Assembly: GCF_002087295.1 (NCBI RefSeq)
Contig: NZ_MWVI01000013.1
Location: 1 to 64,000 of the forward strand
From: Vreelandella lionensis
GTDB lineage: Bacteria; Pseudomonadota; Gammaproteobacteria; Pseudomonadales; Halomonadaceae
Reading direction: 5' to 3'
DNA length: 64,000 nt
Position 1 is the first letter of the stretch; each line of letters begins with the position of its first letter. This document shows, piece by piece, positions 1 to 64,000 of this stretch. The position numbers and the translations under genes are program-made. The notes beneath the pieces were generated by a model that saw only the letters and a list, made by a program, of their open reading frames with translations, did not search any database and had not been told where the DNA came from.

Positions 1-14
1 TTCAGACTGCTGAC
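1..14. repeat. IS terminal inverted repeat, left
   Basis: TTCAGACTGCTGAC is an exact reverse complement of 1583-1596. It defines the transposase-distal (3') end of the element. Confidence 0.85.
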
Positions 15-41
15 GAACCCACCTGTTTTGGTGGGTTCGTT
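13..41 (-). terminator. Hairpin at the 3' end of the IS
   Basis: An 11-bp perfect stem (13-23 with 30-40) and a 6-base loop lie just beyond the transposase stop and inside the left inverted repeat. It probably ends transposase transcription or blocks read-through across the element. Confidence 0.6.
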
Positions 42-45
42 GCGT

Positions 46-1551
46 TTAGAGCAGGCGTACACTCGCGGCCTGACTCACCACCCTCATCGCACGGCTTCTG
101 CCCATCGTCGGGTATAACCCCCTCTGAAGAGCCCTATCAGCTCTCAGATGACGTAAAAACGCGCCAAAAAGCCGGCGCCAACGCGCCTGCGCGATTTTCT
201 TGAGGTTCTGACAGGCCGCGGCCAGCAGACACTGCTCTTTGACGCGCGCTAGGCCTCGCATTCGCGCATAGCGGTGCCCGTGCAACTGCTTGGCGTCGGC
301 GAAGCTGCGCTCCACCGTCTCCTTGCGTCGTTGATAGAGCTTCTTGCCTGGTTCTGTCAGCCGTCGGGCATCCACCCGATCCTTGTCGTCCTGCCAGACG
401 TGCCGTGTGACCGTTTTTGTCTGCTTGGCGTTGCGGGTACAGGTCGCCAGCCGAGGACAGCCCCGGCAGATCTCAGGATCACTGCGATAGTGGCGGTAGC
501 CATGTCGGTCCGTGGTGGCGTAGATCAGCGACTGGGCCTCTGGGCACTGATAGGTGTTGGTTGCCGCGTCATCGTAAAGGCGCGCTTGGGAAGATACCCC
601 TTGAGTTTACTGGGGCGGCGGTAGCCAATGACACCATACAGACCGCGCTCTTCCAGCCCATGACAGATAGCCGCTGTAAAGTAACCCGCGTCGAGGCCGA
701 CACCGACGGGGTCCAGCCCGAAGCGCTGGCACTGATGATCCAGTCGCGGCAAGTAAGGCACGCTATCGTGCACACTGGCCGGGGTGACATGGGTATCGGT
801 AATAATGGCGTGCTTGCCGTCCACCGTGCGGTGATCCAGATAGAAGAAGCCGGTCGGTTTGCCATCGCGCACCATATAGCCGCTATCCGGGTCGGTAAGG
901 CTGATTTTCTTTTCGACAGTGGCCGGTGCCTTAGCACGCGGCGTCAGGGCTTTTTTCCGTGTTGAGCGCGGTCCTCCTCAAACCGCCACGTCCAGGGCGT
1001 CCAGATAGTCCCGTGCCGTCGTCTCGACCGCTTGGCGCTCAAAACGATGCTTGTTGGCATTGGCCTTGAGATGCGTGCTGTCGGTGTAGAGCACGTCGCC
1101 GCCCACCAAGCCTTGTGCGATGGCCTGCTCGACAATGGTATCGAAGATCTTTTGGTGGATCGTGCTGTCGGAGAAGCGGCGGCGCCGGTTCTGGCTGATC
1201 GTTGAGGCGTCGGGCACCTTGTCGGTCAAGCGCAAGCCGAGGAACCAGCCGGTAGGCGACGTTCACCTGGATCTCGCGCATCAACTGGCGCTCGCTACGA
1301 ATGCCAAACAGATAGCCGATCAACAAGGCCTTGAAGAGCAGCACGGGATCCAGCGCGGGCCGACCATTATCCGCACAGTAAAGATGACGGACGCGCTCGC
1401 GGATAAAGCTGAAGTCGAGGGCGGCCTCAATCTGACGCAACAAATGGTTGGAGGGTACGAGTTCTTCGAGCGTGACCATCTCCAGTTCGTGCTGTTGGGG
1501 GGAAGGGTCTTTGAGCATATCGGCCACCACTAAAAACGATACGCTTATCAA
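46..1551 (-). pseudogene. IS1182-family DDE transposase, frameshifted
   Basis: The N-terminal part (1551 to about 1240) has the DUF772-type domain, with the motif LFGIRSERQLMREIQVNVAYR-like region typical of IS1182/IS5-like transposases. The catalytic DDE core follows in other frames: the first Asp in YTDSTHLKANANKH (about 1080), the second in GLDAGYFTAAI (about 665), and the Glu in VERSFADAKQLHGHRYARMR (about 310). The reading frame breaks at about 1240, 975, 540 and 380, so no full-length protein is encoded as written. Given similar breaks in neighbouring essential genes, these may be sequencing indels rather than true decay. The product would cut and rejoin the element ends. Confidence 0.85.
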
Positions 1552-1582
1552 AGCAAAACCCTGGCCGAAGGGCCAGGGCTTT

Positions 1583-1596
1583 GTCAGCAGTCTGAA
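1583..1596. repeat. IS terminal inverted repeat, right
   Basis: GTCAGCAGTCTGAA is an exact reverse complement of 1-14. It lies 32 bases upstream of the transposase start codon at 1551. Confidence 0.85.
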
Positions 1597-1619
1597 ACCC
1601 CCGCAAGCGCGGGGGTTTT
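1595..1619 (-). terminator. Rho-independent terminator after the cold-shock gene
   Basis: The stem CCCCCGC/GCGGGGG (1598-1604 with 1609-1615) is flanked by AAA and TTTT runs. It lies 73 bases downstream of the cold-shock gene stop on the minus strand. The IS right end overlaps its outer bases by two, so the IS sits at the distal foot of the hairpin. Confidence 0.7.
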
Positions 1620-1691
1620 CTCTTTCAGCGCTAATTCAGCACTATTTTAGAACTAACTCAGCACTAATTTATCACTACAGCGCCTGGGCGC

Positions 1692-2224
1692 TTACTCGAT
1701 AATGCTGACGTCATCGGCCTGCAGGCCGCGATCATTTTTAATCACGTGATAGCGAACAATCTGGCCTTCGGCCAGCATACGCGGGCCACGACCACGAATG
1801 GCACGGAAGTGAACAAACACATCTTCTCCGTTATCGCGAGTAATAAAGCCGTAGCCTTTGTTGGTGTTAAACCACTTTACTTCACCCTCTTCACGGCCTC
1901 GTTGGGGTCGATGATATCTTCCTCTTCATCATCTTCCACCGTAGGAGCAGGTGCTTGGGGCTGGCGCGGCGCAGGCTTAACCCGAGCCACATCTGCCTTC
2001 ACAACCATTGGTGGCGCCAGGGCAGCCGCCGCTAACGTGCCGATAAACAACATAATAAAGCAGCCAAAGGCTACCGCTGCATATACGCTAAAAGCAGCTT
2101 CGGCTAACCACTGCTCAGCCAGAGGTGCATTGGTTAAATGAACAATCCCTGCCAGAAGAAGCGGCGTGGGGGCGGCGAGTAAGACACTGATAAAGAAACA
2201 GCGAAAAACAACTTTTGGGTTCAT
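1692..2224 (-). CDS. Membrane-anchored cold-shock-domain protein (frameshifted)
   Basis: The N-terminal about 60 residues hold two hydrophobic segments (roughly residues 8-28 and 43-68), followed by a Pro/Ala/acidic linker ending in [15 protein letters not shown] one-base shift near 1885 then opens a complete C-terminal cold-shock (CspA-like) domain, with [21 protein letters not shown] and a terminal DDVSIIE. These contain the RNP1 and RNP2 nucleic-acid-binding motifs. Restoring one base gives 177 residues. The domain should bind single-stranded RNA or DNA at the cytoplasmic face of the inner membrane. It could be two genes, but the anchor piece has no other end and the cold-shock domain has no start codon of its own. 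The fusion is inferred; the domain is clear. Confidence 0.8.
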
Positions 2225-2334
2225 AGATGATAAAAGCTCTCTTGTTGTATGGGTAACAGACGAAGGACAATACTCGAACTACCAGGCCCATTCCTAACAG
2301 TACCGAGCATACTACACAAGGTGACGATGTTATC

Positions 2335-2583
2335 ATGACAAACGAATTATCGCCTGCTGAGCTCGCTCAACGTCTTGAATCGTTGGAGAGTCGGCTGGCC
2401 TATCAGGAGCACTGGCTGGACACTCTGGATCAAGCGGTCGCCCAGCAGGAGCGCCGCTTGGAAAAACTGGAGCAGCTAAGCGCCTTGATGCGCGAACGGC
2501 TACGCGAGCAGCATCAGGCGCTCCAGGCGGGCGACTCCCAAGGCCGTTTTCGTCCAGAAGACGATATCCCACCCCACTATTAA
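2335..2583 (+). CDS. slyX: SlyX family protein
   Basis: A protein of 82 residues that is almost wholly a heptad-repeat coiled coil (residues 6-62), with an Arg/Asp-rich tail ending in DDIPPHY, as is usual for SlyX. Its molecular role is not established. It is transcribed alone, divergent from the cold-shock gene, and faces the 3' end of ald. The frame is intact. Confidence 0.9.
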   Translation: MTNELSPAELAQRLESLESRLAYQEHWLDTLDQAVAQQERRLEKLEQLSALMRERLREQHQALQAGDSQGRFRPEDDIPPHY

Positions 2584-2624
2584 GCCACGGCTCGCGGCTT
2601 CTTGCCCGCCCAAAAGCGGTGGGA

Positions 2625-3737
2625 TTACTTCACCATGCTGGCCGGGTCAACGCTTTCCAGCCCAAATGCATCGGCAACGGCACGATAGGTCACCTTGCCG
2701 TTGTGAACGTTAAGGCCGGGCAGGAAGTGCGCATCATCGGCTAATGCTTTCTGCCAGCCTTTATCCGCCAGCGCCAGCACGAAGGGCAGCGTGGCGTTGG
2801 TCAGTCCTAAGGTAGAGGTACGCGCCACAGCACCGGGCATATTCCACGCAGTAGTGCACAATACCATCCACGATATAGGTAGGCCCAGCGTGGGTGGTGG
2901 GCTTGCTGGTTTCAAAGCAGCCGCCTTGGTCAATCGCCACATCCACCAGCACGCTGCCCGGCTTCATATCTGCCAGCATGGCGCGAGTAATCAGCTTCGG
3001 CGCAGCGGCGCCTGGAATCAGCACGGCACCGACAATCATATCCGCCGTTCTTACCGCGTGATCCAGCGCATCCGCCGTGGAGTAGACGGTTTTGATGCGC
3101 CCCTGGTAGCGGTCATCCAGCACTTCCAGGCGGGCGATCGATTTATCTAAAATCGTGACATCCGCCCCTAAGCCCAGCGCCATGCGTGCCGCGTTCTCAC
3201 CTACCACGCCGCCGCCAATCACGGTCACACTCCCTGGCGCCACCCCCGGCACGCCCGGCAACACACGCCAGAGCCGCCCTGCGCCTTTTCCAGGCTATGC
3301 GCCCCTGCCTGCACCGCCATGCGGCCCGCCACGGTGCTCATGGGGGCTAACAGCGGCAGGGCGCCTTTAGCATCGGTGATGGTTTCGTAGGCAATACAGG
3401 TAGCACCGCTCTTCATTAGCCCTTGGGTGAGAGACTTTTCAGCGGCTAAGTGCAGGCAGGTAAACAGCGTATGCGCAGGGGTGAGACGCGCGACTTCCTC
3501 TGGCTGCGGCTCTTTGACTTTCAAGATCAGCTCGGCGTTTTGCCACAGCGCATCAACATTTGGCTCGATAGTAGCGCCAGCCTGCTGGTAATCGCCATCT
3601 TGAAAGCCAGCGCCTTCACCCGCGCCAGCCTGCACGCTCACTGTATGGCCCCGCCCAGTTAGCTCGCGCGCGCCGGTGGGCGTCAGTGCGACGCGGTATT
3701 CATGGTTTTTGATCTCTTTTGGGACGGCAATTTTCAT
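2625..3737 (-). CDS. ald: Alanine dehydrogenase (frameshifted)
   Basis: This enzyme interconverts L-alanine and pyruvate plus ammonia with NAD in the cytoplasm. The start [20 protein letters not shown] is the family N-terminus and is preceded by a GGAGAG ribosome site. A Rossmann motif [20 protein letters not shown] and the C-terminal catalytic segments follow. The frame breaks near 3265 (one base missing before [11 protein letters not shown]) and near 2846 (two bases missing before [11 protein letters not shown]). With three bases restored the length is 371 residues, the usual Ald length, which argues for sequencing loss rather than decay. It is separated from the upstream thioesterase by a terminator. 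Confidence 0.92.
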
Positions 3738-3830
3738 GGTTGGCTCTCCTGATTCAGGCACATGTCGTACGTTGCTAAGTGCATTACAGCACAGCAAACA
3801 AGAACCACCACCCCTGGACAGAAAAACAAA

Positions 3831-3855
3831 AAAAACGCCGGTTAAGGCGTTTTTT
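3831..3855 (-). terminator. Rho-independent terminator after the thioesterase gene
   Basis: A stem AAAAACGCC/GGCGTTTTT with a 6-base loop, A- and T-flanked on both sides, lies 60 bases downstream of the thioesterase stop and upstream of ald on the minus strand. Confidence 0.85.
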
Positions 3856-3914
3856 AGCAGAAGAATCTAGCGGTTAAGGGCGCTAGGCGAAAAAATCAAC
3901 GCCCCTATTAAACG

Positions 3915-4352
3915 TCACTCTTCGTTCACCACCGCACCACCATAAATACGCTGGTACTCTTCAGGCAGGCGTTTCGGGCGGCCGCTTGAGAGCGCGACAC
4001 AGGCAAACCGAGTACGGGCGTTCAGCAGCGTTTTGCCATCCACAACGCGCTTGAGCTGAAAGCGGCGCGTTAGGCTAAAGCGGCCGTCGCACGCCACGAT
4101 CCACGTCGCCAGCTGCAGCGCGTCACCCGCAAAGGCGGGCGCGAGATAGTCCAGCTCATGGCGGTGCACCACCATTGCCCTATCCAGAGCTTGATAGCGC
4201 TCAAGGGATAGCCCCAACGCTTCGGAGTGCGCCCAGCTAATTTGCTCAACCCAGCGCAAGTACTCGCTGTTATTAACGTGCTGGTAGGCGTCAATCGCCT
4301 CTGGCAGCACGTTTAAGTCAATGACAAACGGATCTGGCAGTGCCCACTCCAT
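3915..4352 (-). CDS. Acyl-CoA thioesterase, hotdog fold (YbgC/FadM-like)
   Basis: A 145-residue single-domain 4HBT protein. The motif DAYQHVNNSEYLRWVEQ (residues 21-37) carries the conserved catalytic Asp of the YbgC/FadM group. It should hydrolyse acyl-CoA thioesters; the chain-length preference cannot be read from sequence. A GGAGAT ribosome site precedes the start. It lies downstream of rlmI, read in the same direction with a 54-base gap, and ends in the terminator at 3831-3855. The frame is intact. Confidence 0.85.
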   Translation of the reverse strand: MEWALPDPFVIDLNVLPEAIDAYQHVNNSEYLRWVEQISWAHSEALGLSLERYQALDRAMVVHRHELDYLAPAFAGDALQLATWIVACDGRFSLTRRFQLKRVVDGKTLLNARTRFACVALSSGRPKRLPEEYQRIYGGAVVNEE

Positions 4353-4406
4353 GTGGCTATCTCCTCTCTTTGAAGACCTCTATCAGTTCACCACTAATGA
4401 CCGTGC

Positions 4407-5596
4407 TTAGTCGCGGAACACGCGCACGCCTAGCGCCTTCAAGTACGACGTCTCCGGTATGGCCGGGTGTACCGGGTGATCCGGCCCTTGGTGGCCCTGG
4501 AAGATCACCTGACCTTGGCGGTCCTGGTGGCGCACTGCACCGCGCACCACATCGACCAAACGATCAGGGGCAAGGTGCATGGAGCAGGATGCCGACAGCA
4601 GCAGGCCATCGCGGCCCAGCAAACGCATCGCCTCACGGTTCAGGCGCGAGTAGGCGCGCTCGCCGTTGGGGATATCCTTACGCTTTTTGATAAACGCAGG
4701 CGGATCGAGAATCACCACAGCGAACTGCTCGCCATCTGCCTTTAGCGCCGCCAGGGCTTCAAAAGCATCGCCTGCGCCGATCGCCACTTGCTCTTGAACG
4801 CCGTTCAGCTCGGCGTTGCGCGCCACTTGCTCCAGCGCCGCGCCGGATGCATCCACGCAGAGCACTTCTGATGCACCGCGGGCCGCCGCCTGAACGCCCC
4901 AACCACCCACGAGCTGAATACGTCCAGCACGCGCTTACCGGCCACTTGGCTGTTGAGCCAAGCACGGTTCACACGATGATCGTAGAACCAGCCGGTTTTC
5001 TGGCCGTTTAGCACCGGCACGGCAAAGGTGACGCCATTTTCGACCATCAGCACTTCATCGGGCAGCGTACCTTTGACGACTTCTACGTGGGCTTCCAGGC
5101 CCTCCTGGCGGCGGCCACCGGTATCGTTACGGAAGACGATAGCACTCGGCTTAACCACTTTCTCCAGGGCGTCACCGATATCTTCCGCCAGTGCCTGCAT
5201 ACCGGCAGTGTTGAGCTGCACCACCAGCACATCGCCAAAGCGGTCAATCACCAGCCCAGGCAGCAGGTCACCCTCGCCATGAATCAGGCGGTAAAACGGC
5301 TGATCAAACATACGCTGACGCAGCGCCAGCGCCTGATTAAAACGGTGAACAAACAGCGAGCGATCCAGACGCATCTCCGGGTCGCGAGACATGATGCGGC
5401 CGCAAATCAGCGAATGAGGATTAACATAAGCAACGCCTAACGTTTTACCGTTGGACGCCTCTACCAGCACAGGTTCACCCGCTGCGAAATTTTTCAGGGG
5501 CGTTTCTTTGATGTCCACTTCGTTGGAGTAGATCCACAGATGGCCAGCTTTCAAGCGGCGATCAGCGTTTTTATTCATGCGCAGGCGTTGGGTCAC
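4407..5596 (-). CDS. rlmI: 23S rRNA m5C1962 methyltransferase RlmI (frameshifted)
   Basis: An SAM-dependent methyltransferase with an N-terminal PUA domain (AGHLWIYSNEV, residues about 13-23), an EEHD-like middle (RLIHGEGDLLPGLVIDRFGD) and a Rossmann catalytic domain with VLDVFS, the motif ILDPPAFIKK and the cysteine motif SASCSMH. The frame breaks near 4905 inside the SAM-binding loop (FSxxGGWGVQAA). One restored base gives 396 residues, the family length. I chose the GTG at 5596 as start because GGAG lies six bases upstream and it places the PUA domain as in homologues; the ATG at 5578 is the alternative. Confidence 0.88.
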
Positions 5597-5677
5597 AACA
5601 ATCTCCAAAAGAGCCGATTTACCAAGCACATAGGCCCAGTAAGGGTAAGCAAAACAATTCACCGCCTAAGGCGGTCA

Positions 5678-6504
5678 TTAACGCTGGCAGCTAGGGCAAA
5701 ACACGCTCGCTCGCTGGCCAAGCGTTATGCGTCGCAGCTCGCTGCCACAGCGTAAGCAGGGCTGGCCGTGGCGGCCATACACATTGGGCTGCTGGGCAAA
5801 GTAGCCCGGCTCGCCCTGCCCGCTGACAAAATCACGCAGCGTGGTGCCACTTGGGGTAATGGCCGCCGCCAACACCTCTTTCACCGCCGCCGCTAGCGCG
5901 TCGTAGCACGCTTGGGAAATTCGCCCCGCCGCACGGCGCGGGTCGATGCTTGCCATAAACAGCGCTTCGGCGGCATAAATATTGCCCGCACCCACACCAC
6001 ACGGTTGTCCATCAAAAAGGGCTTTACTGCCACCCGCTTGTCACGGGACAGGCGGTAGAGCCACTGGCCGTTGAAGGCATCGCTAAGCGGTTCAGGGCCA
6101 AGGTGGGCAAGGCGGGTATCGCGGCTGCCGGCCCCCTGCTGCCAGTCGACAAACCCAAACCGACGCGGGTCATGGTAGCGCAGCACGTAGCCGCTGGCGG
6201 TCACCACATCCACATGGTCGTGCTTTTTCGGCAAATCCCCCAGGCGGGCAATACGCAGGCTTCCCGACATGCCTAAGTGCCACAGCAGCGTGGCACTGCC
6301 ATCAGCGGTGGCTAGCGGAATCTGCAGGTATTTAGCTCGTCGGGCCAACTCGCCCACTCGCGCGCCGATTAAGCGTTCGGCCAGGTCGTCCGGCACTGGT
6401 ACCCGCAGGCGCGGCTGGCGCACCCGCACTTCGGTAATTTCTTGCCCCTCTATATAGGGGGCGATGCCACGTCGCGTGGTTTCAACTTCAGGCAGTTCGG
6501 GCAT
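5678..6504 (-). CDS. mutM: Formamidopyrimidine-DNA glycosylase (frameshifted)
   Basis: Removes oxidised purines such as 8-oxoguanine and nicks the abasic site. The N-terminus [13 protein letters not shown] supplies the catalytic Pro2 and Glu3. The helix-two-turn-helix region follows, and the C-terminal zinc finger has CLRCG and FCPSC. A single base is missing near 6000, just after MDNRVV, where [12 protein letters not shown] should follow. Corrected length is 275 residues, normal for MutM. It is transcribed toward rlmI with an 81-base gap. Confidence 0.93.
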
Positions 6505-6570
6505 GATGAAAGCCTATGATGACAGCACAGTGACAGCGATTAACGGCCAAGGCGCTAACGACAGACATGC

Positions 6571-6597
6571 AAAAACCCGGCTTTAGGCCGGGTTTTT
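6571..6597 (-). terminator. Rho-independent terminator after rpmB-rpmG
   Basis: An 11-bp perfect stem (AAAAACCCGGC with GCCGGGTTTTT) and a 5-base loop lie 46 bases past the rpmG stop and before mutM. Confidence 0.9.
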
Positions 6598-6642
6598 CAA
6601 CAGGCGCTCGCCTGCGGTGAAAGCCGATCATCGTAATCGCGA

Positions 6643-6798
6643 TTACTTGATCTTGGCTTCCTTGTAGATAACGTGCTTACGGACCACCGGGTCGTATTTC
6701 TTGAATTCGAACTTATCCGGGGTGTTCCGCTTGTTCTTATCAGTGGTGTAGAAGTGGCCTGTACCGGCACTAGACACCAGATTGATCTTATCGCGCAT
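6643..6798 (-). CDS. rpmG: 50S ribosomal protein L33
   Basis: A 51-residue protein beginning [20 protein letters not shown] and ending [10 protein letters not shown], the typical L33 sequence of the cysteine-free (zinc-independent) type. It is the second gene of the rpmB-rpmG pair, 38 bases after rpmB. A strong terminator follows. It is a component of the large ribosomal subunit near the E site. The frame is intact. Confidence 0.96.
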
Positions 6799-6836
6799 GG
6801 TTTAACTCTCCCAAAAGTGCTTAGCAAAAAGCTGGC

Positions 6837-7073
6837 TTAGATAGCGTCGCCGCGTTTGCGGATATCGGCCAGAACCGTCTCGATACCTTTCTTGTCGATG
6901 ATACGCATACCTTTAGAGGAAACGCGCAGCTTGACGAAGCGGTTTTCAGACTCAACCCAAAAACGATGGGTGTGCAGGTTCGGCAAGAAACGACGACGTG
7001 TCTTACGCTGGGAGTGAGAAACGTTATTACCAGTTACCGGACGCTTGCCGGTAACCTGACATACTTTGGAGAT
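6837..7073 (-). CDS. rpmB: 50S ribosomal protein L28, apparent ATC start
   Basis: A protein of 78 residues matching L28 throughout: [16 protein letters not shown] at the N-terminus and [14 protein letters not shown] in the middle. The codon where every L28 has its initiator Met is ATC at 7073-7071, placed five bases after a good GGAGG site. The nearest in-frame ATG (7118) would add 15 residues foreign to the family and lies upstream of that ribosome site. Either ATC is used as a rare initiator, as AUU is in infC, or the base is a sequencing error for ATG. The latter is more likely given the state of the window. Confidence 0.93.
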
Positions 7074-7337
7074 GAGAGCCTCCAACCGCTTGGCGAGTTG
7101 GTCAAAACTGTCGGGCAAACCGGAGCAGGGAGGGAGTCGACGCAGTTAACCGCCTAGCTGTACCCAAATCCGTTATTCAACCCAAGTTCAAAGGTTGCAC
7201 TTTATACCAGAGCACCTAGCTACCAGCAAGCGAAACCGCCAAAAAAGGCCAAAAAAGCGCATTTTTGGACAATTTACTTAGAAAAGGGGCAGCGGCCTGA
7301 CGACCAGCCACGCGTCTTTTATTGCTAAGATTATTGC

Positions 7338-8014
7338 TTATAGCCAGCCACGCTCGGCAAATGACACCACTTCTCCGTCCCCCACCACAAAATGATCGAG
7401 TACCCGCACGTCAAAGAGTGCAAGGGCATCTTTTAAGCGTTCAGTGATACGTCGATCAGCATCGCTGGGCTCAGCCACACCCGATGGGTGATTGTGGGCC
7501 AGGATGACAGCACCAGCGTGTAATTCCAGCGCACGCTTGGCAACTTCGCGGGGATAAACGGATGCGCTGTCTAGGGTACCGCGAAATAGGGATTCATAGC
7601 GAATAATTCGATGCTGTGTATCCAAAAAAAGTCCGGCGAACTCTTCATGCCCCAAGTGACGCAGCTGTGAGCTTAAATAGTGGCGAACCAACGCAGGCGA
7701 CGTTAGGGCATTGCCACGAGCCAGTTGGCTGGCCAAATGCCGTCGAGAGAGCTCTAGGGTGGCCTGCAACTGGGCAAATTTAGCACTTCCCAGACCACGG
7801 GCGGAGCAGAACTGGGTTTGGTCCGCCTCAAGCAACTGCCTTAAACCCCCCAAAATTCGCCAGCAAGTCCCGCGACCAAGTCTGCCGCCGAGCGCCCCTG
7901 CACGCCTACTCGCAGAAAAATCGCTAACAGCTCGGCATCCGAAAGTGCCTGCGCGCCCATATTCAACAGCTTTCCCCGTGGCCGCTCACCTTCGGGCCAA
8001 TGATTAATCCCCAT
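7338..8014 (-). CDS. radC: RadC family JAB/MPN-domain protein (frameshifted)
   Basis: The N-terminal helix-hairpin-helix region begins at [17 protein letters not shown] (8014) and contains [15 protein letters not shown]. The C-terminal MPN domain has the metal-binding motif [16 protein letters not shown]. The frame breaks near 7855 in a T4G6 run; one restored base gives 225 residues, normal for RadC. A GGAGG site precedes the start. Despite its name the family has no proven DNA-repair role; a metalloprotease-like fold is seen. It is divergent from coaBC, the usual arrangement in gammaproteobacteria. Confidence 0.92.
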
Positions 8015-8163
8015 CCACGCCTCCCTAATGGTTCTTTTAACGCACTGCCATGACCGCCAGCCTCACTATACCTAGCATTATGGCGAATCTGCCGAGCATG
8101 CCAAAATAATCAGCCAAATGGTATGGTAAGCCCCTTGTTGATCGTCACACTGGACTGCCCACC

Positions 8164-9446
8164 ATGGCCCCACTTTCGCACTCTCCCTTATCGTCGCTAG
8201 CGGGTAAGCGCCTACTGCTGGGCGTTAGCGCCGGCATCGCAGCCTACAAAAGCGCCCTTATCGTGCGGCTGCTAAAACAGGCTGGCTGCGAGGTTCGTGT
8301 AGTGATGACCGAGGGAGCCCAAGCGTTTATTACCCCTCTTACCCTGCAGGCTCTTTCCGGCGAACCGGTGCGTACCTCGCTACTCGACCCTGAAGCGGAA
8401 GCTGGCATGGGGCATATCGAGCTGGCCCGCTGGGCGGATGCCATCGTCATCGCCCCGGCCACCGCCGACTTGATCGCGCGGCTGGTCCATGGCATGGCGG
8501 ATGACTTACTGACCACTCTATGCCTTGCTTCTGAAGCACCGCGCCTCATCGCCCCAGCGATGAATCAGGCCATGTGGCGCCACCCAGCCACTCAGCGCAA
8601 TGTGAAACAGCTGGCCACCGATGGCTGGCAGCTGATTGGCCCGGCGGCGGGCGATCAGGCCTGCGGCGACGTCGGCCCAGGGCGCATGAGCGAGCCTGCA
8701 GAGATCCTGGAAGCAGTGACCCAGAGCTTTGTGACAAAGAACTTTGCGTCGCCCGGCTCCGCTTCCGCCAGCGCTCCCCACGTGGTGGTCACCGCTGGCC
8801 CCACCCGCGAGGCGCTGGACCCGGTGCGCTACCTGTCAAATCACAGCTCGGGGAAAATGGGCTACGCCCTGGCCGCGGAAGCGGCCGCCCAAGGGGCGCG
8901 GGTAACGCTGATCAGCGGCCCGGTGAACCTGCCTACTCCCCAAGGAGTCGAGCGGCTCAACGTAAAACCGCCGTACAGATGCACGAAGCATCGCTTAAGC
9001 AGGCCCCCCAAGCGGCGCTGTTTATCGGCTGCGCGGCGGTAGCCGACTACCGCGCGGAAAGCGCTGCCGAGCACAAGCTTAAAAAAAGCGATGACCGGGA
9101 TACGCTGACGCTCACGCTGGTGAAAAATCCAGACATCATTGCCGACGTAGCGGCGCTGCCTAAAGGTCAGCGCCCCTTTGTGGTGGGCTTTGCCGCCGAG
9201 ACCCAGGACATCGAGCGCTACGCCCAGGACAAACTGGCCCGAAAAGGGCTGGATATGATCGTCGCCAACGATTTTTCCCAGCAGGGCCTAGGCTTTGGCA
9301 GCGACGACAACGCGGCGCTGCTGCTATGGCGAACGCCTACCCATACCGAGCAGCTTGTTGCCCCGCCGCAACCCAAAACTCAACTGGCAGCGCTGATTAT
9401 TCAGCATGCACTCAAGCAACTCTCTTTGATCTCTTCTGGAGCCTGA
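8164..9446 (+). CDS. coaBC: Bifunctional phosphopantothenoylcysteine decarboxylase/synthase (frameshifted)
   Basis: Catalyses two steps of coenzyme A synthesis. The N-terminal CoaC flavoprotein half has [10 protein letters not shown], the active-site region with His in the HIELARWAD segment, and the PAMNQAMW motif. The CoaB half has [21 protein letters not shown] and, after a frame break near 8965, [16 protein letters not shown] and VGFAAET. One restored base gives 427 residues. It is divergent from radC and followed after two bases by dut, so the pair is co-transcribed. An essential gene, so the frame break is surely an artefact. Confidence 0.94.
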
Positions 9447-9448
9447 CC

Positions 9449-9910
9449 ATGAGCAGCCCCCGCCCTCGCCTGCAGTGCAATGTGTTGGATGAGCGCCTGC
9501 ACGATTACCTCCCCTCCTACGCCACGGCAGGCTCTGCGGGCATGGATTTACGGGCCCTGCTGGATGCCCCCCTCACCCTTGCCCCCGGCGAATGCCAACT
9601 CGTACGCACCGGCCTTGCCATCTATATTGAAGATCCAGGCTTGGCGGGCATGATTCTGCCGCGCTCTGGCCTCGGCCATAAACACGGCATCGTGCTGGGT
9701 AACCTGGTTGGGCTCATCGACTCCGACTACCAGGGCGAGCTAATGATCTCGGTATGGAATCGCGGCCAGGACAGCTTCACGATTGCGCCCTTCGAGCGGC
9801 TCGCCCAGTACGTTCTGGTCCCCGTGGTGCAAGCTGAACTCGATATCGTCGATAGCTTTACCGACTCTACTCGCGGCAGCGGCGGGTTCGGCAGCACCGG
9901 CCGTCAGTAA
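9449..9910 (+). CDS. dut: dUTP diphosphatase
   Basis: Hydrolyses dUTP to dUMP and pyrophosphate, keeping uracil out of DNA and supplying dTMP synthesis. The five trimeric dUTPase motifs are visible in 153 residues: [42 protein letters not shown] and the C-terminal [12 protein letters not shown]. The start lies two bases after the coaBC stop, implying coupled translation. The frame is intact. Confidence 0.96.
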
Positions 9911-9957
9911 CCCCGTTCGCCAGCCCACTCCCTTTCAGCGTTTTTCAAGGATCGATG

Positions 9958-11344
9958 ATGACCGTACCCGCTCGATATTTCGCGCTTACGATATTCGCGG
10001 CATCGTGGATGACACGTTTAGCGAAACCACCCCCGAGCTGATTGGCCGCGCCGTCGGCTCTGAAGCCGCCGCTCGTGGCGAGCAGACGGTATTGTGGCGC
10101 GAGACGGCCGCACCTCTGGGCCGCGCCTGCAGGCGGCGCTCATACGCGGCCTGCAGGCCGCCGGGCGGGACGTTATCGATATCGGCATGGTGCCCACGCC
10201 GGTGCTCTACTTCGCCACCCACACGCTGCCAGAGAGTCGCTCAGGGGTGATGCTCACCGGCAGCCACAACCCGCCGGACTACAATGGCTTTAAAATCGTC
10301 CTGGCGGGCGAAACATTATCGGGGGACGCGATTACTGCGCTCTTTGAGCGCATTCAAGCGGGCAATTTCACCCAGGGCCAAGGCAGCGTGAGCAGCCAAG
10401 ATCTGCGCGCCAGCTACCTGGAGCGCATCTTGAGCGATGTAAAGGTGGAACGCCCGCTCAGCGCCGTGGTGGATTGCGGCAACGGTGTGGCCGGAGAGCT
10501 TGGCCCGCAGCTTATTCAGCGGCTTGGGGTCACCACCACACCACTGTTTGACGAGATCGATGGCCGTTTCCCCAACCATCACCCCGACCCCGGCAAGCCG
10601 GAAAACCTGCAGGATCTGATCCACCACGTCCAGCAGAGCGGTGCCGACATCGGCCTTGCCTTCGACGGCGACGGTGACCGGCTAGGCGTCGTCACGCCCC
10701 GTGGGCGTATGATTTACCCTGACCACCTGCTGATGCTGTTTGCCACCGATATGCTGTCGCGCAATCCTGGAGCGAAAGTGGTCTTCGATATCAAGTGCAC
10801 CGGCAATCTTGCCCGGGTGATTAGCGAGGCTGGCGGCGAGCCTGAGATGTGGCGCACCGGCCACTCACTGATCAAAGCGCGTATGAAAGAGACCGAGGCG
10901 CTGCTGGGCGGCGAAATGAGCGGACATATCTTCTTTAAAGAGCGCTGGTACGGCTTTGATGACGGCCTCTACGCAGCCGCCCGACTGCTGGAGATTCTTG
11001 CCCAGTTCCCCGGCGACGCGGACGCTTTCTTTGACCAATTCCCCCAAGATGTCAGTACGCCAGAAATTAACGTCAGCGTTGCCGATGAAGAAAAATTTGC
11101 CATTATCGAGCCACTTGCCAGAGAGAGCGACTTCGGCGAAGGTATCAAAACCACGCTGGATGGCATTCGCGTTGATTACACCGACGGCTGGGGATTATGT
11201 CGCGCCTCTAATACGACGCCCGCACTGGTGCTTCGTTTTGAGGGAAAAGATAGCGCCGCGCTCGCTCGAATCCGCGAGCGCTTTGAAAAAGCGCTACACG
11301 GCGTCGCGCCTACACTGACCATACCAGCCACAACAACAGCATGA
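9958..11344 (+). CDS. algC: Phosphomannomutase/phosphoglucomutase (frameshifted)
   Basis: An alpha-D-phosphohexomutase interconverting hexose 1- and 6-phosphates for lipopolysaccharide and exopolysaccharide precursors. Motifs run FRAYDIRGIVDD, the phosphoserine loop TGSHNPPDYNGFK, the metal site FDGDGDRLG, the sugar-specificity loop GGEMSGHIFF and the phosphate site RASNTTPALVLRFEG. The frame breaks near 9975, between MTVPA and SIFRAYD, and near 10100 before ARDGRTSGPRLQ. Two restored bases give 462 residues, as in Pseudomonas AlgC. Start ATG 9958 has AAGGA six bases upstream; ATG 9955 is possible. Confidence 0.92.
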
Positions 11345-11424
11345 TCGCGCCCTTAGAACGCGCGACGTGTTAAAAAATGCTGTCATCCAGGCGCGTAAGC
11401 GCCTAGCAACGCAACAGACATTAA

Positions 11425-12345
<921 letters not shown>

Positions 12346-12366
12346 TCGCGACGGAGGGCAAGAGTC

Positions 12367-12975
12367 ATGAGTGACGATCGCAAACCTCGCCGCCGCGAGC
12401 AAATTCTGCAGGCGTTAGCCATCATGCTGGAAGAGGACAGTGGCAAGCGGATCACCACGGCCGCACTGGCGCGCCAAGTGGGCGTTTCCGAAGCGGCGCT
12501 GTATCGCCACTTCCCCAGCAAGGCGCGCATGTTCGAGGGACTGATCGACTTCATCGAAGAGAGCATTTTCGCACGCATTACCCGCATTCTGGATGACATC
12601 CCCGACGCCACGACCCGCTGCGGGACGATTCTCTCGCTCCTGCTCGGGTTTGCCGAGAAGAACCCCGGGCTTGCCAGGGTGCTAGGGGGCGATGTGCTCA
12701 CCGGTGAAACCGCACGGCTGCGCCAGCGGGTACACCAGCTCTTCGAGCGCCTGGAAACCCAGCTCAAGCAGGTGCTGCGGGAAGCCGAGCTGCGCGAAGG
12801 GCTACGCACCAACATTTCCGCCTCGGCCGCAGCCAACTTACTGATCGCCCAAGCCGAGGGGCGTATTTCTCAATATGTACGTAGCGACTTCAAACGCTTG
12901 CCCACCGAATATTGGGACGACCAGTGGACACTACTCTCTGGCCAGCTGTTAAGAACCACTGTACAGCCAGCTTAA
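12367..12975 (+). CDS. slmA: Nucleoid occlusion factor SlmA (TetR fold)
   Basis: A TetR-family DNA-binding protein that blocks FtsZ ring assembly over the nucleoid. The N-terminal helix-turn-helix is [21 protein letters not shown] (residues about 30-50), followed by [17 protein letters not shown], characteristic of SlmA rather than drug regulators. It has 202 residues, the family length. It follows argB by 21 bases and ends in a strong terminator shared with the convergent rpoH. The frame is intact. Confidence 0.93.
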
Positions 12976-12987
12976 TAGAGAAAAACG

Positions 12988-13024
12988 AAAACGCCCCGAA
13001 GGTACGGCACCTTCGGGGCGTTTT
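12988..13024. terminator. Bidirectional terminator between slmA and rpoH
   Basis: A 16-bp stem (AAAACGCCCCGAAGGT with ACCTTCGGGGCGTTTT) and a 5-base loop, with A and T runs on opposite sides, lie between the convergent slmA and rpoH stops. Confidence 0.92.
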
Positions 13025-13043
13025 GTTGCGCGACAAAATAGCA

Positions 13044-13913
13044 TTACGCAGCGATAGCGGCGTCGCCCATTTTCTGGCGCAGTTTCTTCATGGCGTTCTT
13101 CTCGAGCTGGCGAATACGCTCGGCGCTGACGCCGTACACATCGGCCAAATCGTGCAGCGTTGCTTTATCATCGGTGAGCCAACGGCGCTGCAGGATATCC
13201 CGCGAACGATCATCCAATCCCTTCAGCGCCAGCTGCAAGCGACGGAGTAGAGTCTTCTTCAAAATCGCTGTCTTCGAGCTGCGTCGCAGGGTCGGCGGAC
13301 GCATCGTCGAGGAAGTAAGCCGGCGCTTGGTAGGTGCTCTCTTCATCGTCGCTTGGCGAGGCATCATAACCTGCATCAAACGCTGAGAGGCGGCCTTCCA
13401 TATCGCGCACGATTTCAGGCTTCACATCAAGGTCTTTGGCGATGGCATCCACTTCGTCATTATTCAGCCATGCCAAACGCTTTTTCGCGCTGCGCAGGTT
13501 GAAGAACAGCTTGCGCTGGGCTTTGGTGGTGGCGATTTTAACAATGCGCCAGTTACGCAGCCAAACTCATGAATCTCTGCCTTGATCCAATGCACGGCAA
13601 ACGACACTAGGCGCACGCCCTGGTTAGGGTCGAAACGCTTGACCGCCTTCATCAGGCCAACATTACCTTCCTGAATCAGATCTGCCTGCGGCAGGCCGTA
13701 GCCTGAATAGCTACGGGCAATATGCACCACAAAACGCAGGTGCGAAAGCACCAAGCGGCGCGCCGCTTCCAGGTCGCCTTCATCATAAAGACGAAACGCC
13801 AGCTCGCGCTCTTCCTCGACGCTCAGCTAGGCGATGCCATTCACCGCTTGAATATAGCCCCCCAGGTCGTTGCCTGGTGAAAGCTGTCCCACCGGTAGAA
13901 GACTAGTGCTCAT
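13044..13913 (-). CDS. rpoH: RNA polymerase heat-shock sigma factor RpoH (frameshifted, with an in-frame stop)
   Basis: Sigma-32 directs transcription of heat-shock promoters. Region 2 is clear ([52 protein letters not shown]), as is the RpoH box ([14 protein letters not shown]) and region 4 ([33 protein letters not shown]). The start ATG at 13913 gives [14 protein letters not shown]. As written there is an amber TAG at 13829-13827, where homologues have Leu, a frame break near 13565 and another near 13255. Corrected length is about 289 residues. The gene follows ftsX at 250 bases, the usual ftsYEX-rpoH order, with a TATAAT box of its own. An essential heat-shock gene, so error is likely. Confidence 0.93.
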
Positions 13914-13963
13914 GTGCAGGTGGTCTCCCTTAAAACCTATCGTGGTTGACGTGTCGGCCTAAC

Positions 13964-13969
13964 ATTATA
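13964..13969 (-). promoter_or_regulatory. Candidate -10 box of rpoH
   Basis: A perfect TATAAT on the minus strand lies 50 bases upstream of the rpoH start in an A/T-rich 250-base gap. I see no good -35 match at the right distance, so this is tentative. Confidence 0.35.
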
Positions 13970-14163
13970 AAACGTGCTGCCAAACGTCCTGAATTAACTT
14001 ATAAGACCTTAGTAGAAGCTTAAGGTTCAAACGACCGATGCATTCACTGCATAAGTCGCAAAACGGGGGTAGAAATTCCCGTTATCGACCGCATAACACA
14101 GCATACTGCTAAATATATGACTCACATGTAAACCTATGATGACATAAATGCTGCCTACATGCG

Positions 14164-15210
14164 TTAACGCGGGCGAATGCTGGAGAGATGGCGTGTTACG
14201 GCAAGCCATGCGCCCAGCCAGCCAAGTAGTGTACTGCAAGATAGCAGAATTGTAGAGCCTGTCACATCTAGCTGCGGCAAGGTGAAGATGGCACCGTAGC
14301 TGGCCGCCAGCGCCGCTACCGGCAGTGAGAGCCAGTGATTACCCAACCCTAACAGGCCCAAGGCCAGCAGCCCGCCGCCAACGCCGTACCAGGCACCGCT
14401 ATACAGGAAAGGCCGACGCACGAAGGCGTGAGTGGCGCCAATCAGCATTACCACCTCAATTTCGCGGCGACGGCTCTCCACCGCCAAGCAAAGGGTGTTT
14501 CCCACCACCAGCAGCACGCCAAAACCGAACAGCACGCCCAGGGCAAGCGCCATGCGGCGACCTAGATCCGCTAAATGGCGCAGCCGCTCTACCCAGGCTA
14601 AATCAACGCGCACTTCGTCAATACCGGACAAACCCTCTAACCGCTGGGCTAGCCCAGCCATGGCGGCGGGGTCCACATTTTGCGGGGAAATGACGATGCT
14701 CGTAGGAAGAGGGTTATCGTCCAGTCCTGCGAGAGTATCATCGACACTCAGCGCCTGTTGAAAATCCGGCATGCCCTGCGCCGGGCTAATCAATCGCGTC
14801 TTGGCAACGCCGTCATCAGCGGCAACGGCTTCCTCAATCCGAGCCGCCTGTGCCTCATCAATACTCATTTCCAAATAAACGGTAAGCGTGGCGCTTTCAT
14901 CCAGCTCCGCATCCAGCAGTTTGGCGCTATCCAGGGTAAGCCACAGCGCGGCGGGGAGCACTAGGGCAATGGCAATCGCCAGCATCGTGAGCAAGTTACC
15001 CAGCGGATGGCGCACCAGCCGGTAGAGGCTATCCAGCGCCATGGCGCGGTGGTGCCGCCCCCAGGCACGCAAGCGGCTGCTAAAACGCGTTTGCTGAGCG
15101 CGCGCCCCACTGCGAGGGGCTGTTTCCGAGGCAGGCGCGGCGGGCTTGGGTGGTTGGCGCCTACCCCGAGGGGCGGCACCGCTTTGGCGAGTATTGGCTG
15201 AGCGCTTCAT
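14164..15210 (-). CDS. ftsX: Cell division protein FtsX
   Basis: The membrane subunit of the FtsEX complex, which activates murein hydrolases at the septum. The 348-residue protein has a basic, Pro/Ala-rich cytoplasmic N-terminus (residues 1-55), a first membrane helix (about 72-95), a periplasmic domain (about 96-220) and three C-terminal helices (about 222-345). RRREIEVVMLIGAT marks the FtsX/MacB-type permease domain. Its start overlaps the ftsE stop by four bases (ATGA). The frame is intact. Confidence 0.95.
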   Translation of the reverse strand: MKRSANTRQSGAAPRGRRQPPKPAAPASETAPRSGARAQQTRFSSRLRAWGRHHRAMALDSLYRLVRHPLGNLLTMLAIAIALVLPAALWLTLDSAKLLDAELDESATLTVYLEMSIDEAQAARIEEAVAADDGVAKTRLISPAQGMPDFQQALSVDDTLAGLDDNPLPTSIVISPQNVDPAAMAGLAQRLEGLSGIDEVRVDLAWVERLRHLADLGRRMALALGVLFGFGVLLVVGNTLCLAVESRRREIEVVMLIGATHAFVRRPFLYSGAWYGVGGGLLALGLLGLGNHWLSLPVAALAASYGAIFTLPQLDVTGSTILLSCSTLLGWLGAWLAVTRHLSSIRPR

Positions 15211-15871
15211 GCAGCCCCCTCATCGGCGACTAAACGACCGTCCTGCAGACGCAGGATGCGGTGGGGCAGGCGGGCAATCAGCGCCAAATCGTGGCTAGCG
15301 ATCAAGACCGTAGTGCCGATACGGTTGAAGTCTTCGAACAGGGCCATGATATCGGCAGAGAGCTGTGGGTCTAGGTTACCGGTGGGCTCATCGGCAAGCA
15401 GCAGCGCGGGCTTATTGACCACGGCGGGGGCGATGCCCACCCGCTGCTGCTCACCGCCGGAAAGCTCGATGGGCAGGGCTTTTTCGCGGTGCAACAGGCC
15501 GACTTTATCCAGTGCTGCCCGCACCCGCCTCGCCGCCTCTCGGGGCTCTACACCCTGAATTTCTAGCGGCAGCGAAACGTTATGGAACACGCTGCGATCA
15601 AATAGCAGCTGGTGGTCCTGAAATACCACGCCAATCTGGCGACGATAAAACGGCACCGGGCTGGCGTGGAGCTGGGCAATGTCATGCCCGGCTACCACCA
15701 CTCGCCCACGGCTGGGCTTTTCTAGGCGCATAATCAGCCGCAGTAGCGAGCTTTTTCCCGCCCCGGAGTGGCCAGTCAGAAACACCATTTCGCCTCTCGC
15801 CACGCGAAAGTTCAGGTGCGCCAGCGCGTCAAAGCGCCCTCCATAGCGCTTCCCCACATGCTCAAAAGCAA

Positions 15872-15875
<4 letters not shown>
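15207..15875 (-). CDS. ftsE: Cell division ATP-binding protein FtsE
   Basis: The ABC ATPase partner of FtsX. The 222-residue sequence has Walker A GHSGAGKSS, signature LSGGEQQRVGIA, Walker B LLLADEPTGNLD and the switch His in ASHDLAL. One oddity: the residue after GIA is Pro (codon CCC), where FtsE proteins have Arg (GIARAVVNKP). A single G-to-C error would explain it. ATGA overlaps join it to ftsY upstream and ftsX downstream, giving a tightly coupled operon. Confidence 0.95.
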
Positions 15876-17229
<1,354 letters not shown>

Positions 17230-17319
17230 AGGTGTCATCCGACTAAATAGGTGAACATTGCCATTATCCTACCACCGCAGACCAAGACTTTGGATAAGTA
17301 GCCCGCTACAATCCGCGTT

Positions 17320-17940
17320 ATGAAACGACAACGCTCCTCTCGCTCATCATCTCGCATGTCGACTCCCCGCCGCGGAACTGCCAATCCGCCGGGGAAACTG
17401 CGCATTATCGGCGGCGATTTTCGCCGCCGCATGCTGCCTGTGCTCGACCACCCGGGCCTACGCCCTACGCCGGATCGCGTACGTGAAACGCTGTTTAACT
17501 GGCTGGGCCAAGCGCTGCATGGCAAGCAGGTGCTGGACCTATTTGCCGGTACCGGCGCGCTTGGCATCGAGTCGCTCTCTCGGGGGGCTGCGCAGGTCAC
17601 CTTTGTCGAGCGCGATACACACGTTGCCGCGCTGATTCGCGACAATCTTGCCACCCTCGGTGCAACGCAGGGGCAGGTAGTGACTGCTGATGCCCAGGCG
17701 TTTCTTGAAAAGCCTAGCCAACCTGCTGATCTGGTGTTTCTCGACCCGCCGTTCCACCAAGGGTTAGCCGCGTCTTGCTGTGCCGCGCTGGAAGCGGGCG
17801 GATGGCTGGCAAGCGATGCGATGATCTACCTGGAAACCGAACAGAGCCTAACGCCAGCGGTACCGGCTAACTGGCATTTACACCGTGAAACTCAGGCAGG
17901 TGAGAGTATTGCCAGGCTCTATCAACGCTTGCCCTCGTAA
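17320..17940 (+). CDS. rsmD: 16S rRNA m2G966 methyltransferase RsmD
   Basis: Methylates guanine 966 of 16S rRNA. The N-terminal region is basic and Ser/Arg-rich. The signature RIIGGDFRRRML (residues about 28-39), RPTPDRVRETLFNWL, SAM-binding VLDLFAGTGALGIESLSRGA and catalytic FLDPPF are all present. Total length is 206 residues. It is divergent from ftsY with a 90-base gap, the usual gammaproteobacterial neighbourhood. The frame is intact. Confidence 0.94.
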   Translation: MKRQRSSRSSSRMSTPRRGTANPPGKLRIIGGDFRRRMLPVLDHPGLRPTPDRVRETLFNWLGQALHGKQVLDLFAGTGALGIESLSRGAAQVTFVERDTHVAALIRDNLATLGATQGQVVTADAQAFLEKPSQPADLVFLDPPFHQGLAASCCAALEAGGWLASDAMIYLETEQSLTPAVPANWHLHRETQAGESIARLYQRLPS

Positions 17941-18056
17941 AGCGCTTGCCGCCAACTGACAGCAGCGTTACGCTCGCTCGATTGAGTCACACATTGATGG
18001 CCCATTTTATTTCATGACGATAGGCAGCCGCCTGTCGTCCGTTACTGGAGGTAGGC

Positions 18057-18251
18057 ATGAGCCTTGAGCTTTTTAATCAGTTAGAACAGAAAATCACCGA
18101 CACTGTTGAGGCGTTGGAGATGATGAAGCTGGAAAACGAAGAGCTGCGTAACGAAAATGCTCAGTTAAAACAAGAGCGTGAAGAGTGGGAAAGCCGCTTA
18201 CAAGGTGTGCTTAGCAAATTCGATGGCATGAGTGATAGCAACGCGTCCTAA
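18057..18251 (+). CDS. zapB: Cell division protein ZapB
   Basis: A 64-residue protein that is entirely coiled coil (LELFNQLEQKI... through REEWESRLQGVL), with Asn/Glu-rich heptads typical of ZapB, which helps assemble the FtsZ ring. A GGAGGT ribosome site sits seven bases before the ATG. It converges with rimI, overlapping its stop by four bases. The frame is intact. Confidence 0.82.
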   Translation: MSLELFNQLEQKITDTVEALEMMKLENEELRNENAQLKQEREEWESRLQGVLSKFDGMSDSNAS

Positions 18252-18694
18252 GCCAACGGCAGCGACATTAACAGCGCATCCTCCCGCCCGGTCGTGCCTT
18301 TCACGGCCGGGTAGTACTCCTTCCGACGACCATCTTCGCCAAACCCCGCCTGCTGATACAGCGCAATCGCTCGCTGGTTTCCAGCCCGCCCTTCCAACAG
18401 CAGCCGCTCAGCTTGCCACTGCTTCGCCACCGCGACCACTTTGTTAAGCAGCCGCTGGCCTATGCCTTGCCCTTGGCAAGCGGGCAGTACACCAATCGCC
18501 TGTAGCTCAGCGTCAAACGGCAACTTCGCCAACAACGCATAACCCATTAGCACGTCGTCCTGCCAATAGCCCACTACCCAGGCCTGCTCATCGGCCAGCG
18601 CTTCATCTAACTGCTGGGGGCTTGCCCCGCTGTGTGCGGCGGCTTCTAAAGTATGTAGCGGCACTCGATGCGCAGCGTTTAACCGGCAGATCAC
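18248..18694 (-). CDS. rimI: Ribosomal protein S18 alanine N-acetyltransferase RimI
   Basis: A GNAT acetyltransferase that acetylates the N-terminal Ala of ribosomal protein S18. Of 148 residues, the acetyl-CoA loop is QGQGIGQRLL (about 84-93), and AGNQRAIALYQQAGF is the RimI C-terminal motif. The position after LE, usually Val, is Gly here. Its ATG overlaps the stop of the upstream holD-like gene. The frame is intact. Confidence 0.88.
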   Translation of the reverse strand: MICRLNAAHRVPLHTLEAAAHSGASPQQLDEALADEQAWVVGYWQDDVLMGYALLAKLPFDAELQAIGVLPACQGQGIGQRLLNKVVAVAKQWQAERLLLEGRAGNQRAIALYQQAGFGEDGRRKEYYPAVKGTTGREDALLMSLPLA

Positions 18695-19495
18695 TCAGCA
18701 CTCCACTGCTGTCCTAAGGCCACCAAACGCGGCCATAGCGCGCGTTTAGCACTGGCCTGCTGAGTGAGCGCGGCCAGCGACGGGCCTTGCCACACAGGAA
18801 GTGCGAGCGTTTGGCTCTGCCCGTCGGTAAGCGCCATGACTCGAGCAAGGTCAGTAGCCGTCTCCTCTGCGCCCCACCAGAGCACTTGCTCTAACTGCCA
18901 GCCTTGTCGGCTCGCGGCCCCAGCAACAAACGCTGCCACACCCTCCTGAGCTTCCTCAAGCGGCTCTTCCGGCGCAAAGGCTGTGGCCATGGGCGGCCAT
19001 TTGAAGTGGGTCACTGTTGGCAGTTCGCCGCGCAACACACCAGCCGCCCGCAGCATATTGGCAAGCAACTGCTGTTCAACCGGAGACATTTCCCCTTCAC
19101 ATACGCTAAGCCAGCGTCCTCCCACACAAGCACAGGAGAGACTAAAGTTCAGCGGCTTGGCGGGTTGCGCAGGCGGTACTCTGGGTTCTGGTACCGGGCT
19201 CGCCTCCGAGGTGGGTGCCGCAGCAGGCGAATGACCTAAGAGCGCCTTGACCGCCGAGGGCGATGCCACTGGGGAAGTGTTTCCTTGCTCGACAGCGGCA
19301 GGCTGGCTACGTGTTCGCGGTGCTGGTGCATCATCCAGCAGCGCATGCAACCGCTCCCGTGGTGGTGTTTTGGTCGGTGTTTCTTCCCACTCGCAGGCTT
19401 CCGTCGGGCGGGCGTTGGGCAGCTGGTAGCGGCATGCCCAGGCGGTAATACCCATAGCATCCAGGTAGTGCCGACGAACAACCTCCGGGGTCACT
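18691..19495 (-). CDS. holD: Putative DNA polymerase III psi subunit (HolD-like)
   Basis: A protein of 267 residues with N-terminal VTPEVVRRHYLDAMGITAW, which resembles the start of psi subunits (a short helix ending in a WxxR-like motif). A Pro/Ala/Ser-rich linker (about 60-130) and a C-terminal globular part follow. Psi links chi to the clamp loader. The assignment rests on position directly before rimI, as for the Pseudomonas HolD protein, and on the N-terminal motif, so it is moderate. A GTG start at 19495 overlaps the bolA TGA (GTGA) and the stop overlaps rimI's ATG, giving a coupled three-gene unit. Confidence 0.6.
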
Positions 19496-19797
19496 GGCCG
19501 CCGCCACGGCATTGGGGGAGTTCGGGCGCTCGCTGCCCCGTGCCTGCCACTCTTTGGGTGTGTAGAGGTGCAGCGCCAGGGCGTGCACCGGACCAGAGAG
19601 CTCATCCGCCAACAGGGCAATATTTGTTGGTGGCGCTTGACCGGCATCATGCCATCGAAGCTATCGCTTACCAGCGTCACTTTGAAGTGAGTTTCAGAGT
19701 TGGCCGGCACGTTATGCATATGGCTTTCGTTTTCGACCTGCAGCACGTCAGGGGTTAAGGCCGCCAACTTCTGCTCAATTTGTGTCTGTATCGCCAT
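19492..19797 (-). CDS. bolA: BolA family protein (frameshifted)
   Basis: A BolA-type protein, a partner of monothiol glutaredoxins and a morphogene regulator. MAIQTQIEQKLAAL begins the protein, and ENESHMHNVPANSETHFKV with VKRHQQI is the family core. A frame break near 19615 leads to LADELSGPVHALALHLYTP. A second break near 19515 restores the C-terminus RPNSPQCRGGGQ and a TGA at 19494-19492. The corrected length is about 101 residues. A continuous frame running on into the holD-like gene exists as written, but it is a product of these breaks. Confidence 0.88.
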
Positions 19798-19837
19798 GGG
19801 ACTCTCCTTCAGTCAGCAACTGGTTTATTGTACGCCC

Positions 19838-21240
19838 TTACTTTCCAACAGACGATGCCCGCCGCTCAACCAGCGCCCTCTGGGCAAGCGACACCCGCGA
19901 AAGGCTCGCCAGCAACGCTAACAGGGTGGTCCCCGCTCCCAACCAGAGCGTGACCTGAATTGGCGACCCCAGCGCCAGCGCTGCCCCAACGAGAGCCACT
20001 CCGAATGACTGCCCCACCGTACGCGTGGTGCTCATCACCCCTGAAACGTTGGCACTGCGCTCAGGTGGCAGGCTGCCCATCATTTCACGGTTATTCGGCG
20101 GCTGGAAAAGTCCAAACCCAATACCACACAGCGCCGTGCGCCACAGGCTCCCGCCACGCCGGTGCTCTCATCCACCAGCGCCAGCGCGACTAGGCCAATA
20201 ATCAGTAGCACCAGCCCGGCACTAGATAGCAGGCTGGGATTAACTCGATCCGCCAACCGCCCCGCCAACGGCCCCACTAGCATGATCGCCAGGGGCCACG
20301 GCGTGAATAGCCAAGCGGTTTCTAGTGGCGAAAAGCCCATCTGTTCTTGATAGAAAAACGATAGCGCTACAAAGGTGAGTCCCTGCCCAATAAACGCTAA
20401 TCCCGAGGCGGAAACCGCCAGCGTGAAGCGCTTTTCAGCAAACACGCTCAGCGGCAGCAGTGGATAAGGAGCGCGCTGCTGGCGCCGGATAAATAGAGTA
20501 CACGCGGCCCCTGCCAACATGGCCCAACCGCCGCTTTGCCAGATAGGCGCAGCGTGACCAACGGCGTCCATAGCGACAAAGAAGCTCGCCAGCATCAACA
20601 TCGAGTAGAGTGCCCCCAGCGTATCAAAACTACCCTGGCGAGGCGTATCCCGCGGCAACGCCCGGCTGGCTAGCCAGAGCGAGCACACCCCGAGGGGCAC
20701 GTTGAGCGCAAACAACCACGGCCAATCCACAAACGAGAGAATAACCCCGCTGAGCGTGGGGCCTGCGGCATAACCACCCGCTACCACTAGAGCACTTAGA
20801 CCGAGCGCGCTGCCTAACAAGCGGGATGGAAAAATAGCTCGATAGAGGGCCGGCCCAATAGAAAGGGTCGCGGCTGCCCCAAGGCCTTGGAAGGCGCGAA
20901 ACACTAGCAATGTTTCTAAATTACGCGACAGTGCCGCCCCTAGTGCTGCTACCACAAACGTCCCAAGGCCAAACAAGTAGAGCCGCCTGCGAGTAATGAG
21001 CTCGCTGATGCCCGCAAATACCAGTAAGAACGCAGCACACACGACCTGGAACAGGTTAGTAATCCATACTGCCCTGGAGGCCGGCACATTCAGATCGGCA
21101 GCAATGGTGGGCAGGGCGAGGTTGATCATGGTGGTATCGACCACCGCCATCAACGTACCGGTGACCAGCGCCAGCACGGCGAGCAGGCGCTCAGGCCCCG
21201 GCAGCCCATCGTCGCCAGGGCGAGTTTCAAACAGTCGCAT
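19838..21240 (-). CDS. MFS drug-type transporter, DHA2/EmrB-QacA group (frameshifted)
   Basis: A proton-driven efflux-type permease of the inner membrane with about 14 hydrophobic segments in 467 corrected residues. Motif D1/C region LMAVVDTTMINLALPTIAAD in the first helix is diagnostic of the 14-helix DHA2 group. GLGAAATLSIGPALYRAIFP follows in helix 4 and 5. One base is missing near 20130, before CGIGFGLFQPPNNREMMG. Substrate cannot be inferred. It stands alone; no regulator gene adjoins it. Confidence 0.85.
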
Positions 21241-21276
21241 GGTAGTGAATTCCTAAACAGACCCCTTACAAACGGC

Positions 21277-21298
21277 GAAACCGGCCGAAGCCGGTTTC
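21277..21298 (-). terminator. Hairpin between the acidic protein gene and the MFS gene
   Basis: A 9-bp perfect stem (GAAACCGGC with GCCGGTTTC) and a CGAA/TTCG tetraloop sit 31 bases past the upstream gene's stop. No strong T run follows on the minus strand, so termination is likely but not certain. Confidence 0.5.
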
Positions 21299-21328
21299 AC
21301 TGTGCGCTTACGCTAAAATAGTAGCACG

Positions 21329-21715
21329 CTAATCTTGTTCGTTGTCGAGCAGCAGCGCGTCGTCAACATCCGAGATTTCCAGGGCGGTTTCGTCGTCCAG
21401 GTCAATGGCTAAGTAGCTGTGCTCAACGCGCAGGAATTCCTGAACCAGCGACCAATCTAATTTTTCTGGCCACTGGCGCTCATCCTCTTCCCAGGCGCGT
21501 AGCTCGGTCTCCAGGATTTCTACGTGACGCTCGCGGACAAACGTCTCTAACGCCTCAGGGGTATCCATCTCGGGGATCAGGTATACCGTACTTTCACGTT
21601 CGACGTCGTCCAGGGTCAGGTCGTCGTCTCCCATGGTGGGTTCGAGCGCATTGATCCAGTCCACGAAGGTCTGGGTCGGCCTGACGCTCAGGGCAGAGCG
21701 ATTTAGCAGTTACAT
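21329..21715 (-). CDS. Conserved acidic hypothetical protein with a stop at codon 2
   Basis: The protein is highly acidic, about 128 residues if read from the ATG at 21715, with the core VDWINALEPTMG, TVYLIPEMDTPEALETFVRE and a C-terminal Asp/Glu-rich tail. A strong GAGGAG ribosome site precedes ATG 21715, but the next codon is TAA (21712-21710), after which the frame stays open as LLNRSALSVRPTQTFVDW. TTA to TAA is a single base. Either this is an error or translation begins at a later codon such as GTG in TFVDW. I do not recognise the function; it lies upstream of the MFS gene and downstream of lysS. Confidence 0.65.
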
Positions 21716-21804
21716 GGGATTCTCCTCGCCGTCGAAACGTTGACCATTATGGGCGCTAAATCGCGCCCTTACCAACTTTTCGTCCGCTACCGCCTGGTTG
21801 AGCG

Positions 21805-23316
21805 TTAATCCACCTCGGGGCGCATGGCCGGAAATAGCAGCCCATCCCGAATGGAGGGGCTGTCGGTGAACAGCATCACCAAGCGGTCAATGCCGAGGCC
21901 CTCGCCCGCCGTGGGCGGCAGGCCGTACTCCAGCGCGCGCACGTAGTCGGCGTCATAGTACATGGCTTCCAGATCACCGGCGTCTTTCGCGGCGGCCTGT
22001 TCACGGAAACGCTCTGCCTGATCTTCGGCGTCGTTCAGCTCCGAGAAGCCGTTGGCGATCTCGCGACCACCGACGAAGAACTCAAAGCGGTCGGTCACGA
22101 AGGGGTTGGCATCGTTACGACGCGCCAGCGGGCTAACTTCTGCCGGGTATTCAGTGATGAACGTGGGCTGGTCCAGTTTGTGTTCCGCCACTTCTTCAAA
22201 GATCTCGGTTTGAACTTTACCCAGGCCCCAGCTCTCTTTGACCTTGATGCCCAGTTTTTCCGCCGCAGCGCGGGCAGCATCTAGGGTATCCAGGTCGGCA
22301 TCGGTGATGCCGTCGCCGTGATCCAGAATCGCTTGGCGCAGGGTGAGACGCTTGAAGGGCTGACCAAAATCGTAGCTGGCCCCCTGGTAAGTAATCGTGG
22401 TGGTGCCCAGCACTTCCTGAGCTGCCGTGCGCAGCATGGCTTCGCTCATGTCTAAAAGGTCGCGGTAATCCGCGTAGGCCCAGTAGAACTCCACCATGGT
22501 GAACTCCGGGTTGTGCCGAGTGGACAGCCCTTCGTTACGGAAATTGCGGTTGATCTCGAACACTTTCTCGAAACCACCCACCACCAGGCGCTTCAGGTAA
22601 AGCTCCGGCGCAATACGCAGGTACATATCGATATCCAGCGCATTGTGGTGAGTGATAAAGGGGCGCGCCGCCGCGCCGCCGGGGATCGGCTGCAGCATCG
22701 GCGTTTCCACTTCCATAAAGCCACGGGCTTCGAAGAAACGGCGCATGGAGCTGATCACCGCCGCGCGGGTCTCGAACACCTTACGCGACTGCGGGTTCAT
22801 GATCAGATCCACGTAACGCTGACGATAGCGGGCTTCTTGATCGGTCAGGCCGTGGAACTTATCCGGCAGCGGGCGCAAGCTCTTGGTCAGCAGCTGCGCC
22901 TCGACCATCATCACGTACAGGTCGCCTTTGCCAGACTTGTGCACCGGGCCACGGGCGGCGACGATATCGCCGATATCCCAGCCCTTGATGTCTTCCAGAA
23001 CGTCTTCCGGCAGCCCCTTTTTATCCACGTAGAGCTGGATCTGGCCCGCCACGTCCTGAATCACGATAAAAGGGCCGCGTTTGCGCATCACGCGCCCGGC
23101 CACCGACGCTTGGTGGTCCAGCGCTTCCAGCTCGGCTTTGTGTTTCTCGCCCAGCAGGTTATGTAGCTCAACGGTGAGGCTGTCGCGGCGGAAATCGTTC
23201 GGGAAAGCGCTTTTGCCCTGCTCGGCCGCCCGCTCACGGCGGGCCGCCAGCTTGGCACGGCGCTCGGAGGTCAGGTGATTTTCGTTATCGAGAGAAGACG
23301 CGTCTTGGTTAGCCAT
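21805..23316 (-). CDS. lysS: Lysyl-tRNA synthetase, class II
   Basis: Charges tRNA-Lys. The protein has 503 residues. The N-terminal OB fold (about 60-170, [17 protein letters not shown]) binds the anticodon. Class II motifs are present: motif 2 [20 protein letters not shown] and motif 3 [14 protein letters not shown]. It is downstream of prfB by 34 bases, the standard prfB-lysS pair. The frame is intact. Confidence 0.97.
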
Positions 23317-23350
23317 CGGGCACCCTATTCATGTTCAAACGCTAAAAAGA

Positions 23351-24449
23351 TTACAAACCCTGCTTCAGGCTGGCGACGATAAACTGATCTAAATCCCCGT
23401 CGAGCACCTTGTCGCAGTTGCTGGACTGAACGCCGGTACGCAGGTCTTTAATGCGCTGATCATCCAGTACGTAAGAGCGAATTTGGCTGCCCCAACCGAT
23501 ATCGGCTTTGGAGTCTTCCGCTTCCTGCTTGGCCGCATTGCGCTTTTGCATTTCGTGTTCCCACAGCTTCGCCTTCAACTGCTTCATGGCGAAGTCGCGG
23601 TTGGCATGCTGGCTACGCTGGCTCTGGCACGCCACCACAATGCCGGTCGGCTCGTGAGTGATCCGCACCGCCGAGTCGGTGGTGTTAACGTGCTGACCAC
23701 CGGCGCCGCTGGAGCGGTACGTATCGACACGCAGGTCGGATGGGTTAATCTCAACCTCGAAGCTATCGTCGATTTCAGGAGACAAGAACACCGACGCAAA
23801 CGAGGTGTGACGGCGGCCACCGGAGTCGAACGGGCTTTTGCGCACTAAGCGGTGAACACCGGTTTCCGTGCGCAGCCAGCCAAAAGCGTGGTCGCCCTGG
23901 ATATGCAGCGACGCCGATTTAATGCCCGCTACTTCCCCAGCAGAAATCTCGATGATCTCGGTTTTAAAACCGTGGCTCTCGGCCCAGCGTAGGTACATGC
24001 GCAGCAAAATGTTGCCCCAATCCTGTGCTTCGGTGCCCCCGGAACCCGATTGAATATCCAGGTAGGCGTTGTTTTCGTCCATTTCTCCCGAGAACATGCG
24101 GCGAAACTCGAGTTTTTCCAGGGCGCCCTGCAGGCCATCGAGTTCTTTGCGTACTTCCTCGACGGTGCCTTCATCCTCTTCCATCTCGGCGAGTTCCAAC
24201 AGGTCGCGGCTATCGGCCAGGCCCTGATCCAACTCGTCAATGGTGGCCACAATGGCTTCGAGGGAGGCACGCTCTTTGCCTAGCTTTTGAGCGTAGTCTG
24301 GATCATTCCAGACGTTGGGGTCTTCGAGTTCGCGGGATACTTCTTCTAGCCGATCTTTACGCTCGGCATAGTCAAAGATACCCCCTAAGAACGTCTGTCC
24401 GCTCAGACAGGTCCTTGATCTGGTTATGAATCGGGTTGGTTTCCAACAT
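23351..24449 (-). CDS. prfB: Peptide chain release factor 2 with programmed +1 frameshift
   Basis: RF2 ends translation at UGA and UAA. The first 25 codons ([20 protein letters not shown] then LRGYL) end at an in-frame TGA. The ribosome must slip +1 at CTT TGA C (24377-24371) to continue as [11 protein letters not shown] in the frame of the remaining protein. The stop-recognition tripeptide SPF (RKSPFDSGG) and the catalytic GGQ ([16 protein letters not shown]) are both intact. The full-length product is about 365 residues. Unlike the other breaks in this window this one is a known regulatory device. It leads the prfB-lysS operon. Confidence 0.97.
24371..24386 (-). promoter_or_regulatory. prfB programmed frameshift signal
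   Basis: On the minus strand this reads AGGGGGTATCTTTGAC: an internal Shine-Dalgarno-like AGGGGG, three bases, the slippery CTT, the stop TGA and the poor-context C. This is the canonical layout in which low RF2 lets the ribosome shift +1 and make more RF2. Confidence 0.96.
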
Positions 24450-24647
24450 GGATCGCCCTAGCCTTGGTCAGTAAATAGCGGGGTCTCATGCGCGCTAAAA
24501 CGCGGCTTAAAAGAGACCGGCGCCGCTGAGGTGACTCACCGCTTGGCGTTTAACACCTTCGCGAGCCACCCCAGCGGCGGCATTCTGGCACGCATTGTAA
24601 CGAAACCCAGCGCATACCGCATCCACCCCCCCCTTCGTTGCTAACGT

Positions 24648-24670
24648 AAAAAACCCGGCCGAAGCCGGGT
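24648..24670 (-). terminator. Rho-independent terminator after fadL
   Basis: The stem ACCCGGC/GCCGGGT has a four-base loop and a run of six T on the minus strand. It lies 39 bases beyond the fadL stop. Confidence 0.88.
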
Positions 24671-24709
24671 CAGTAGGTCGAAGACCGATCAGTAAGCGCG
24701 AGCAGTCGA

Positions 24710-26062
24710 TCAGAACCGATAGGTCAGCTGGGCACCGAAGCCGTGGGCTTGGTTTTTGTAGTCAGCGGCGTAAGTAGCACCACCGACGGGTACTCCTCCT
24801 GTTTGAGCACTAGCGAGCAGGTCTTGGCGATCCTGCTCAATAAAGGTGCTGCGCTCGGAGAGATAGGAGTAAGCGAAGTCCAGCGTTAGGTCCGGAGTCG
24901 GGCTCCAGCCAGCGCCGATAGAGAAGATACGACGCTCATCGGACGGAATACGCACGCTGCGGTCTTGGTCATTGGTGGGGGTGAAGTCTAACGTCACGCC
25001 TGCGCGCAGTGCTAAGGTCGGCGTTAGCTGATACTCACCACCAGAGGCAAAGGCCCAGGCGTTTGAGTAGTTTTGCTGCTCGTTGGTAATCTCGTTGCCC
25101 TGGCTACCTAAGATCGAAATTTCCTCAAACTGGCTCCAACGAACCCAGGAGGCGCCAAACATCAACTTCAAACGGTCAGTCATCTGCTGGGTCAGCGAGA
25201 AGTTAACCGTTTCAGGGGTGGTCAAATCCAGGTTAGCGGTATCCGCACGCACCACGTTGCCCAGCGGGTCTGTGGCTTTGAAGGTGCCTTCCAACTCATA
25301 ATCCACTGCAGAACGATAGGTCAGGCCCAGCATTGTTTCTGGCACCGGCTGATAAATCACGCCCAAGTTATAGCCCCAGCCGTCGTCGTCACCCTCTACC
25401 CGTGAATCCACATCTCCGGCCGCATTAAAGGCAGCGCTAGTAGGCAGTTGACGACGTAGCTCGCCTTCCACTTGGTTGTACGTGACACCGATACCGGCTG
25501 ACCATTGGTCGTTAAAGCGGTAAGACACGGTTGGCTGGGCACTCACTACTCGCAGCTCGGTATAGTCACCGAAATAGCGGCCTTGGAAGGTATCTTCATA
25601 CTCTGTCTGAGAACCGAAAGGTGCATAAACACCGAAACCAAATGCCAGACGTTCATTCACGGGTTGGGCATAAAACGCAAAAGGTATCAGCGTACCCGGC
25701 ACCATATCGCCATCGTTAGTGCCAGGAATCGTGCCTACCGGCACCTGAACACCCGCCGGAGCGCCGCCTTGGGCAACACCGGCATCCAAGGTGCGGTTCG
25801 CCGTGACATTACTAATATCCGTATCGACGCAAAAAAAAGTACCACCCGCCGTAATCTGAGCGCGGTCGAGGAACGACATACCCGCCGGGTTGCCATACAC
25901 AATGGTAGCATCGTGTACGTTTGAGCTACGTCCCGCATGGCCATACCCCTGCCCACTGACGCTCTGCTCGTTAATCTGATATCCGCCTGCGTTGGCTTGG
26001 CTTGCAAAGGTAACTGCTGCAACCGCGGCCGCTAGGGTTAATTTCTTGAAGTTATTATGCAT
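24710..26062 (-). CDS. fadL: FadL/TodX-type outer-membrane transport protein
   Basis: A 14-strand-type outer-membrane channel for long-chain fatty acids or other hydrophobic compounds. The start MHNNFKKLTLAAAVAAVTFA gives a signal peptide cleaved after ASQANA, leaving GGYQINEQSVSG. The conserved NPAGMSFLDR motif (about residues 60-69) is present. The protein ends in Phe (LTYRF), the outer-membrane assembly signal. It has 450 residues. A GGAGAG ribosome site precedes ATG 26062. It is divergent from the merR-copA operon. Substrate is inferred from the family only. The frame is intact. Confidence 0.9.
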   Translation of the reverse strand: MHNNFKKLTLAAAVAAVTFASQANAGGYQINEQSVSGQGYGHAGRSSNVHDATIVYGNPAGMSFLDRAQITAGGTFFCVDTDISNVTANRTLDAGVAQGGAPAGVQVPVGTIPGTNDGDMVPGTLIPFAFYAQPVNERLAFGFGVYAPFGSQTEYEDTFQGRYFGDYTELRVVSAQPTVSYRFNDQWSAGIGVTYNQVEGELRRQLPTSAAFNAAGDVDSRVEGDDDGWGYNLGVIYQPVPETMLGLTYRSAVDYELEGTFKATDPLGNVVRADTANLDLTTPETVNFSLTQQMTDRLKLMFGASWVRWSQFEEISILGSQGNEITNEQQNYSNAWAFASGGEYQLTPTLALRAGVTLDFTPTNDQDRSVRIPSDERRIFSIGAGWSPTPDLTLDFAYSYLSERSTFIEQDRQDLLASAQTGGVPVGGATYAADYKNQAHGFGAQLTYRF

Positions 26063-26254
26063 TGTGGGCCTCTCTCCCGATGATCCGGCGGACTGTGCCA
26101 TCCATCCGCGTTGTTCCTACACCTCAGTTTTCGCCCAATGCTTGGTCCGGTTCAAGTGCAAACGAGCGTTTTATTTTATTTTCCGCTTATACATTAGTCG
26201 CACGCTCGTTTTAAATCAGTGTTTTAGTATTTCGACTGAGTCGATCACGCCTGC

Positions 26255-26286
26255 TTGACCTATGGGTTACCCAAAGGTTTTACACT
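26255..26286 (+). promoter_or_regulatory. MerR-type promoter and operator of merR-copA
   Basis: A -35 TTGACC (26255-26260) and a -10 TACACT (26281-26286) are held 20 bases apart, too long for ordinary sigma-70 promoters but typical of MerR-controlled ones. The spacer contains a dyad ACCTATGGGT-T-ACCCAAAGGT (26258-26278) with nine of ten symmetric pairs. The regulator would bind here and untwist the DNA upon metal binding. It lies 37 bases before the merR start, so the operon is autoregulated. Confidence 0.85.
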
Positions 26287-26322
26287 ACAGTTTGAACATT
26301 TACCACCAATCGGGGGGAGGTT

Positions 26323-26782
26323 ATGTCGTTAAGCGATTTAAAAGTTGGCGAGCTTGCCAAACTCGGTCACGTCACTGCTGAAACCGTCCGCCATTACACC
26401 CGAGAAGGGTTGCTATCTCCCCAACGCCATCCCGACAACGGTTACCAGCTCTACTCCGCCACCGACTTGGAGCGTCTGCACTTTATTCAGCGGGCGCGCA
26501 AGCTGGGGTTTAGCGTGGCGGAAATCCGCGACATCCTAGCCCATGCCGACCAGGGCGACTCCCCCTGCCCGCTAGTGCGCGATCTGCTTGCCCACCGGCT
26601 GCCGCAAATACGCGCGCGGGATTGCCGAGCTAGAGGCACTTGCCCAGCGAATGGAGCAGGCACTGGAGAGCTGGCGCGACATGCCTGACGGCACCCCCGA
26701 TGGCCATAGCCTGTGCCGCTTAATCGAAAGTTTTCCCGAGGAGGCACCATGCAGTCACACACCCTGCAGTCACAAACGCTAA
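26323..26782 (+). CDS. Heavy-metal-responsive MerR family regulator (frameshifted)
   Basis: Activator of the adjacent metal efflux ATPase. The N-terminal winged helix has [27 protein letters not shown] and [14 protein letters not shown] conserved Cys in PCPLV (residue 82) and a C-terminal HSLCRLIES are candidate metal ligands. A frame break near 26615, one extra base in a CGCGCGGG run, precedes [18 protein letters not shown], the dimerisation helix. As corrected it ends at 26782, overlapping the copA start by 34 bases. The ligand set does not match CueR (CxxxxxxxC) plainly, so copper sensing is inferred from the neighbour. Zn/Cd/Pb sensing is possible. Confidence 0.85.
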
Positions 26783-29275
26783 CGCGCACCGTGCCCGGCA
26801 TGAACTGCCAGGGCTGCGTCAAGCGTATGCGCGAGGCTATTCACACCAAAGATCCGTCGGCCAGTGTGGAGGGATTTCCCGCCGAGAAGCGCCTAGAGGT
26901 CACAAGCTCGCTAGATGGCAACGCGCTAGATAGTGCGCTTAGCGAGGCAGGCTACCCACCCGATGAAGCGCCGAGTGAAGATCCTTTACCTGCCGAGTCG
27001 GCCCCAACTTCCGAGGTGGCCGAAGGCCAAAATGTGCCCACTGACGCCCCCCAACAGCGGCTATTGATTAGCGGTATGACCTGTGCGGGCTGTGCGAAAA
27101 GCGTTGAGAAAGCGCTGGCGAATACCCCCGGGGTGAGTGCCGCGTCTGTGAACTTTGGCACCCACACCGCCCAGGTAACGGGCAGTGCCAAGCGCGATGC
27201 GCTGATTGAAGCCGTCGCCGCAGCGGGCTACCACGCTGAACCCATCGTGGATATGCGCGAAGCGGAGCGCACCCGTGAAGCCCAGGAAGCGGCAACCTAC
27301 CGTCAGCGCCTCAAGGGCAGCATTCTATCGCTTGCCCTTGCGATTCCACTGATGCTGAGCATGTTCGTTTACCATCCGCACCCAATGGGCCTGGGCCGCC
27401 TCTATTGGCTAGTAATAGGCCTGCTGACCCTGGCTATTTTGGCCTTTCCTGGGCGGCACTTTTTCACCAACGCTTGGAAACAACTCAAGCACCACCAAGC
27501 CAACATGGACACCCTGGTGGCCATGGGCACCGGCACCGCCTGGCTCTACTCGATGATGGTAGTGCTCTTCGCCCCCTGGCTACCCGAAGTGGCCCAGGGC
27601 AGCTACTTTGAAGCCTCTGCGATGGTGGTGGGGTTAATCCTGCTCGGCAACGCCATGGAGCTACGCGCCCGAGGCCGCACCAGCAGCGCCCCTAAACGGC
27701 TGCTCGACCTACAGGAAAAAACTGCCCGAGTAATACGCAACGGTGTGGAGCAGGAGGTCGCGGTGGAGGATGTAGCGCTGGATGACCATATTCGCGTGCG
27801 CCCCGGTGAGCGGCTGCCGGTAGATGGCGTAGTGCTCGACGGCCAGAGCTATATCGATGAGTCGATGCTCACCGGCGAACCCGTGCCGGTGCACAAAGCA
27901 GCGGATGAAGAGGTAGGCGCAGGCACGGTGAATGGCAGCGGCAGCTTGGTGTACCGCGCCACCCGAATCGGCCCCGATACCCGCCTGGGACGTATCACCG
28001 AGCAGGTGGCCAGCGCACAAAACTCCCGCCCACCGATTGGCGAGCTGGCCGATACGATCTCAGGCATATTTGTACCCGCCGTGATGATTATTGCGGTGCT
28101 AACGGCCCTTGCCTGGTACAACCTCGGACCCGCTCCAGTGGTTATTCATATGCTGGTCACTGCCACCACCGTACTGACTATCGCCTGCCCCTGCGCGCTG
28201 GGCTTGGCCACTCCCATTTCCACCATGATTGGCGTGGGCAAAGCCGCCGAGCATGGCGTGCTGGTGCGTAGCGGCGAAGCGCTGCAAACCGCGAGCCGCC
28301 TGAACACGCTGGTCGTCGATAAAACGGGAACGCTGACCGAAGGCAAACCGCGCGTCACCGAGGCAACGGTGCTGCACGATGATAGCGCCCAAGTGCTGGC
28401 CTGGGTGGCCGCCCTAGAGAGCCGCTCGGAGCACCCCCTTGCCAAAGCGCTGACGGCCTACGCCGAAGAGCACAACGCCCGCCCCGATGCGCTGGCTAGC
28501 TTTGATAGCGTGACCGGCGGCGGTGTTAAAGGCACCAGCCAAGCTAATGACACGCTGCTGCTAGGCAATGCGCGCTTATTGGAAGCGTCTGGCGTCGACC
28601 CTTTCCCCAGCAGACGAGAGCATTCGCCAGCTGGAACCCAAGGCGCCCTCGCTGGTTTATTTAGCGGTGAATGGCAAGCTGGCCGCCCTCTTCGGCGTTA
28701 GCGACCCGCTGCGCAAAGATGCCGCCGCCGCCGTGAAGCGCTTGCAGGATGACGGATTAACCGTGGTGATGTTGACGGGCGATAACGAACATACCGCCGC
28801 TGCGGTGGCCCGCGAGGTAGGCATTAGCGAGTTCAAGGCAGGCATGACGCCCGACGACAAGCACGCAGAAATTGAGCGCCGCCAAGCGGCAGGCGAAGTG
28901 GTCGGCATGGTGGGCGACGGTATTAACGACGCCCCCGCGCTGGCCCGCGCCAACGTGGGTTTTGCCATTGGCCAGGGTACCGATATCGCCATGGAGAGCG
29001 CCGGTATTACGCTGATGCGCGGCTCACTACACGGCGTGGCCACGGCGATTGAGCTTAGCCGGGCCACGCTCACCAACATCAAGCAGAATCTAGTAGGCGC
29101 ATTTGGCTATAACGTACTTTGTATCCCGATTGCCGCCGGCGTGCTCTACCCCGTAACCGGCATGTTGCTGTCACCGATCATTGCCGGCGCGGCCATGTCG
29201 CTCTCCTCCATCACCGTGGTCAGCAACGCCAACCGCCTGCGGTTATGGAAGCCCACCCAGCAGGAGGCCGTATGA
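26749..29275 (+). CDS. copA: Copper-type P1B ATPase (frameshifted)
   Basis: Exports Cu(I) across the inner membrane using ATP. Two N-terminal heavy-metal-binding domains are seen: PGMNCQGC (Cys20, Cys23) and SGMTCAGC (Cys112, Cys115). The intramembrane site is ACPCALG. Actuator TGEP, phosphorylation site [13 protein letters not shown] and [10 protein letters not shown] are all present. [12 protein letters not shown] and [17 protein letters not shown] in the last helices are the Cu(I)-subgroup signature. The frame breaks near 28605; corrected length is about 841. A GAGGAGG site precedes ATG 26749. The downstream small peptide overlaps by ATGA. Confidence 0.92.
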
Positions 29276-29343
29276 GTTTACTGATCAATCTTGCGGGTAT
29301 CGCAGTCATTGGCTTGGTCGTCTGGTGGTTTTGGCTTAACTAG
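29272..29343 (+). CDS. 23-residue single-helix membrane peptide
   Basis: The product is [20 protein letters not shown] plus WLN, almost all hydrophobic with an aromatic end, so one membrane helix. Its ATG overlaps the copA stop (ATGA), so it is translated by coupling, and GGAGG lies eight bases upstream. From memory, larger cupredoxin-like proteins next to CopA often start with a very similar helix. This could be a truncated relic of one, or a genuine small subunit of the pump. The sequence after the TAG shows no cupredoxin domain. Confidence 0.6.
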
Positions 29344-29350
29344 CAACCGT

Positions 29351-29968
29351 TTAGCTAACCCCGATATAACGCCCTGGCTTGTGGTTTAGGGCGATAATCA
29401 AGTTGAGCGTCAGCGCCCCCAGCACCGAGTAGCCTACGCGGTCTAGGGCTAGCTGGGTGAGTGCCACCAGCAGGATCACGCCATCGATGCCGAGCTGCAC
29501 ATAGCCCGCCCGCAGGCCGTGCTTATCCTGGAGGTAGAGGGCGAGAATGTTGATACCGCCGAGGCTGGTGCGGTGGCGAAACAGCATCAGCATGCCAATT
29601 CCCATTAATGCGCCGCCCATCAGCGCCGCGTAGAGCGAAGGCACGTTGGCAAACTCGACCCACCCTTGGGTGAGTTCGGAGAACAGCGATACCAGGCCGA
29701 TGGCCGCAAAAGTGCGCAGCGTAAAGCTCCACCCCATGCGTTTGATCGCCAGATAGTAAAACGGCAGGTTGATAGCAAAAAACCAGATGCCAAACCCCCA
29801 CCCCGTTACATCGTTCAGCAACAGTGCAAGCCCTGCAGTACTGCCGGTGAGCAGCACCGCGTGGGGGTAAAACGTCACCCCCAGCGCCACAAACAGCGTG
29901 CCCAACAGCATCGCCATGATGTCTTCATAGGGCTTGTGAGGGTCTTTAGGCAGGTCTTCCATGCGCAT
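29351..29968 (-). CDS. YitT family membrane protein
   Basis: A protein of 205 residues with five to six membrane helices; GSTAGLALLLN (about residues 42-52) and the GGINILALYLQDKHGLRAG region are characteristic of the YitT/DUF161 fold. No function is established for the family. It lies downstream of recJ on the same strand, separated by a 16-base palindrome, and converges on the copA operon with seven bases between stops. The frame is intact. Confidence 0.82.
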   Translation of the reverse strand: MRMEDLPKDPHKPYEDIMAMLLGTLFVALGVTFYPHAVLLTGSTAGLALLLNDVTGWGFGIWFFAINLPFYYLAIKRMGWSFTLRTFAAIGLVSLFSELTQGWVEFANVPSLYAALMGGALMGIGMLMLFRHRTSLGGINILALYLQDKHGLRAGYVQLGIDGVILLVALTQLALDRVGYSVLGALTLNLIIALNHKPGRYIGVS

Positions 29969-29997
29969 GAGTGCGTCCTTTTTAGGATTATTAGAGC

Positions 29998-30013
29998 GGC
30001 CGCTTAAGCGGCC
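29998..30013 (-). terminator. Palindrome between recJ and yitT-like gene
   Basis: The perfect 16-base palindrome GGCCGCTTAAGCGGCC lies 26 bases past the recJ stop and 29 before the next start. There is no T tract, so it is a weak terminator or a pause site at best. Confidence 0.35.
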
Positions 30014-30038
30014 AAGGACGCGAGGATAGCGGAGAGTA

Positions 30039-31834
30039 TTAAACGGGGCTAGCGTGGTGCACCATAAGCTGCAATGACTCGCGACCGCGCCAGCGGTTGC
30101 GATTGAGCTTGTAAGCGCAGTGCAGCGTATCGCCCACGCTAAACGAGGGCAGTTCCCCCGGTGTGAGCGCGCGAAACCAAATCGCTTTGCTGGTGACGGC
30201 CCCCATGGAGAGCTCCATCATCAAGTGCGAACCTTCTGCACCCACCGGGCGCAGCGCTTCCACAATAAAGCGCCCTTCAAATAGCGGCGGGTCGACTCCC
30301 CCCCATAGGGGCCTAACGTCTCGATTTCCACCAGCGTCGCCAGCGAGAGCTGGGCGGTCGAGAGCTCGCCATCGGTCCATAGACGCGGGTAGAGCGGTGT
30401 ATCGCCAAGTTGCTCGCCAACCGCTTGCAAAAACGCGGCTTTAAAGGCCGCTAGCTGCTCCCGTGGCACGCCTACACCTGCGGCACCACTGTGCCCCCCA
30501 AAGCGCGGCAGCGACTCAGGAGCAAGCTCAAAAGTACGCTGCAGGGCATCTCTTAGGTGCAGCCCCTCAATGGAGCGGCCAGAGCCGGTGAGCATATTGG
30601 GCGCGGCTGCCCGCGTAAGCACTACGGCTGGACGTCCGTAGGCCTGCACCAGCCGCGAGGCGACGATGCCCTGCCCGCCGGGGTGACCATCTTCCAACAG
30701 CACCACGACGGCAGGCTCGTTGGCCTCCAAGGCGGGAACGGCTAGCGCCCGCGCCTCCTCGGTCATATCCGCCTCAATCGCCTTGCGGGACTGGTTATCC
30801 TGGTCAAGCACTTCAAGCTGACGGTTCGCGACACCGTCGCTCTCTGCCAGCATAAAGTGCAGCGCCGCGTAGGGGTCATCTAGCCGCGAACGGGCGTTGA
30901 TCCTCGGGCCCATCTGAAACGCCAGTGTTTCGGCGTTGAAGGGCACGCTGTCAGCCCCTAACCGCGCTGCCATGGCCCGCCAGCAGGCGGCATCCATACG
31001 ATTGATCAGCGTTAAGCCGTAGCTCACCACCGCACGGTTGGCGGGCTTCCACCCAGCGAGACGCAGTCCGCCACGGTGCCTAACGCCACATAGGAGAGCC
31101 ACGGCGAGAGCTTCGGCGTGGCCTCCAGCAACGCTCCCCACTCCACCAGTACGCCGTGGGCGAGCGACATCAGCAGCCAGGCCACCATACAGCCCGCAAT
31201 GGTTTTATCCGGATAGTCGCAATCGCTACGAGTCGGGTTCACACAGGCATACGCGGAGGGCGGCGGACCTTCCAGGGGCAGCGCGTGGTGATCGCTGACC
31301 ACCACATCGATACCGGCTGCTTTCAGCCGCGCAATGCGCGGCTCGTCAGAACTGCCGCAGTCGGCGGTAATCACCAGTGTGGGCAGCGGCTTTAAACTGA
31401 GCGTTCGCTCCACTAACGGCAGGCTGATGGCGTAGCCGTCGTGAATACGGTGTCCAATCAGACTGTGCAGCTTGTGCTCAGGCACACCAAACAGCTCCAC
31501 CACCGTGCGCCGAATGACCACGTGTGAGGAGATGCCGTCCACATCGTAGTCGGTCAGAATACCAATGGACTCGCCTTCAGCGACTGCCTGGGCAATTCGC
31601 TCCGCCGCGCGGCGACCATCGGCGAGGTTTTTCAGGATGCACGAGATAGCGCAGGCTGGGCGACACCAGCGGCGCAAGCTCCCCGGTATAGCCGGGCAGC
31701 CGCGATGCCAAAAGCCTTGCCTGAAGCTCGCTCAGCCCTTCGGATTGCGCACGCAAATAAACAGCCTCGTCCAGGGGACGAGGCTCTAGGCGGGGCTGGT
31801 TACTCTGCTGAGAAAGGGGTGACACCTGGGTCAT
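30039..31834 (-). CDS. recJ: Single-stranded-DNA exonuclease RecJ (frameshifted)
   Basis: A 5'-3' ssDNA exonuclease of the DHH family used in recombination and mismatch repair. The order of motifs is ILTDYDVDGISSH (metal), VITADCGSSD, VVSDHHALP (the DHH), GPRINARSRLDDPYAALHF and FGGHSGAAGVG in the DHHA1 domain. The C-terminal OB-like domain follows. The frame breaks near 31660, 31060 and 30300. Corrected length is about 599. A TGAGGTGAT ribosome site precedes ATG 31834, six bases after thrC. It closes the xerD-dsbC-hom-thrC-recJ run known from pseudomonads. Confidence 0.93.
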
Positions 31835-31840
31835 ATCACC

Positions 31841-33227
31841 TCAGCGACCGTTGTCAGCGACGAACTGCTGTACCGCGCTCAATTCTGCGGGCAACACCGT
31901 ATAGCGCTCTTTACGCTCCAGCAGGTCGTCCATGTGGGTCGGCAGCGGCACGCCCTGGAAGCCCGCTTTTACCACGGCTTCGGCGAACTTCGCCGGGTGG
32001 GCGGTGGCCAGGGTGATCATCGGCGTGGAGGTGTCTACACGTGCCCGCTCGGCCGCTCGGTAGCCGGTCGCCGTATGCGGATCGAGAATCTCGCCGGTAC
32101 GATGATGCGCTTCCCGAATCACTTCCAGAATCGTCTCGTCATCGACGCTGTAGCTGGCGAACTTCTCGCGCAGCTTAGCCAGCGGCGCACCGGCAAGCGC
32201 AGTAGGCTCTTGCTGGAAGCGTTCCAGCAGGGCAGCCACGGCGGCACCGTCACGGTCGTAGGCATCGAACAGCAGGCGCTCGAAATTGGACGACACGACG
32301 ATATCCATCGAGGGCGCTAACGTGGCCGCCAGCTCTTTCTTGGAGAAGTCGTTAGCCGCCAACGTGCGGTGCAGAATATCGTTGGCATTGGTGGCGATGT
32401 GAACTGCTTCACCGGCAGGCCCATCTTGTAAGCCATGTAGCCCGCAAAGACATTGCCGAAGTTAGCCGATGGCACGCAGAAGCTTACTTCCCGCTGGGGA
32501 GCGCCCAACGCCACGCCTGCGGCCACGTAGTAGACGATCTGGGCCATGATACGCGCCCAGTTGATCGAGTTCACCGCCACGAGCCGCGTACCGTTCAAGA
32601 AGTCTTGATTGGCAAAGCTGGCTTTCACCATCGCCTGGGCATCATCGAAGTTGCCCTCGATGGCGATGTTGAAGACGTTGTCGGCGAGCACCGAGGTCAT
32701 CTGACGGCGCTGCACTTCGGAGACGCGGTTGTGGGGGTGCAGTATGAAAATATCGAGGTTGTCGCAGTGGCGGCAGCCTTCGATGGCCGCCGAGCCGGTG
32801 TCACCAGAGGTGGCGCCCATGATCACCGCACGCTCGTTGCGCTTTTTCAGGAAGTATCCAGCAGTCGCCCCAGCAACTGCAGCGCCACGTCTTTAAACGC
32901 CAGCGTCGGGCCGTGGAATTGCTCTAACAGGAAGTGGCTGGCATCCAACTGTTTTAACGGCACCACCGCGTCGTGGTTGAACGTGGCGTACGCCTCGGTC
33001 ACCAAACGGCGGAAGGTCTCGTCGTCGATCTCGCCGTTGACGAACGGCTTCATCACCCGAAAAGCGATCTCGGCGTAGGAGAGCCCGGCCATGTCGGCCA
33101 GCTCCTCTTTGGAGAACTCAGGCAGCGTTTCCGGGACGTAAAGACCGCCATCGCTGGCCATACCGGTGAGCACCACCTCTTCAAACGAGAGGGCGGGCGC
33201 TTGCCCACGCGTGCTGATATAGCGCAT
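31841..33227 (-). CDS. thrC: Threonine synthase (frameshifted)
   Basis: Converts O-phosphohomoserine to threonine with PLP. The N-terminal MRYISTRGQAPALSFEEVVL, the PLP lysine in GPTLAFKDVALQ, GATSGDTGSAA and the phosphate-binding region VPSANFGNVFAGY are typical of the long (class 2) enzyme. One base is missing near 32860 and one near 32400. Two restored bases give 462 residues. It starts three bases after the hom stop, whose last codons hold its GAAGGAG ribosome site, so the pair is translationally coupled. Confidence 0.94.
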
Positions 33228-33230
33228 CGG

Positions 33231-34546
33231 TTACTCTCCTTCGTCCAGGCTTTCCACGCGAATACGCGTGACTGGGCCTGCGATATCGGCCATGGCTTCG
33301 ATCTCGCGGATCGCTTCGTTCATCTGCTTCTCTTTGGTGCGATGCGTCAGCAGAATGATCGGTACCAGCTCGCCTTCGGTGGCCTCTTTCTGAATCAGCG
33401 CTTCAATGGAGATGCCCTGTCGGCCAGAATGGTCGCTACACGGGCCAGTACGCCGGGGCGGTCCACCGCCAGCAGGCGCAGGTAGTAAGCCGTGGTGATC
33501 TCTTCCATCGGCATAATCGGCAGTTGGCTAACATCTTCATCGATGCCGCTAAACGCCGGGTAAGGCACGCGGTAGTGGTGGTCGGTGGCGATGTCGCGCG
33601 CCACGTCCAGCAGATCCGCCACCACGGCTGACGCCGTTGGCTCGGCACCGGCACCCGCTCCGTAGTACAGCGTGGGACCAACCGCATCACCCATCACCGC
33701 AATGGCGTTTTTCACACCATGCACATTGGCCAGCAGGCGCTCTTTGGGGATCAGCGTGGGATGAACCCGCAGCTCCAGCCCTTGATCGGTGCGCTTGGAG
33801 ATACCCAGATGCTTGATGACGTAACCGAGGTTGTCGGCCTGTTCCACGTCTTCGGCGGTGATACGCGAAATGCCTTCGGTGAAGGCTTTTTCAAACTGCA
33901 GCGGCACGCCGTAAGCAATGGAAGCCAGAATGGTCAGCTTGTGGGCGGCATCGATGCCTTCCACGTCGAACGTCGGGTCGGCTTCGGCATAGCCAAGCGC
34001 CTGGGCCTCGGCCAATACGTCTTCAAAGGCACGGCCTTCGTCGCGCATGTGGGTCAGAATGAAGTTACCGGTGCCGTTGATAATGCCCGCGACCCACTCG
34101 ATCCGGTTGGCCCCCAGGCCTTCACGCAGCGATTTGATGACGGGAATCCCCCCCGCGACGGCGGCTTCAAAGGCAACGATCACGCCCTTTTCATGGGCCG
34201 CACGGAAAATCTCGTTACCGTGAACGGCGATCAGCGCCTTGTTGGCGGTGACTACATGCTTGCCGTTGGCAATTGCGGTGAGCACCAGCTCGCGGGCAAT
34301 ATCGTAGCCGCCGATCAGCTCTACCAGCACATCCACGTTGGGGTTGTTCGCGACTTCAAACACATCGGTCGTCGCGTTAATGCCGGTAATATCGCAGTCA
34401 GGATGAATACTGCGGTGGGCAACCTGTTCAATCACAATCGGGCGGCCTGCGCGGCGGCTAATATCGTCCGCGTTGCGCGTTAATACGTTGAAGGTGCCGC
34501 CACCCACAGTACCTAACCCACAAATGCCTACTCTTACCGGTTTCAA
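33231..34546 (-). CDS. hom: Homoserine dehydrogenase (frameshifted)
   Basis: Reduces aspartate semialdehyde to homoserine, the branch to threonine and methionine. A Rossmann start (VRVGICGLGTVGGGT), catalytic region GIINGTGNFILT and a C-terminal ACT domain (LRLLAVDRPGVLARVATILAD) for threonine feedback are seen. A base is missing near 33420 inside the ACT domain, after which RQGISIEALIQKE to the end VESLDEGE is readable. Corrected length is 438. It is monofunctional, without an aspartokinase domain. It is preceded by dsbC at 85 bases. Confidence 0.94.
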
Positions 34547-34631
34547 AATACTTCCCCTTTCGTGTTGGGCACCCGCAGGTGCCGCTTCTTAAATCAGTGT
34601 CTCAGCGTGTTCGTTCGTTACTTAAGTGATG

Positions 34632-35424
34632 TTATTCATCTTTCAAGCCTAACATGGCAACGAGCCGGTCGGGGGGTACAAATCCAGGCACCATTTGCCC
34701 GTCGGGCAGGATGATGGCTGGCGTACCTTGAACCCCTAGCGCTTGTCCCAGGGCGTACTGATCTGCCACCGGGTTATCGCAGCTGGCCTCTGCGGCAATC
34801 GTTTGTCCCTCTTTGGCCTGATTCATCGCTTCACTGCGGTTATCAGAGCACCAGACTTGCTGCAGGGTGTTGGCTGCACCGCTGCCCATACCGGCCCTTG
34901 GAAAGGCTAGGTAGTGTACCGCAATGCCCCGCTCGTTGAGCTCGGGTACGGTCTCATGGAGGCGTTCGCAATAGGGGCAGGTGGGGTCGGTAAACACCAC
35001 CACCGTAGCCTTCGGCTCATCCACCCCTCTAAACACCACGCGCTCGCTCTCAGGAATCGCCGCCAGCGCCGACGCGCGTTCTTGGTTGCGGGACTGCTCA
35101 GTCAAATTTACCAGCCCATTATCCGCATTTTGGTAGAGGTCCCCTACCAAAAAGTGGCTGCCCGTCCGCATTTGAATAAAACGATTCACCGCTCTCCAGG
35201 CGAACGTGATAAACCCCTTCCATCGGCGTGGCATTCACCTGCTCGACCGGCATCGCCTGCCCATTGACCTGTAAATTTTCAGCCAAGCGCTCGGCAACAT
35301 CAACGGCGTAGGCAAAAGCAGGCAGTAAACTGCCCGCCAGCACCAGCCAGGGGGCACAGGATTTCGCAGCTGAGGGCATACGTTGGCGCATTCTTTGATT
35401 AACCTCGTGGATGGTGTTCAGCAT
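34632..35424 (-). CDS. dsbC: Periplasmic disulfide isomerase DsbC (frameshifted)
   Basis: Isomerises wrong disulfides in periplasmic proteins. A signal peptide with basic start and the hydrophobic core [18 protein letters not shown] ends near residue 52. The dimerisation domain has [12 protein letters not shown]. The thioredoxin fold has the CPYC active site in [12 protein letters not shown], and a second Cys pair lies in VWCSDN and AEASCDNP. The cis-Pro loop is [12 protein letters not shown]. The frame breaks near 35180. The start at 35424 lies inside the end of xerD, overlapping it by 26 bases. Confidence 0.9.
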
Positions 35425-36279
35425 GCAGTTGCTCCAGGCGCGCCTGGGCAACGTGAGTATAAATTTGTGTGGTGGATAGGTCGCTATGACCTAACAGCAG
35501 CTGTACGACCCGTAAATTAGCCCCATGATTCAATAAATGAGTCGCGAATGCGTGGCGCAACGTGTGAGGCGACAGCGGCCGCGATATTCCTGCCGTGATG
35601 GCGTGGGCTTTAATACGGTGCCAAAATGTCGCCGCGTCATTGAGTTATCGCCTCGCCCGGGGAACAGCGCTGGGCGCGTTGGGTCCTGCATTAACCCCGG
35701 GCGCGCTGTTTTTAAGTATTGCGCCAGCCACTCGGCGGCCTCCTCCCCCATGGGCACTAGGCGGTCTTTATCCCCTTTGCCGCTCACTCGCACCACCCCC
35801 TGGCGCAAGTTGACTGCATCGCCGGTCAGGCCAACAAGCTCAGACACCCGCAGCCCGCAGGCGTAGAGCAGCTCCAGCATGGTGCGGTCACGCACGCCAA
35901 GCGGCGTGCCCACATCCGGGGCCAGCAGCAGGCGCTCAACCTCGTCTTCCTCAAGCGTATTGGGCAGGCTAGGGCGTACCTTGGGAAGCGATACATTGGC
36001 AAGCGGGTCGCTGTCTATATGTCCATAGAGCCGTGCCCAGCGATAAAAACTGCGCAGTGACGAAAGCATTCTGGCGTTGCTGCGCAGTTGGTAGCCTTGC
36101 TCGCGACGCTGCTCCATCCAAGTGCTAAAACGCGTTGGCGAGGCTGTGAGCAGCGTTTCATCATCGCGTTCAAGCTGCTGCTGCCAAGCGGTTAAATCGC
36201 GCCGATAGGCCGCTAGCGTATGGTCGCTGGCTCCCTGCTCTAACCACAGTGCATCCAGATAGGCATCAATCCCGCTCAT
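35399..36279 (-). CDS. xerD: Site-specific tyrosine recombinase XerD (frameshifted)
   Basis: Resolves chromosome dimers at dif with XerC. The N-terminal SAM-like domain begins [18 protein letters not shown], and the catalytic domain has Arg in [27 protein letters not shown] (H-x-x-R), [13 protein letters not shown] with the second His and the nucleophile Tyr in IYTHV. A T is missing from a TTTTT run near 35630 ([10 protein letters not shown]). Restored, it has 293 residues. It heads the dsbC-hom-thrC-recJ cluster. Confidence 0.94.
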
Positions 36280-36310
36280 AGGCTAACGGTCTCACTGCAA
36301 GGCGACAAAC

Positions 36311-36345
36311 AAAAACCCCGCCCCGCAAAGCGGTGACGGGGTTTT
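36311..36345 (-). terminator. Rho-independent terminator after rplS
   Basis: The outer stem AAAACCCCG/CGGGGTTTT encloses a second small stem CCGC-AAA-GCGG. It lies 40 bases beyond the rplS stop and closes the rpsP-rimM-trmD-rplS operon before xerD. Confidence 0.85.
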
Positions 36346-36384
36346 CCGTATCCGAGCGCCGTGCGCCCGTGAAAAAAGTGGCGA

Positions 36385-36741
36385 TTAAGCCAGTTTTTCC
36401 TTGATACGCGCCGACTTACCGCTGCGCTCACGCAGGTAGTACAGTTTGGCTTGACGAACGTCACCACGACGCTTGACTCTATCGGAGTCAACCAGCGGGC
36501 TGTAGGTCTGGAAGGTACGCGCAACGCCAACACCGTGGGAGATTTTGCGTACGGTTAAAGCGGAGTTCAGGCCGCGGTTACGCTTACCGATGACCACACC
36601 TTCAAACGCCTGCAGACGCTCACGAGTACCTTCTTTTACTTTAACCTGAACGACGATGGTGTCGCCCGGTGCAAAATCAGTAATCTCTTTGCTCATTTGC
36701 TCGGCTTCGATCGCCTGGATCACCTTGTTCTTGCTGCTCAT
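36385..36741 (-). CDS. rplS: 50S ribosomal protein L19
   Basis: L19 lies at the 30S-50S interface. The protein has 118 residues, with [22 protein letters not shown]-type KOW-like core and the family motif [15 protein letters not shown]. Start ATG 36741 (MSSKNKVIQ) is preferred over an ATG six bases upstream because AGGAG is seven bases from the former and only one from the latter. It is the last gene of the operon, 152 bases after trmD. The frame is intact. Confidence 0.96.
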
Positions 36742-36893
36742 CTTCATACTCCTAAATAACGTAATGGCTTGCCACGCAGTCGTGGAAGGGGCAAACCGTG
36801 ATCCCGGCGCTCGAAGCGAGCTACGCGGGAGTCGTTATGGGTGACGCAGGTACGTAAGCTTACTACTGTACCCGTCCTGCACCGCCGCTCTGC

Positions 36894-37763
36894 CTACTCC
36901 GCGTTACCCAACGTAGCGGACAGAGCGTGTTCCTCGATAAACTCGTCTAGCAGCCCTTGCTGCTCGGCGTTAAGGGTTCGCCCTGCTAACAGACAGGGAC
37001 GACGCTCCCAGGTACGCCCCAGCGACTGCTTTAACCGCCAGCGCTTGATGGCTGCATGATTTCCGCTTAGCAGCACCTCAGGCACTTGGCGCCCGTCGAT
37101 GACTTCAGGACGGGTATAGTGCGGGCAGTCTAACAAGCCGTCATTAAACGAGTCTTCGATAGCGGAAGCCGGGTGGCCCAGCACGCGGGGTACCAGCCTT
37201 GCCGCTGCGTCGATCAGCCCCATCGCGGGCAGCTCACCGCCACTCAGCACATAGTCGCCAATCGACCATTCTTCATCGATGTCACTCTCCACCACGCGCT
37301 CGTCGATGCCTTCATAGCGCCCGGCAACCACTACAAGAGGGCCTGCCGAGGCGAGCACTTGAACGCCCTGCTGATCTAACCGGCGCCCTTGGGGCGATAG
37401 GTAGATCACCGTCGGCGTGAGACCGGTTGCCTGCTCGGCACGTTGGCGAGCATCAAAGATAGCCGCCCGGAGGGTGTCTACCTTCATTAGCATACCGGGG
37501 CCGCCGCCATAGGGGCGATCGTCCACGCTGCGGTGGCGGTCGGTGGCATAATCCCGCGGATTCCAAAACTCTAGGGCAATGCGCTGTTTCTCTACCGCCC
37601 GACCGATCACGCCCTGCTGGGTAATCGCATCGAACATCTCAGGAAACAGCGATACCACACCAATCCACATCGCTGGTGCGTCTGTTTGGCTGCCTGCAGA
37701 CTCCTCTGCTGCCACCGTTGCATCCGTCGCCGTAAGTTCGTTCAAAGCGTCTTGGCTCATCAA
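36894..37763 (-). CDS. trmD: tRNA m1G37 methyltransferase TrmD
   Basis: Methylates G37 of several tRNAs, preventing frameshifting. The protein has 289 residues, with about 30 residues of Ala/Thr-rich extension before the conserved [14 protein letters not shown]. The trefoil-knot SAM site is seen in [12 protein letters not shown] and [15 protein letters not shown], and [16 protein letters not shown] follows. The start overlaps the rimM stop (ATGA). The extension might mean translation begins later, but the only nearby Met (in APAMWIG) lacks a clear ribosome site. The frame is intact. Confidence 0.96.
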
Positions 37764-38305
37764 AACTCAGGGCCGCAGTCAACCACCATACGGCCGTATT
37801 CCAGGCTGATCTCAACGATCACATCATCGGGCAGGAAGGGTAACAGCCGCTCGCGCTTATCGATTGCGTCGTTATCACCGCGTACCACCATGACATCGTT
37901 CGCGCCGGGTTCAAACAGGTAGCTGACCTGCCCTAACCGCTCGCCTGACTGAGTGAAGACAGTAAGGCCCTCAAGCTCATGCCAGTAGTACTCATCGTCG
38001 GAAAGCTCAGGCAGTGCTTCTTTCGGCATCAGGATGTCCGCTTGCGCCACCGCTTCGGCTGCCGTTCGGTCACCCACACCTTTCAGCTGCACGACAAGCC
38101 CTTTACCTTGCCGACTTCCCTGAACAACGTTCATGCGCGTTAGGTTTTCCCGTTGGCGCACCCACCACTCAGGGTACTCTAGAATGCTGTCCATGGGGTT
38201 GGTATAGGAGTACACCTTCAGCCAACCTTTAATCCCGTGAGGGCTAGTTAGCTTACCAAGCACCACATGTGTGTCGTCAGTATGGCTAGTGTTAAAACGC
38301 GTCAT
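37760..38305 (-). CDS. rimM: 16S rRNA processing protein RimM
   Basis: Assists 30S head assembly by binding S19. The protein has 181 residues, with the N-terminal beta-barrel start [22 protein letters not shown], and a PRC-barrel C-terminal domain with [13 protein letters not shown] and GVILPFLP-type end ([14 protein letters not shown]). It stands in the rpsP-rimM-trmD-rplS operon. The frame is intact. Confidence 0.95.
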
Positions 38306-38363
38306 TGACGACCACTCCAGCTACAACAGCATCTATTGCTATGACTTGCGACGGGCAACAGGC

Positions 38364-38612
38364 TTAGGCCTGCTTGCGCGCTTCTTTAACCAGCTCAGCA
38401 ACACGACCAGACAGCTGGGCGCCTTGGCTCTGCCAGTGAGTAACGCGATCCAGATCAACACGCAGACGCTCTTCTTGACCACGGGCAACCGGATTGAAGA
38501 AGCCGATACGCTCGATGAAACGGCCGTCACGGGCGTTGCGAGAATCGGTAACAGTCAGGTGATAAAAGGGACGCTTTTTGGCGCCACCACGTGCCAAACG
38601 AATGGTAACCAT
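38364..38612 (-). CDS. rpsP: 30S ribosomal protein S16
   Basis: Begins [19 protein letters not shown] and has [20 protein letters not shown], the S16 signature. It has 82 residues, the normal length. It is the first gene of the rpsP-rimM-trmD-rplS operon, 294 bases downstream of ffh. That gap must hold its promoter; a TTATATAA box is present near 38711 but no convincing -35. The frame is intact. Confidence 0.96.
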
Positions 38613-38906
38613 ACGATAACTATCCTTCGGTTGAGGTTACGAGAGTGGGGCATAGCGCAAACCGCTATCAGAACACTCGTCATACTGTTTTCTTGGCGCA
38701 CCACCTGCTTATATAAGCCAAGGCGACACACCATCAGGACCTTCACTGGCAAGTATTGGGGCCGTGCTAACGCACATTTTGCCAACACCCACGCATGAAG
38801 AGGCCGCATTCTACGCAAATGCGCTCGGCTTGGAAAGCCTGACAGCCAGAAAACTCACAGGCCGTCAACCTTACCAAGCGCATCAGAACGCGACGACAGG
38901 TACCAT

Positions 38907-40320
38907 TTAGCGCCAGGGTAAGCCGCCAGGACCACCCATGCCGCCCCATACCACCGGGACCACCCGGGCCGCCGCCGCCACCCATCATGCCCGACATACC
39001 GCGCATCATTTTCTGCATGCCACCTTTCTTGCCCGCTTTCTTCATCATCTTCTGCATCTGCTTGTGCTGCTTTAGCAGGCGGTTCAAGTCAGGCACCTGC
39101 AGGCCCGCCCCCGCTGCTATGCGGCGCTTGCGCGAACCGTTAATGATGTCGGGCTTGCGGCGCTCTTTGGGCGTCATGGAGTTGATCAGCGCTTCTAGCT
39201 TGCCTAGCTCCTTCTCAGGGCCGGGGCCTTGCGCCAGTTCGGCCATTTGGCCCATACCCGGCAGCTTGCCGAGCAGGCCGCCCATGCCGCCCATTTTTTT
39301 GAGCTGCTGAAGCTGGTCGCGAAAGTCTTCCAGATCAAAGCCGTCACCTTTCTTCACCTTGCTGGCAAGCTGGGCAGCTTTGTCCTTATCGACGGTGCGC
39401 TCGGCCTCTTCGATCAGCGACAGCATGTCGCCCATGCCAAGAATTCGAGACGCGACCCGGTCGGGGTGGAAAGGCTCTAGCGCATCGACCTTTTCACCAA
39501 CCCCCATAAACTTGATCGGCTTACCCGTGACATGACGGACAGACAGTGCAGCACCACCCCTTGCATCACCATCAGCCTTGGTCAGGATCACACCGGTCAA
39601 GGGCAGCGCTTCATTGAACGCCTTGGCGGTATTTACCGCATCCTGGCCAGTCATGGCATCGACGACAAACAGCGTTTCTTGGGGAGAAACCGCCTTATGC
39701 AGTGCCTGAATTTCCGCCATCATCGCTTCATCGATGGCAAGGCGGCCTGCAGTATCGACTAGCACTACGTCGTGGAACTGAATTTTAGCGTGCTTGATGG
39801 CCGCGTTGGCGATGTCGACCGGCTTCTGGTCAGAGCGGGAGGGGAAGAAGTCGACCTGAACCTCTTTCGCCAGGGTTTCAAGCTGGTCGATGGCCGCCGG
39901 ACGGTAGACGTCCGCCGAGACCACCAGCACCTTTTTCTTCTCGCGCTCACGCAGATAGCGGGCCAGCTTGGCGACGGAGGTGGTTTTACCCGCCCCCTGC
40001 AAACCGGCCATCAGCACGACAGCGGGAGAGCCTTTTAGGCTAAGGCCTTCATTGGCCTCGCCCATAATCGCTTCCAGCTCTTGCTGGACGATTTTGACGA
40101 ACTGTTGGCCCGGCGAGAGGCTTTTCGACACCTCTTGGCCGACCGCACGCTCGCGCACCCGCTCAATAAAGGCTTTAACTACCGGTAGCGCTACGTCTGC
40201 CTCAAGCAGCGCTTTGCGTACTTCACGTAGGGTATCTTTGATATTGTCGTCGGTTAGCCGTGCTTGGCCTTTGATCGACTTCAGCGTCTGGGAAAGACGC
40301 TCGCTCAGATTCTGAAACAT
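38907..40320 (-). CDS. ffh: Signal recognition particle protein Ffh (frameshifted at the C-terminus)
   Basis: Binds signal peptides and 4.5S RNA and delivers ribosomes to FtsY. N domain from MFQNLSERLSQTLKSIKG; GTPase motifs GLQGAGKTTSVAKLA, DVYRPAAIDQL, DTAGRLAIDE, TKADGDARGG; the M domain is Met-rich (MQKMMKKAGKKGGMQKMM). One extra G in a GGGG run near 38947 puts the last residues out of frame. Correction gives MGGMGGPGGLPWR and a TAA at 38909-38907, 470 residues. As written the frame would run on to 38767 with an unrelated tail. Confidence 0.95.
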
Positions 40321-40581
40321 GGGGCCTCTGCCTCCGTCGCTGTCGCCGGGCGTATTCACCGGACGAATGTGGCCGCGATTATACGCGCTCGCGGCCTGAG
40401 TCTCCATGGGCGTCAGCGTTGGCGCTCGATGGCTGTGCGACGCCGCCTTGATTGGTTATAGTAGGCGAGCCGATCTAGATTGACCGGAAAATACATTGAG
40501 GCGTCCTGACTGGGAGGTATTGCCACTCGGATACAGGCGCTGTTCTGACCCTATTTTTCTCAACAACGCGCTGCAAGGCGC

Positions 40582-41391
40582 ATGGATAGCATCATGCAGG
40601 CGCTCCCGTTCGCCACGATCGCTTTTATTCTCTATGTCGCCGCTGCTATTTGGCAGGGCATGACGCTGTTTCGCCGGGTGCCTCCCCGCCAAGGCATGGT
40701 ACGTCTGCTAGGCGCGCTGGGCCTGCTGTTGCATATTCCTGTGGTCGTGCAGTTGGTGGGGGAATCACCGGGGCTGCTGCCCGGCTTTACCACCAGTGCC
40801 ACGTTATTGATGGCGGTGGCGGTGAATGTGGTACTGGTGGCCAGCCTATTCAAGCCAGTGCTTAATGCGGGCATCGCGCTGTTTCCACTTGCTGGCATTG
40901 CCCTGATTGTGGCCACTTGGCTGCCTAGCCAGGGCAGCCATAGCGGCTTAACACCGGGTATTTTGCTGCATGCCGTGAGCTCAGCGCTGGCCTTTGCCGT
41001 GCTGGCCATTGCCGCGGTGCAGGCGGTGCTGGTGGGATTACAGAATCAGGCGCTGCGTCATCACCATATTCGCGGCATCGTCCAGTCTTTACCGCCGCTC
41101 ACCACCATGGAGCGTGTGCTGTTTGAGCTGGTATGGGCGGGTATTGTGCTGCTGACCTTGTCAATTATTAGCGGCTTAATTTTCCTCGATAATCTATTTG
41201 CTCAGCATTTGGTTCATAAAACTGTTCTCTCACTGGGCGCATGGATCATTTTCACCACGCTACTGGTGGGCCGCTACCGTTTTGGCTGGCGCGGCATGCG
41301 AGCCGTGCGCTGGACCCTCGGTGGCTGCGCCCTTCTTCTGTTGGCCTACTTTGGTAGTAAATTCGTGCTGGAAATTCTGCTTAACCGCTAA
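40582..41391 (+). CDS. ypjD: YpjD/CcsA-like inner-membrane protein
   Basis: A protein of 269 residues with eight membrane helices, a short form of the cytochrome c assembly (CcsA/CcmC) fold, with PGILLHAVSSALAFAVLAIA resembling its core. YpjD proteins typically stand divergent from ffh, as here, with 261 bases between. The function is not established; a heme-related role is only inferred from the fold. The stop overlaps a small hairpin (41388-41405). The frame is intact. Confidence 0.86.
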   Translation: MDSIMQALPFATIAFILYVAAAIWQGMTLFRRVPPRQGMVRLLGALGLLLHIPVVVQLVGESPGLLPGFTTSATLLMAVAVNVVLVASLFKPVLNAGIALFPLAGIALIVATWLPSQGSHSGLTPGILLHAVSSALAFAVLAIAAVQAVLVGLQNQALRHHHIRGIVQSLPPLTTMERVLFELVWAGIVLLTLSIISGLIFLDNLFAQHLVHKTVLSLGAWIIFTTLLVGRYRFGWRGMRAVRWTLGGCALLLLAYFGSKFVLEILLNR

Positions 41392-41493
41392 GCCTGCGGG
41401 CTTAGTGGTGATCGCGTCAGTAAACGCGCGCTTGACACGCCACTGCCATGCTTCTAAAAATCGAGCTTAATACGCCATAAAGGAACTTTCGAC

Positions 41494-42766
41494 TTGAGCG
41501 ACGACTTCCCCCTGGGGTTACTGTTCGGCCTGCTAGCCTTACTCATCCTGCTGTCTGCCTTCTTCTCTAGTTCTGAAACGGGCATGATGTCGATCAACCG
41601 CTATCGACTTAGCCACCAAGCCAACAGCGGCGACCGTAGCGCCAAGCGCGTGATGCGCTTGCTTACCCGCCCCGATCGACTCATTGGCGTATTCTGATTG
41701 GCAATAACTTCGTCAATAACTTGGCAGCCTCCATTGCCACGATTATTGCCATCCACTTTTTTGGCGATGTGTCCGGCCCGGCTATTTCCACCGCGCTGCT
41801 CACCATTACCATTCTGATTTTTGCGGAAGTGACGCCCAAAACCTACGCCGCTATTAAGCCTGAGCGCATTGCTTACCCCACCTCCTACGCCCTGGAGCCG
41901 CTGCTAAAGCTGCTTTACCCCTTGGCGTGGCTGGTCAATGTGATGTCTAACGGGCTGCTGCGACTGATTGGCGTGAAAAGCGTGGATAACGGCGGCGATA
42001 GCCTGATCCGTGATGAGCTGCGCACCGTGGTACATGAAGCGGGTACGCTGATTCCCTATCGCCACCGAGCCATGCTGCTGTCGATTCTGGATCTTGAGAA
42101 CGTGCGGGTGAACGACATCATGGTGCCCCGCCACGAAGTGTTGGGCATCGACCTGGACGACTCACTGGAAGATATTCTGACCCAGATCCGCACCAGCCAG
42201 CACACACGCCTGCCGGTCTATAAGGGCGATATCAACACATTATTGGTATGCTCCACCTGCGCAACGCGGCGCGCTTTTTATCCCGCAGCGAAGTCACTAA
42301 AGCGTCGATTGTGCAAGAGGCACGCGAGCCCTACTTCATTCCCGAATCCACACCGCTGCATACCCAGCTGCTGAATTTCCAGAAGCAGAAGCGGCGGATA
42401 GGCATCGAGGTGGATGAGTACGGCGATGTAGAGGGGCTGGTGACACTTGAGGATATTCGCGAAGAGATCGTCGGCGAGTTGACCACCGACGTTTCTGAAG
42501 ATGACGAGATTCACCAGCAGGATGATGGTAGCCATGTCATTGAAGGCACGGCTAACATTCGTGAGATCAATAAGATGCTGGGGTGGGAACTGCCGACCGA
42601 CGGCCCAAAGACGTTAAACGGGTTAATTCTTGAGCACTTAGAAGCTTTCCCAGAAGGTCCAGCCTGCCTGCAGATCGGCAACACACGGATGGAGATTCTG
42701 GAAATTCGCGATAACCTGATCACCTCAGCGCGCTGCTGGCAAAAGCTGCGCCTGGCCCGTCGCTAA
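41494..42766 (+). CDS. CNNM/CorC-type HlyC family transporter (frameshifted)
   Basis: An inner-membrane protein with an N-terminal DUF21 (CNNM) domain of four helices, with SAFFSSSETGMMSINRYRL and AEVTPKTYAAIKPE, then two CBS domains (VRVNDIMVPRHEVLGID and RTSQHTRLPVYKGD), then a C-terminal CorC_HlyC domain (GTANIREINKMLGWELP). It resembles E. coli YfjD, which neighbours ypjD and ffh, and a role in Mg/Co homeostasis is likely. The start is TTG 41494, eight bases after AAAGGAAC. One base is missing near 41695 and one near 42250. Corrected length is 424. Confidence 0.9.
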
Positions 42767-43443
42767 TCCTGCTGTCGCGGTTGGCAACGGGTGATCTCGC
42801 TATCGCCCGCGGCCTTCAATGCCCTAACCCGCTGCTCCAAGAAGCGCCTTAACGCCACACCCTCGACTTCATGCACTAAAATGGGCGGACCAAAGTGTAG
42901 GCTCACTGGCGCTCTAAACCGCGAAGGCCACTTCTTTAGTGCTTTGCCGCCGTAGTGGGAGGTCCGCGACCCCCAGAGCCCCGCCAAGCCTGCCGGAATT
43001 ACCGGCACGTTGTCTCGGGCGAGAATGGTTTCGAGCCCACGGCGAAAGGTATGAATGTCGCCATCTGGGGTTAAGCGCCCTTCCGGAAACACCATCACGA
43101 TATCGCCCTCACGCAGCGCCTTGCTCACTTCATCCAGGGTGCGCCGCAGCGCTCCCGGGCTATGGCGTTCCGATTCGATCGGAATCGCTCCGACCAGTTG
43201 AAACCACCACTTCAGCCAGCGGGATCCGAAGATGGGCTGATCCATCACAAACCGTAGCGGCCTAGGGCTTCCACCGCCCAGCACCAGTGCATCCATAAAG
43301 CTAACGTGGTTACAGACGACCAACGCAGCGCCCCGTTTGGGTACGTGCCCTTGGCCATGCACCGACAGCCGGTAGCAACCGCGCATGGCCACATAGATCA
43401 CGCGGCGCAGCAAGCAGCGGGTGGTTTTGATCCCCCATGTCAC
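42763..43443 (-). CDS. 1-acyl-sn-glycerol-3-phosphate acyltransferase (PlsC family)
   Basis: Transfers acyl groups to lysophosphatidate or related acceptors. The catalytic NHVSFMDALVLGG (H-x4-D), the FPEGRLTPDG block and PVIPAGLAGLWGSR are conserved. It has 226 residues. The GTG start at 43443 overlaps the TGA of the upstream tetR gene (GTGA), so both are one unit. Converges with the CorC gene, sharing four bases at the stops. The frame is intact. Confidence 0.88.
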   Translation of the reverse strand: MTWGIKTTRCLLRRVIYVAMRGCYRLSVHGQGHVPKRGAALVVCNHVSFMDALVLGGGSPRPLRFVMDQPIFGSRWLKWWFQLVGAIPIESERHSPGALRRTLDEVSKALREGDIVMVFPEGRLTPDGDIHTFRRGLETILARDNVPVIPAGLAGLWGSRTSHYGGKALKKWPSRFRAPVSLHFGPPILVHEVEGVALRRFLEQRVRALKAAGDSEITRCQPRQQD

Positions 43444-44054
43444 GTCACCGCCCCCCGGTGTCGCAACCCGGCCAGCACGGTGCTCATGAGTTGATCCAAT
43501 AGCTCATCGACTTTGAGTTGCTGCCCCTGCCAGTAGCCTAGCCGCTCGTTCAAGCCAAGCTGCACCAAGCCGTGAACGCTGCCCCACAAGGTACGGCCAA
43601 GGCGGCGTGCTTCTAGGTCATCCAGCGCAGGTTGATACTGCTTTAACGATGTCTCCACCTGGGTAAACAGGGCTTCAATCAGGTCGCTCTGGCGCTGGTC
43701 CAACTCCCCTTCCTGGGCGAGCGGGTAGTCAAACAGCAGCTGCCACCGGTAGCAGTCTTCCTCCGCAAACCGCCAATAGGCGTGTGCCAGGGAACGCAGC
43801 CACGGCCCCGGGGCATCCTCAGCCAGGCTGGTAATGGTATGCTGCAAACGTGCGAGGGTTTCGACGTTGACGTGCTGCAATAAATTATTAAAGCTGCCGT
43901 ATAGTTTTAGCAGCGTACTGGGCGCACAGCCCACCTCTCTGGCCAGTGCACGTAGTGATAAACCATAGACTGGCTGCTTAGCCAACCACTCATCACAAGC
44001 GTGCATGACCTGCGCGTGGAGGGCATCGGGCGCATGCTGTCTAGGACGGGCCAT
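43440..44054 (-). CDS. TetR family transcriptional regulator
   Basis: A protein of 204 residues. The N-terminal helix-turn-helix reads LSLRALAREVGCAPSTLLKLY (about residues 31-51), and the C-terminal ligand domain contains GSVHGLVQLGL, the WHG-type motif. It is co-translated with plsC, so membrane-lipid genes may be its targets. A 22-base inverted repeat 62 bases upstream of the start may be its operator. The ligand is unknown. The frame is intact. Confidence 0.85.
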   Translation of the reverse strand: MARPRQHAPDALHAQVMHACDEWLAKQPVYGLSLRALAREVGCAPSTLLKLYGSFNNLLQHVNVETLARLQHTITSLAEDAPGPWLRSLAHAYWRFAEEDCYRWQLLFDYPLAQEGELDQRQSDLIEALFTQVETSLKQYQPALDDLEARRLGRTLWGSVHGLVQLGLNERLGYWQGQQLKVDELLDQLMSTVLAGLRHRGAVT

Positions 44055-44115
44055 GGCGATCTCTTCAGGTCAACGGCAAACAGGGAAGACTGCCTCATCG
44101 CGCTTTAGCGTGAGC

Positions 44116-44137
44116 AAGGTATACGATAGGATACCTT
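44116..44137. promoter_or_regulatory. Candidate TetR operator
   Basis: AAGGTAT-8-ATACCTT is a perfect 7-bp inverted repeat, 22 bases overall, lying between the divergent tetR and SRAP-like genes. The size and placement fit an autoregulatory TetR site. No experimental support. Confidence 0.45.
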
Positions 44138-44243
44138 ACATCGAACACTGTTTTCGACACTAAAACGCGACATTTAACGTATTACTACTCCCCCTCGCCA
44201 TTTTGTATCAGCGCCGCAGGCATCGCGCATTAAGGAGATCGGC

Positions 44244-44931
44244 ATGACGGGACGCCTACACGTACAGCGCCTATCGCTCGCCCGCCTTGCGCCAGACCTA
44301 AAGAGCACCGAGCCACTAATTGAGTCGCCCAATCTAGCCCCGCGTCAACCAGTGTCGGCCTTCCGCCTTGAGCAGGGGCGATTAACGACCACCCCTCTTT
44401 TTTGGGGGCTGACGCCGCCGTGGCTCAAAGTGCTCGACCACGCTCCTCACTGCGCGCGAGCGGAAACGCTTAGCAAGCGGGCCATGTTTCATGAGGCGTT
44501 TAGCGCTCGACGGTGCGTAATTCCTGTCAGCGGCTTTTATATCTGGAAGCCGCAGGCGCGCAGTAAGCAGCCGTTTCTAGTCACCCAAGTGAATCGCGGC
44601 CCGCTGCTGCTCGGCGCGCTCTGGTGCCGTTACCACACAACTCTCACCACTTTTACCGATTCGACGGCGCTGATCAGCGTGCCTGCCAATGCCTGCCTGT
44701 CACCACTGACTGACCGTTTACCGGTGATTATTCCCCCGGAAGCGCTACATCAATGGTTAGACCCCAGCACTGAGCTTACGTCGCTAACACCACTATTGAT
44801 GCCGGCACCGCTGGAACTGTTGGGCGCTTTTCCGGTATCAAAGCATGTGAATAACCCTGCCTACCAGTCACCCTCTTGCGCGCACCCCACAGGGCCAATG
44901 CTGCGCTGGACCGTGTCACAGGAGCCCGTAA
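44244..44931 (+). CDS. Degenerate SRAP (YedK/HMCES-like) protein
   Basis: The fold of the SOS-response-associated peptidase family is clear: NLAPRQPVSAFR, LFWGLTPPW, ARAETLSKRAMFHEAFSARRC, IPVSGFYIWK, DRLPVIIPPEALHQWLD. Yet every catalytic residue is changed. The Cys2 of MCGR is Thr (MTGRL), the Asn before AR(A/S)ET is Cys, the Glu of GFYEW is Ile and the His of IHDRMPVI is Thr. It should not crosslink abasic sites; DNA binding may remain. As written the frame runs on into the following protease gene. Removing one C at 44925-44927 gives a TAA at 44929-44931 overlapping that gene's ATG. An AAGGAG site precedes the start. Confidence 0.8.
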
Positions 44932-47775
44932 TGTTGCCAACCATGTCTGCTATTCCGCCTCGCCTTCAGGCGCGGCGCGCCGTTTTTGGCCTAACCATCG
45001 GCCTGCTCTTGGCCCCTGCCCCTAGCCTTTGGGCGGAAGAGAGCCCGGTTGCCGAGGTCATCACACCCACAATCAGCCCCTTCGATGATCGCGACTACCG
45101 CGTGGTAACGCTCGATAATGGCCTACAGGCGCTGCTGGTCAGCGACCCCGATGCCGACAAGGCCGCTGCTTCCATGAACGTGCGGGTCGGCAGCGCCCAG
45201 GACCCAGACGACCTACAGGGGCTGGCGCACTTTTTGGAACATATGCTGTTCTTGGTCACCGAGCCCTATCCACAATCGGATGCTTACCAGCAATATATTT
45301 CCGACAATGCAGGCTCCCACAACGCCTTTACTGCCCAGCAGGACACCAACTACTTTTTCGATATTGAGCCTTCAGCGCTGCCTGGCGCATTAGATCGCTT
45401 TAGCGAGTTTTTCCTCTCGCCGCTGTTTAATGCTGATCACCTAGAGAGCGAGCGCAATATCGTTCATTCCGAGTATATGGCGCGTATTCGCGATGAATCA
45501 CGCCGCGAGAACGATGTGCTAAACCAGTTGCTCAACCCTGACAATCCCACTACAGGGTTTGCGGTGGGCAGCCGAGACACGCTGGCCAACCCAGAAGGCG
45601 AGGCAACGCTGCGCGAGCGGGTGATCGAGTTCTACCACCGCTACTACGATGCCAACGTCATGAACCTGACGATTGTGGCTCCGCAACCGCTGGACACCTT
45701 GGAAGAGCTAGTAATCGAGCGCTTTGCCGACATTCCTGATAATGACCTAAGCGCCCCCACCATTGATGCGCCGCTGATCGACCCCGACACGCTGCCGCGC
45801 TACGTAGAGCGACAATCGCTGCAGGATCGTCGCCAACACTGCGTTTCTATTTCCCTGTTCCTGACCCTACCGACGAGTATCGCACCAAGCCAACTCAGCT
45901 CATCGCGCATTTACTGGGCGATGAGGGTGATGGCAGCTTGCTGTCGGTACTGCGTGAGTCAGGCTTGGCCGACGGGCTCTCCGCAGGTGTGGGCCGTGGC
46001 GATGGTAACGAAGCGCTGTTTACCATTTCCATCAGCCTCACTCCGGCGGGCGCCGAACGCCTGGACGATATCGAAGCGTCGCTGTTTGCCGCCATTGAGC
46101 AAATACGCGACACAGGCCTAGCCGAATGGCGCTATGACGAGCAGAAAAGCCTTAGCGAGCAGGCATTTCGCTTTCAGCAGCACGGCGCTCCTCAGCAAGA
46201 GGCCACCCGCCTAGCCATGAGCCTCTCCCGCTACCCGGTCGAGGACGTGCAGTACGCCGCGTACCGGATGGACGGCATGGACAGTGAGCGCCAGCAGCGC
46301 TACTTGGACGCGCTGACTCAGGACAACATGCTACGTTTTTACTCTGCCCCGGATGTCGAAAGCGACACCATATCGCCGCGTGGTTTAACACCCAGTGGAA
46401 AGAGCAGTCGCCGACCACCACCGGTCAGGCGCTGAGCGGCTTAGCCTTACCAGAACCTAACCCCTTTATTGCCAGCGACCTCACCCTTCAGGGAGGCCAG
46501 GATGAGCAGCCTACTGCCTTGATCGAGACGCCTACGTTTACCGCTTGGCACATGCCGGACAGCCGTTTTAATACGCCCAGCGTCGAGTGGCGGGTGAGCT
46601 TGCAGCATCCCAGCGCCAGCTACTCGGTGGAAGAAGCGGTACTCACGCGCTTGCTGGCAGGCTGGCTAAACGACAGCCTTAATGAGTCGCTCTACCCCGC
46701 GTGGATCGCCGGGCAGTCGTTTAGCGCTTACGCCCATGCGCGCGGTATGACGCTGTCGTTTTCTGGCTGGCGTGATGGCCAAACACCGCTGATCGAGCAA
46801 GCCCTTGAACAGCTTCAGCAGGCGGATATCTCTACCGGTGCGTTTGAGCGGGTGCGCTATCAGCTACAGCGGGAGTGGCGCAACGCCCCTCAAGCGTCGT
46901 TGACGGGTCAGGCAAGCCGCGCACTAGGTGAAGCGCTACTGACGCCGCAGTGGTCCACTGCTGAACTACTGGAAGCGAGCCAGCGGCTAGAGAAGCGCCA
47001 TTTGGAGAATTTCCGTCAGCGCTTCTTGGATGATTTGTACATCGACGCCATGGCGGTGGGCAACCTGAACGCCGAGCAGGCGCAGGAACAGGCCAATCTG
47101 ATTCGCGGTGCGCTTACGCCACGTTTGACACGCAACGACATTCCGCCGCTGACACCGCTGGAAGTCAGTGATGAGTCAGAAATACTGCATCCTCACAGTA
47201 CCCGCGAAGAGTCGCTGGTGCTGCGTTATCTGCAGGGGCGCGATACCAGCGTTGAGGAGCAAGCTCGCTTGAGCGTGCTGGCCCAGTGGCTGGACACAAC
47301 GTTTTACCAGCAGCTACGCACCGAAGAGCAGCTTGGCTACATCGTTAATGCGGGTTATTCGCCGCTGCTGGAAGCCCCCGGTATTGGTCTGATCGTGCAG
47401 TCGCCGGACGTGGACAGCGGTACGATTGCCGAGCGCATAGATGCCTTTATGAACGACGCGAAAACGCGTCTTAATGCGCTGAGCGATGAGGAACTAGCGG
47501 CCCATCGCCAAGCAGTCCATGACCGCCTGAACCAGCGGGACACTAGCCTGCCGAGCATGGCCAACCGCTATTGGCAGGCCACCGCGCTAGATGAGGTACG
47601 CTTTGACCGTCGCGAGCAGATCGCTGAGCTGGCGCTGGATGTCAGCGTTGAAGAGTTGCAGGCGCTGTGGCCTGCGCTGCTTTCACACCAGTTAGATATT
47701 CGCTTCAACCCCGGCGACTCGCCCAGCGATATCGCCGTCTACCGTGAGGCGCGCACGCCGTTCGACGCGCGCTAG
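44931..47775 (+). CDS. Periplasmic M16 zinc metalloprotease, pitrilysin-like (frameshifted)
   Basis: An insulinase-family protease. Residues 1-40 form a signal peptide (RRAVFGLTIGLLLAPAPSLWA). The inverted zinc motif HFLEH lies in GLAHFLEHMLF, with the third ligand Glu about 75 residues on (ESERNIVHSEY). The C-terminal inactive half has EEQLGYIVNAGYSP. Frame breaks occur near 45830 and 46370-46440. Corrected length is about 948, as in E. coli protease III. The next residue after LEHMLFL is Val rather than Gly, possibly an error. The ATG at 44931 follows CAGGAG by six bases and overlaps the SRAP stop. Confidence 0.88.
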
Positions 47776-47788
47776 CCCCATCGCCAGC

Positions 47789-49280
47789 TCAGGCATCAAA
47801 TGCCTGGGCTGGCATCATAGCCTCAACAAACATCACCAACTCTTCGAGTATCTGGCGCTCTCGGTCTGTTAGCGTTTGCTGATTATAACGCTCGATTTCC
47901 CGAGCAAATGCCTTGAGCGTAAAGCCTGATAGTGCCGGGTCATTCATGCGCATCCAACGAAACGCCTCCCACTGCTCTCGCTCCTCGCCCTCTAAGGTGT
48001 CGGGGTAGCTGCGGGCGCGAAAGCGAAACAGCATCTCTTCCAGGCGTGGGTCTTGAAAGGCGAAGCGCTGCCCCACTAAGTCCCAGGGGTCCATGGCCAG
48101 CACTCGCTCCATCTGCTGACGGTCAGCGGCAGAGAAAAAACTGCCGGAGTAGAGCATTAAGTCAGGGTCTTGAGGCGACTCTTCGTAGCCGCCACTGAAC
48201 ACCTCGGCCACCTTCTGCGCTACACCGCTAGCCTCACGTAGGGTTTTCCAGTGCCCTCGGCAGGCGGCAATATCGATGCCCAGACGCGCGACAATCGCGC
48301 CGTACTCAGCTTTCTGCTCGCCCTCAACATCTTTCAACACCGTGGCTGGAAAGATTACCGGGCAGCGGTTGATATGAATGACTTTGAGCGGAATGCGCGC
48401 TTCTCCTTCAGAAAGATCCTGCTGGCTGACGAACACCCGCTCACGAATCTGCTCGGCGCTGAGCGACAGTAAATCGCCGGGGTCGACGCTTAAATCGTAA
48501 ACGATCACCCCGTTAGGGTTCGTGGGGTGCTCCGCCAGCGGCATCACCAGCGCGCTGCAGCCTCGGCTGGCAGGATAGCGGCGGGGAATATGCAGCAGCG
48601 GCTTGGCGCTGGGCAGGTCCAGCTGCTTGGCCACCGCGCGCTTGCCGCGCAGGCCAAGCAGGAATCGAACAGTTTAGGGTTTCGCGCTTTCAACAGCCGC
48701 GCCAGCGCGATGGTAGGGCGCACATCTGCCACCGCGTCGTGGGCGCCCTCATGGGCAATGCCGTTCGCAGCGGTGAGGTGTTCCAGTTTAAAGCTGGGAG
48801 CACCATCTTCCCGCAGCGGCCACTCAATACCCTCTGGGCGCAGCGCATAGAACGCCCGTACCACGTCGATCAAATCCCAGCGGGAGTTGACGTTTTGCCA
48901 CTCGCGGGCATAGGGATCAAGCAGGTTGCGATAAAACAGATGGCGGGAGACTTCATCATCAAAACGCAGGCTGTTGTAGCCTGCCACGCAGGTGCCGGGC
49001 TCGCTCATGGCGCTCTGCACCTGACGGGCAAACTCGGCTTCGGGAAGCCCACGACGCTGCGCTTTTTGAGGCGTGATGCCGGTAATCAGGCAGGCGGCGG
49101 GGTGCGGCAGGTAATCATCGGCGGGGTTACGTACAGCTCGATAGGGTCGCCGATTTCATTGAGGTCGGCATCGGTGCGTAATGCAGCAAACTGAGCGGGC
49201 CGATCGCGACGCGGATCGGCACCAAAGGTCTCATAATCGTGCCAGAGAAAACTGGCAGGGGCGGCATTCGGTGGCGCCAT
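47789..49280 (-). CDS. sbcB: Exodeoxyribonuclease I (frameshifted)
   Basis: Degrades single-stranded DNA 3' to 5'. The DEDDh catalytic motifs are in SFLWHDYETFGADPRRDRPAQ-like start (D-x-E), CVAGYNSLRFDDEV (second Asp) and GAHDAVADVRPT (His and Asp). The C-terminal SH3-like and helical domains (from about 48630) follow. Frame breaks lie near 49120 and 48660. Two restored bases give 497 residues. A hairpin at 47784-47812 covers its stop and faces the convergent M16 gene. Confidence 0.92.
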
Positions 49281-49408
49281 GGATGCAAACTCCCTTGAGC
49301 GTGACAGCCCACCCATGCGCCGTGACATCTTCCGCTGGATGGGAACAAAAGCTCAAGCCTAGCACACTCGCGACGCTTCCCGCCGCCCCTCTGAGCGCTC
49401 CTTAACGT

Positions 49409-49660
49409 TTAGCTTTTAGGCAGCGTGACGTTAAGCTCCAGCACCGAACAGTTATCTTCGCTATCCAGCGAAATTTGAATGGCGTCGTCATCCACATGCA
49501 CATAACGACGGATCACTTCGAGCAGTTCGCGCTCAAGCAGCGGCATGTAGTCAGGCTGACCACGTTGGCTACGCTGATGCGCCACGATGATTTGTAACCG
49601 TTCTTTGGCCACCGAGGCGGATTTCTTGCGCTCACGCTTCAAGAACTCCAGCAGTTTCAT
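49409..49660 (-). CDS. minE: Cell division topological specificity factor MinE
   Basis: Displaces MinC from MinD and drives Min oscillation. The protein has 83 residues: the membrane-targeting and MinD-binding segment ([20 protein letters not shown]) then the dimerisation domain ([18 protein letters not shown]). The ATG overlaps the minD stop (ATGA). The frame is intact. Confidence 0.96.
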
Positions 49661-50475
49661 CGACGACTACCCCCAAACATCCTGCTCAGCAGACTTTTAC
49701 GCTGCATTTCATGGAAGCGCAGCGGCATCTCTTCACCTAGCAGGCGCGAAACGGTATCAGTGTAGGCTTGGCCCGCGTCACTTGAAGCATCGTGAGTGAC
49801 CGGAACACCCTGGTTAGACGCACGCAACACCGCTTCTGATTCGGGGATCAGGCCGAGCAGATCAATCGCCAGAATCTCGCGGATATCGTCCAGGGTCAGC
49901 ATATCCCCAGAGGTCACTCGAGCAGGTTTGTAGCGAGTAATCAGCAGGTGCTCTTTCACCGGGTCAAGCCCCTGCTCAGCACGCTGGGTTTTCGAACCTA
50001 GCCGCCCCAGAATACGATCAGAGTCACGCACGGAAGAGACTTCCGGGTTAGTCACGACAATCGCTTCGTCGGCGTAGTACATAGCCAGCTGCGCGCCACG
50101 CTCAATCCCCGCGGGCGAATCGCATAAAATATAGTCAAAATCACCTTTAAGCTGTTCAAGAATCTTCTCGACGCCCTCTTGGGTTAAGGCGTCTTTATCC
50201 CGGGTTTGCGAGGCGGGGAGAATAAACAGATTTTCGACACGTTTATCACGGATCCGCGCCTGGTTTAGCCCGGCCTCTCCTTGAATCACGTTGACGAGGT
50301 CGTACACCACCCGGCGTTCGCAGCCCATAATCAAATCCAGGTTGCGCAGGCCTACGTCGAAATCAATGACGACCGTCTTTTTGCCACGTAGCGCAAGCCC
50401 CGTCGAAATCGCTGCGGCGCTAGTGGTTTTACCGACCCCCCCTTTACCTGAGGTCACAACAATAATTTTGGCCAA
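49657..50475 (-). CDS. minD: Septum-site ATPase MinD
   Basis: A membrane-cycling ParA-type ATPase that recruits MinC. The deviant Walker A motif [13 protein letters not shown] is at residues 10-22. [14 protein letters not shown] and the Walker B-like DSPAGIE follow. The C-terminal amphipathic membrane-targeting helix ([13 protein letters not shown]) is present. It has 272 residues. It is 156 bases after minC and overlaps minE. The frame is intact. Confidence 0.97.
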
Positions 50476-50631
50476 GAGTCACTTCCTTCTTGGAAGTCGT
50501 TCATTGCGAGCACGATTACGTTGCGCTACGCGCATAACGGGAACATCAATGTCATCAAAACAGCACACTTAACGGATAGCGGCCGTGGCGTCGCTAGGCA
50601 TGAAGCATTAACCGCCTCTCAGCCAAGCGGC

Positions 50632-51369
50632 TTACCCCAATGGCTTAATTTCCAGCTGCTCTTTTATGAAATGGACTTCTGCAGAGCGCCCTAAAAGCTG
50701 CGAGTCGATATCTTCCAGCCGCTTATAGTTACCCGCTACAGATAAAAGCTCTGCTTCAAGTTCGCGGCAGTAAATGCCCGCCTGGGTATTGCCATGAATA
50801 CCCGCCAGTGCGCGCCCGCGCAGGGCACCATAAACATGAATACTGCCAGCGGCGAGCACTTCAGCACCGGCATTAACCGCACCGATTACAATCAGGTCAC
50901 TACCTGCAGCGCTGAGCTGCTGGCCGGAACGCACTGTCCCCCGGTAAAGCCGAGTGGTTACGGAAACGGCAGTAGCGGGCTTAATGTCATCATCTTCTGG
51001 CTCGTTCAACGGAGCGACAGTTTCCAACGCTCGTGCGCGCCCCTCTTCAACTGGCGCGAACCAGCCGAGCCCCAGCGCCCATGCCGATTGGCGAATCGGC
51101 TCAGCACCACCACGTACGGCCACGGGTAACAGCTTGTGGTCGCGGCATACGGCGCAAATCCGCTCTAACGCAAGGTGGGGCTCATCGAGTTTTTCCACGC
51201 TAAGCACAACGGGTGTATGCTGAAAGAAAGCGGGAGATTGCGACAGTTTGCCAGCAAGCTGCCGCCGGATACGCTCCGGGTCAGCGCTCGTTAACTCCAT
51301 GACGGTCATCGGCAGCATGCCGCCCTTGAAGGTAAAGGCTACGTCGGCGCTGTTGGCGTTGAGGCTCAT
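50632..51369 (-). CDS. minC: Septum-site inhibitor MinC
   Basis: Blocks FtsZ polymerisation at the poles. The N-terminal domain spans about residues 8-105. The C-terminal beta-helix has RSGQQLSAAGSDLIVIGAVNAGAEVLA-type repeats and HVYGALRGRALAGIHGN, which bind MinD and FtsZ. It has 245 residues from ATG 51369. It heads the minCDE operon. The frame is intact. Confidence 0.95.
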   Translation of the reverse strand: MSLNANSADVAFTFKGGMLPMTVMELTSADPERIRRQLAGKLSQSPAFFQHTPVVLSVEKLDEPHLALERICAVCRDHKLLPVAVRGGAEPIRQSAWALGLGWFAPVEEGRARALETVAPLNEPEDDDIKPATAVSVTTRLYRGTVRSGQQLSAAGSDLIVIGAVNAGAEVLAAGSIHVYGALRGRALAGIHGNTQAGIYCRELEAELLSVAGNYKRLEDIDSQLLGRSAEVHFIKEQLEIKPLG

Positions 51370-51550
51370 GGCCGAACTCCATGTCATGTTCAGGTAAGAT
51401 AAGGGTAGCGCAATCTCGCGCTTTGCGTTGTGAATCGCTGGAAAACCCACAGCGCTACGGCAAAGCTAGGGGACGGCGACGAGGACTGCAACCGCCTGCT
51501 CATCGATGTCTTATTTTTTTCACGTTACGCACCTCTTAGCAGGATGATCC

Positions 51551-54357
51551 ATGCACGGACTGTTACGACGCCTGTTCGCTCCTCGGTGGCAACACCCCGA
51601 TCCCGAGGTGCGCCGCAAGGTACTCCATCAGCTTGACCCTCAGCAAACAGAGCAGCGGGAGGCCCTACACGCTCTCGCCAACGATAGCGACAGCACTATT
51701 CAGTTAGCGGCGCTGCTCGCGCTTGACGATCTCAATGGCCTGCTTGTCTCCTATGAGCAGCACAGCCAGGACGAAGCATGGTTCAACGCCGTTTGCCAGC
51801 GGCTCACCGGGGCTGAGGGCCATGTAGACTTGCAGCAACGCCAAGCTCACGTGGAGAGCCTGACCGATCAACGAGTGCTGAATACGATTGCCATGCAGGG
51901 CGATAACCTGGGGCTACGTCTCACCGCACTAAAGCAGCTGACGAGTGAAGAAGACTGGGTGCAGCAGGCGTGTCATAACAGCGTCGCGGCGGTGCGTCAT
52001 CAAGCAGCAGAGCGGGTCAACGACGAAGAGAACCTCAAGAGGCTGCTTAAAGAGGCGCGCCGTGACCGCCAGGTGGTTCGCTTCGCTAAAGAGAAGCTCA
52101 CCCAGCTGCGTAACGATGCTGAATGGCTTGCAGAACAGCAGGCCCAGCGGGAGCACCTGCTCACCCAGTTAGAGCAGCATGCCCGCGCCCCCTGGGAACC
52201 GCTTGACGGTGGCCGCTTCCGCCATTTAGACAGAGAGTGGCAACACCTCAGTCATCCGCCCAGCGTTAGCCAGGAGCAGCGCTTTCATCAAGCGGTGCTG
52301 AGCTGCCGCAAAACGCTCCACGACCATGAAACTCAAGAGCAGGCCCGCCAGCAAAGCCTTGCCGCCGCGCTGAAGCAGAAAACACCCGCGATCAGCTGTT
52401 GGAAGGGCTAGAAGAGACGCTAGAGGGGCTCACCCACGCCAACGAGCTGACCGCTCAGGACATTGACAGCCTGCGCGCTCAGCGCCAGCTCTTGGGCCAG
52501 CGCTGGCAGTCGCTCTCGGACCTTCACCCGCCGAATGAGGCCACCCAGCAGCGCTACAGCCAAGCGCTCAAGCAGTATGAGCAGAGCATGGAAGCCTGGC
52601 AGCGTTGGCAAACCGTGAGCCTTGCAGTAGAGCAAGCCTTGGCCAAAAGCGATCACGATGGGCTAGCAGAGCACGTCGCCCAGTGCCGCTGGCCAGCGAC
52701 GCTGACGGCCCCATCGTTGCTCGCTCAGGCGCAAAAGCAGCTTGCCACACAACATGCTCCGCCCCAGCAGCCAGGCCTCTCCCTTAATGCGCTTAGCGCT
52801 GAGTTGGATAACTTTGAACCCCTGTTAGGGCGTGGAGCATTTAAAAGTGCCAGCCGTTTACATCAGCGTTTAAAGCCCGCCATTGAAGCGCTGACAAGCG
52901 GCGATGCCAAACCGCTAAAAAGCCGCTTAAAGCACCTGGGTGCGCGGCTTGCCGAACTGCGCGACTGGCGCGGCTTTGTAGCAGGCCCTAAACGTGAGCA
53001 GCTCTGCGCCAGCATTGAGGCATTGGCAGACGACCCGCATATGGCGGAGTCTGCGCTTGACCGGCACCACCGACAACTGGGGAAAGAGTGGAAAGCGCTT
53101 GGTGATGCGGCGGCGAACCGTGAGCAGTCAGCCCGCTTTCGAGCGGCCTCTGACCGGATCCATGAGCGCCTAGCGCCATGGCGTGCACAGCTTGACCAGG
53201 AACGAGAGGCCAACCTGCACGGCCGCGAAGCGCTGTGCGAGCAGCTGGAAACGCTGCTTGCTCAACCCGCTGAAGATGCCGACCCCGATATGCTGCGGGA
53301 GATTCGTGATAAAGCGCGCCACCAATGGCGCCACTACTCTCCGGTGCCCCGGGAGCGCTCCGAGGCCATTGGCCGCCGTTTTGGGGCAATCCGTCACCGC
53401 CTGCAGGCGGTCATTGACCAGCGTGCTGAGCAGATCGCCGCACAAAAGCGTGAGCTGATTGAGCAAGTGCAAGCACTGCAAAACGATAGTGAACAGCCAC
53501 TGGCAACGCGCATTGCGCGCACCAAGCAGCTACAGCAGCAATGGCGCTCGTTAGGCCGCGCGCAAAAAGGGGAGGAGCAAGCACTATGGAAGACCTTCCG
53601 CAGCGCCTGCGACCAGCTGTTTGCACAGCGCGACGCGCATAAGCACGAACAAGCCAACCGCCAGCAGCAAACGCTTGACCAACTGCAGGCCATTATTGAT
53701 GAAATGGATGGCTGGCAACCTACCCAGGCAGATGAATCGGAGCGGCTAGATACCTACCTTGCCAGTATCAGCCAGCTAGAGCCTATGCCCCGCAATCGCC
53801 GTAGCGAAGGGATGCAGCGCCGCCTCAGCGGCATTGTGCGAGCCAAACGAGAGCGTTTAAGCCGCCTAGAAATTGTTGGCAAGGTGCAGCAGTGGCATGC
53901 CTTACTACCGCTAGTGAATGCGCACTTACATGCTGACCAGCAAGCGCTCAATGGTGAGGGCGCACAGGCCGTGGAGGCTACCAGCGAGATATCCATTGAG
54001 CTAACAGAGGCCTTCAGCGAAGCACACCAGCAGCGCAATCACGCTCGCCTTTCTACCCCACTGCCACTTTCAAGTGAGCAACAGAGTGCGTTAGAAGAGC
54101 AGTTGGCACGCCTAAGAGTCCATCTTTCATTGCTCGCCTTAGGCAGCGTCAAACAGCGTGATGAACCACTGCGACTCGCCATTCAAGTTGAGCGCTTAAA
54201 CAGCGGCATTCATACTGAGCGCAGTAAAGCGGATGAGCTGGACGAGGTACTGGTGGCGCTGTTGGCGCTAGGGCCAATGCCTCACAACTTATGGCTGCAA
54301 GAAGTCAATGAGCTGGATAACCTACTGAGCCGTTTGGCCCGCCCGCCCCAGCCATAA
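51551..54357 (+). CDS. Large DUF349 domain protein (frameshifted)
   Basis: A coiled-coil-rich cytoplasmic protein of about 935 corrected residues. The N-terminus (about 20-200) has HEAT-like helical pairs (DSDSTIQLAALLALDDL). At least three DUF349 repeats of the form W..L......E..L...F are seen, with WKALGDAAANREQS, WRHYSPVPRERSEAIG and WRSLGRAQKGEEQALWKTF. One base is missing near 52395. It is divergent from minC by 181 bases. The domain's function is not settled, though some actinobacterial and proteobacterial members have been linked to DNA or ribosome processes. No prediction is made here. Confidence 0.85.
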
Positions 54358-54388
54358 CTCGCTTACACATAGCGCTAGCACACAAAGC

Positions 54389-54415
54389 AAACGGGAGGCG
54401 CATCGCCCCCCGTTT
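54389..54415. terminator. Bidirectional terminator between the DUF349 gene and phbB
   Basis: AAACGGG-AGGCG pairs with CGCC-CCCCGTTT around a three-base loop and is followed by TTTT. It lies 31 bases past the DUF349 stop and 47 past the convergent phbB stop. Confidence 0.8.
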
Positions 54416-54462
54416 TTCGCTTTCTTTCTTGTGAAAAGATCGCTGGTGCTTAATGGTAGGGC

Positions 54463-55209
54463 TTAGCCCATAAACTGGCCGCCGTTAATATCAATGTTGG
54501 CACCTGTGATAAAGCCGGACTCTTTGTCGGCCAGGAACGTCACCAAACGACCAATCTCTTCTGGGGTGCCGTAGCGTTTTACCGGAATCGTCTCGCGAAT
54601 CGCTTCACGAACCTGCTCCGGAATTTTCATAATCATGTCGGTGGCGATATAGCCGGGGGAGACGGTATTCACGGTAATACCCTTCGTGGCCGTTTCCTGC
54701 GCCAACGACATGGTTAACCCGTGCATCCCCGCTTTGGCCGCTGCGTAGTTCACCTGACCAAACTGGCCTTTACGACCGTTGATGGATGAGATGTTAATAA
54801 TGCGCCCATAGCCATTCTCCAGCATTCCCTCAATGACGCTACGGCAAGTGTTGAAGACGCTATTAAGGTTAGTATCAATCACTTGATACCACTGCTCATA
54901 GGACATCTTTTTCATGGTGCCATCGCGGGTAATGCCTGCGCAGTTGACCAGCACGCTGATCGGCCCATGTTTTTCATGGATTTCGCGGGCGCCTTCGAGA
55001 CAGGCGTTATGGTCGGACAAATCAACACCCGATAATACGATGTTGTTATAGCCGTCGGCTTGCTGGGTTTCCAGCCAGGTTTTGGCTTTGTCGGGGTTAT
55101 GGTACCCCGCCACCACCAGATAACCCGCATCTGCCAACGAACGACAAATTGCCGTTCCGATTCCACCAGTTCCACCAGTTACCCAGGCGACGGGGGCTTG
55201 ATTGGCCAT
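54463..55209 (-). CDS. phbB: Acetoacetyl-CoA reductase (SDR family)
   Basis: Reduces acetoacetyl-CoA to (R)-3-hydroxybutyryl-CoA with NADPH for polyhydroxyalkanoate synthesis. The 248-residue protein has the cofactor motif VTGGTGGIGTAIC, the NAG motif (VNCAGITRDG, with Cys for the usual Asn-x-Ala position), the catalytic Ser in NISSINGRKGQFGQ and Tyr-x3-Lys in NYAAAKAG. GGQFMG ends the chain. Its thiolase and synthase partners are not in the window. FabG is the alternative, but INGRKGQFGQVNY is PhbB-like. The frame is intact. Confidence 0.93.
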   Translation of the reverse strand: MANQAPVAWVTGGTGGIGTAICRSLADAGYLVVAGYHNPDKAKTWLETQQADGYNNIVLSGVDLSDHNACLEGAREIHEKHGPISVLVNCAGITRDGTMKKMSYEQWYQVIDTNLNSVFNTCRSVIEGMLENGYGRIINISSINGRKGQFGQVNYAAAKAGMHGLTMSLAQETATKGITVNTVSPGYIATDMIMKIPEQVREAIRETIPVKRYGTPEEIGRLVTFLADKESGFITGANIDINGGQFMG

Positions 55210-55443
55210 TGACTACCTCCCTGATAAGACAAATGGCTTGGACCTTAATCACTGTTATGGCGTCGCAAGCCACTCTGAATAAGCGCATTCGCGCCTCTTT
55301 CACTCACAGCACGCCGCTTGTTCTATTGGGCGACACACCGACAGTAAGCTTTTTGTTATGCTGATTGAAAGCATAGCTTTACTCTCTCAATGTTGCAGCA
55401 CGATGAAGATGACTGCCAGCAAGAAAGCGATTTATATGAGGGG

Positions 55444-55471
55444 TTGACTTAGCGTCAAAAATGCGTAGAAT
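55444..55471 (+). promoter_or_regulatory. Sigma-70 promoter of the initiator tRNA
   Basis: TTGACT (55444-55449) and TAGAAT (55466-55471) are separated by 16 bases and lie 15 bases before the tRNA 5' end. The CGCC after the -10 box is a GC-rich discriminator, which fits stringent control of stable RNA genes. Confidence 0.8.
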
Positions 55472-55485
55472 ACGCCACACATTGA

Positions 55486-55563
<78 letters not shown>

Positions 55564-55570
55564 AACATAG

Positions 55571-55603
55571 AAAAAGCCGATTCTTTAGGGAATCGGCTTT
55601 TTT
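55571..55603 (+). terminator. Terminator after tRNA-fMet
   Basis: A 13-bp stem (AAAAAGCCGATTC with GAATCGGCTTTTT), a TTTAGG loop and a T6 tail start eight bases after the CCA end. Confidence 0.93.
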
Positions 55604-55709
55604 GTGCGTGTACGGTAAGCAATGCTTGGGGAAGCAGCTCGTCGGGCTCAGCTCTTTATCACCCCAGGAAGGTCAACGGCTCAAGTCCGGTCCCCGCTAC
55701 CAAACATAG

Positions 55710-55742
55710 AAAAAGCCGATTCTTTAGGGAATCGGCTTTTTT
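55710..55742 (+). terminator. Second copy of the tRNA terminator
   Basis: Identical to 55571-55603, shifted by 139 bases. Confidence 0.85.
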
Positions 55743-55849
55743 GTGCGTGTACGGTAAGCAATGCTTGGGGAAGCAGCTCGTCGGGCTCAGCTCTTTATCA
55801 CCCCAGGAAGGTCAACGGTTCAAGTCCGGCCCCCGCTACCAAACATAGC

Positions 55850-55880
55850 AAAGCCGATTCTTTAGGGGATCGGCTTTTTT
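55850..55880 (+). terminator. Third, diverged copy of the tRNA terminator
   Basis: AAAGCCGAT pairs with ATCGGCTTT followed by a T run; the loop side carries a base change (GGGGAT for GGGAAT). It stands about 95 bases before the thioredoxin-like gene. Confidence 0.8.
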
Positions 55881-55974
55881 GTGTGCGCTCTTCCGGCTCA
55901 GCGCTTTATTTCCTTTCACTTCCTTGAATCCCTGGGCGGCTGCCTGCATATCATGGAGTAACCTTTTTAATGCG

Positions 55975-56937
55975 ATGCAGAGTTTACCCAGGTCGATTAT
56001 TGATCCCCGTACCGGCAACCCGATGACTGCCGACCCTGTCGCGAGCAATAATGCGCCCACCAGTGGCGAGCGCCCTAGCGTGACTCGCGAAGAGGTCATC
56101 ATTGAGCTCAACGCAGGTAACATTCAGCAAGTACTGGAAGCCTCTATGCAGGTGCCAGTGCTGATGGACTGCTGGGCTCCCTGGTGTGAGCCTTGCAAGA
56201 ACCTGATGCCTGTACTTGAAAAACTGGCGGTGGAGTACGCCGGTGCCTTCTTGCTGGCAACGCTGGATGTGGAAGCCAATCCAGAGATCGCTGGGCAATA
56301 TTGGGCGTGCGCTCGGTGCCTGACGTGAAGCTCATTAGCCAAGGCGGCTTAGTAGACAGCTTCCAAGGGGCCCTGCCAGAGAAAGAAGTGCGCGAGTGGC
56401 TCAACCGCTACTTCCCTTCCCCCAGTGACGCACCGCCCAGCCCTGAAGAGCAGGCAGAGGAAGCCTTGAGCACTGGCGATGCCGCAGGCGCGCGGGAGAT
56501 TTACCAAACGCTGATTGGCCAATACCCGGAACATTACGCCTACCAAATTTGGCCTTGCCAAAGCGCTGGTGGCGGAAGGGCGTGGTGACGAAGCCCGTAG
56601 CGTGCTGGATAACCTGCCGCCAGAGGAGCGCGATGCAGCACCCGCCCGTGGCGTTCGCGCCAGCATCGAGTTCAGCGAGCAGGCACTCTCAACAGAAGAG
56701 ATCGCCGCGCTGGGTGATCGCGCTGACAGCGAAGCGCAGTACCAGCGGGCGCTACGCCAAGTGGCCGATGGCCAGTACGACGCAGGCCTGGAAGCTCTGC
56801 TGGCGCTGATGAATCAGGACCGCGCCTATAACGACGACGCGGCCCGCAAAACTCTGCTACAGGTCTTTGACGCGCTGGGAGCCGACCACCCTCTAACGGT
56901 CATCTACCGCCGCAAGCTGTTCGCCCTGCTCTATTGA
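55975..56937 (+). CDS. Thioredoxin-TPR co-chaperone, YbbN/CnoX-like (frameshifted)
   Basis: The N-terminal thioredoxin domain (about residues 40-145) has the active site DCWAPWCEPCKNL, and the C-terminal half has TPR-like helices (EEQAEEALSTGDAAGAREIY; LAKALVAEGRGDEARSVLD). E. coli YbbN has lost the CxxC pair; here it is intact, so redox activity is possible, as in CnoX of other proteobacteria. Frame breaks lie near 56305 and 56545. The corrected length is about 320. The start MQSLPRSIIDPRTG is uncertain, because its ribosome site (GGAG) is 16 bases away. Confidence 0.86.
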
Positions 56938-56958
56938 TAGCGCCTGACGAAGGCAACG

Positions 56959-58122
56959 TTACGCTTTTAACAGCGTATCCATCCGCGATAACGCCGCTTC
57001 CAATTGGGAAGCGGTGGTTCCAAAGTTAAGCCTCACAAACCCTGGGCAGCCAAAAGCCGCGCCGTCTGACAACGCCACACCCGCCTGCTCCAACAGCGTT
57101 TGTGCGGGAGATGCCCCCAGGCCCGCTTCACGCATATCTAGCCACGCCAAATAAGTCGATTCTGGCGCACTCAGCGACACCCCAGGCCACGTTGCCACAC
57201 GTGCTTCTAACGCTGCGCGATGGCTGCGTAGAACGTCCAGCAGTGCTTGTCGCCAAGGCTCGCCCTCTTGATACGCTGCCTCGGCGGCCACTAAGCCCAG
57301 CACGTTACCATCCGGTAAAAACCCTTTTGTGGCTGCGGCAAAGCGCTTTCGTAGCGTGGCGTCGGGAATGACCGCGCAGGCACTGGTTAACCCGGCCACG
57401 TTAAATGTTTTTGAGGGCGCCCATAGAGTAATCGTGCGTTTGGCCAGTTCAGGGAACAGCGCCGCCAGGGGGCGATGGCGTGCTCCTTCATCCAGCAGCA
57501 AATCACAGTGCAGCTCATCGGAGACTACCCATAAATCATGGCGCTCGACCAAGGCGGCTAACTGCTCAAGCTCGCTCAGCGTCCACACGCGCCCGGTCGG
57601 GTTATGAGGGTGGCACCAGAGCAGTAGCCGGGTTTGCGGGGTAATGGCCGCCTCCAGCGCCTCGATATCCAGCCGCCAAGGCTCGCCAGGGGCGGCTGGC
57701 TCCGCTAACATCGCCTGTTGCGCTAGCCGCCCAGTGCGTTCAGCCACGGCCAGGAAGGGCGGGTAAATAGGTGCAATGGTCAGCACGCCCTCTCCCGGCT
57801 GGGTCAATGCCATGGCAGCAAAGTGCAGCGCGGGCACCACACCGGGTAGCCACTGCTGCCATTCGGGCTCAATGGTCCACGCATAGTGGTGAGCGCTCCA
57901 CTGGCAAAGGGCCGCGGTGAGCGTGGCGGGCACTTCGCCATAGCCGTAAACGCCGTGGGCCACACGCCGTTGGAGCGCGTCGATTACCGCAGGCGGCGAA
58001 TGAAAGTCCATATCGGCGACCCATAGCGGCAGCACATCCTGCGCATAGCGGTGCCATTTCTGCGAGGCGTAATTTCCTTCGGGAGCGCGTCGCTCGACGG
58101 GCGTGGCAAAATCGAACGCCAT
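56959..58122 (-). CDS. patB: PatB/MalY-type C-S lyase (PLP)
   Basis: A class I/II aminotransferase-fold enzyme that cleaves C-S bonds of cystathionine or cysteine conjugates. The motifs ALPLWVADMDF-like start (PLWVADMDFHSP), HPHNPTGRVW, VVSDELHCDLL and the PLP lysine in APSKTFNVAGL match the PatB/MalY family. It has 387 residues from ATG 58122. It converges on the thioredoxin-like gene with a 21-base gap. The physiological substrate is not clear from sequence. The frame is intact. Confidence 0.9.
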   Translation of the reverse strand: MAFDFATPVERRAPEGNYASQKWHRYAQDVLPLWVADMDFHSPPAVIDALQRRVAHGVYGYGEVPATLTAALCQWSAHHYAWTIEPEWQQWLPGVVPALHFAAMALTQPGEGVLTIAPIYPPFLAVAERTGRLAQQAMLAEPAAPGEPWRLDIEALEAAITPQTRLLLWCHPHNPTGRVWTLSELEQLAALVERHDLWVVSDELHCDLLLDEGARHRPLAALFPELAKRTITLWAPSKTFNVAGLTSACAVIPDATLRKRFAAATKGFLPDGNVLGLVAAEAAYQEGEPWRQALLDVLRSHRAALEARVATWPGVSLSAPESTYLAWLDMREAGLGASPAQTLLEQAGVALSDGAAFGCPGFVRLNFGTTASQLEAALSRMDTLLKA

Positions 58123-58161
58123 AACAAATCTCACTTATTTCCACGGGAGTAAACACTGAGC

Positions 58162-58594
58162 ATGCCGCAAGATGACTTTTATACCAAGATGCGCGCTGGC
58201 CTATCGGCGCTGTTGCGGCAGTGGCGCTCGCTGGGTCAGGCAGATGCCGACCAGCTGGCACTCATCCTGGCAGAAACCGCTAGGGTCGCTAAACTAGGCA
58301 CCCCCGATGCCACGCCAAGTGGCGCCACGCTGGAGCAGTGGAGCCAAGACCAGCCAGGGCGAGATGCCGCTGTGGGCGCCACGCACGGCGGTGTTTCTGC
58401 TCAACCAGATGCCCGCCCGGCCTACCCCACAAAGCGATGAAGAAGCCTGCGCCTGGGCGTACTGCTGGCTGCGTAACCGCTCGTTTGATTCGCTGGACGC
58501 AGCCCGCGCCGCCCTGCCTGCCCACTTAGCCGAACCGCTGGACGAGGCCCTGGCAGCTGCCTGGAGCGACCAACAGGGGCTGAGGCTGGTATAG
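58162..58594 (+). CDS. Conserved hypothetical protein (frameshifted)
   Basis: A small soluble Ala/Leu/Trp-rich protein of about 144 corrected residues, helical by composition, beginning MPQDDFYTKMRAGLSALLRQ. The frame breaks near 58350. The remainder (MPLWAPRTAVFLLNQMPARP, then WAYCWLRNRSFDSLDAARAA) is out of phase with the start. I do not recognise it. It is divergent from patB by 39 bases and converges with the HNH gene. Confidence 0.65.
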
Positions 58595-58595
58595 C

Positions 58596-58955
58596 TTAGC
58601 GCCGTTTGCGCCCCGGTGATTTCGGTTTGAAGCCCGCAGGCTTGGTGGCAAGCCAATCGACAAAAGCGCGAATATCGGCATCGTTCATCAACGCTTCCAA
58701 ACTAGCCAAGCGGTCGGCCAGCTCGCGCTCGCTGTAGAGACGGTGAATGTGCTTATGGCAGGGATGACACAGCCACACAATGGCCGTTAGCCGCTCTTCA
58801 CGGCTATGGCGCTTTTGATAACGCGGCTTGTTTTGCAGCGTCCTTGGAATGAGATGGTGCTTGGTGAGCGGCGATGCACGCTGGCACAGTTCGCAGCCAC
58901 TGGGTTTAGGCGGCGGAGAGAGCACGTGGGTGCCGGAATCCGGTGAAAGGGACAC
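58596..58955 (-). CDS. HNH endonuclease domain protein
   Basis: A protein of 119 residues with a zinc-binding GCELCQR (Cys-x2-Cys), KHHLIPRTLQN (the first two His of HNH) and VWLCHPCHKHIHRLYSE (second Cys pair and final His). The C-terminus is basic. A stand-alone nuclease of this type may act in DNA repair, but no partner gene is nearby. The stop almost touches that of the convergent 58162 gene. The frame is intact. Confidence 0.8.
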   Translation of the reverse strand: MSLSPDSGTHVLSPPPKPSGCELCQRASPLTKHHLIPRTLQNKPRYQKRHSREERLTAIVWLCHPCHKHIHRLYSERELADRLASLEALMNDADIRAFVDWLATKPAGFKPKSPGRKRR

Positions 58956-59066
58956 GGTAAACAGCCTCGCACGCTAGCAGCGTCTTAACGGTTAATAACA
59001 CCTAATGTGCTAAAAATCAGCGACATAATAATAGTAACCACATAATAAACGTAAGGAAAACGCCGC

Positions 59067-59894
59067 ATGGTAGAAGTACCACTCACTTGGCAGTTAGCAA
59101 AGCTGGGGCTCTCCGTCAGCATGGTTTTGGGCTTAAGCGCTATCGCTGTCCGTGCTAGCCCGCGTATTGCAGGACTACTCTCAGGTTATCCTTTAGGAAC
59201 CGCACTAGCGCTGTTTTTTATCGGTCTAGAGATCTCGCCCGCCTTCGCTACCCAGAGCGCCGTGCATACGCTAGCCGGGTTTACCGCGACAATGGCATTG
59301 GGGGCAGGTTATGTGGTCACAGGCCGCCAGCCTGGCATCAAGGGCGTTATTAGCGGTGTGCTGGGAGGCTTTGCCGCGTGGCTGGTCATGAGCACCCTGC
59401 TGGCGCAATTCAGCTTCACCCGCTTCAGCGGCACGCTAGTAACGCTTTGTGCCATTGGCGTTTTCAGTTGGCTGTTCCGCTCCATTCCCGATGTGAAGAG
59501 TACCGCGAGCAGCGCCTTTTCTTGGCTCGCGCTAGCGGCACGCGCGGGGCTTGCCACTGTTATTATTTTTGCTATCACCCGTATCGCCCACTGGCTCCCC
59601 CCAGAGTGGGCAGGCACGCTGGCTGCATTTCCCGTCACCATGCTGCCATTTTTGCTAATCCTGCACGTGGGGCATGGGTATGCCCCCGTCGCCACAGTCA
59701 TTAAGCATTATCCCATGGGCCTTGGCTCGCTGCTGAGCTATACCCTATGCGTTTCATACACTTACAGCACGCTGGGGCTTTTCTGGGGAACGCTGGCAGG
59801 ATTTCTCGCCGCGACCCTATGGCTGCTTGGCTGGATGCAGTTCACTGCTTGGCAACAGCGCCGTAACGCTGGACCAAGCGCTCGCTTGGGTTAA
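59067..59894 (+). CDS. Multispan membrane protein with internal repeat
   Basis: A protein of 275 residues with eight or nine hydrophobic helices and no soluble domain. Residues 35-54 (AGLLSGYPLGTALALFFIGL) and 183-200 (AGTLAAFPVTMLPFLLIL) share the pattern AG-x-L-small-small-aromatic-P and lie about 148 residues apart, which suggests duplication of a four-helix half. This is common in transporters. I cannot name the family. An AAGGAAA site precedes the start. It precedes a thioesterase gene with a 52-base gap. The frame is intact. Confidence 0.7.
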   Translation: MVEVPLTWQLAKLGLSVSMVLGLSAIAVRASPRIAGLLSGYPLGTALALFFIGLEISPAFATQSAVHTLAGFTATMALGAGYVVTGRQPGIKGVISGVLGGFAAWLVMSTLLAQFSFTRFSGTLVTLCAIGVFSWLFRSIPDVKSTASSAFSWLALAARAGLATVIIFAITRIAHWLPPEWAGTLAAFPVTMLPFLLILHVGHGYAPVATVIKHYPMGLGSLLSYTLCVSYTYSTLGLFWGTLAGFLAATLWLLGWMQFTAWQQRRNAGPSARLG

Positions 59895-59946
59895 TTCTGG
59901 GAGGGTTCTTACCTCCCTCGTTCCCTCTAATAATAAGGATAGCGCT

Positions 59947-60354
59947 ATGTTCACTCGCACCATTGAGCCCGCTTTTTACGATACGGATGCCCTTGGCCAT
60001 ATTAATAACACGCGGCTCCCCGCTTGGTTTGAGCTGGCACGCAACGACCTGTTCAAACTGTTTACGCCCGACCTGAACCCTAAACAGTGGCGATTAATCA
60101 TGGCGCGCATGGAAGTGGATTACCGCGCTGAACTGTTTTACGGCCATGACATCGAAATCCGTACCTATCTAACCCGTTTGGGCAACAGCTCGTTTACCGT
60201 CACCCAGGAAGCGCGGCAGCATTGTACGCTGACCAACTAAGGGCATACGGTAATGGTGCAGTCCACCCATCAGGAGAAGCGCGCCGTTCCTATTGAGGGT
60301 GAGCTGCGCGAGGCGCTGACAGCACATTTGGATACCGCGCCCGCCTCCTCTTAA
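59947..60354 (+). CDS. Acyl-CoA thioesterase, hotdog fold, with an internal stop
   Basis: A 4HBT-domain protein of about 135 residues. FYDTDALGHINNTRLPAWFE carries the catalytic Asp region. The codon at 60238-60240 is TAA, whereas the reading frame remains open on both sides and continues as GHTVMVQSTHQEKRAVPIEG to a second TAA at 60352-60354. The context N-x-GHTVMVQ implies Lys (AAA) at that position, so one A-to-T change made the stop. A second, distinct thioesterase lies at 3915-4352. Confidence 0.8.
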
Positions 60355-60394
60355 TTCCCCCTGCCATATATGGTGGGGCCTTCCAGGAGTCACC

Positions 60395-60697
60395 ATGGCT
60401 ATTCGCTATAATCTCTGGAGTGATCCTGACAACACGGCGCAGCACCGCGCCGTGGAAGCCGACCTTGAACGCTACTTCATGGAGCGCTTCGCTGATTACC
60501 CGCATATCCGCTTGTTCGGCGCAGACCCCTACGATTATGATGCCCCATTCAATCGACTTTACGACGTGCTAATGGCCCGCGCAGCTGAGTATTGCGAGGA
60601 GAAATGGCGCTATGTCGCTTCTCCAGAACAGCTCAATCGCTGTTTTTTCCGCGCCGTTGGCCGCTCAAATAAATTTGTCCAAGACGACCGAAAGTGA
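60395..60697 (+). CDS. Conserved hypothetical protein
   Basis: A protein of 100 residues, soluble and rich in Tyr, Asp and Arg (NLWSDPDNTAQHRAVEADLE; ADPYDYDAPFNRLYDVLM). No signal peptide and no known motif. It follows the thioesterase and precedes the DUF501 gene by 12 bases, so the two are probably co-transcribed. The frame is intact. I do not recognise the family. Confidence 0.7.
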   Translation: MAIRYNLWSDPDNTAQHRAVEADLERYFMERFADYPHIRLFGADPYDYDAPFNRLYDVLMARAAEYCEEKWRYVASPEQLNRCFFRAVGRSNKFVQDDRK

Positions 60698-60709
60698 GAG
60701 TTCTACGCA

Positions 60710-61231
60710 ATGGTAATTCGTACCGACCAAGCACCCGACGAGCGCCAGCTGGCGATTATTACCCAACAGCTCGGGCGAGCGCCTCGCGGTATCGAAGCCG
60801 TTGCAGCCACGGATACACAGGGCACCCCTTTAGTGCTGCGCATGTCACCGATTGTGGATGGCAAGCCTTTCCCCACGCTTTACTGGCTCTGTTCCGACCT
60901 GCTTAAAAGCGAGATTTCGCGCATTGAAGCCGTGGGCGTGATCAAGTCGCTAGAACAGCGTCTGCAGGAAGAACCTGACTTCTTAGCCGCTTACCAACAG
61001 AGCCATCGCGATTACGTTGATGCCCGCTGGCGCTTTATGAGCGAGGCTCAGCGCGAAGAAGTGGCACGCCTGGGCTACACCGATGTCCTCACCGAACGCG
61101 GTGTAGGCGGCATCAGCAACTGGCAGCAGGTGCGCTGCCTACATACTCAATACGCCCATCATCTGTGCGGTAACAATGTGATTGGACAGTGGATGGACGA
61201 ACACTCCGACGTACAGCGCTGCCTAGGCTAG
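60710..61231 (+). CDS. DUF501 domain protein
   Basis: A protein of 173 residues matching the DUF501 pattern: LGRAPRGIEAVA, VDGKPFPTLYWLCSDLLKSEISRIEA and, near the end, GGISNWQQVRCLHTQYAHHLCG. His and Cys residues in the last motif are conserved and may bind metal. Function unknown. An AGAGTTCT stretch lies in place of a strong ribosome site. The frame is intact. Confidence 0.85.
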   Translation: MVIRTDQAPDERQLAIITQQLGRAPRGIEAVAATDTQGTPLVLRMSPIVDGKPFPTLYWLCSDLLKSEISRIEAVGVIKSLEQRLQEEPDFLAAYQQSHRDYVDARWRFMSEAQREEVARLGYTDVLTERGVGGISNWQQVRCLHTQYAHHLCGNNVIGQWMDEHSDVQRCLG

Positions 61232-61293
61232 ATGTCCTGCAATGCCTCCCGCTGATTCACCCTTAACTCCTCTGCGATAAGGACACCCCGACT

Positions 61294-61839
61294 ATGTCAC
61301 GCATCTGTGTTTACCTCGGCTCAAGAGAGGGCAACAGCCCAGCATTCCGCCAAGCCGCCCATACGCTTGGCACGGCTCTTGGGCAACGCGGGCACACCTT
61401 GGTATACGGCGGGGCACGCGTCGGACTAATGGGGGAACTGGCCAATGCAGCACTAAACGCGGGCGGCAGCGTCATCGGCGTTATGCCCGACCATCTCGTT
61501 GAGCGTGAACAGGCACATTTCGGCTTAACCGAGCTGATTCGCGTGCCTAATATGCATGAACGTAAAGCCACCATGGCGGCGAACGCTGACGCCTTTATCG
61601 CCTTGCCCGGTGGCATTGGCACGTTTGAGGAGTTGTTTGAGATCTGGACCTGGGGCTATTTGGGGCTACACGACAAGCCGATGGGCCTGCTAGATACCGA
61701 TGGATTTTACGCCCCACTGCTGGCGTTTTTAGACAGCACGGTCAGCCACGGTTTTCTGGCGCAAGCTACACGAGACATGCTGCTTGATGCACCGACGCCC
61801 AGCCAGCTATTAGACGCTTTAGAAGCAGAACTAAGCTGA
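61294..61839 (+). CDS. LOG family protein
   Basis: A Rossmann-fold protein of 181 residues of the lysine-decarboxylase-like (LOG) family; bacterial members hydrolyse nucleoside 5'-monophosphates, releasing ribose 5-phosphate. The signature PGGIGTFEELFEIWTWGYLG is at about residues 108-127, and VYGGARVGLMG near residue 38 binds phosphate. An ATAAGGA site precedes the start. It converges with the exonuclease gene. The frame is intact. Confidence 0.9.
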   Translation: MSRICVYLGSREGNSPAFRQAAHTLGTALGQRGHTLVYGGARVGLMGELANAALNAGGSVIGVMPDHLVEREQAHFGLTELIRVPNMHERKATMAANADAFIALPGGIGTFEELFEIWTWGYLGLHDKPMGLLDTDGFYAPLLAFLDSTVSHGFLAQATRDMLLDAPTPSQLLDALEAELS

Positions 61840-61863
61840 GTACGAGCAGAGTAGAACGGAAAT

Positions 61864-62370
61864 TTATACGTTGGCAGTCAGCGTGCGCGTACGCTGATAG
61901 GTGAGCTGGAGCAAGCGAGCATCTTCCCCAGCACGGTGGCGGTGGATGCCACGCTCGGCCACTACCGCCTCTTTGGCATCGCTCCACAGCGCCTGTTGCT
62001 CTTCGCTGAGCAGGATGCGTAGCGCTTCCAGGCGAAAGCGTGGCAGCATGCCAGCATGGTGGAACAGTAACGACAGCCAGGTATTATCGTAGCCCCAACT
62101 ATCGCTATAAGCCTTACCTAGCTCCCGCAGTTCATCATTAAGCCACTGGGCAACTTGGCGCACCGGGTAGCCCTCTTTCATCAGCCGATCACGAGAAATA
62201 CCGTGCAGTAGCTCAGCTTTTGGATCCCAATGGGTCCACTCATCTAATGGCTGAATAAGAAACGCGCAGCAGCTACCGTCAGCACGCGCAATGCCAACTT
62301 CAATCGGGTAGCTGCCGCGCCCGAATCCGGACGCTTCAATATCTAGCACTGTGGGTAGCGTCTCGGACAC
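61864..62370 (-). CDS. DEDDh 3'-5' exonuclease family protein
   Basis: A protein of 168 residues. TVLDIEASGFGRG supplies Asp and Glu of motif I, GYDNTWLSLLFHHAG supplies the motif II Asp, and the end HRHRAGEDARLL supplies the His and Asp of motif III. ELLHGISRDRL resembles the epsilon-type proofreading nucleases. It is short, so it is likely a stand-alone nuclease on DNA or RNA oligomers, with the substrate unknown. It follows the SEL1-repeat gene's stop on the same side at 38 bases upstream/downstream spacing. The frame is intact. Confidence 0.8.
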   Translation of the reverse strand: MSETLPTVLDIEASGFGRGSYPIEVGIARADGSCCAFLIQPLDEWTHWDPKAELLHGISRDRLMKEGYPVRQVAQWLNDELRELGKAYSDSWGYDNTWLSLLFHHAGMLPRFRLEALRILLSEEQQALWSDAKEAVVAERGIHRHRAGEDARLLQLTYQRTRTLTANV

Positions 62371-62408
62371 TGACTTCCTCTTTTACGTATCGCAACCTGA
62401 CTGACGAT

Positions 62409-62904
62409 TTAGGCGGCAGCCATCTCCACTGCTGGCTGTTGCTCTGCCATGCGCTGCCAGTAATCGGCCTGCTCGTGATCTACCGCCAAGCCTAACTCAC
62501 CGATTCGGTAAGCACGCGCCAGGCGCTCAGCCGCTAAGTAGTGCCCTGCCTGTGCCGCACGGGCATACCAGGTGACCGCATAATCCTCACGACGGGGGTA
62601 CTGTACACAGCCGTGCTCGTGAATTTGCGCAACCTGATACTGCGACTTTACATCGCCCGCCTGGGCGGCTTCTAGCACATAGCGCGCACCACGAGCTTTA
62701 TCTTGTGGAGATAAACTGCGATGGAACAGCATATGCCCGTAAATAGACTGCGCATCTGGGTGCCCCGCTTCTGCACACCGTTTAAACAGTCGCATGGTAA
62801 GGCGCTGCGTGCGCCGGTGAGCGCGGTAGTAACCAACGAGTATGGAACAACTGTTCGGCCAGTCGAAACTCTAACCGTGTAAACAATGATGATGCCTGCG
62901 GCAT
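62409..62904 (-). CDS. SEL1-like repeat protein (frameshifted)
   Basis: The C-terminal 125 residues have three SEL1-like repeats of helical hairpins: GHPDAQSIYGHMLFHR, GDVKSQYQVAQIHEHG and GHYLAAERLARAYRIG. The gene likely starts at ATG 62904 (MPQASSLFTRLEFRLAEQLF), with a frame break near 62800 before RLFKRCAEAG. Corrected length is about 165. SEL1 repeats mediate protein contacts; the partner is unknown. No signal peptide is evident. An ATG at 62795 is a shorter alternative start. Confidence 0.7.
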
Positions 62905-63153
62905 GGCAAACCACCCTGCCTATCTGTTGAGACCTTCGGCTAACCATCTCACCTTCCGCGACGGCTAACCATACGATAAACCGGCGCTTGGCCGGTCGAT
63001 GGGCTGGCAAGCATACGCCTGCCTTCGTCGTGACTCAACCCTATTGATTTGCTGCTTTTGTAGACCCTCGCTAACATGCCTCCCACAGGCTGGTATCGGC
63101 GATATGGATCGCCACCTTTCCAGACACATTTTCGCCTTAGCGAGGAGACAATC

Positions 63154-64000
63154 ATGCAAACGCGCCCACTGGGTAGAACCGGAATTGAGGTCAGCCGACT
63201 CTGTCTAGGCACCATGACCTTTGGTGAGCAAAACAGCGAAACTGAGGCTCATGAACAGCTCGACCGCGCGGTGGCGTTCGGTATTAACTTTATCGACACG
63301 GCGGAGATGTATCCAGTTCCCCCAAAAGCAGAGACACAAGGGTTAACAGAGACTTATATCGGTAGTTGGCTAAAAGCACGGGGCGCTCGCGACGATGTCA
63401 TCATCGCTACCAAAGCGGCAGGCCCAGGTTTGGAGCATATCCGCGGCGGCCCCAAAATGAGCCGGGACCACCTTCATCAAGCCATTGATACCAGCCTTGA
63501 GCGTCTGCAAACGGATTACGTCGATCTGTATCAGTTGCACTGGCCTGATCGTAACACCAACTTTTTCGGCAAACTTGGCTACACCCACGCTGAGCAGAAG
63601 ACGCCACTCCGCTGGAAGAGACGCTCTCCGCACTTAAAGAGCTGGTCGATGCAGGAAAAATTCGCGCTGTAGGGCTCTCAAATGATACCCCTTGGGGCGT
63701 CATGCGGATGTTACAGCTCTCTGATCAACTAGGCCTGCCTCGTGTTGCCTCCATCCAAAACCCCTACAATCTGCTGAATCGTTCATTTGAAGTGGGCTTA
63801 GCAGAAGTTGCACATCGTGAAGATGTGGGCCTGCTGGCCTACTCACCGCTGGGGTTTGGCGTGCTATCAGGCAAGTACCTTAACGGCGCTCAACCGCCAA
63901 AGGGCCGCTTGACGCTCTATGAGCGCTTTAAGCGCTATACCTCGCCCGAGGCAGAGGCCGCTACGCAGGCTTACGTCAACCTAGCCAAAGAGCACGGGCT
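63154..64000 (+). CDS. Aldo/keto reductase, Tas-like (frameshifted, cut by window end)
   Basis: An NADPH-dependent oxidoreductase with a TIM barrel. MQTRPLGRTGIEVSRLCLGT and GINFIDTAEMYPVPP hold the catalytic Asp and Tyr; TKAAGPG holds the Lys, and LYQLHWPDR the His. A frame break near 63610 is followed by ETLSALKELVDAGKIRAVGL, SIQNPYNLLNRSFE and LAYSPLGFGVLSGKYLNG in the second frame, open to the end of the window. PVPPKAETQGLTE is typical of the Tas subgroup. A GAGGAG site precedes the start. The C-terminus lies outside the window. Confidence 0.88.

Follow-up and report, generated by a model that had tools for sequence, protein, structure and literature searches.

Results

Gene content of the locus

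The window analyzed here, a stretch of 64,000 nucleotides from contig NZ_MWVI01000013.1 of Vreelandella lionensis, contains a gene for an SRAP-domain protein that does not carry cysteine as its second residue (Table 1). The product begins with MTGRLHVQRL and scored 140.3 bits against the Pfam SRAP domain (PF02586), above the curated cut-off of 27.1 bits. The gene is directly followed by that of a pitrilysin-like M16 metalloprotease, for which the domains PF00675, PF05193, PF16187 and PF22456 were found on two ORF pieces and the HxxEH zinc motif reads HFLEH in the translation. Beyond the protease lies a gene for exonuclease I, which matched Exonuc_X-T_C (PF08411) with 286.7 bits. On the other side, the SRAP gene is preceded by a TetR-type regulator gene and a gene for a PlsC-type acyltransferase.

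Table 1. Features of the locus, with positions in the window.
Feature	Position	Strand	Remark
PlsC-type acyltransferase gene, adjoins the TetR gene	42763..43443	-	ORF translation and Pfam
TetR-type regulator gene, divergent	43440..44054	-	ORF translation and Pfam
Conserved element AACACTGTTTTCGACAC	44144..44160	+	proposed TetR operator, 100 nt ahead of the SRAP start
Cys-less SRAP gene, about 229 aa	44244..44931	+	frame continues into the M16 gene without a stop in the assembly
Thr2 (YedK Cys2), codon ACG in ATG ACG GGA	44247..44249	+	alignment with E. coli MG1655 YedK
Arg4 (YedK Arg4)	44253..44255	+	122/122 in the family; GR required by the start finder, thus partly by construction
Cys70 (YedK Asn75), codon TGC	44451..44453	+	profile alignment to solved YedK chains
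Arg72 (YedK Arg77)	44457..44459	+	121/122 in the family
Ile100 (YedK Glu105), codon ATC	44541..44543	+	profile alignment to solved YedK chains
Thr156 (YedK His160), codon ACT	44709..44711	+	profile alignment to solved YedK chains
Arg158 (YedK Arg162)	44715..44717	+	122/122 in the family
Pitrilysin-like M16 metalloprotease gene, HFLEH motif	44931..47775	+	signal peptide judged by eye; frame broken in the assembly
Exonuclease I gene (sbcB), convergent	47789..49020	-	pieces 47789-48634 (Exonuc_X-T_C) and 48544-49020 (reading only)

The original prediction had let the SRAP frame end at 44931. In the assembly, it does not end there, but runs on into the protease gene as an ORF of 625 aa. In the 35 other orthologues of the genus, a stop codon precedes or overlaps the protease start, and in many orthologues of the genus it lies inside a TAATG or TGATG stop-start overlap. 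Because of these stops, and because the window's protease and exonuclease I genes have broken frames too, the continuation of the frame is probably due to an assembly error in a short run of C; a real two-domain SRAP-M16 fusion was considered and rejected in view of the same 35 orthologues. The window genes for the M16 protease and exonuclease I are split into several frames, while the M16 gene occupies a single frame in nearly all relatives, and the broken frames are signs of indel errors in the window assembly. The genome also encodes a second SRAP of canonical type (L054, contig 14, about 59871-60489), which is likewise split by a frameshift in the assembly and whose two parts together show Cys2, Asn, Glu and His.

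Exchange of the catalytic residues and retention of pocket residues

Equivalences with YedK were taken from a profile alignment to solved YedK chains and from an alignment with YedK of E. coli MG1655. They bore out the claim that the window protein is an SRAP protein from which all four catalytic residues have been lost, with Thr2, Cys70, Ile100 and Thr156 in the places of Cys2, Asn75, Glu105 and His160. That sequencing noise is not the cause, as had also been proposed, was verified in the genus: 36 of 37 genomes contain a full-length orthologue, and Cys2, Glu105 and His160 occur in none of them, while Asn75 is kept in two (L016 and L018).

For the wider comparison, 145 family loci yielded 143 proteins after two broken frames had been dropped, and 122 of these were distinct; the underlying collections overlap, and the number refers to distinct proteins and not to distinct genomes. 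The 80 named loci that were kept of 165 confirmed ones belong to Vreelandella, Halomonas, Halovibrio, Modicisalibacter and Litchfieldella, and the family is therefore taken to be Halomonadaceae. Residue 2 was Thr in 68, Ala in 43, Ser in 8 and Pro in 3 of the distinct proteins. A search for relatives with an intact catalytic set at this locus left the original prediction standing, with Cys2 present in 0 of 122. Glu105 is retained in six proteins and His160 in one. At the position of Asn75, a column that was gapped for the family in the first alignment, such that the residue preceding YedK Ala76 was used afterwards, Cys was found in 103 and Asn in 3 of 122 proteins, the others having Ile, Val, Ser, Leu, Ala, Met or Thr. 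The predicted Asn-to-Cys exchange is thus correct for the window protein and not universal. Cys70 was also considered as a relocated nucleophile and set aside, as the position varies and Ala2 occurs in 3 of the 36 orthologues of the genus.

The remainder of the pocket is well conserved. All 122 proteins keep G3, R4, N37, P40, W106 and R162, the counts for G3 and R4 being partly by construction since the start was picked by a motif that includes both (only two broken loci failed the motif). R77 and W67 are kept in 121, and position 149 is Thr or Ser in 121. Some canonical proteins have Lys in place of R77, and one family member has Pro. Of the characteristics of YedK/HMCES-type proteins, the family therefore has the three arginines R4, R77 and R162 together with N37, P40 and W106 (121-122 of 122), and the window protein has neither Cys2 nor the active-site Asn, Glu and His. 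In 88 canonical rows, seventeen YedK columns reach a conservation of 90% or more. The family has lost the four catalytic columns among them; of the 13 others, 12 persist in no fewer than 114 of 122 proteins, and the thirteenth is Ala129 (Ala in 70, Gly in 52). The canonical rows were selected for having the four residues, and it is the retention side of this comparison that is informative. R77 and N37 lie outside the 17 columns, with 76 of 88 canonical rows each (below 90%). About two dozen further columns are at least 90% conserved in the family and agree in less than 40% of the canonical rows; these would also be accounted for by a change of ligand or partner. The three arginines presumably contact DNA, an assumption based in part on a published prediction (PMC3765255), and may serve folding instead.

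The six distinct proteins with Glu105 (L171, L172 and L176-L179) all come from genus g37 and have Thr or Pro as residue 2. Judged by their residues, they might be natural counterparts of the YedK C2A and C2S mutants and could still be AP lyases.

An AlphaFold2 model built from 29 sequences reached a pLDDT of 69.3 and a pTM of 0.76, i.e. only moderate confidence. All 20 PDB matches of the model at E≤0.001 were SRAP-type structures, including DNA complexes of YedK and HMCES, which argues for an SRAP fold as predicted by the model. Among the top matches were 6kbz (YedK with abasic-site DNA, 2e-12) and the Schiff-base complex of YedK C2A (8d2m).

Distribution, selection and descent

An SRAP match was found in 37 of 37 genomes of the genus, the window genome included; in the one that does not contribute a full-length orthologue (G016), the gene is frameshifted. 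Of the 275 family genomes, 272 contain a match to a profile of the 36 orthologues, one of these matches (G275) being a 69-aa fragment. Full-length matches in divergent genera scored at least 142 bits, and matches outside the family at most 133 bits. By comparison, any SRAP at all was present in 123 of 369 class-level genomes. No SRAP was found in three family genomes (G062, G199 and G229), two of which still contain exonuclease I. The Cys-less SRAP is regarded as a vertically inherited and near-universal halomonad protein. An origin from phages or plasmids was rejected: 48 pattern matches in viral contigs yielded no confirmed relative, and the SRAPs in 1527 plasmid and 48 phage records all had less than 60% identity at their best places.

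The dN/dS values of the window gene with five relatives were 0.064-0.077, and over 2264 family pairs with dS of 0.1-1.5, the median was 0.23 and the maximum 0.60. These values are far below 1 and therefore indicate purifying selection.

In an IQ-TREE tree with 122 rows, including 46 family rows, the family formed one clade (100/97) with genome G374 of family f37 (L200), which is a long branch with the states A2/T75/D105/S160. The f21 branch (11 rows, 99/75) and then the f8 branch (2 rows, 98/67) join next, these two deeper joins not being starred in the tree. The f8 proteins keep Cys2 and Asn75, have Asp105 and have lost His160. The f21 proteins keep Glu105, have Cys2 in 6 of 11 rows and have lost Asn75 and His160. 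Within the family outside g37, Asn75 is kept in three proteins and His160 in one, and the others have none of the four residues. The partial losses in relatives of the order suggest that the catalytic residues were eroded stepwise. The loss of Cys2 in f21 looks separate: in the group M[CST][GS]RYALFRW (L208, L268 and L273-L275), residue 2 is Ser or Thr in 5 of the 11 rows. Elsewhere in the class, an SRAP with Leu2, Thr105, Cys160 and a retained Asn75 was noticed (L247:973-1644).

A single clade of the family with nine canonical halomonad copies was rejected (p-AU 4.8e-10), and the gene is therefore no recent duplicate of an active copy. A single SRAP match at E≤0.001 was counted in 153 of the 275 family genomes; the counts were transcribed by hand, and frameshifted copies can enter them twice. 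The single match is assumed to be the Cys-less orthologue because nearly every family genome strongly matches the profile. The second, active copy that had been anticipated has a counterpart in the frameshifted gene on contig 14 of the window genome and appears to have none in those 153 genomes. Four genomes (G102, G111, G123 and G125) have 6-8 SRAP matches each on several contigs, some of them full-length and canonical-scoring.

Adjacent protease gene and the upstream region

The M16 gene lies directly 3' of the SRAP gene in each of the 80 named loci and in 28 of 29 loci from divergent genera. The pair is therefore found in 108 of 109 family loci, and also in one genome from a different family within the order. 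This confirms the proposed position in front of a protease, the periplasmic nature of which was read by eye from its N-terminus; judged in this way, the protease looks exported, and the SRAP protein is presumably cytoplasmic. With protease starts picked mechanically, an overlap of the two genes was seen in 51 loci out of 80 and a spacing of 0-46 nt in 28, and no start was found in one. In the exceptional genome (G184, L293), the locus has no M16 gene, and the gene for the Cys-less SRAP lies directly next to that of exonuclease I. None of the four f21 and f8 loci tested (L208, L026, L212 and L012) contained an M16 match. An acyltransferase-domain gene is located near several f21 loci and the f8 locus L212 (by Pfam for L272 and L212, by reading for the others).

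Of the 80 named loci, 74 have convergent exonuclease I beyond the protease. Five of the six without it (L083, L127, L128, L134 and L139) are truncated by a contig end, and one (L119) is unexplained. Exonuclease I was also present in 13 of 13 wider loci, 12 from the family and that of G374. The adjacency may reflect inertia. Any functional tie of the SRAP protein to exonuclease I or to the protease would be putative, the link being one of position only.

The divergent TetR gene accompanies 80 of 80 named loci and 15 of 29 loci of divergent genera. The 14 loci without it belong to the genera g35, g37 and g44, and for some of them little upstream DNA was available; in one g37 locus (L289), the SRAP gene is preceded by a gene for a GGDEF protein. 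Between the TetR gene and the SRAP-M16 operon, an element of the form AACA[CG]TGTTTTCGA was found, in which the core AACA-N-TGTT is palindromic. A 17-mer beginning AACACTGTTTTCGA occurred with at most three mismatches in 113 of 143 upstream regions and in 0 of 143 when each region was replaced by one letter-shuffle; in the 14 loci without a TetR match (L171-L184), it was found at six or more mismatches. The element is accordingly regarded as a candidate TetR operator. Another palindrome upstream of the window gene, AAGGTAT-N8-ATACCTT, recurs exactly in 2 of 80 loci (L066 and L067) and with one mismatch in about a dozen more.

Regulation by the SOS system was considered and rejected. The LexA consensus with at most one mismatch was present in 8 of 143 upstream regions versus 16 of 143 shuffled ones, and the SOS-linked SRAP neighbors umuDC, imuB/dnaE2 and dinB are absent among the adjoining genes (TetR, PlsC, M16 and exonuclease I).

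Discussion

A survey of 2013 described the cysteine at the second position of SRAP proteins as 'absolutely conserved' (PMC3765255). As reported in PMC9436759, YedK without the Cys2 thiol forms no stable cross-link, Glu105 is second in importance only to Cys2, and exchange of Asn75 for Ala has no more than a modest effect at an internal AP site. It is also reported there that the C2A and C2S variants yield a borohydride-trappable Schiff base and DNA lyase products, and that the lyase activity of C2A E105Q is 25-fold slower than that of C2A. Stable cross-linking by the window protein is very unlikely, because it contains none of Cys2, Asn75, Glu105 and His160.

We consider the chances about even that the protein is a non-covalent SRAP: it would bind single-stranded, abasic or 3'-end DNA reversibly and form no thiazolidine cross-link. 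The fold and the arginine-lined pocket would still accommodate a 3' end, an abasic site or kinked single-stranded DNA, and the bound DNA would be held or flagged without suicide chemistry. The kept arginines, Asn37, Pro40 and Trp106 appear to fit a protein that holds DNA without a bond, and the abasic-site or ssDNA reader of the original prediction is possible. The reading builds on the lost and the kept residues, the purifying selection, the distribution in the family compared with the class, the SRAP-type PDB matches and the exonuclease I gene beyond the protease; DNA binding, a role at 3' ends and a role as a DNA reader are all putative. Against DNA reading, the pocket residues might have been kept for folding, R77 is not invariant, the confidence of the model is moderate, and many columns are conserved in the family and not in canonical SRAPs, as would be expected with a new ligand. 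The genomic context does not point clearly to DNA, because LexA boxes are not enriched, a TetR gene is mostly adjacent and the protease looks exported.

The same context feeds an alternative that we regard as tentative and rather improbable, namely that the pocket now serves a protein or a small molecule as its partner, within an envelope or protease pathway under TetR control, and has ceased to have DNA as its ligand. It would account for the near-invariant protease neighbor with its frequent overlap, for the divergent regulator and conserved upstream element in most loci together with the LexA result, and for the columns conserved in the family only. It accords less well with the retained pocket arginines, N37, P40 and W106, with the genome that keeps the SRAP gene although M16 is gone from the locus, and with the presumably different compartments of the two proteins. 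A further possibility, which we judge unlikely, leaves the protein some chemistry: once Met is gone, the amine of Thr, Ala, Ser or Pro2 could form a transient Schiff base with AP sites, resulting in a reversible trap or a slow AP lyase. Met is normally removed before each of these four residues, such that the pocket would contain a free amine. No other residue occurs at position 2 in the 122 proteins, and the family rows of the tree show five changes there. The adducts and products obtained with YedK C2A and C2S speak for such chemistry, and it would be likeliest, in a weak and reversible form, in the g37 proteins with Glu105. However, 116 of 122 proteins are without Glu105, the exchange of which slowed the YedK C2A lyase, and residue 2 is variable, unlike what would be expected of a catalytic residue.

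The original prediction had also proposed a regulator of the active copy, and a dominant-negative effect would be related to this. The canonical-type gene on contig 14 would offer a target in the window genome; however, the family genomes with a single SRAP match contradict this as a general role, and the rejection of a common clade with the canonical copies further argues against it, such that we consider it highly improbable. A pseudogene or an assembly artefact is hardly credible. The broken frames of the neighboring genes and the entry of the SRAP frame into M16 might have raised this suspicion, which is contradicted by the full-length orthologues in 36 of 37 genomes of the genus and by the low dN/dS values.

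In its widest form, the reading as a reversible DNA-binding SRAP would mean that this lineage gave up suicide cross-linking and instead recognizes single-stranded DNA that is damaged or has a 3' end in a reversible manner, with nothing but the buried N-terminal amine and the arginine pocket. The protein would then be a standing non-covalent counterpart of HMCES, encoded by a halomonad core gene that was kept near exonuclease I and coupled to the pitrilysin gene. We put this forward as a speculative proposal that is more probably wrong than right. A description of the Cys-less family was not found in the literature searched, which included parts of PMC3765255, PMC9436759, PMC8041192 and PMC11078745, and a search of PMC10250235 for five residue names gave no match. 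A near-universal Cys-less branch under selection represents natural separation-of-function proteins and allows roles of SRAP proteins other than cross-linking to be tested, and the relatives with partial losses show which residues are dispensable while the protein stays. The label 'SOS response-associated peptidase', when given on a domain match alone, would be misleading about the chemistry of this family. By homology, the window protein belongs to the SRAP superfamily, and it should not be filed as a cross-linking enzyme of the YedK/HMCES type.

Comparison with known SRAP proteins

E. coli YedK is the best fold match of the window protein and shares with it the Pfam SRAP domain as well as R4, N37, P40, R77, W106 and R162, whereas the four catalytic residues differ. 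The genes also have different neighbors, namely yedF and yedL in the case of YedK, and the M16 protease, exonuclease I and TetR genes in the window. With the SRAP domain of human HMCES, the window protein has the fold class in common (5ko9, 6oeb and others). SRAP proteins, and HMCES at AP sites, are described as suicide enzymes (PMC8041192), whereas the window protein does not contain the Cys2 nucleophile. The YedK mutants C2A (8d2m) and C2S resemble it in having a small residue other than Cys at position 2 and an expected free N-terminal amine. They differ in that they keep Asn75, Glu105 and His160, of which the window protein has none and the g37 proteins have Glu105. The partly eroded SRAPs of f21, f8 and f37 (G374) occupy neighboring branches of the tree and have likewise lost His160; in contrast to the window protein, the f21 proteins have retained Glu105 and, in six rows, Cys2, and the two f8 proteins have retained Cys2 and Asn75.
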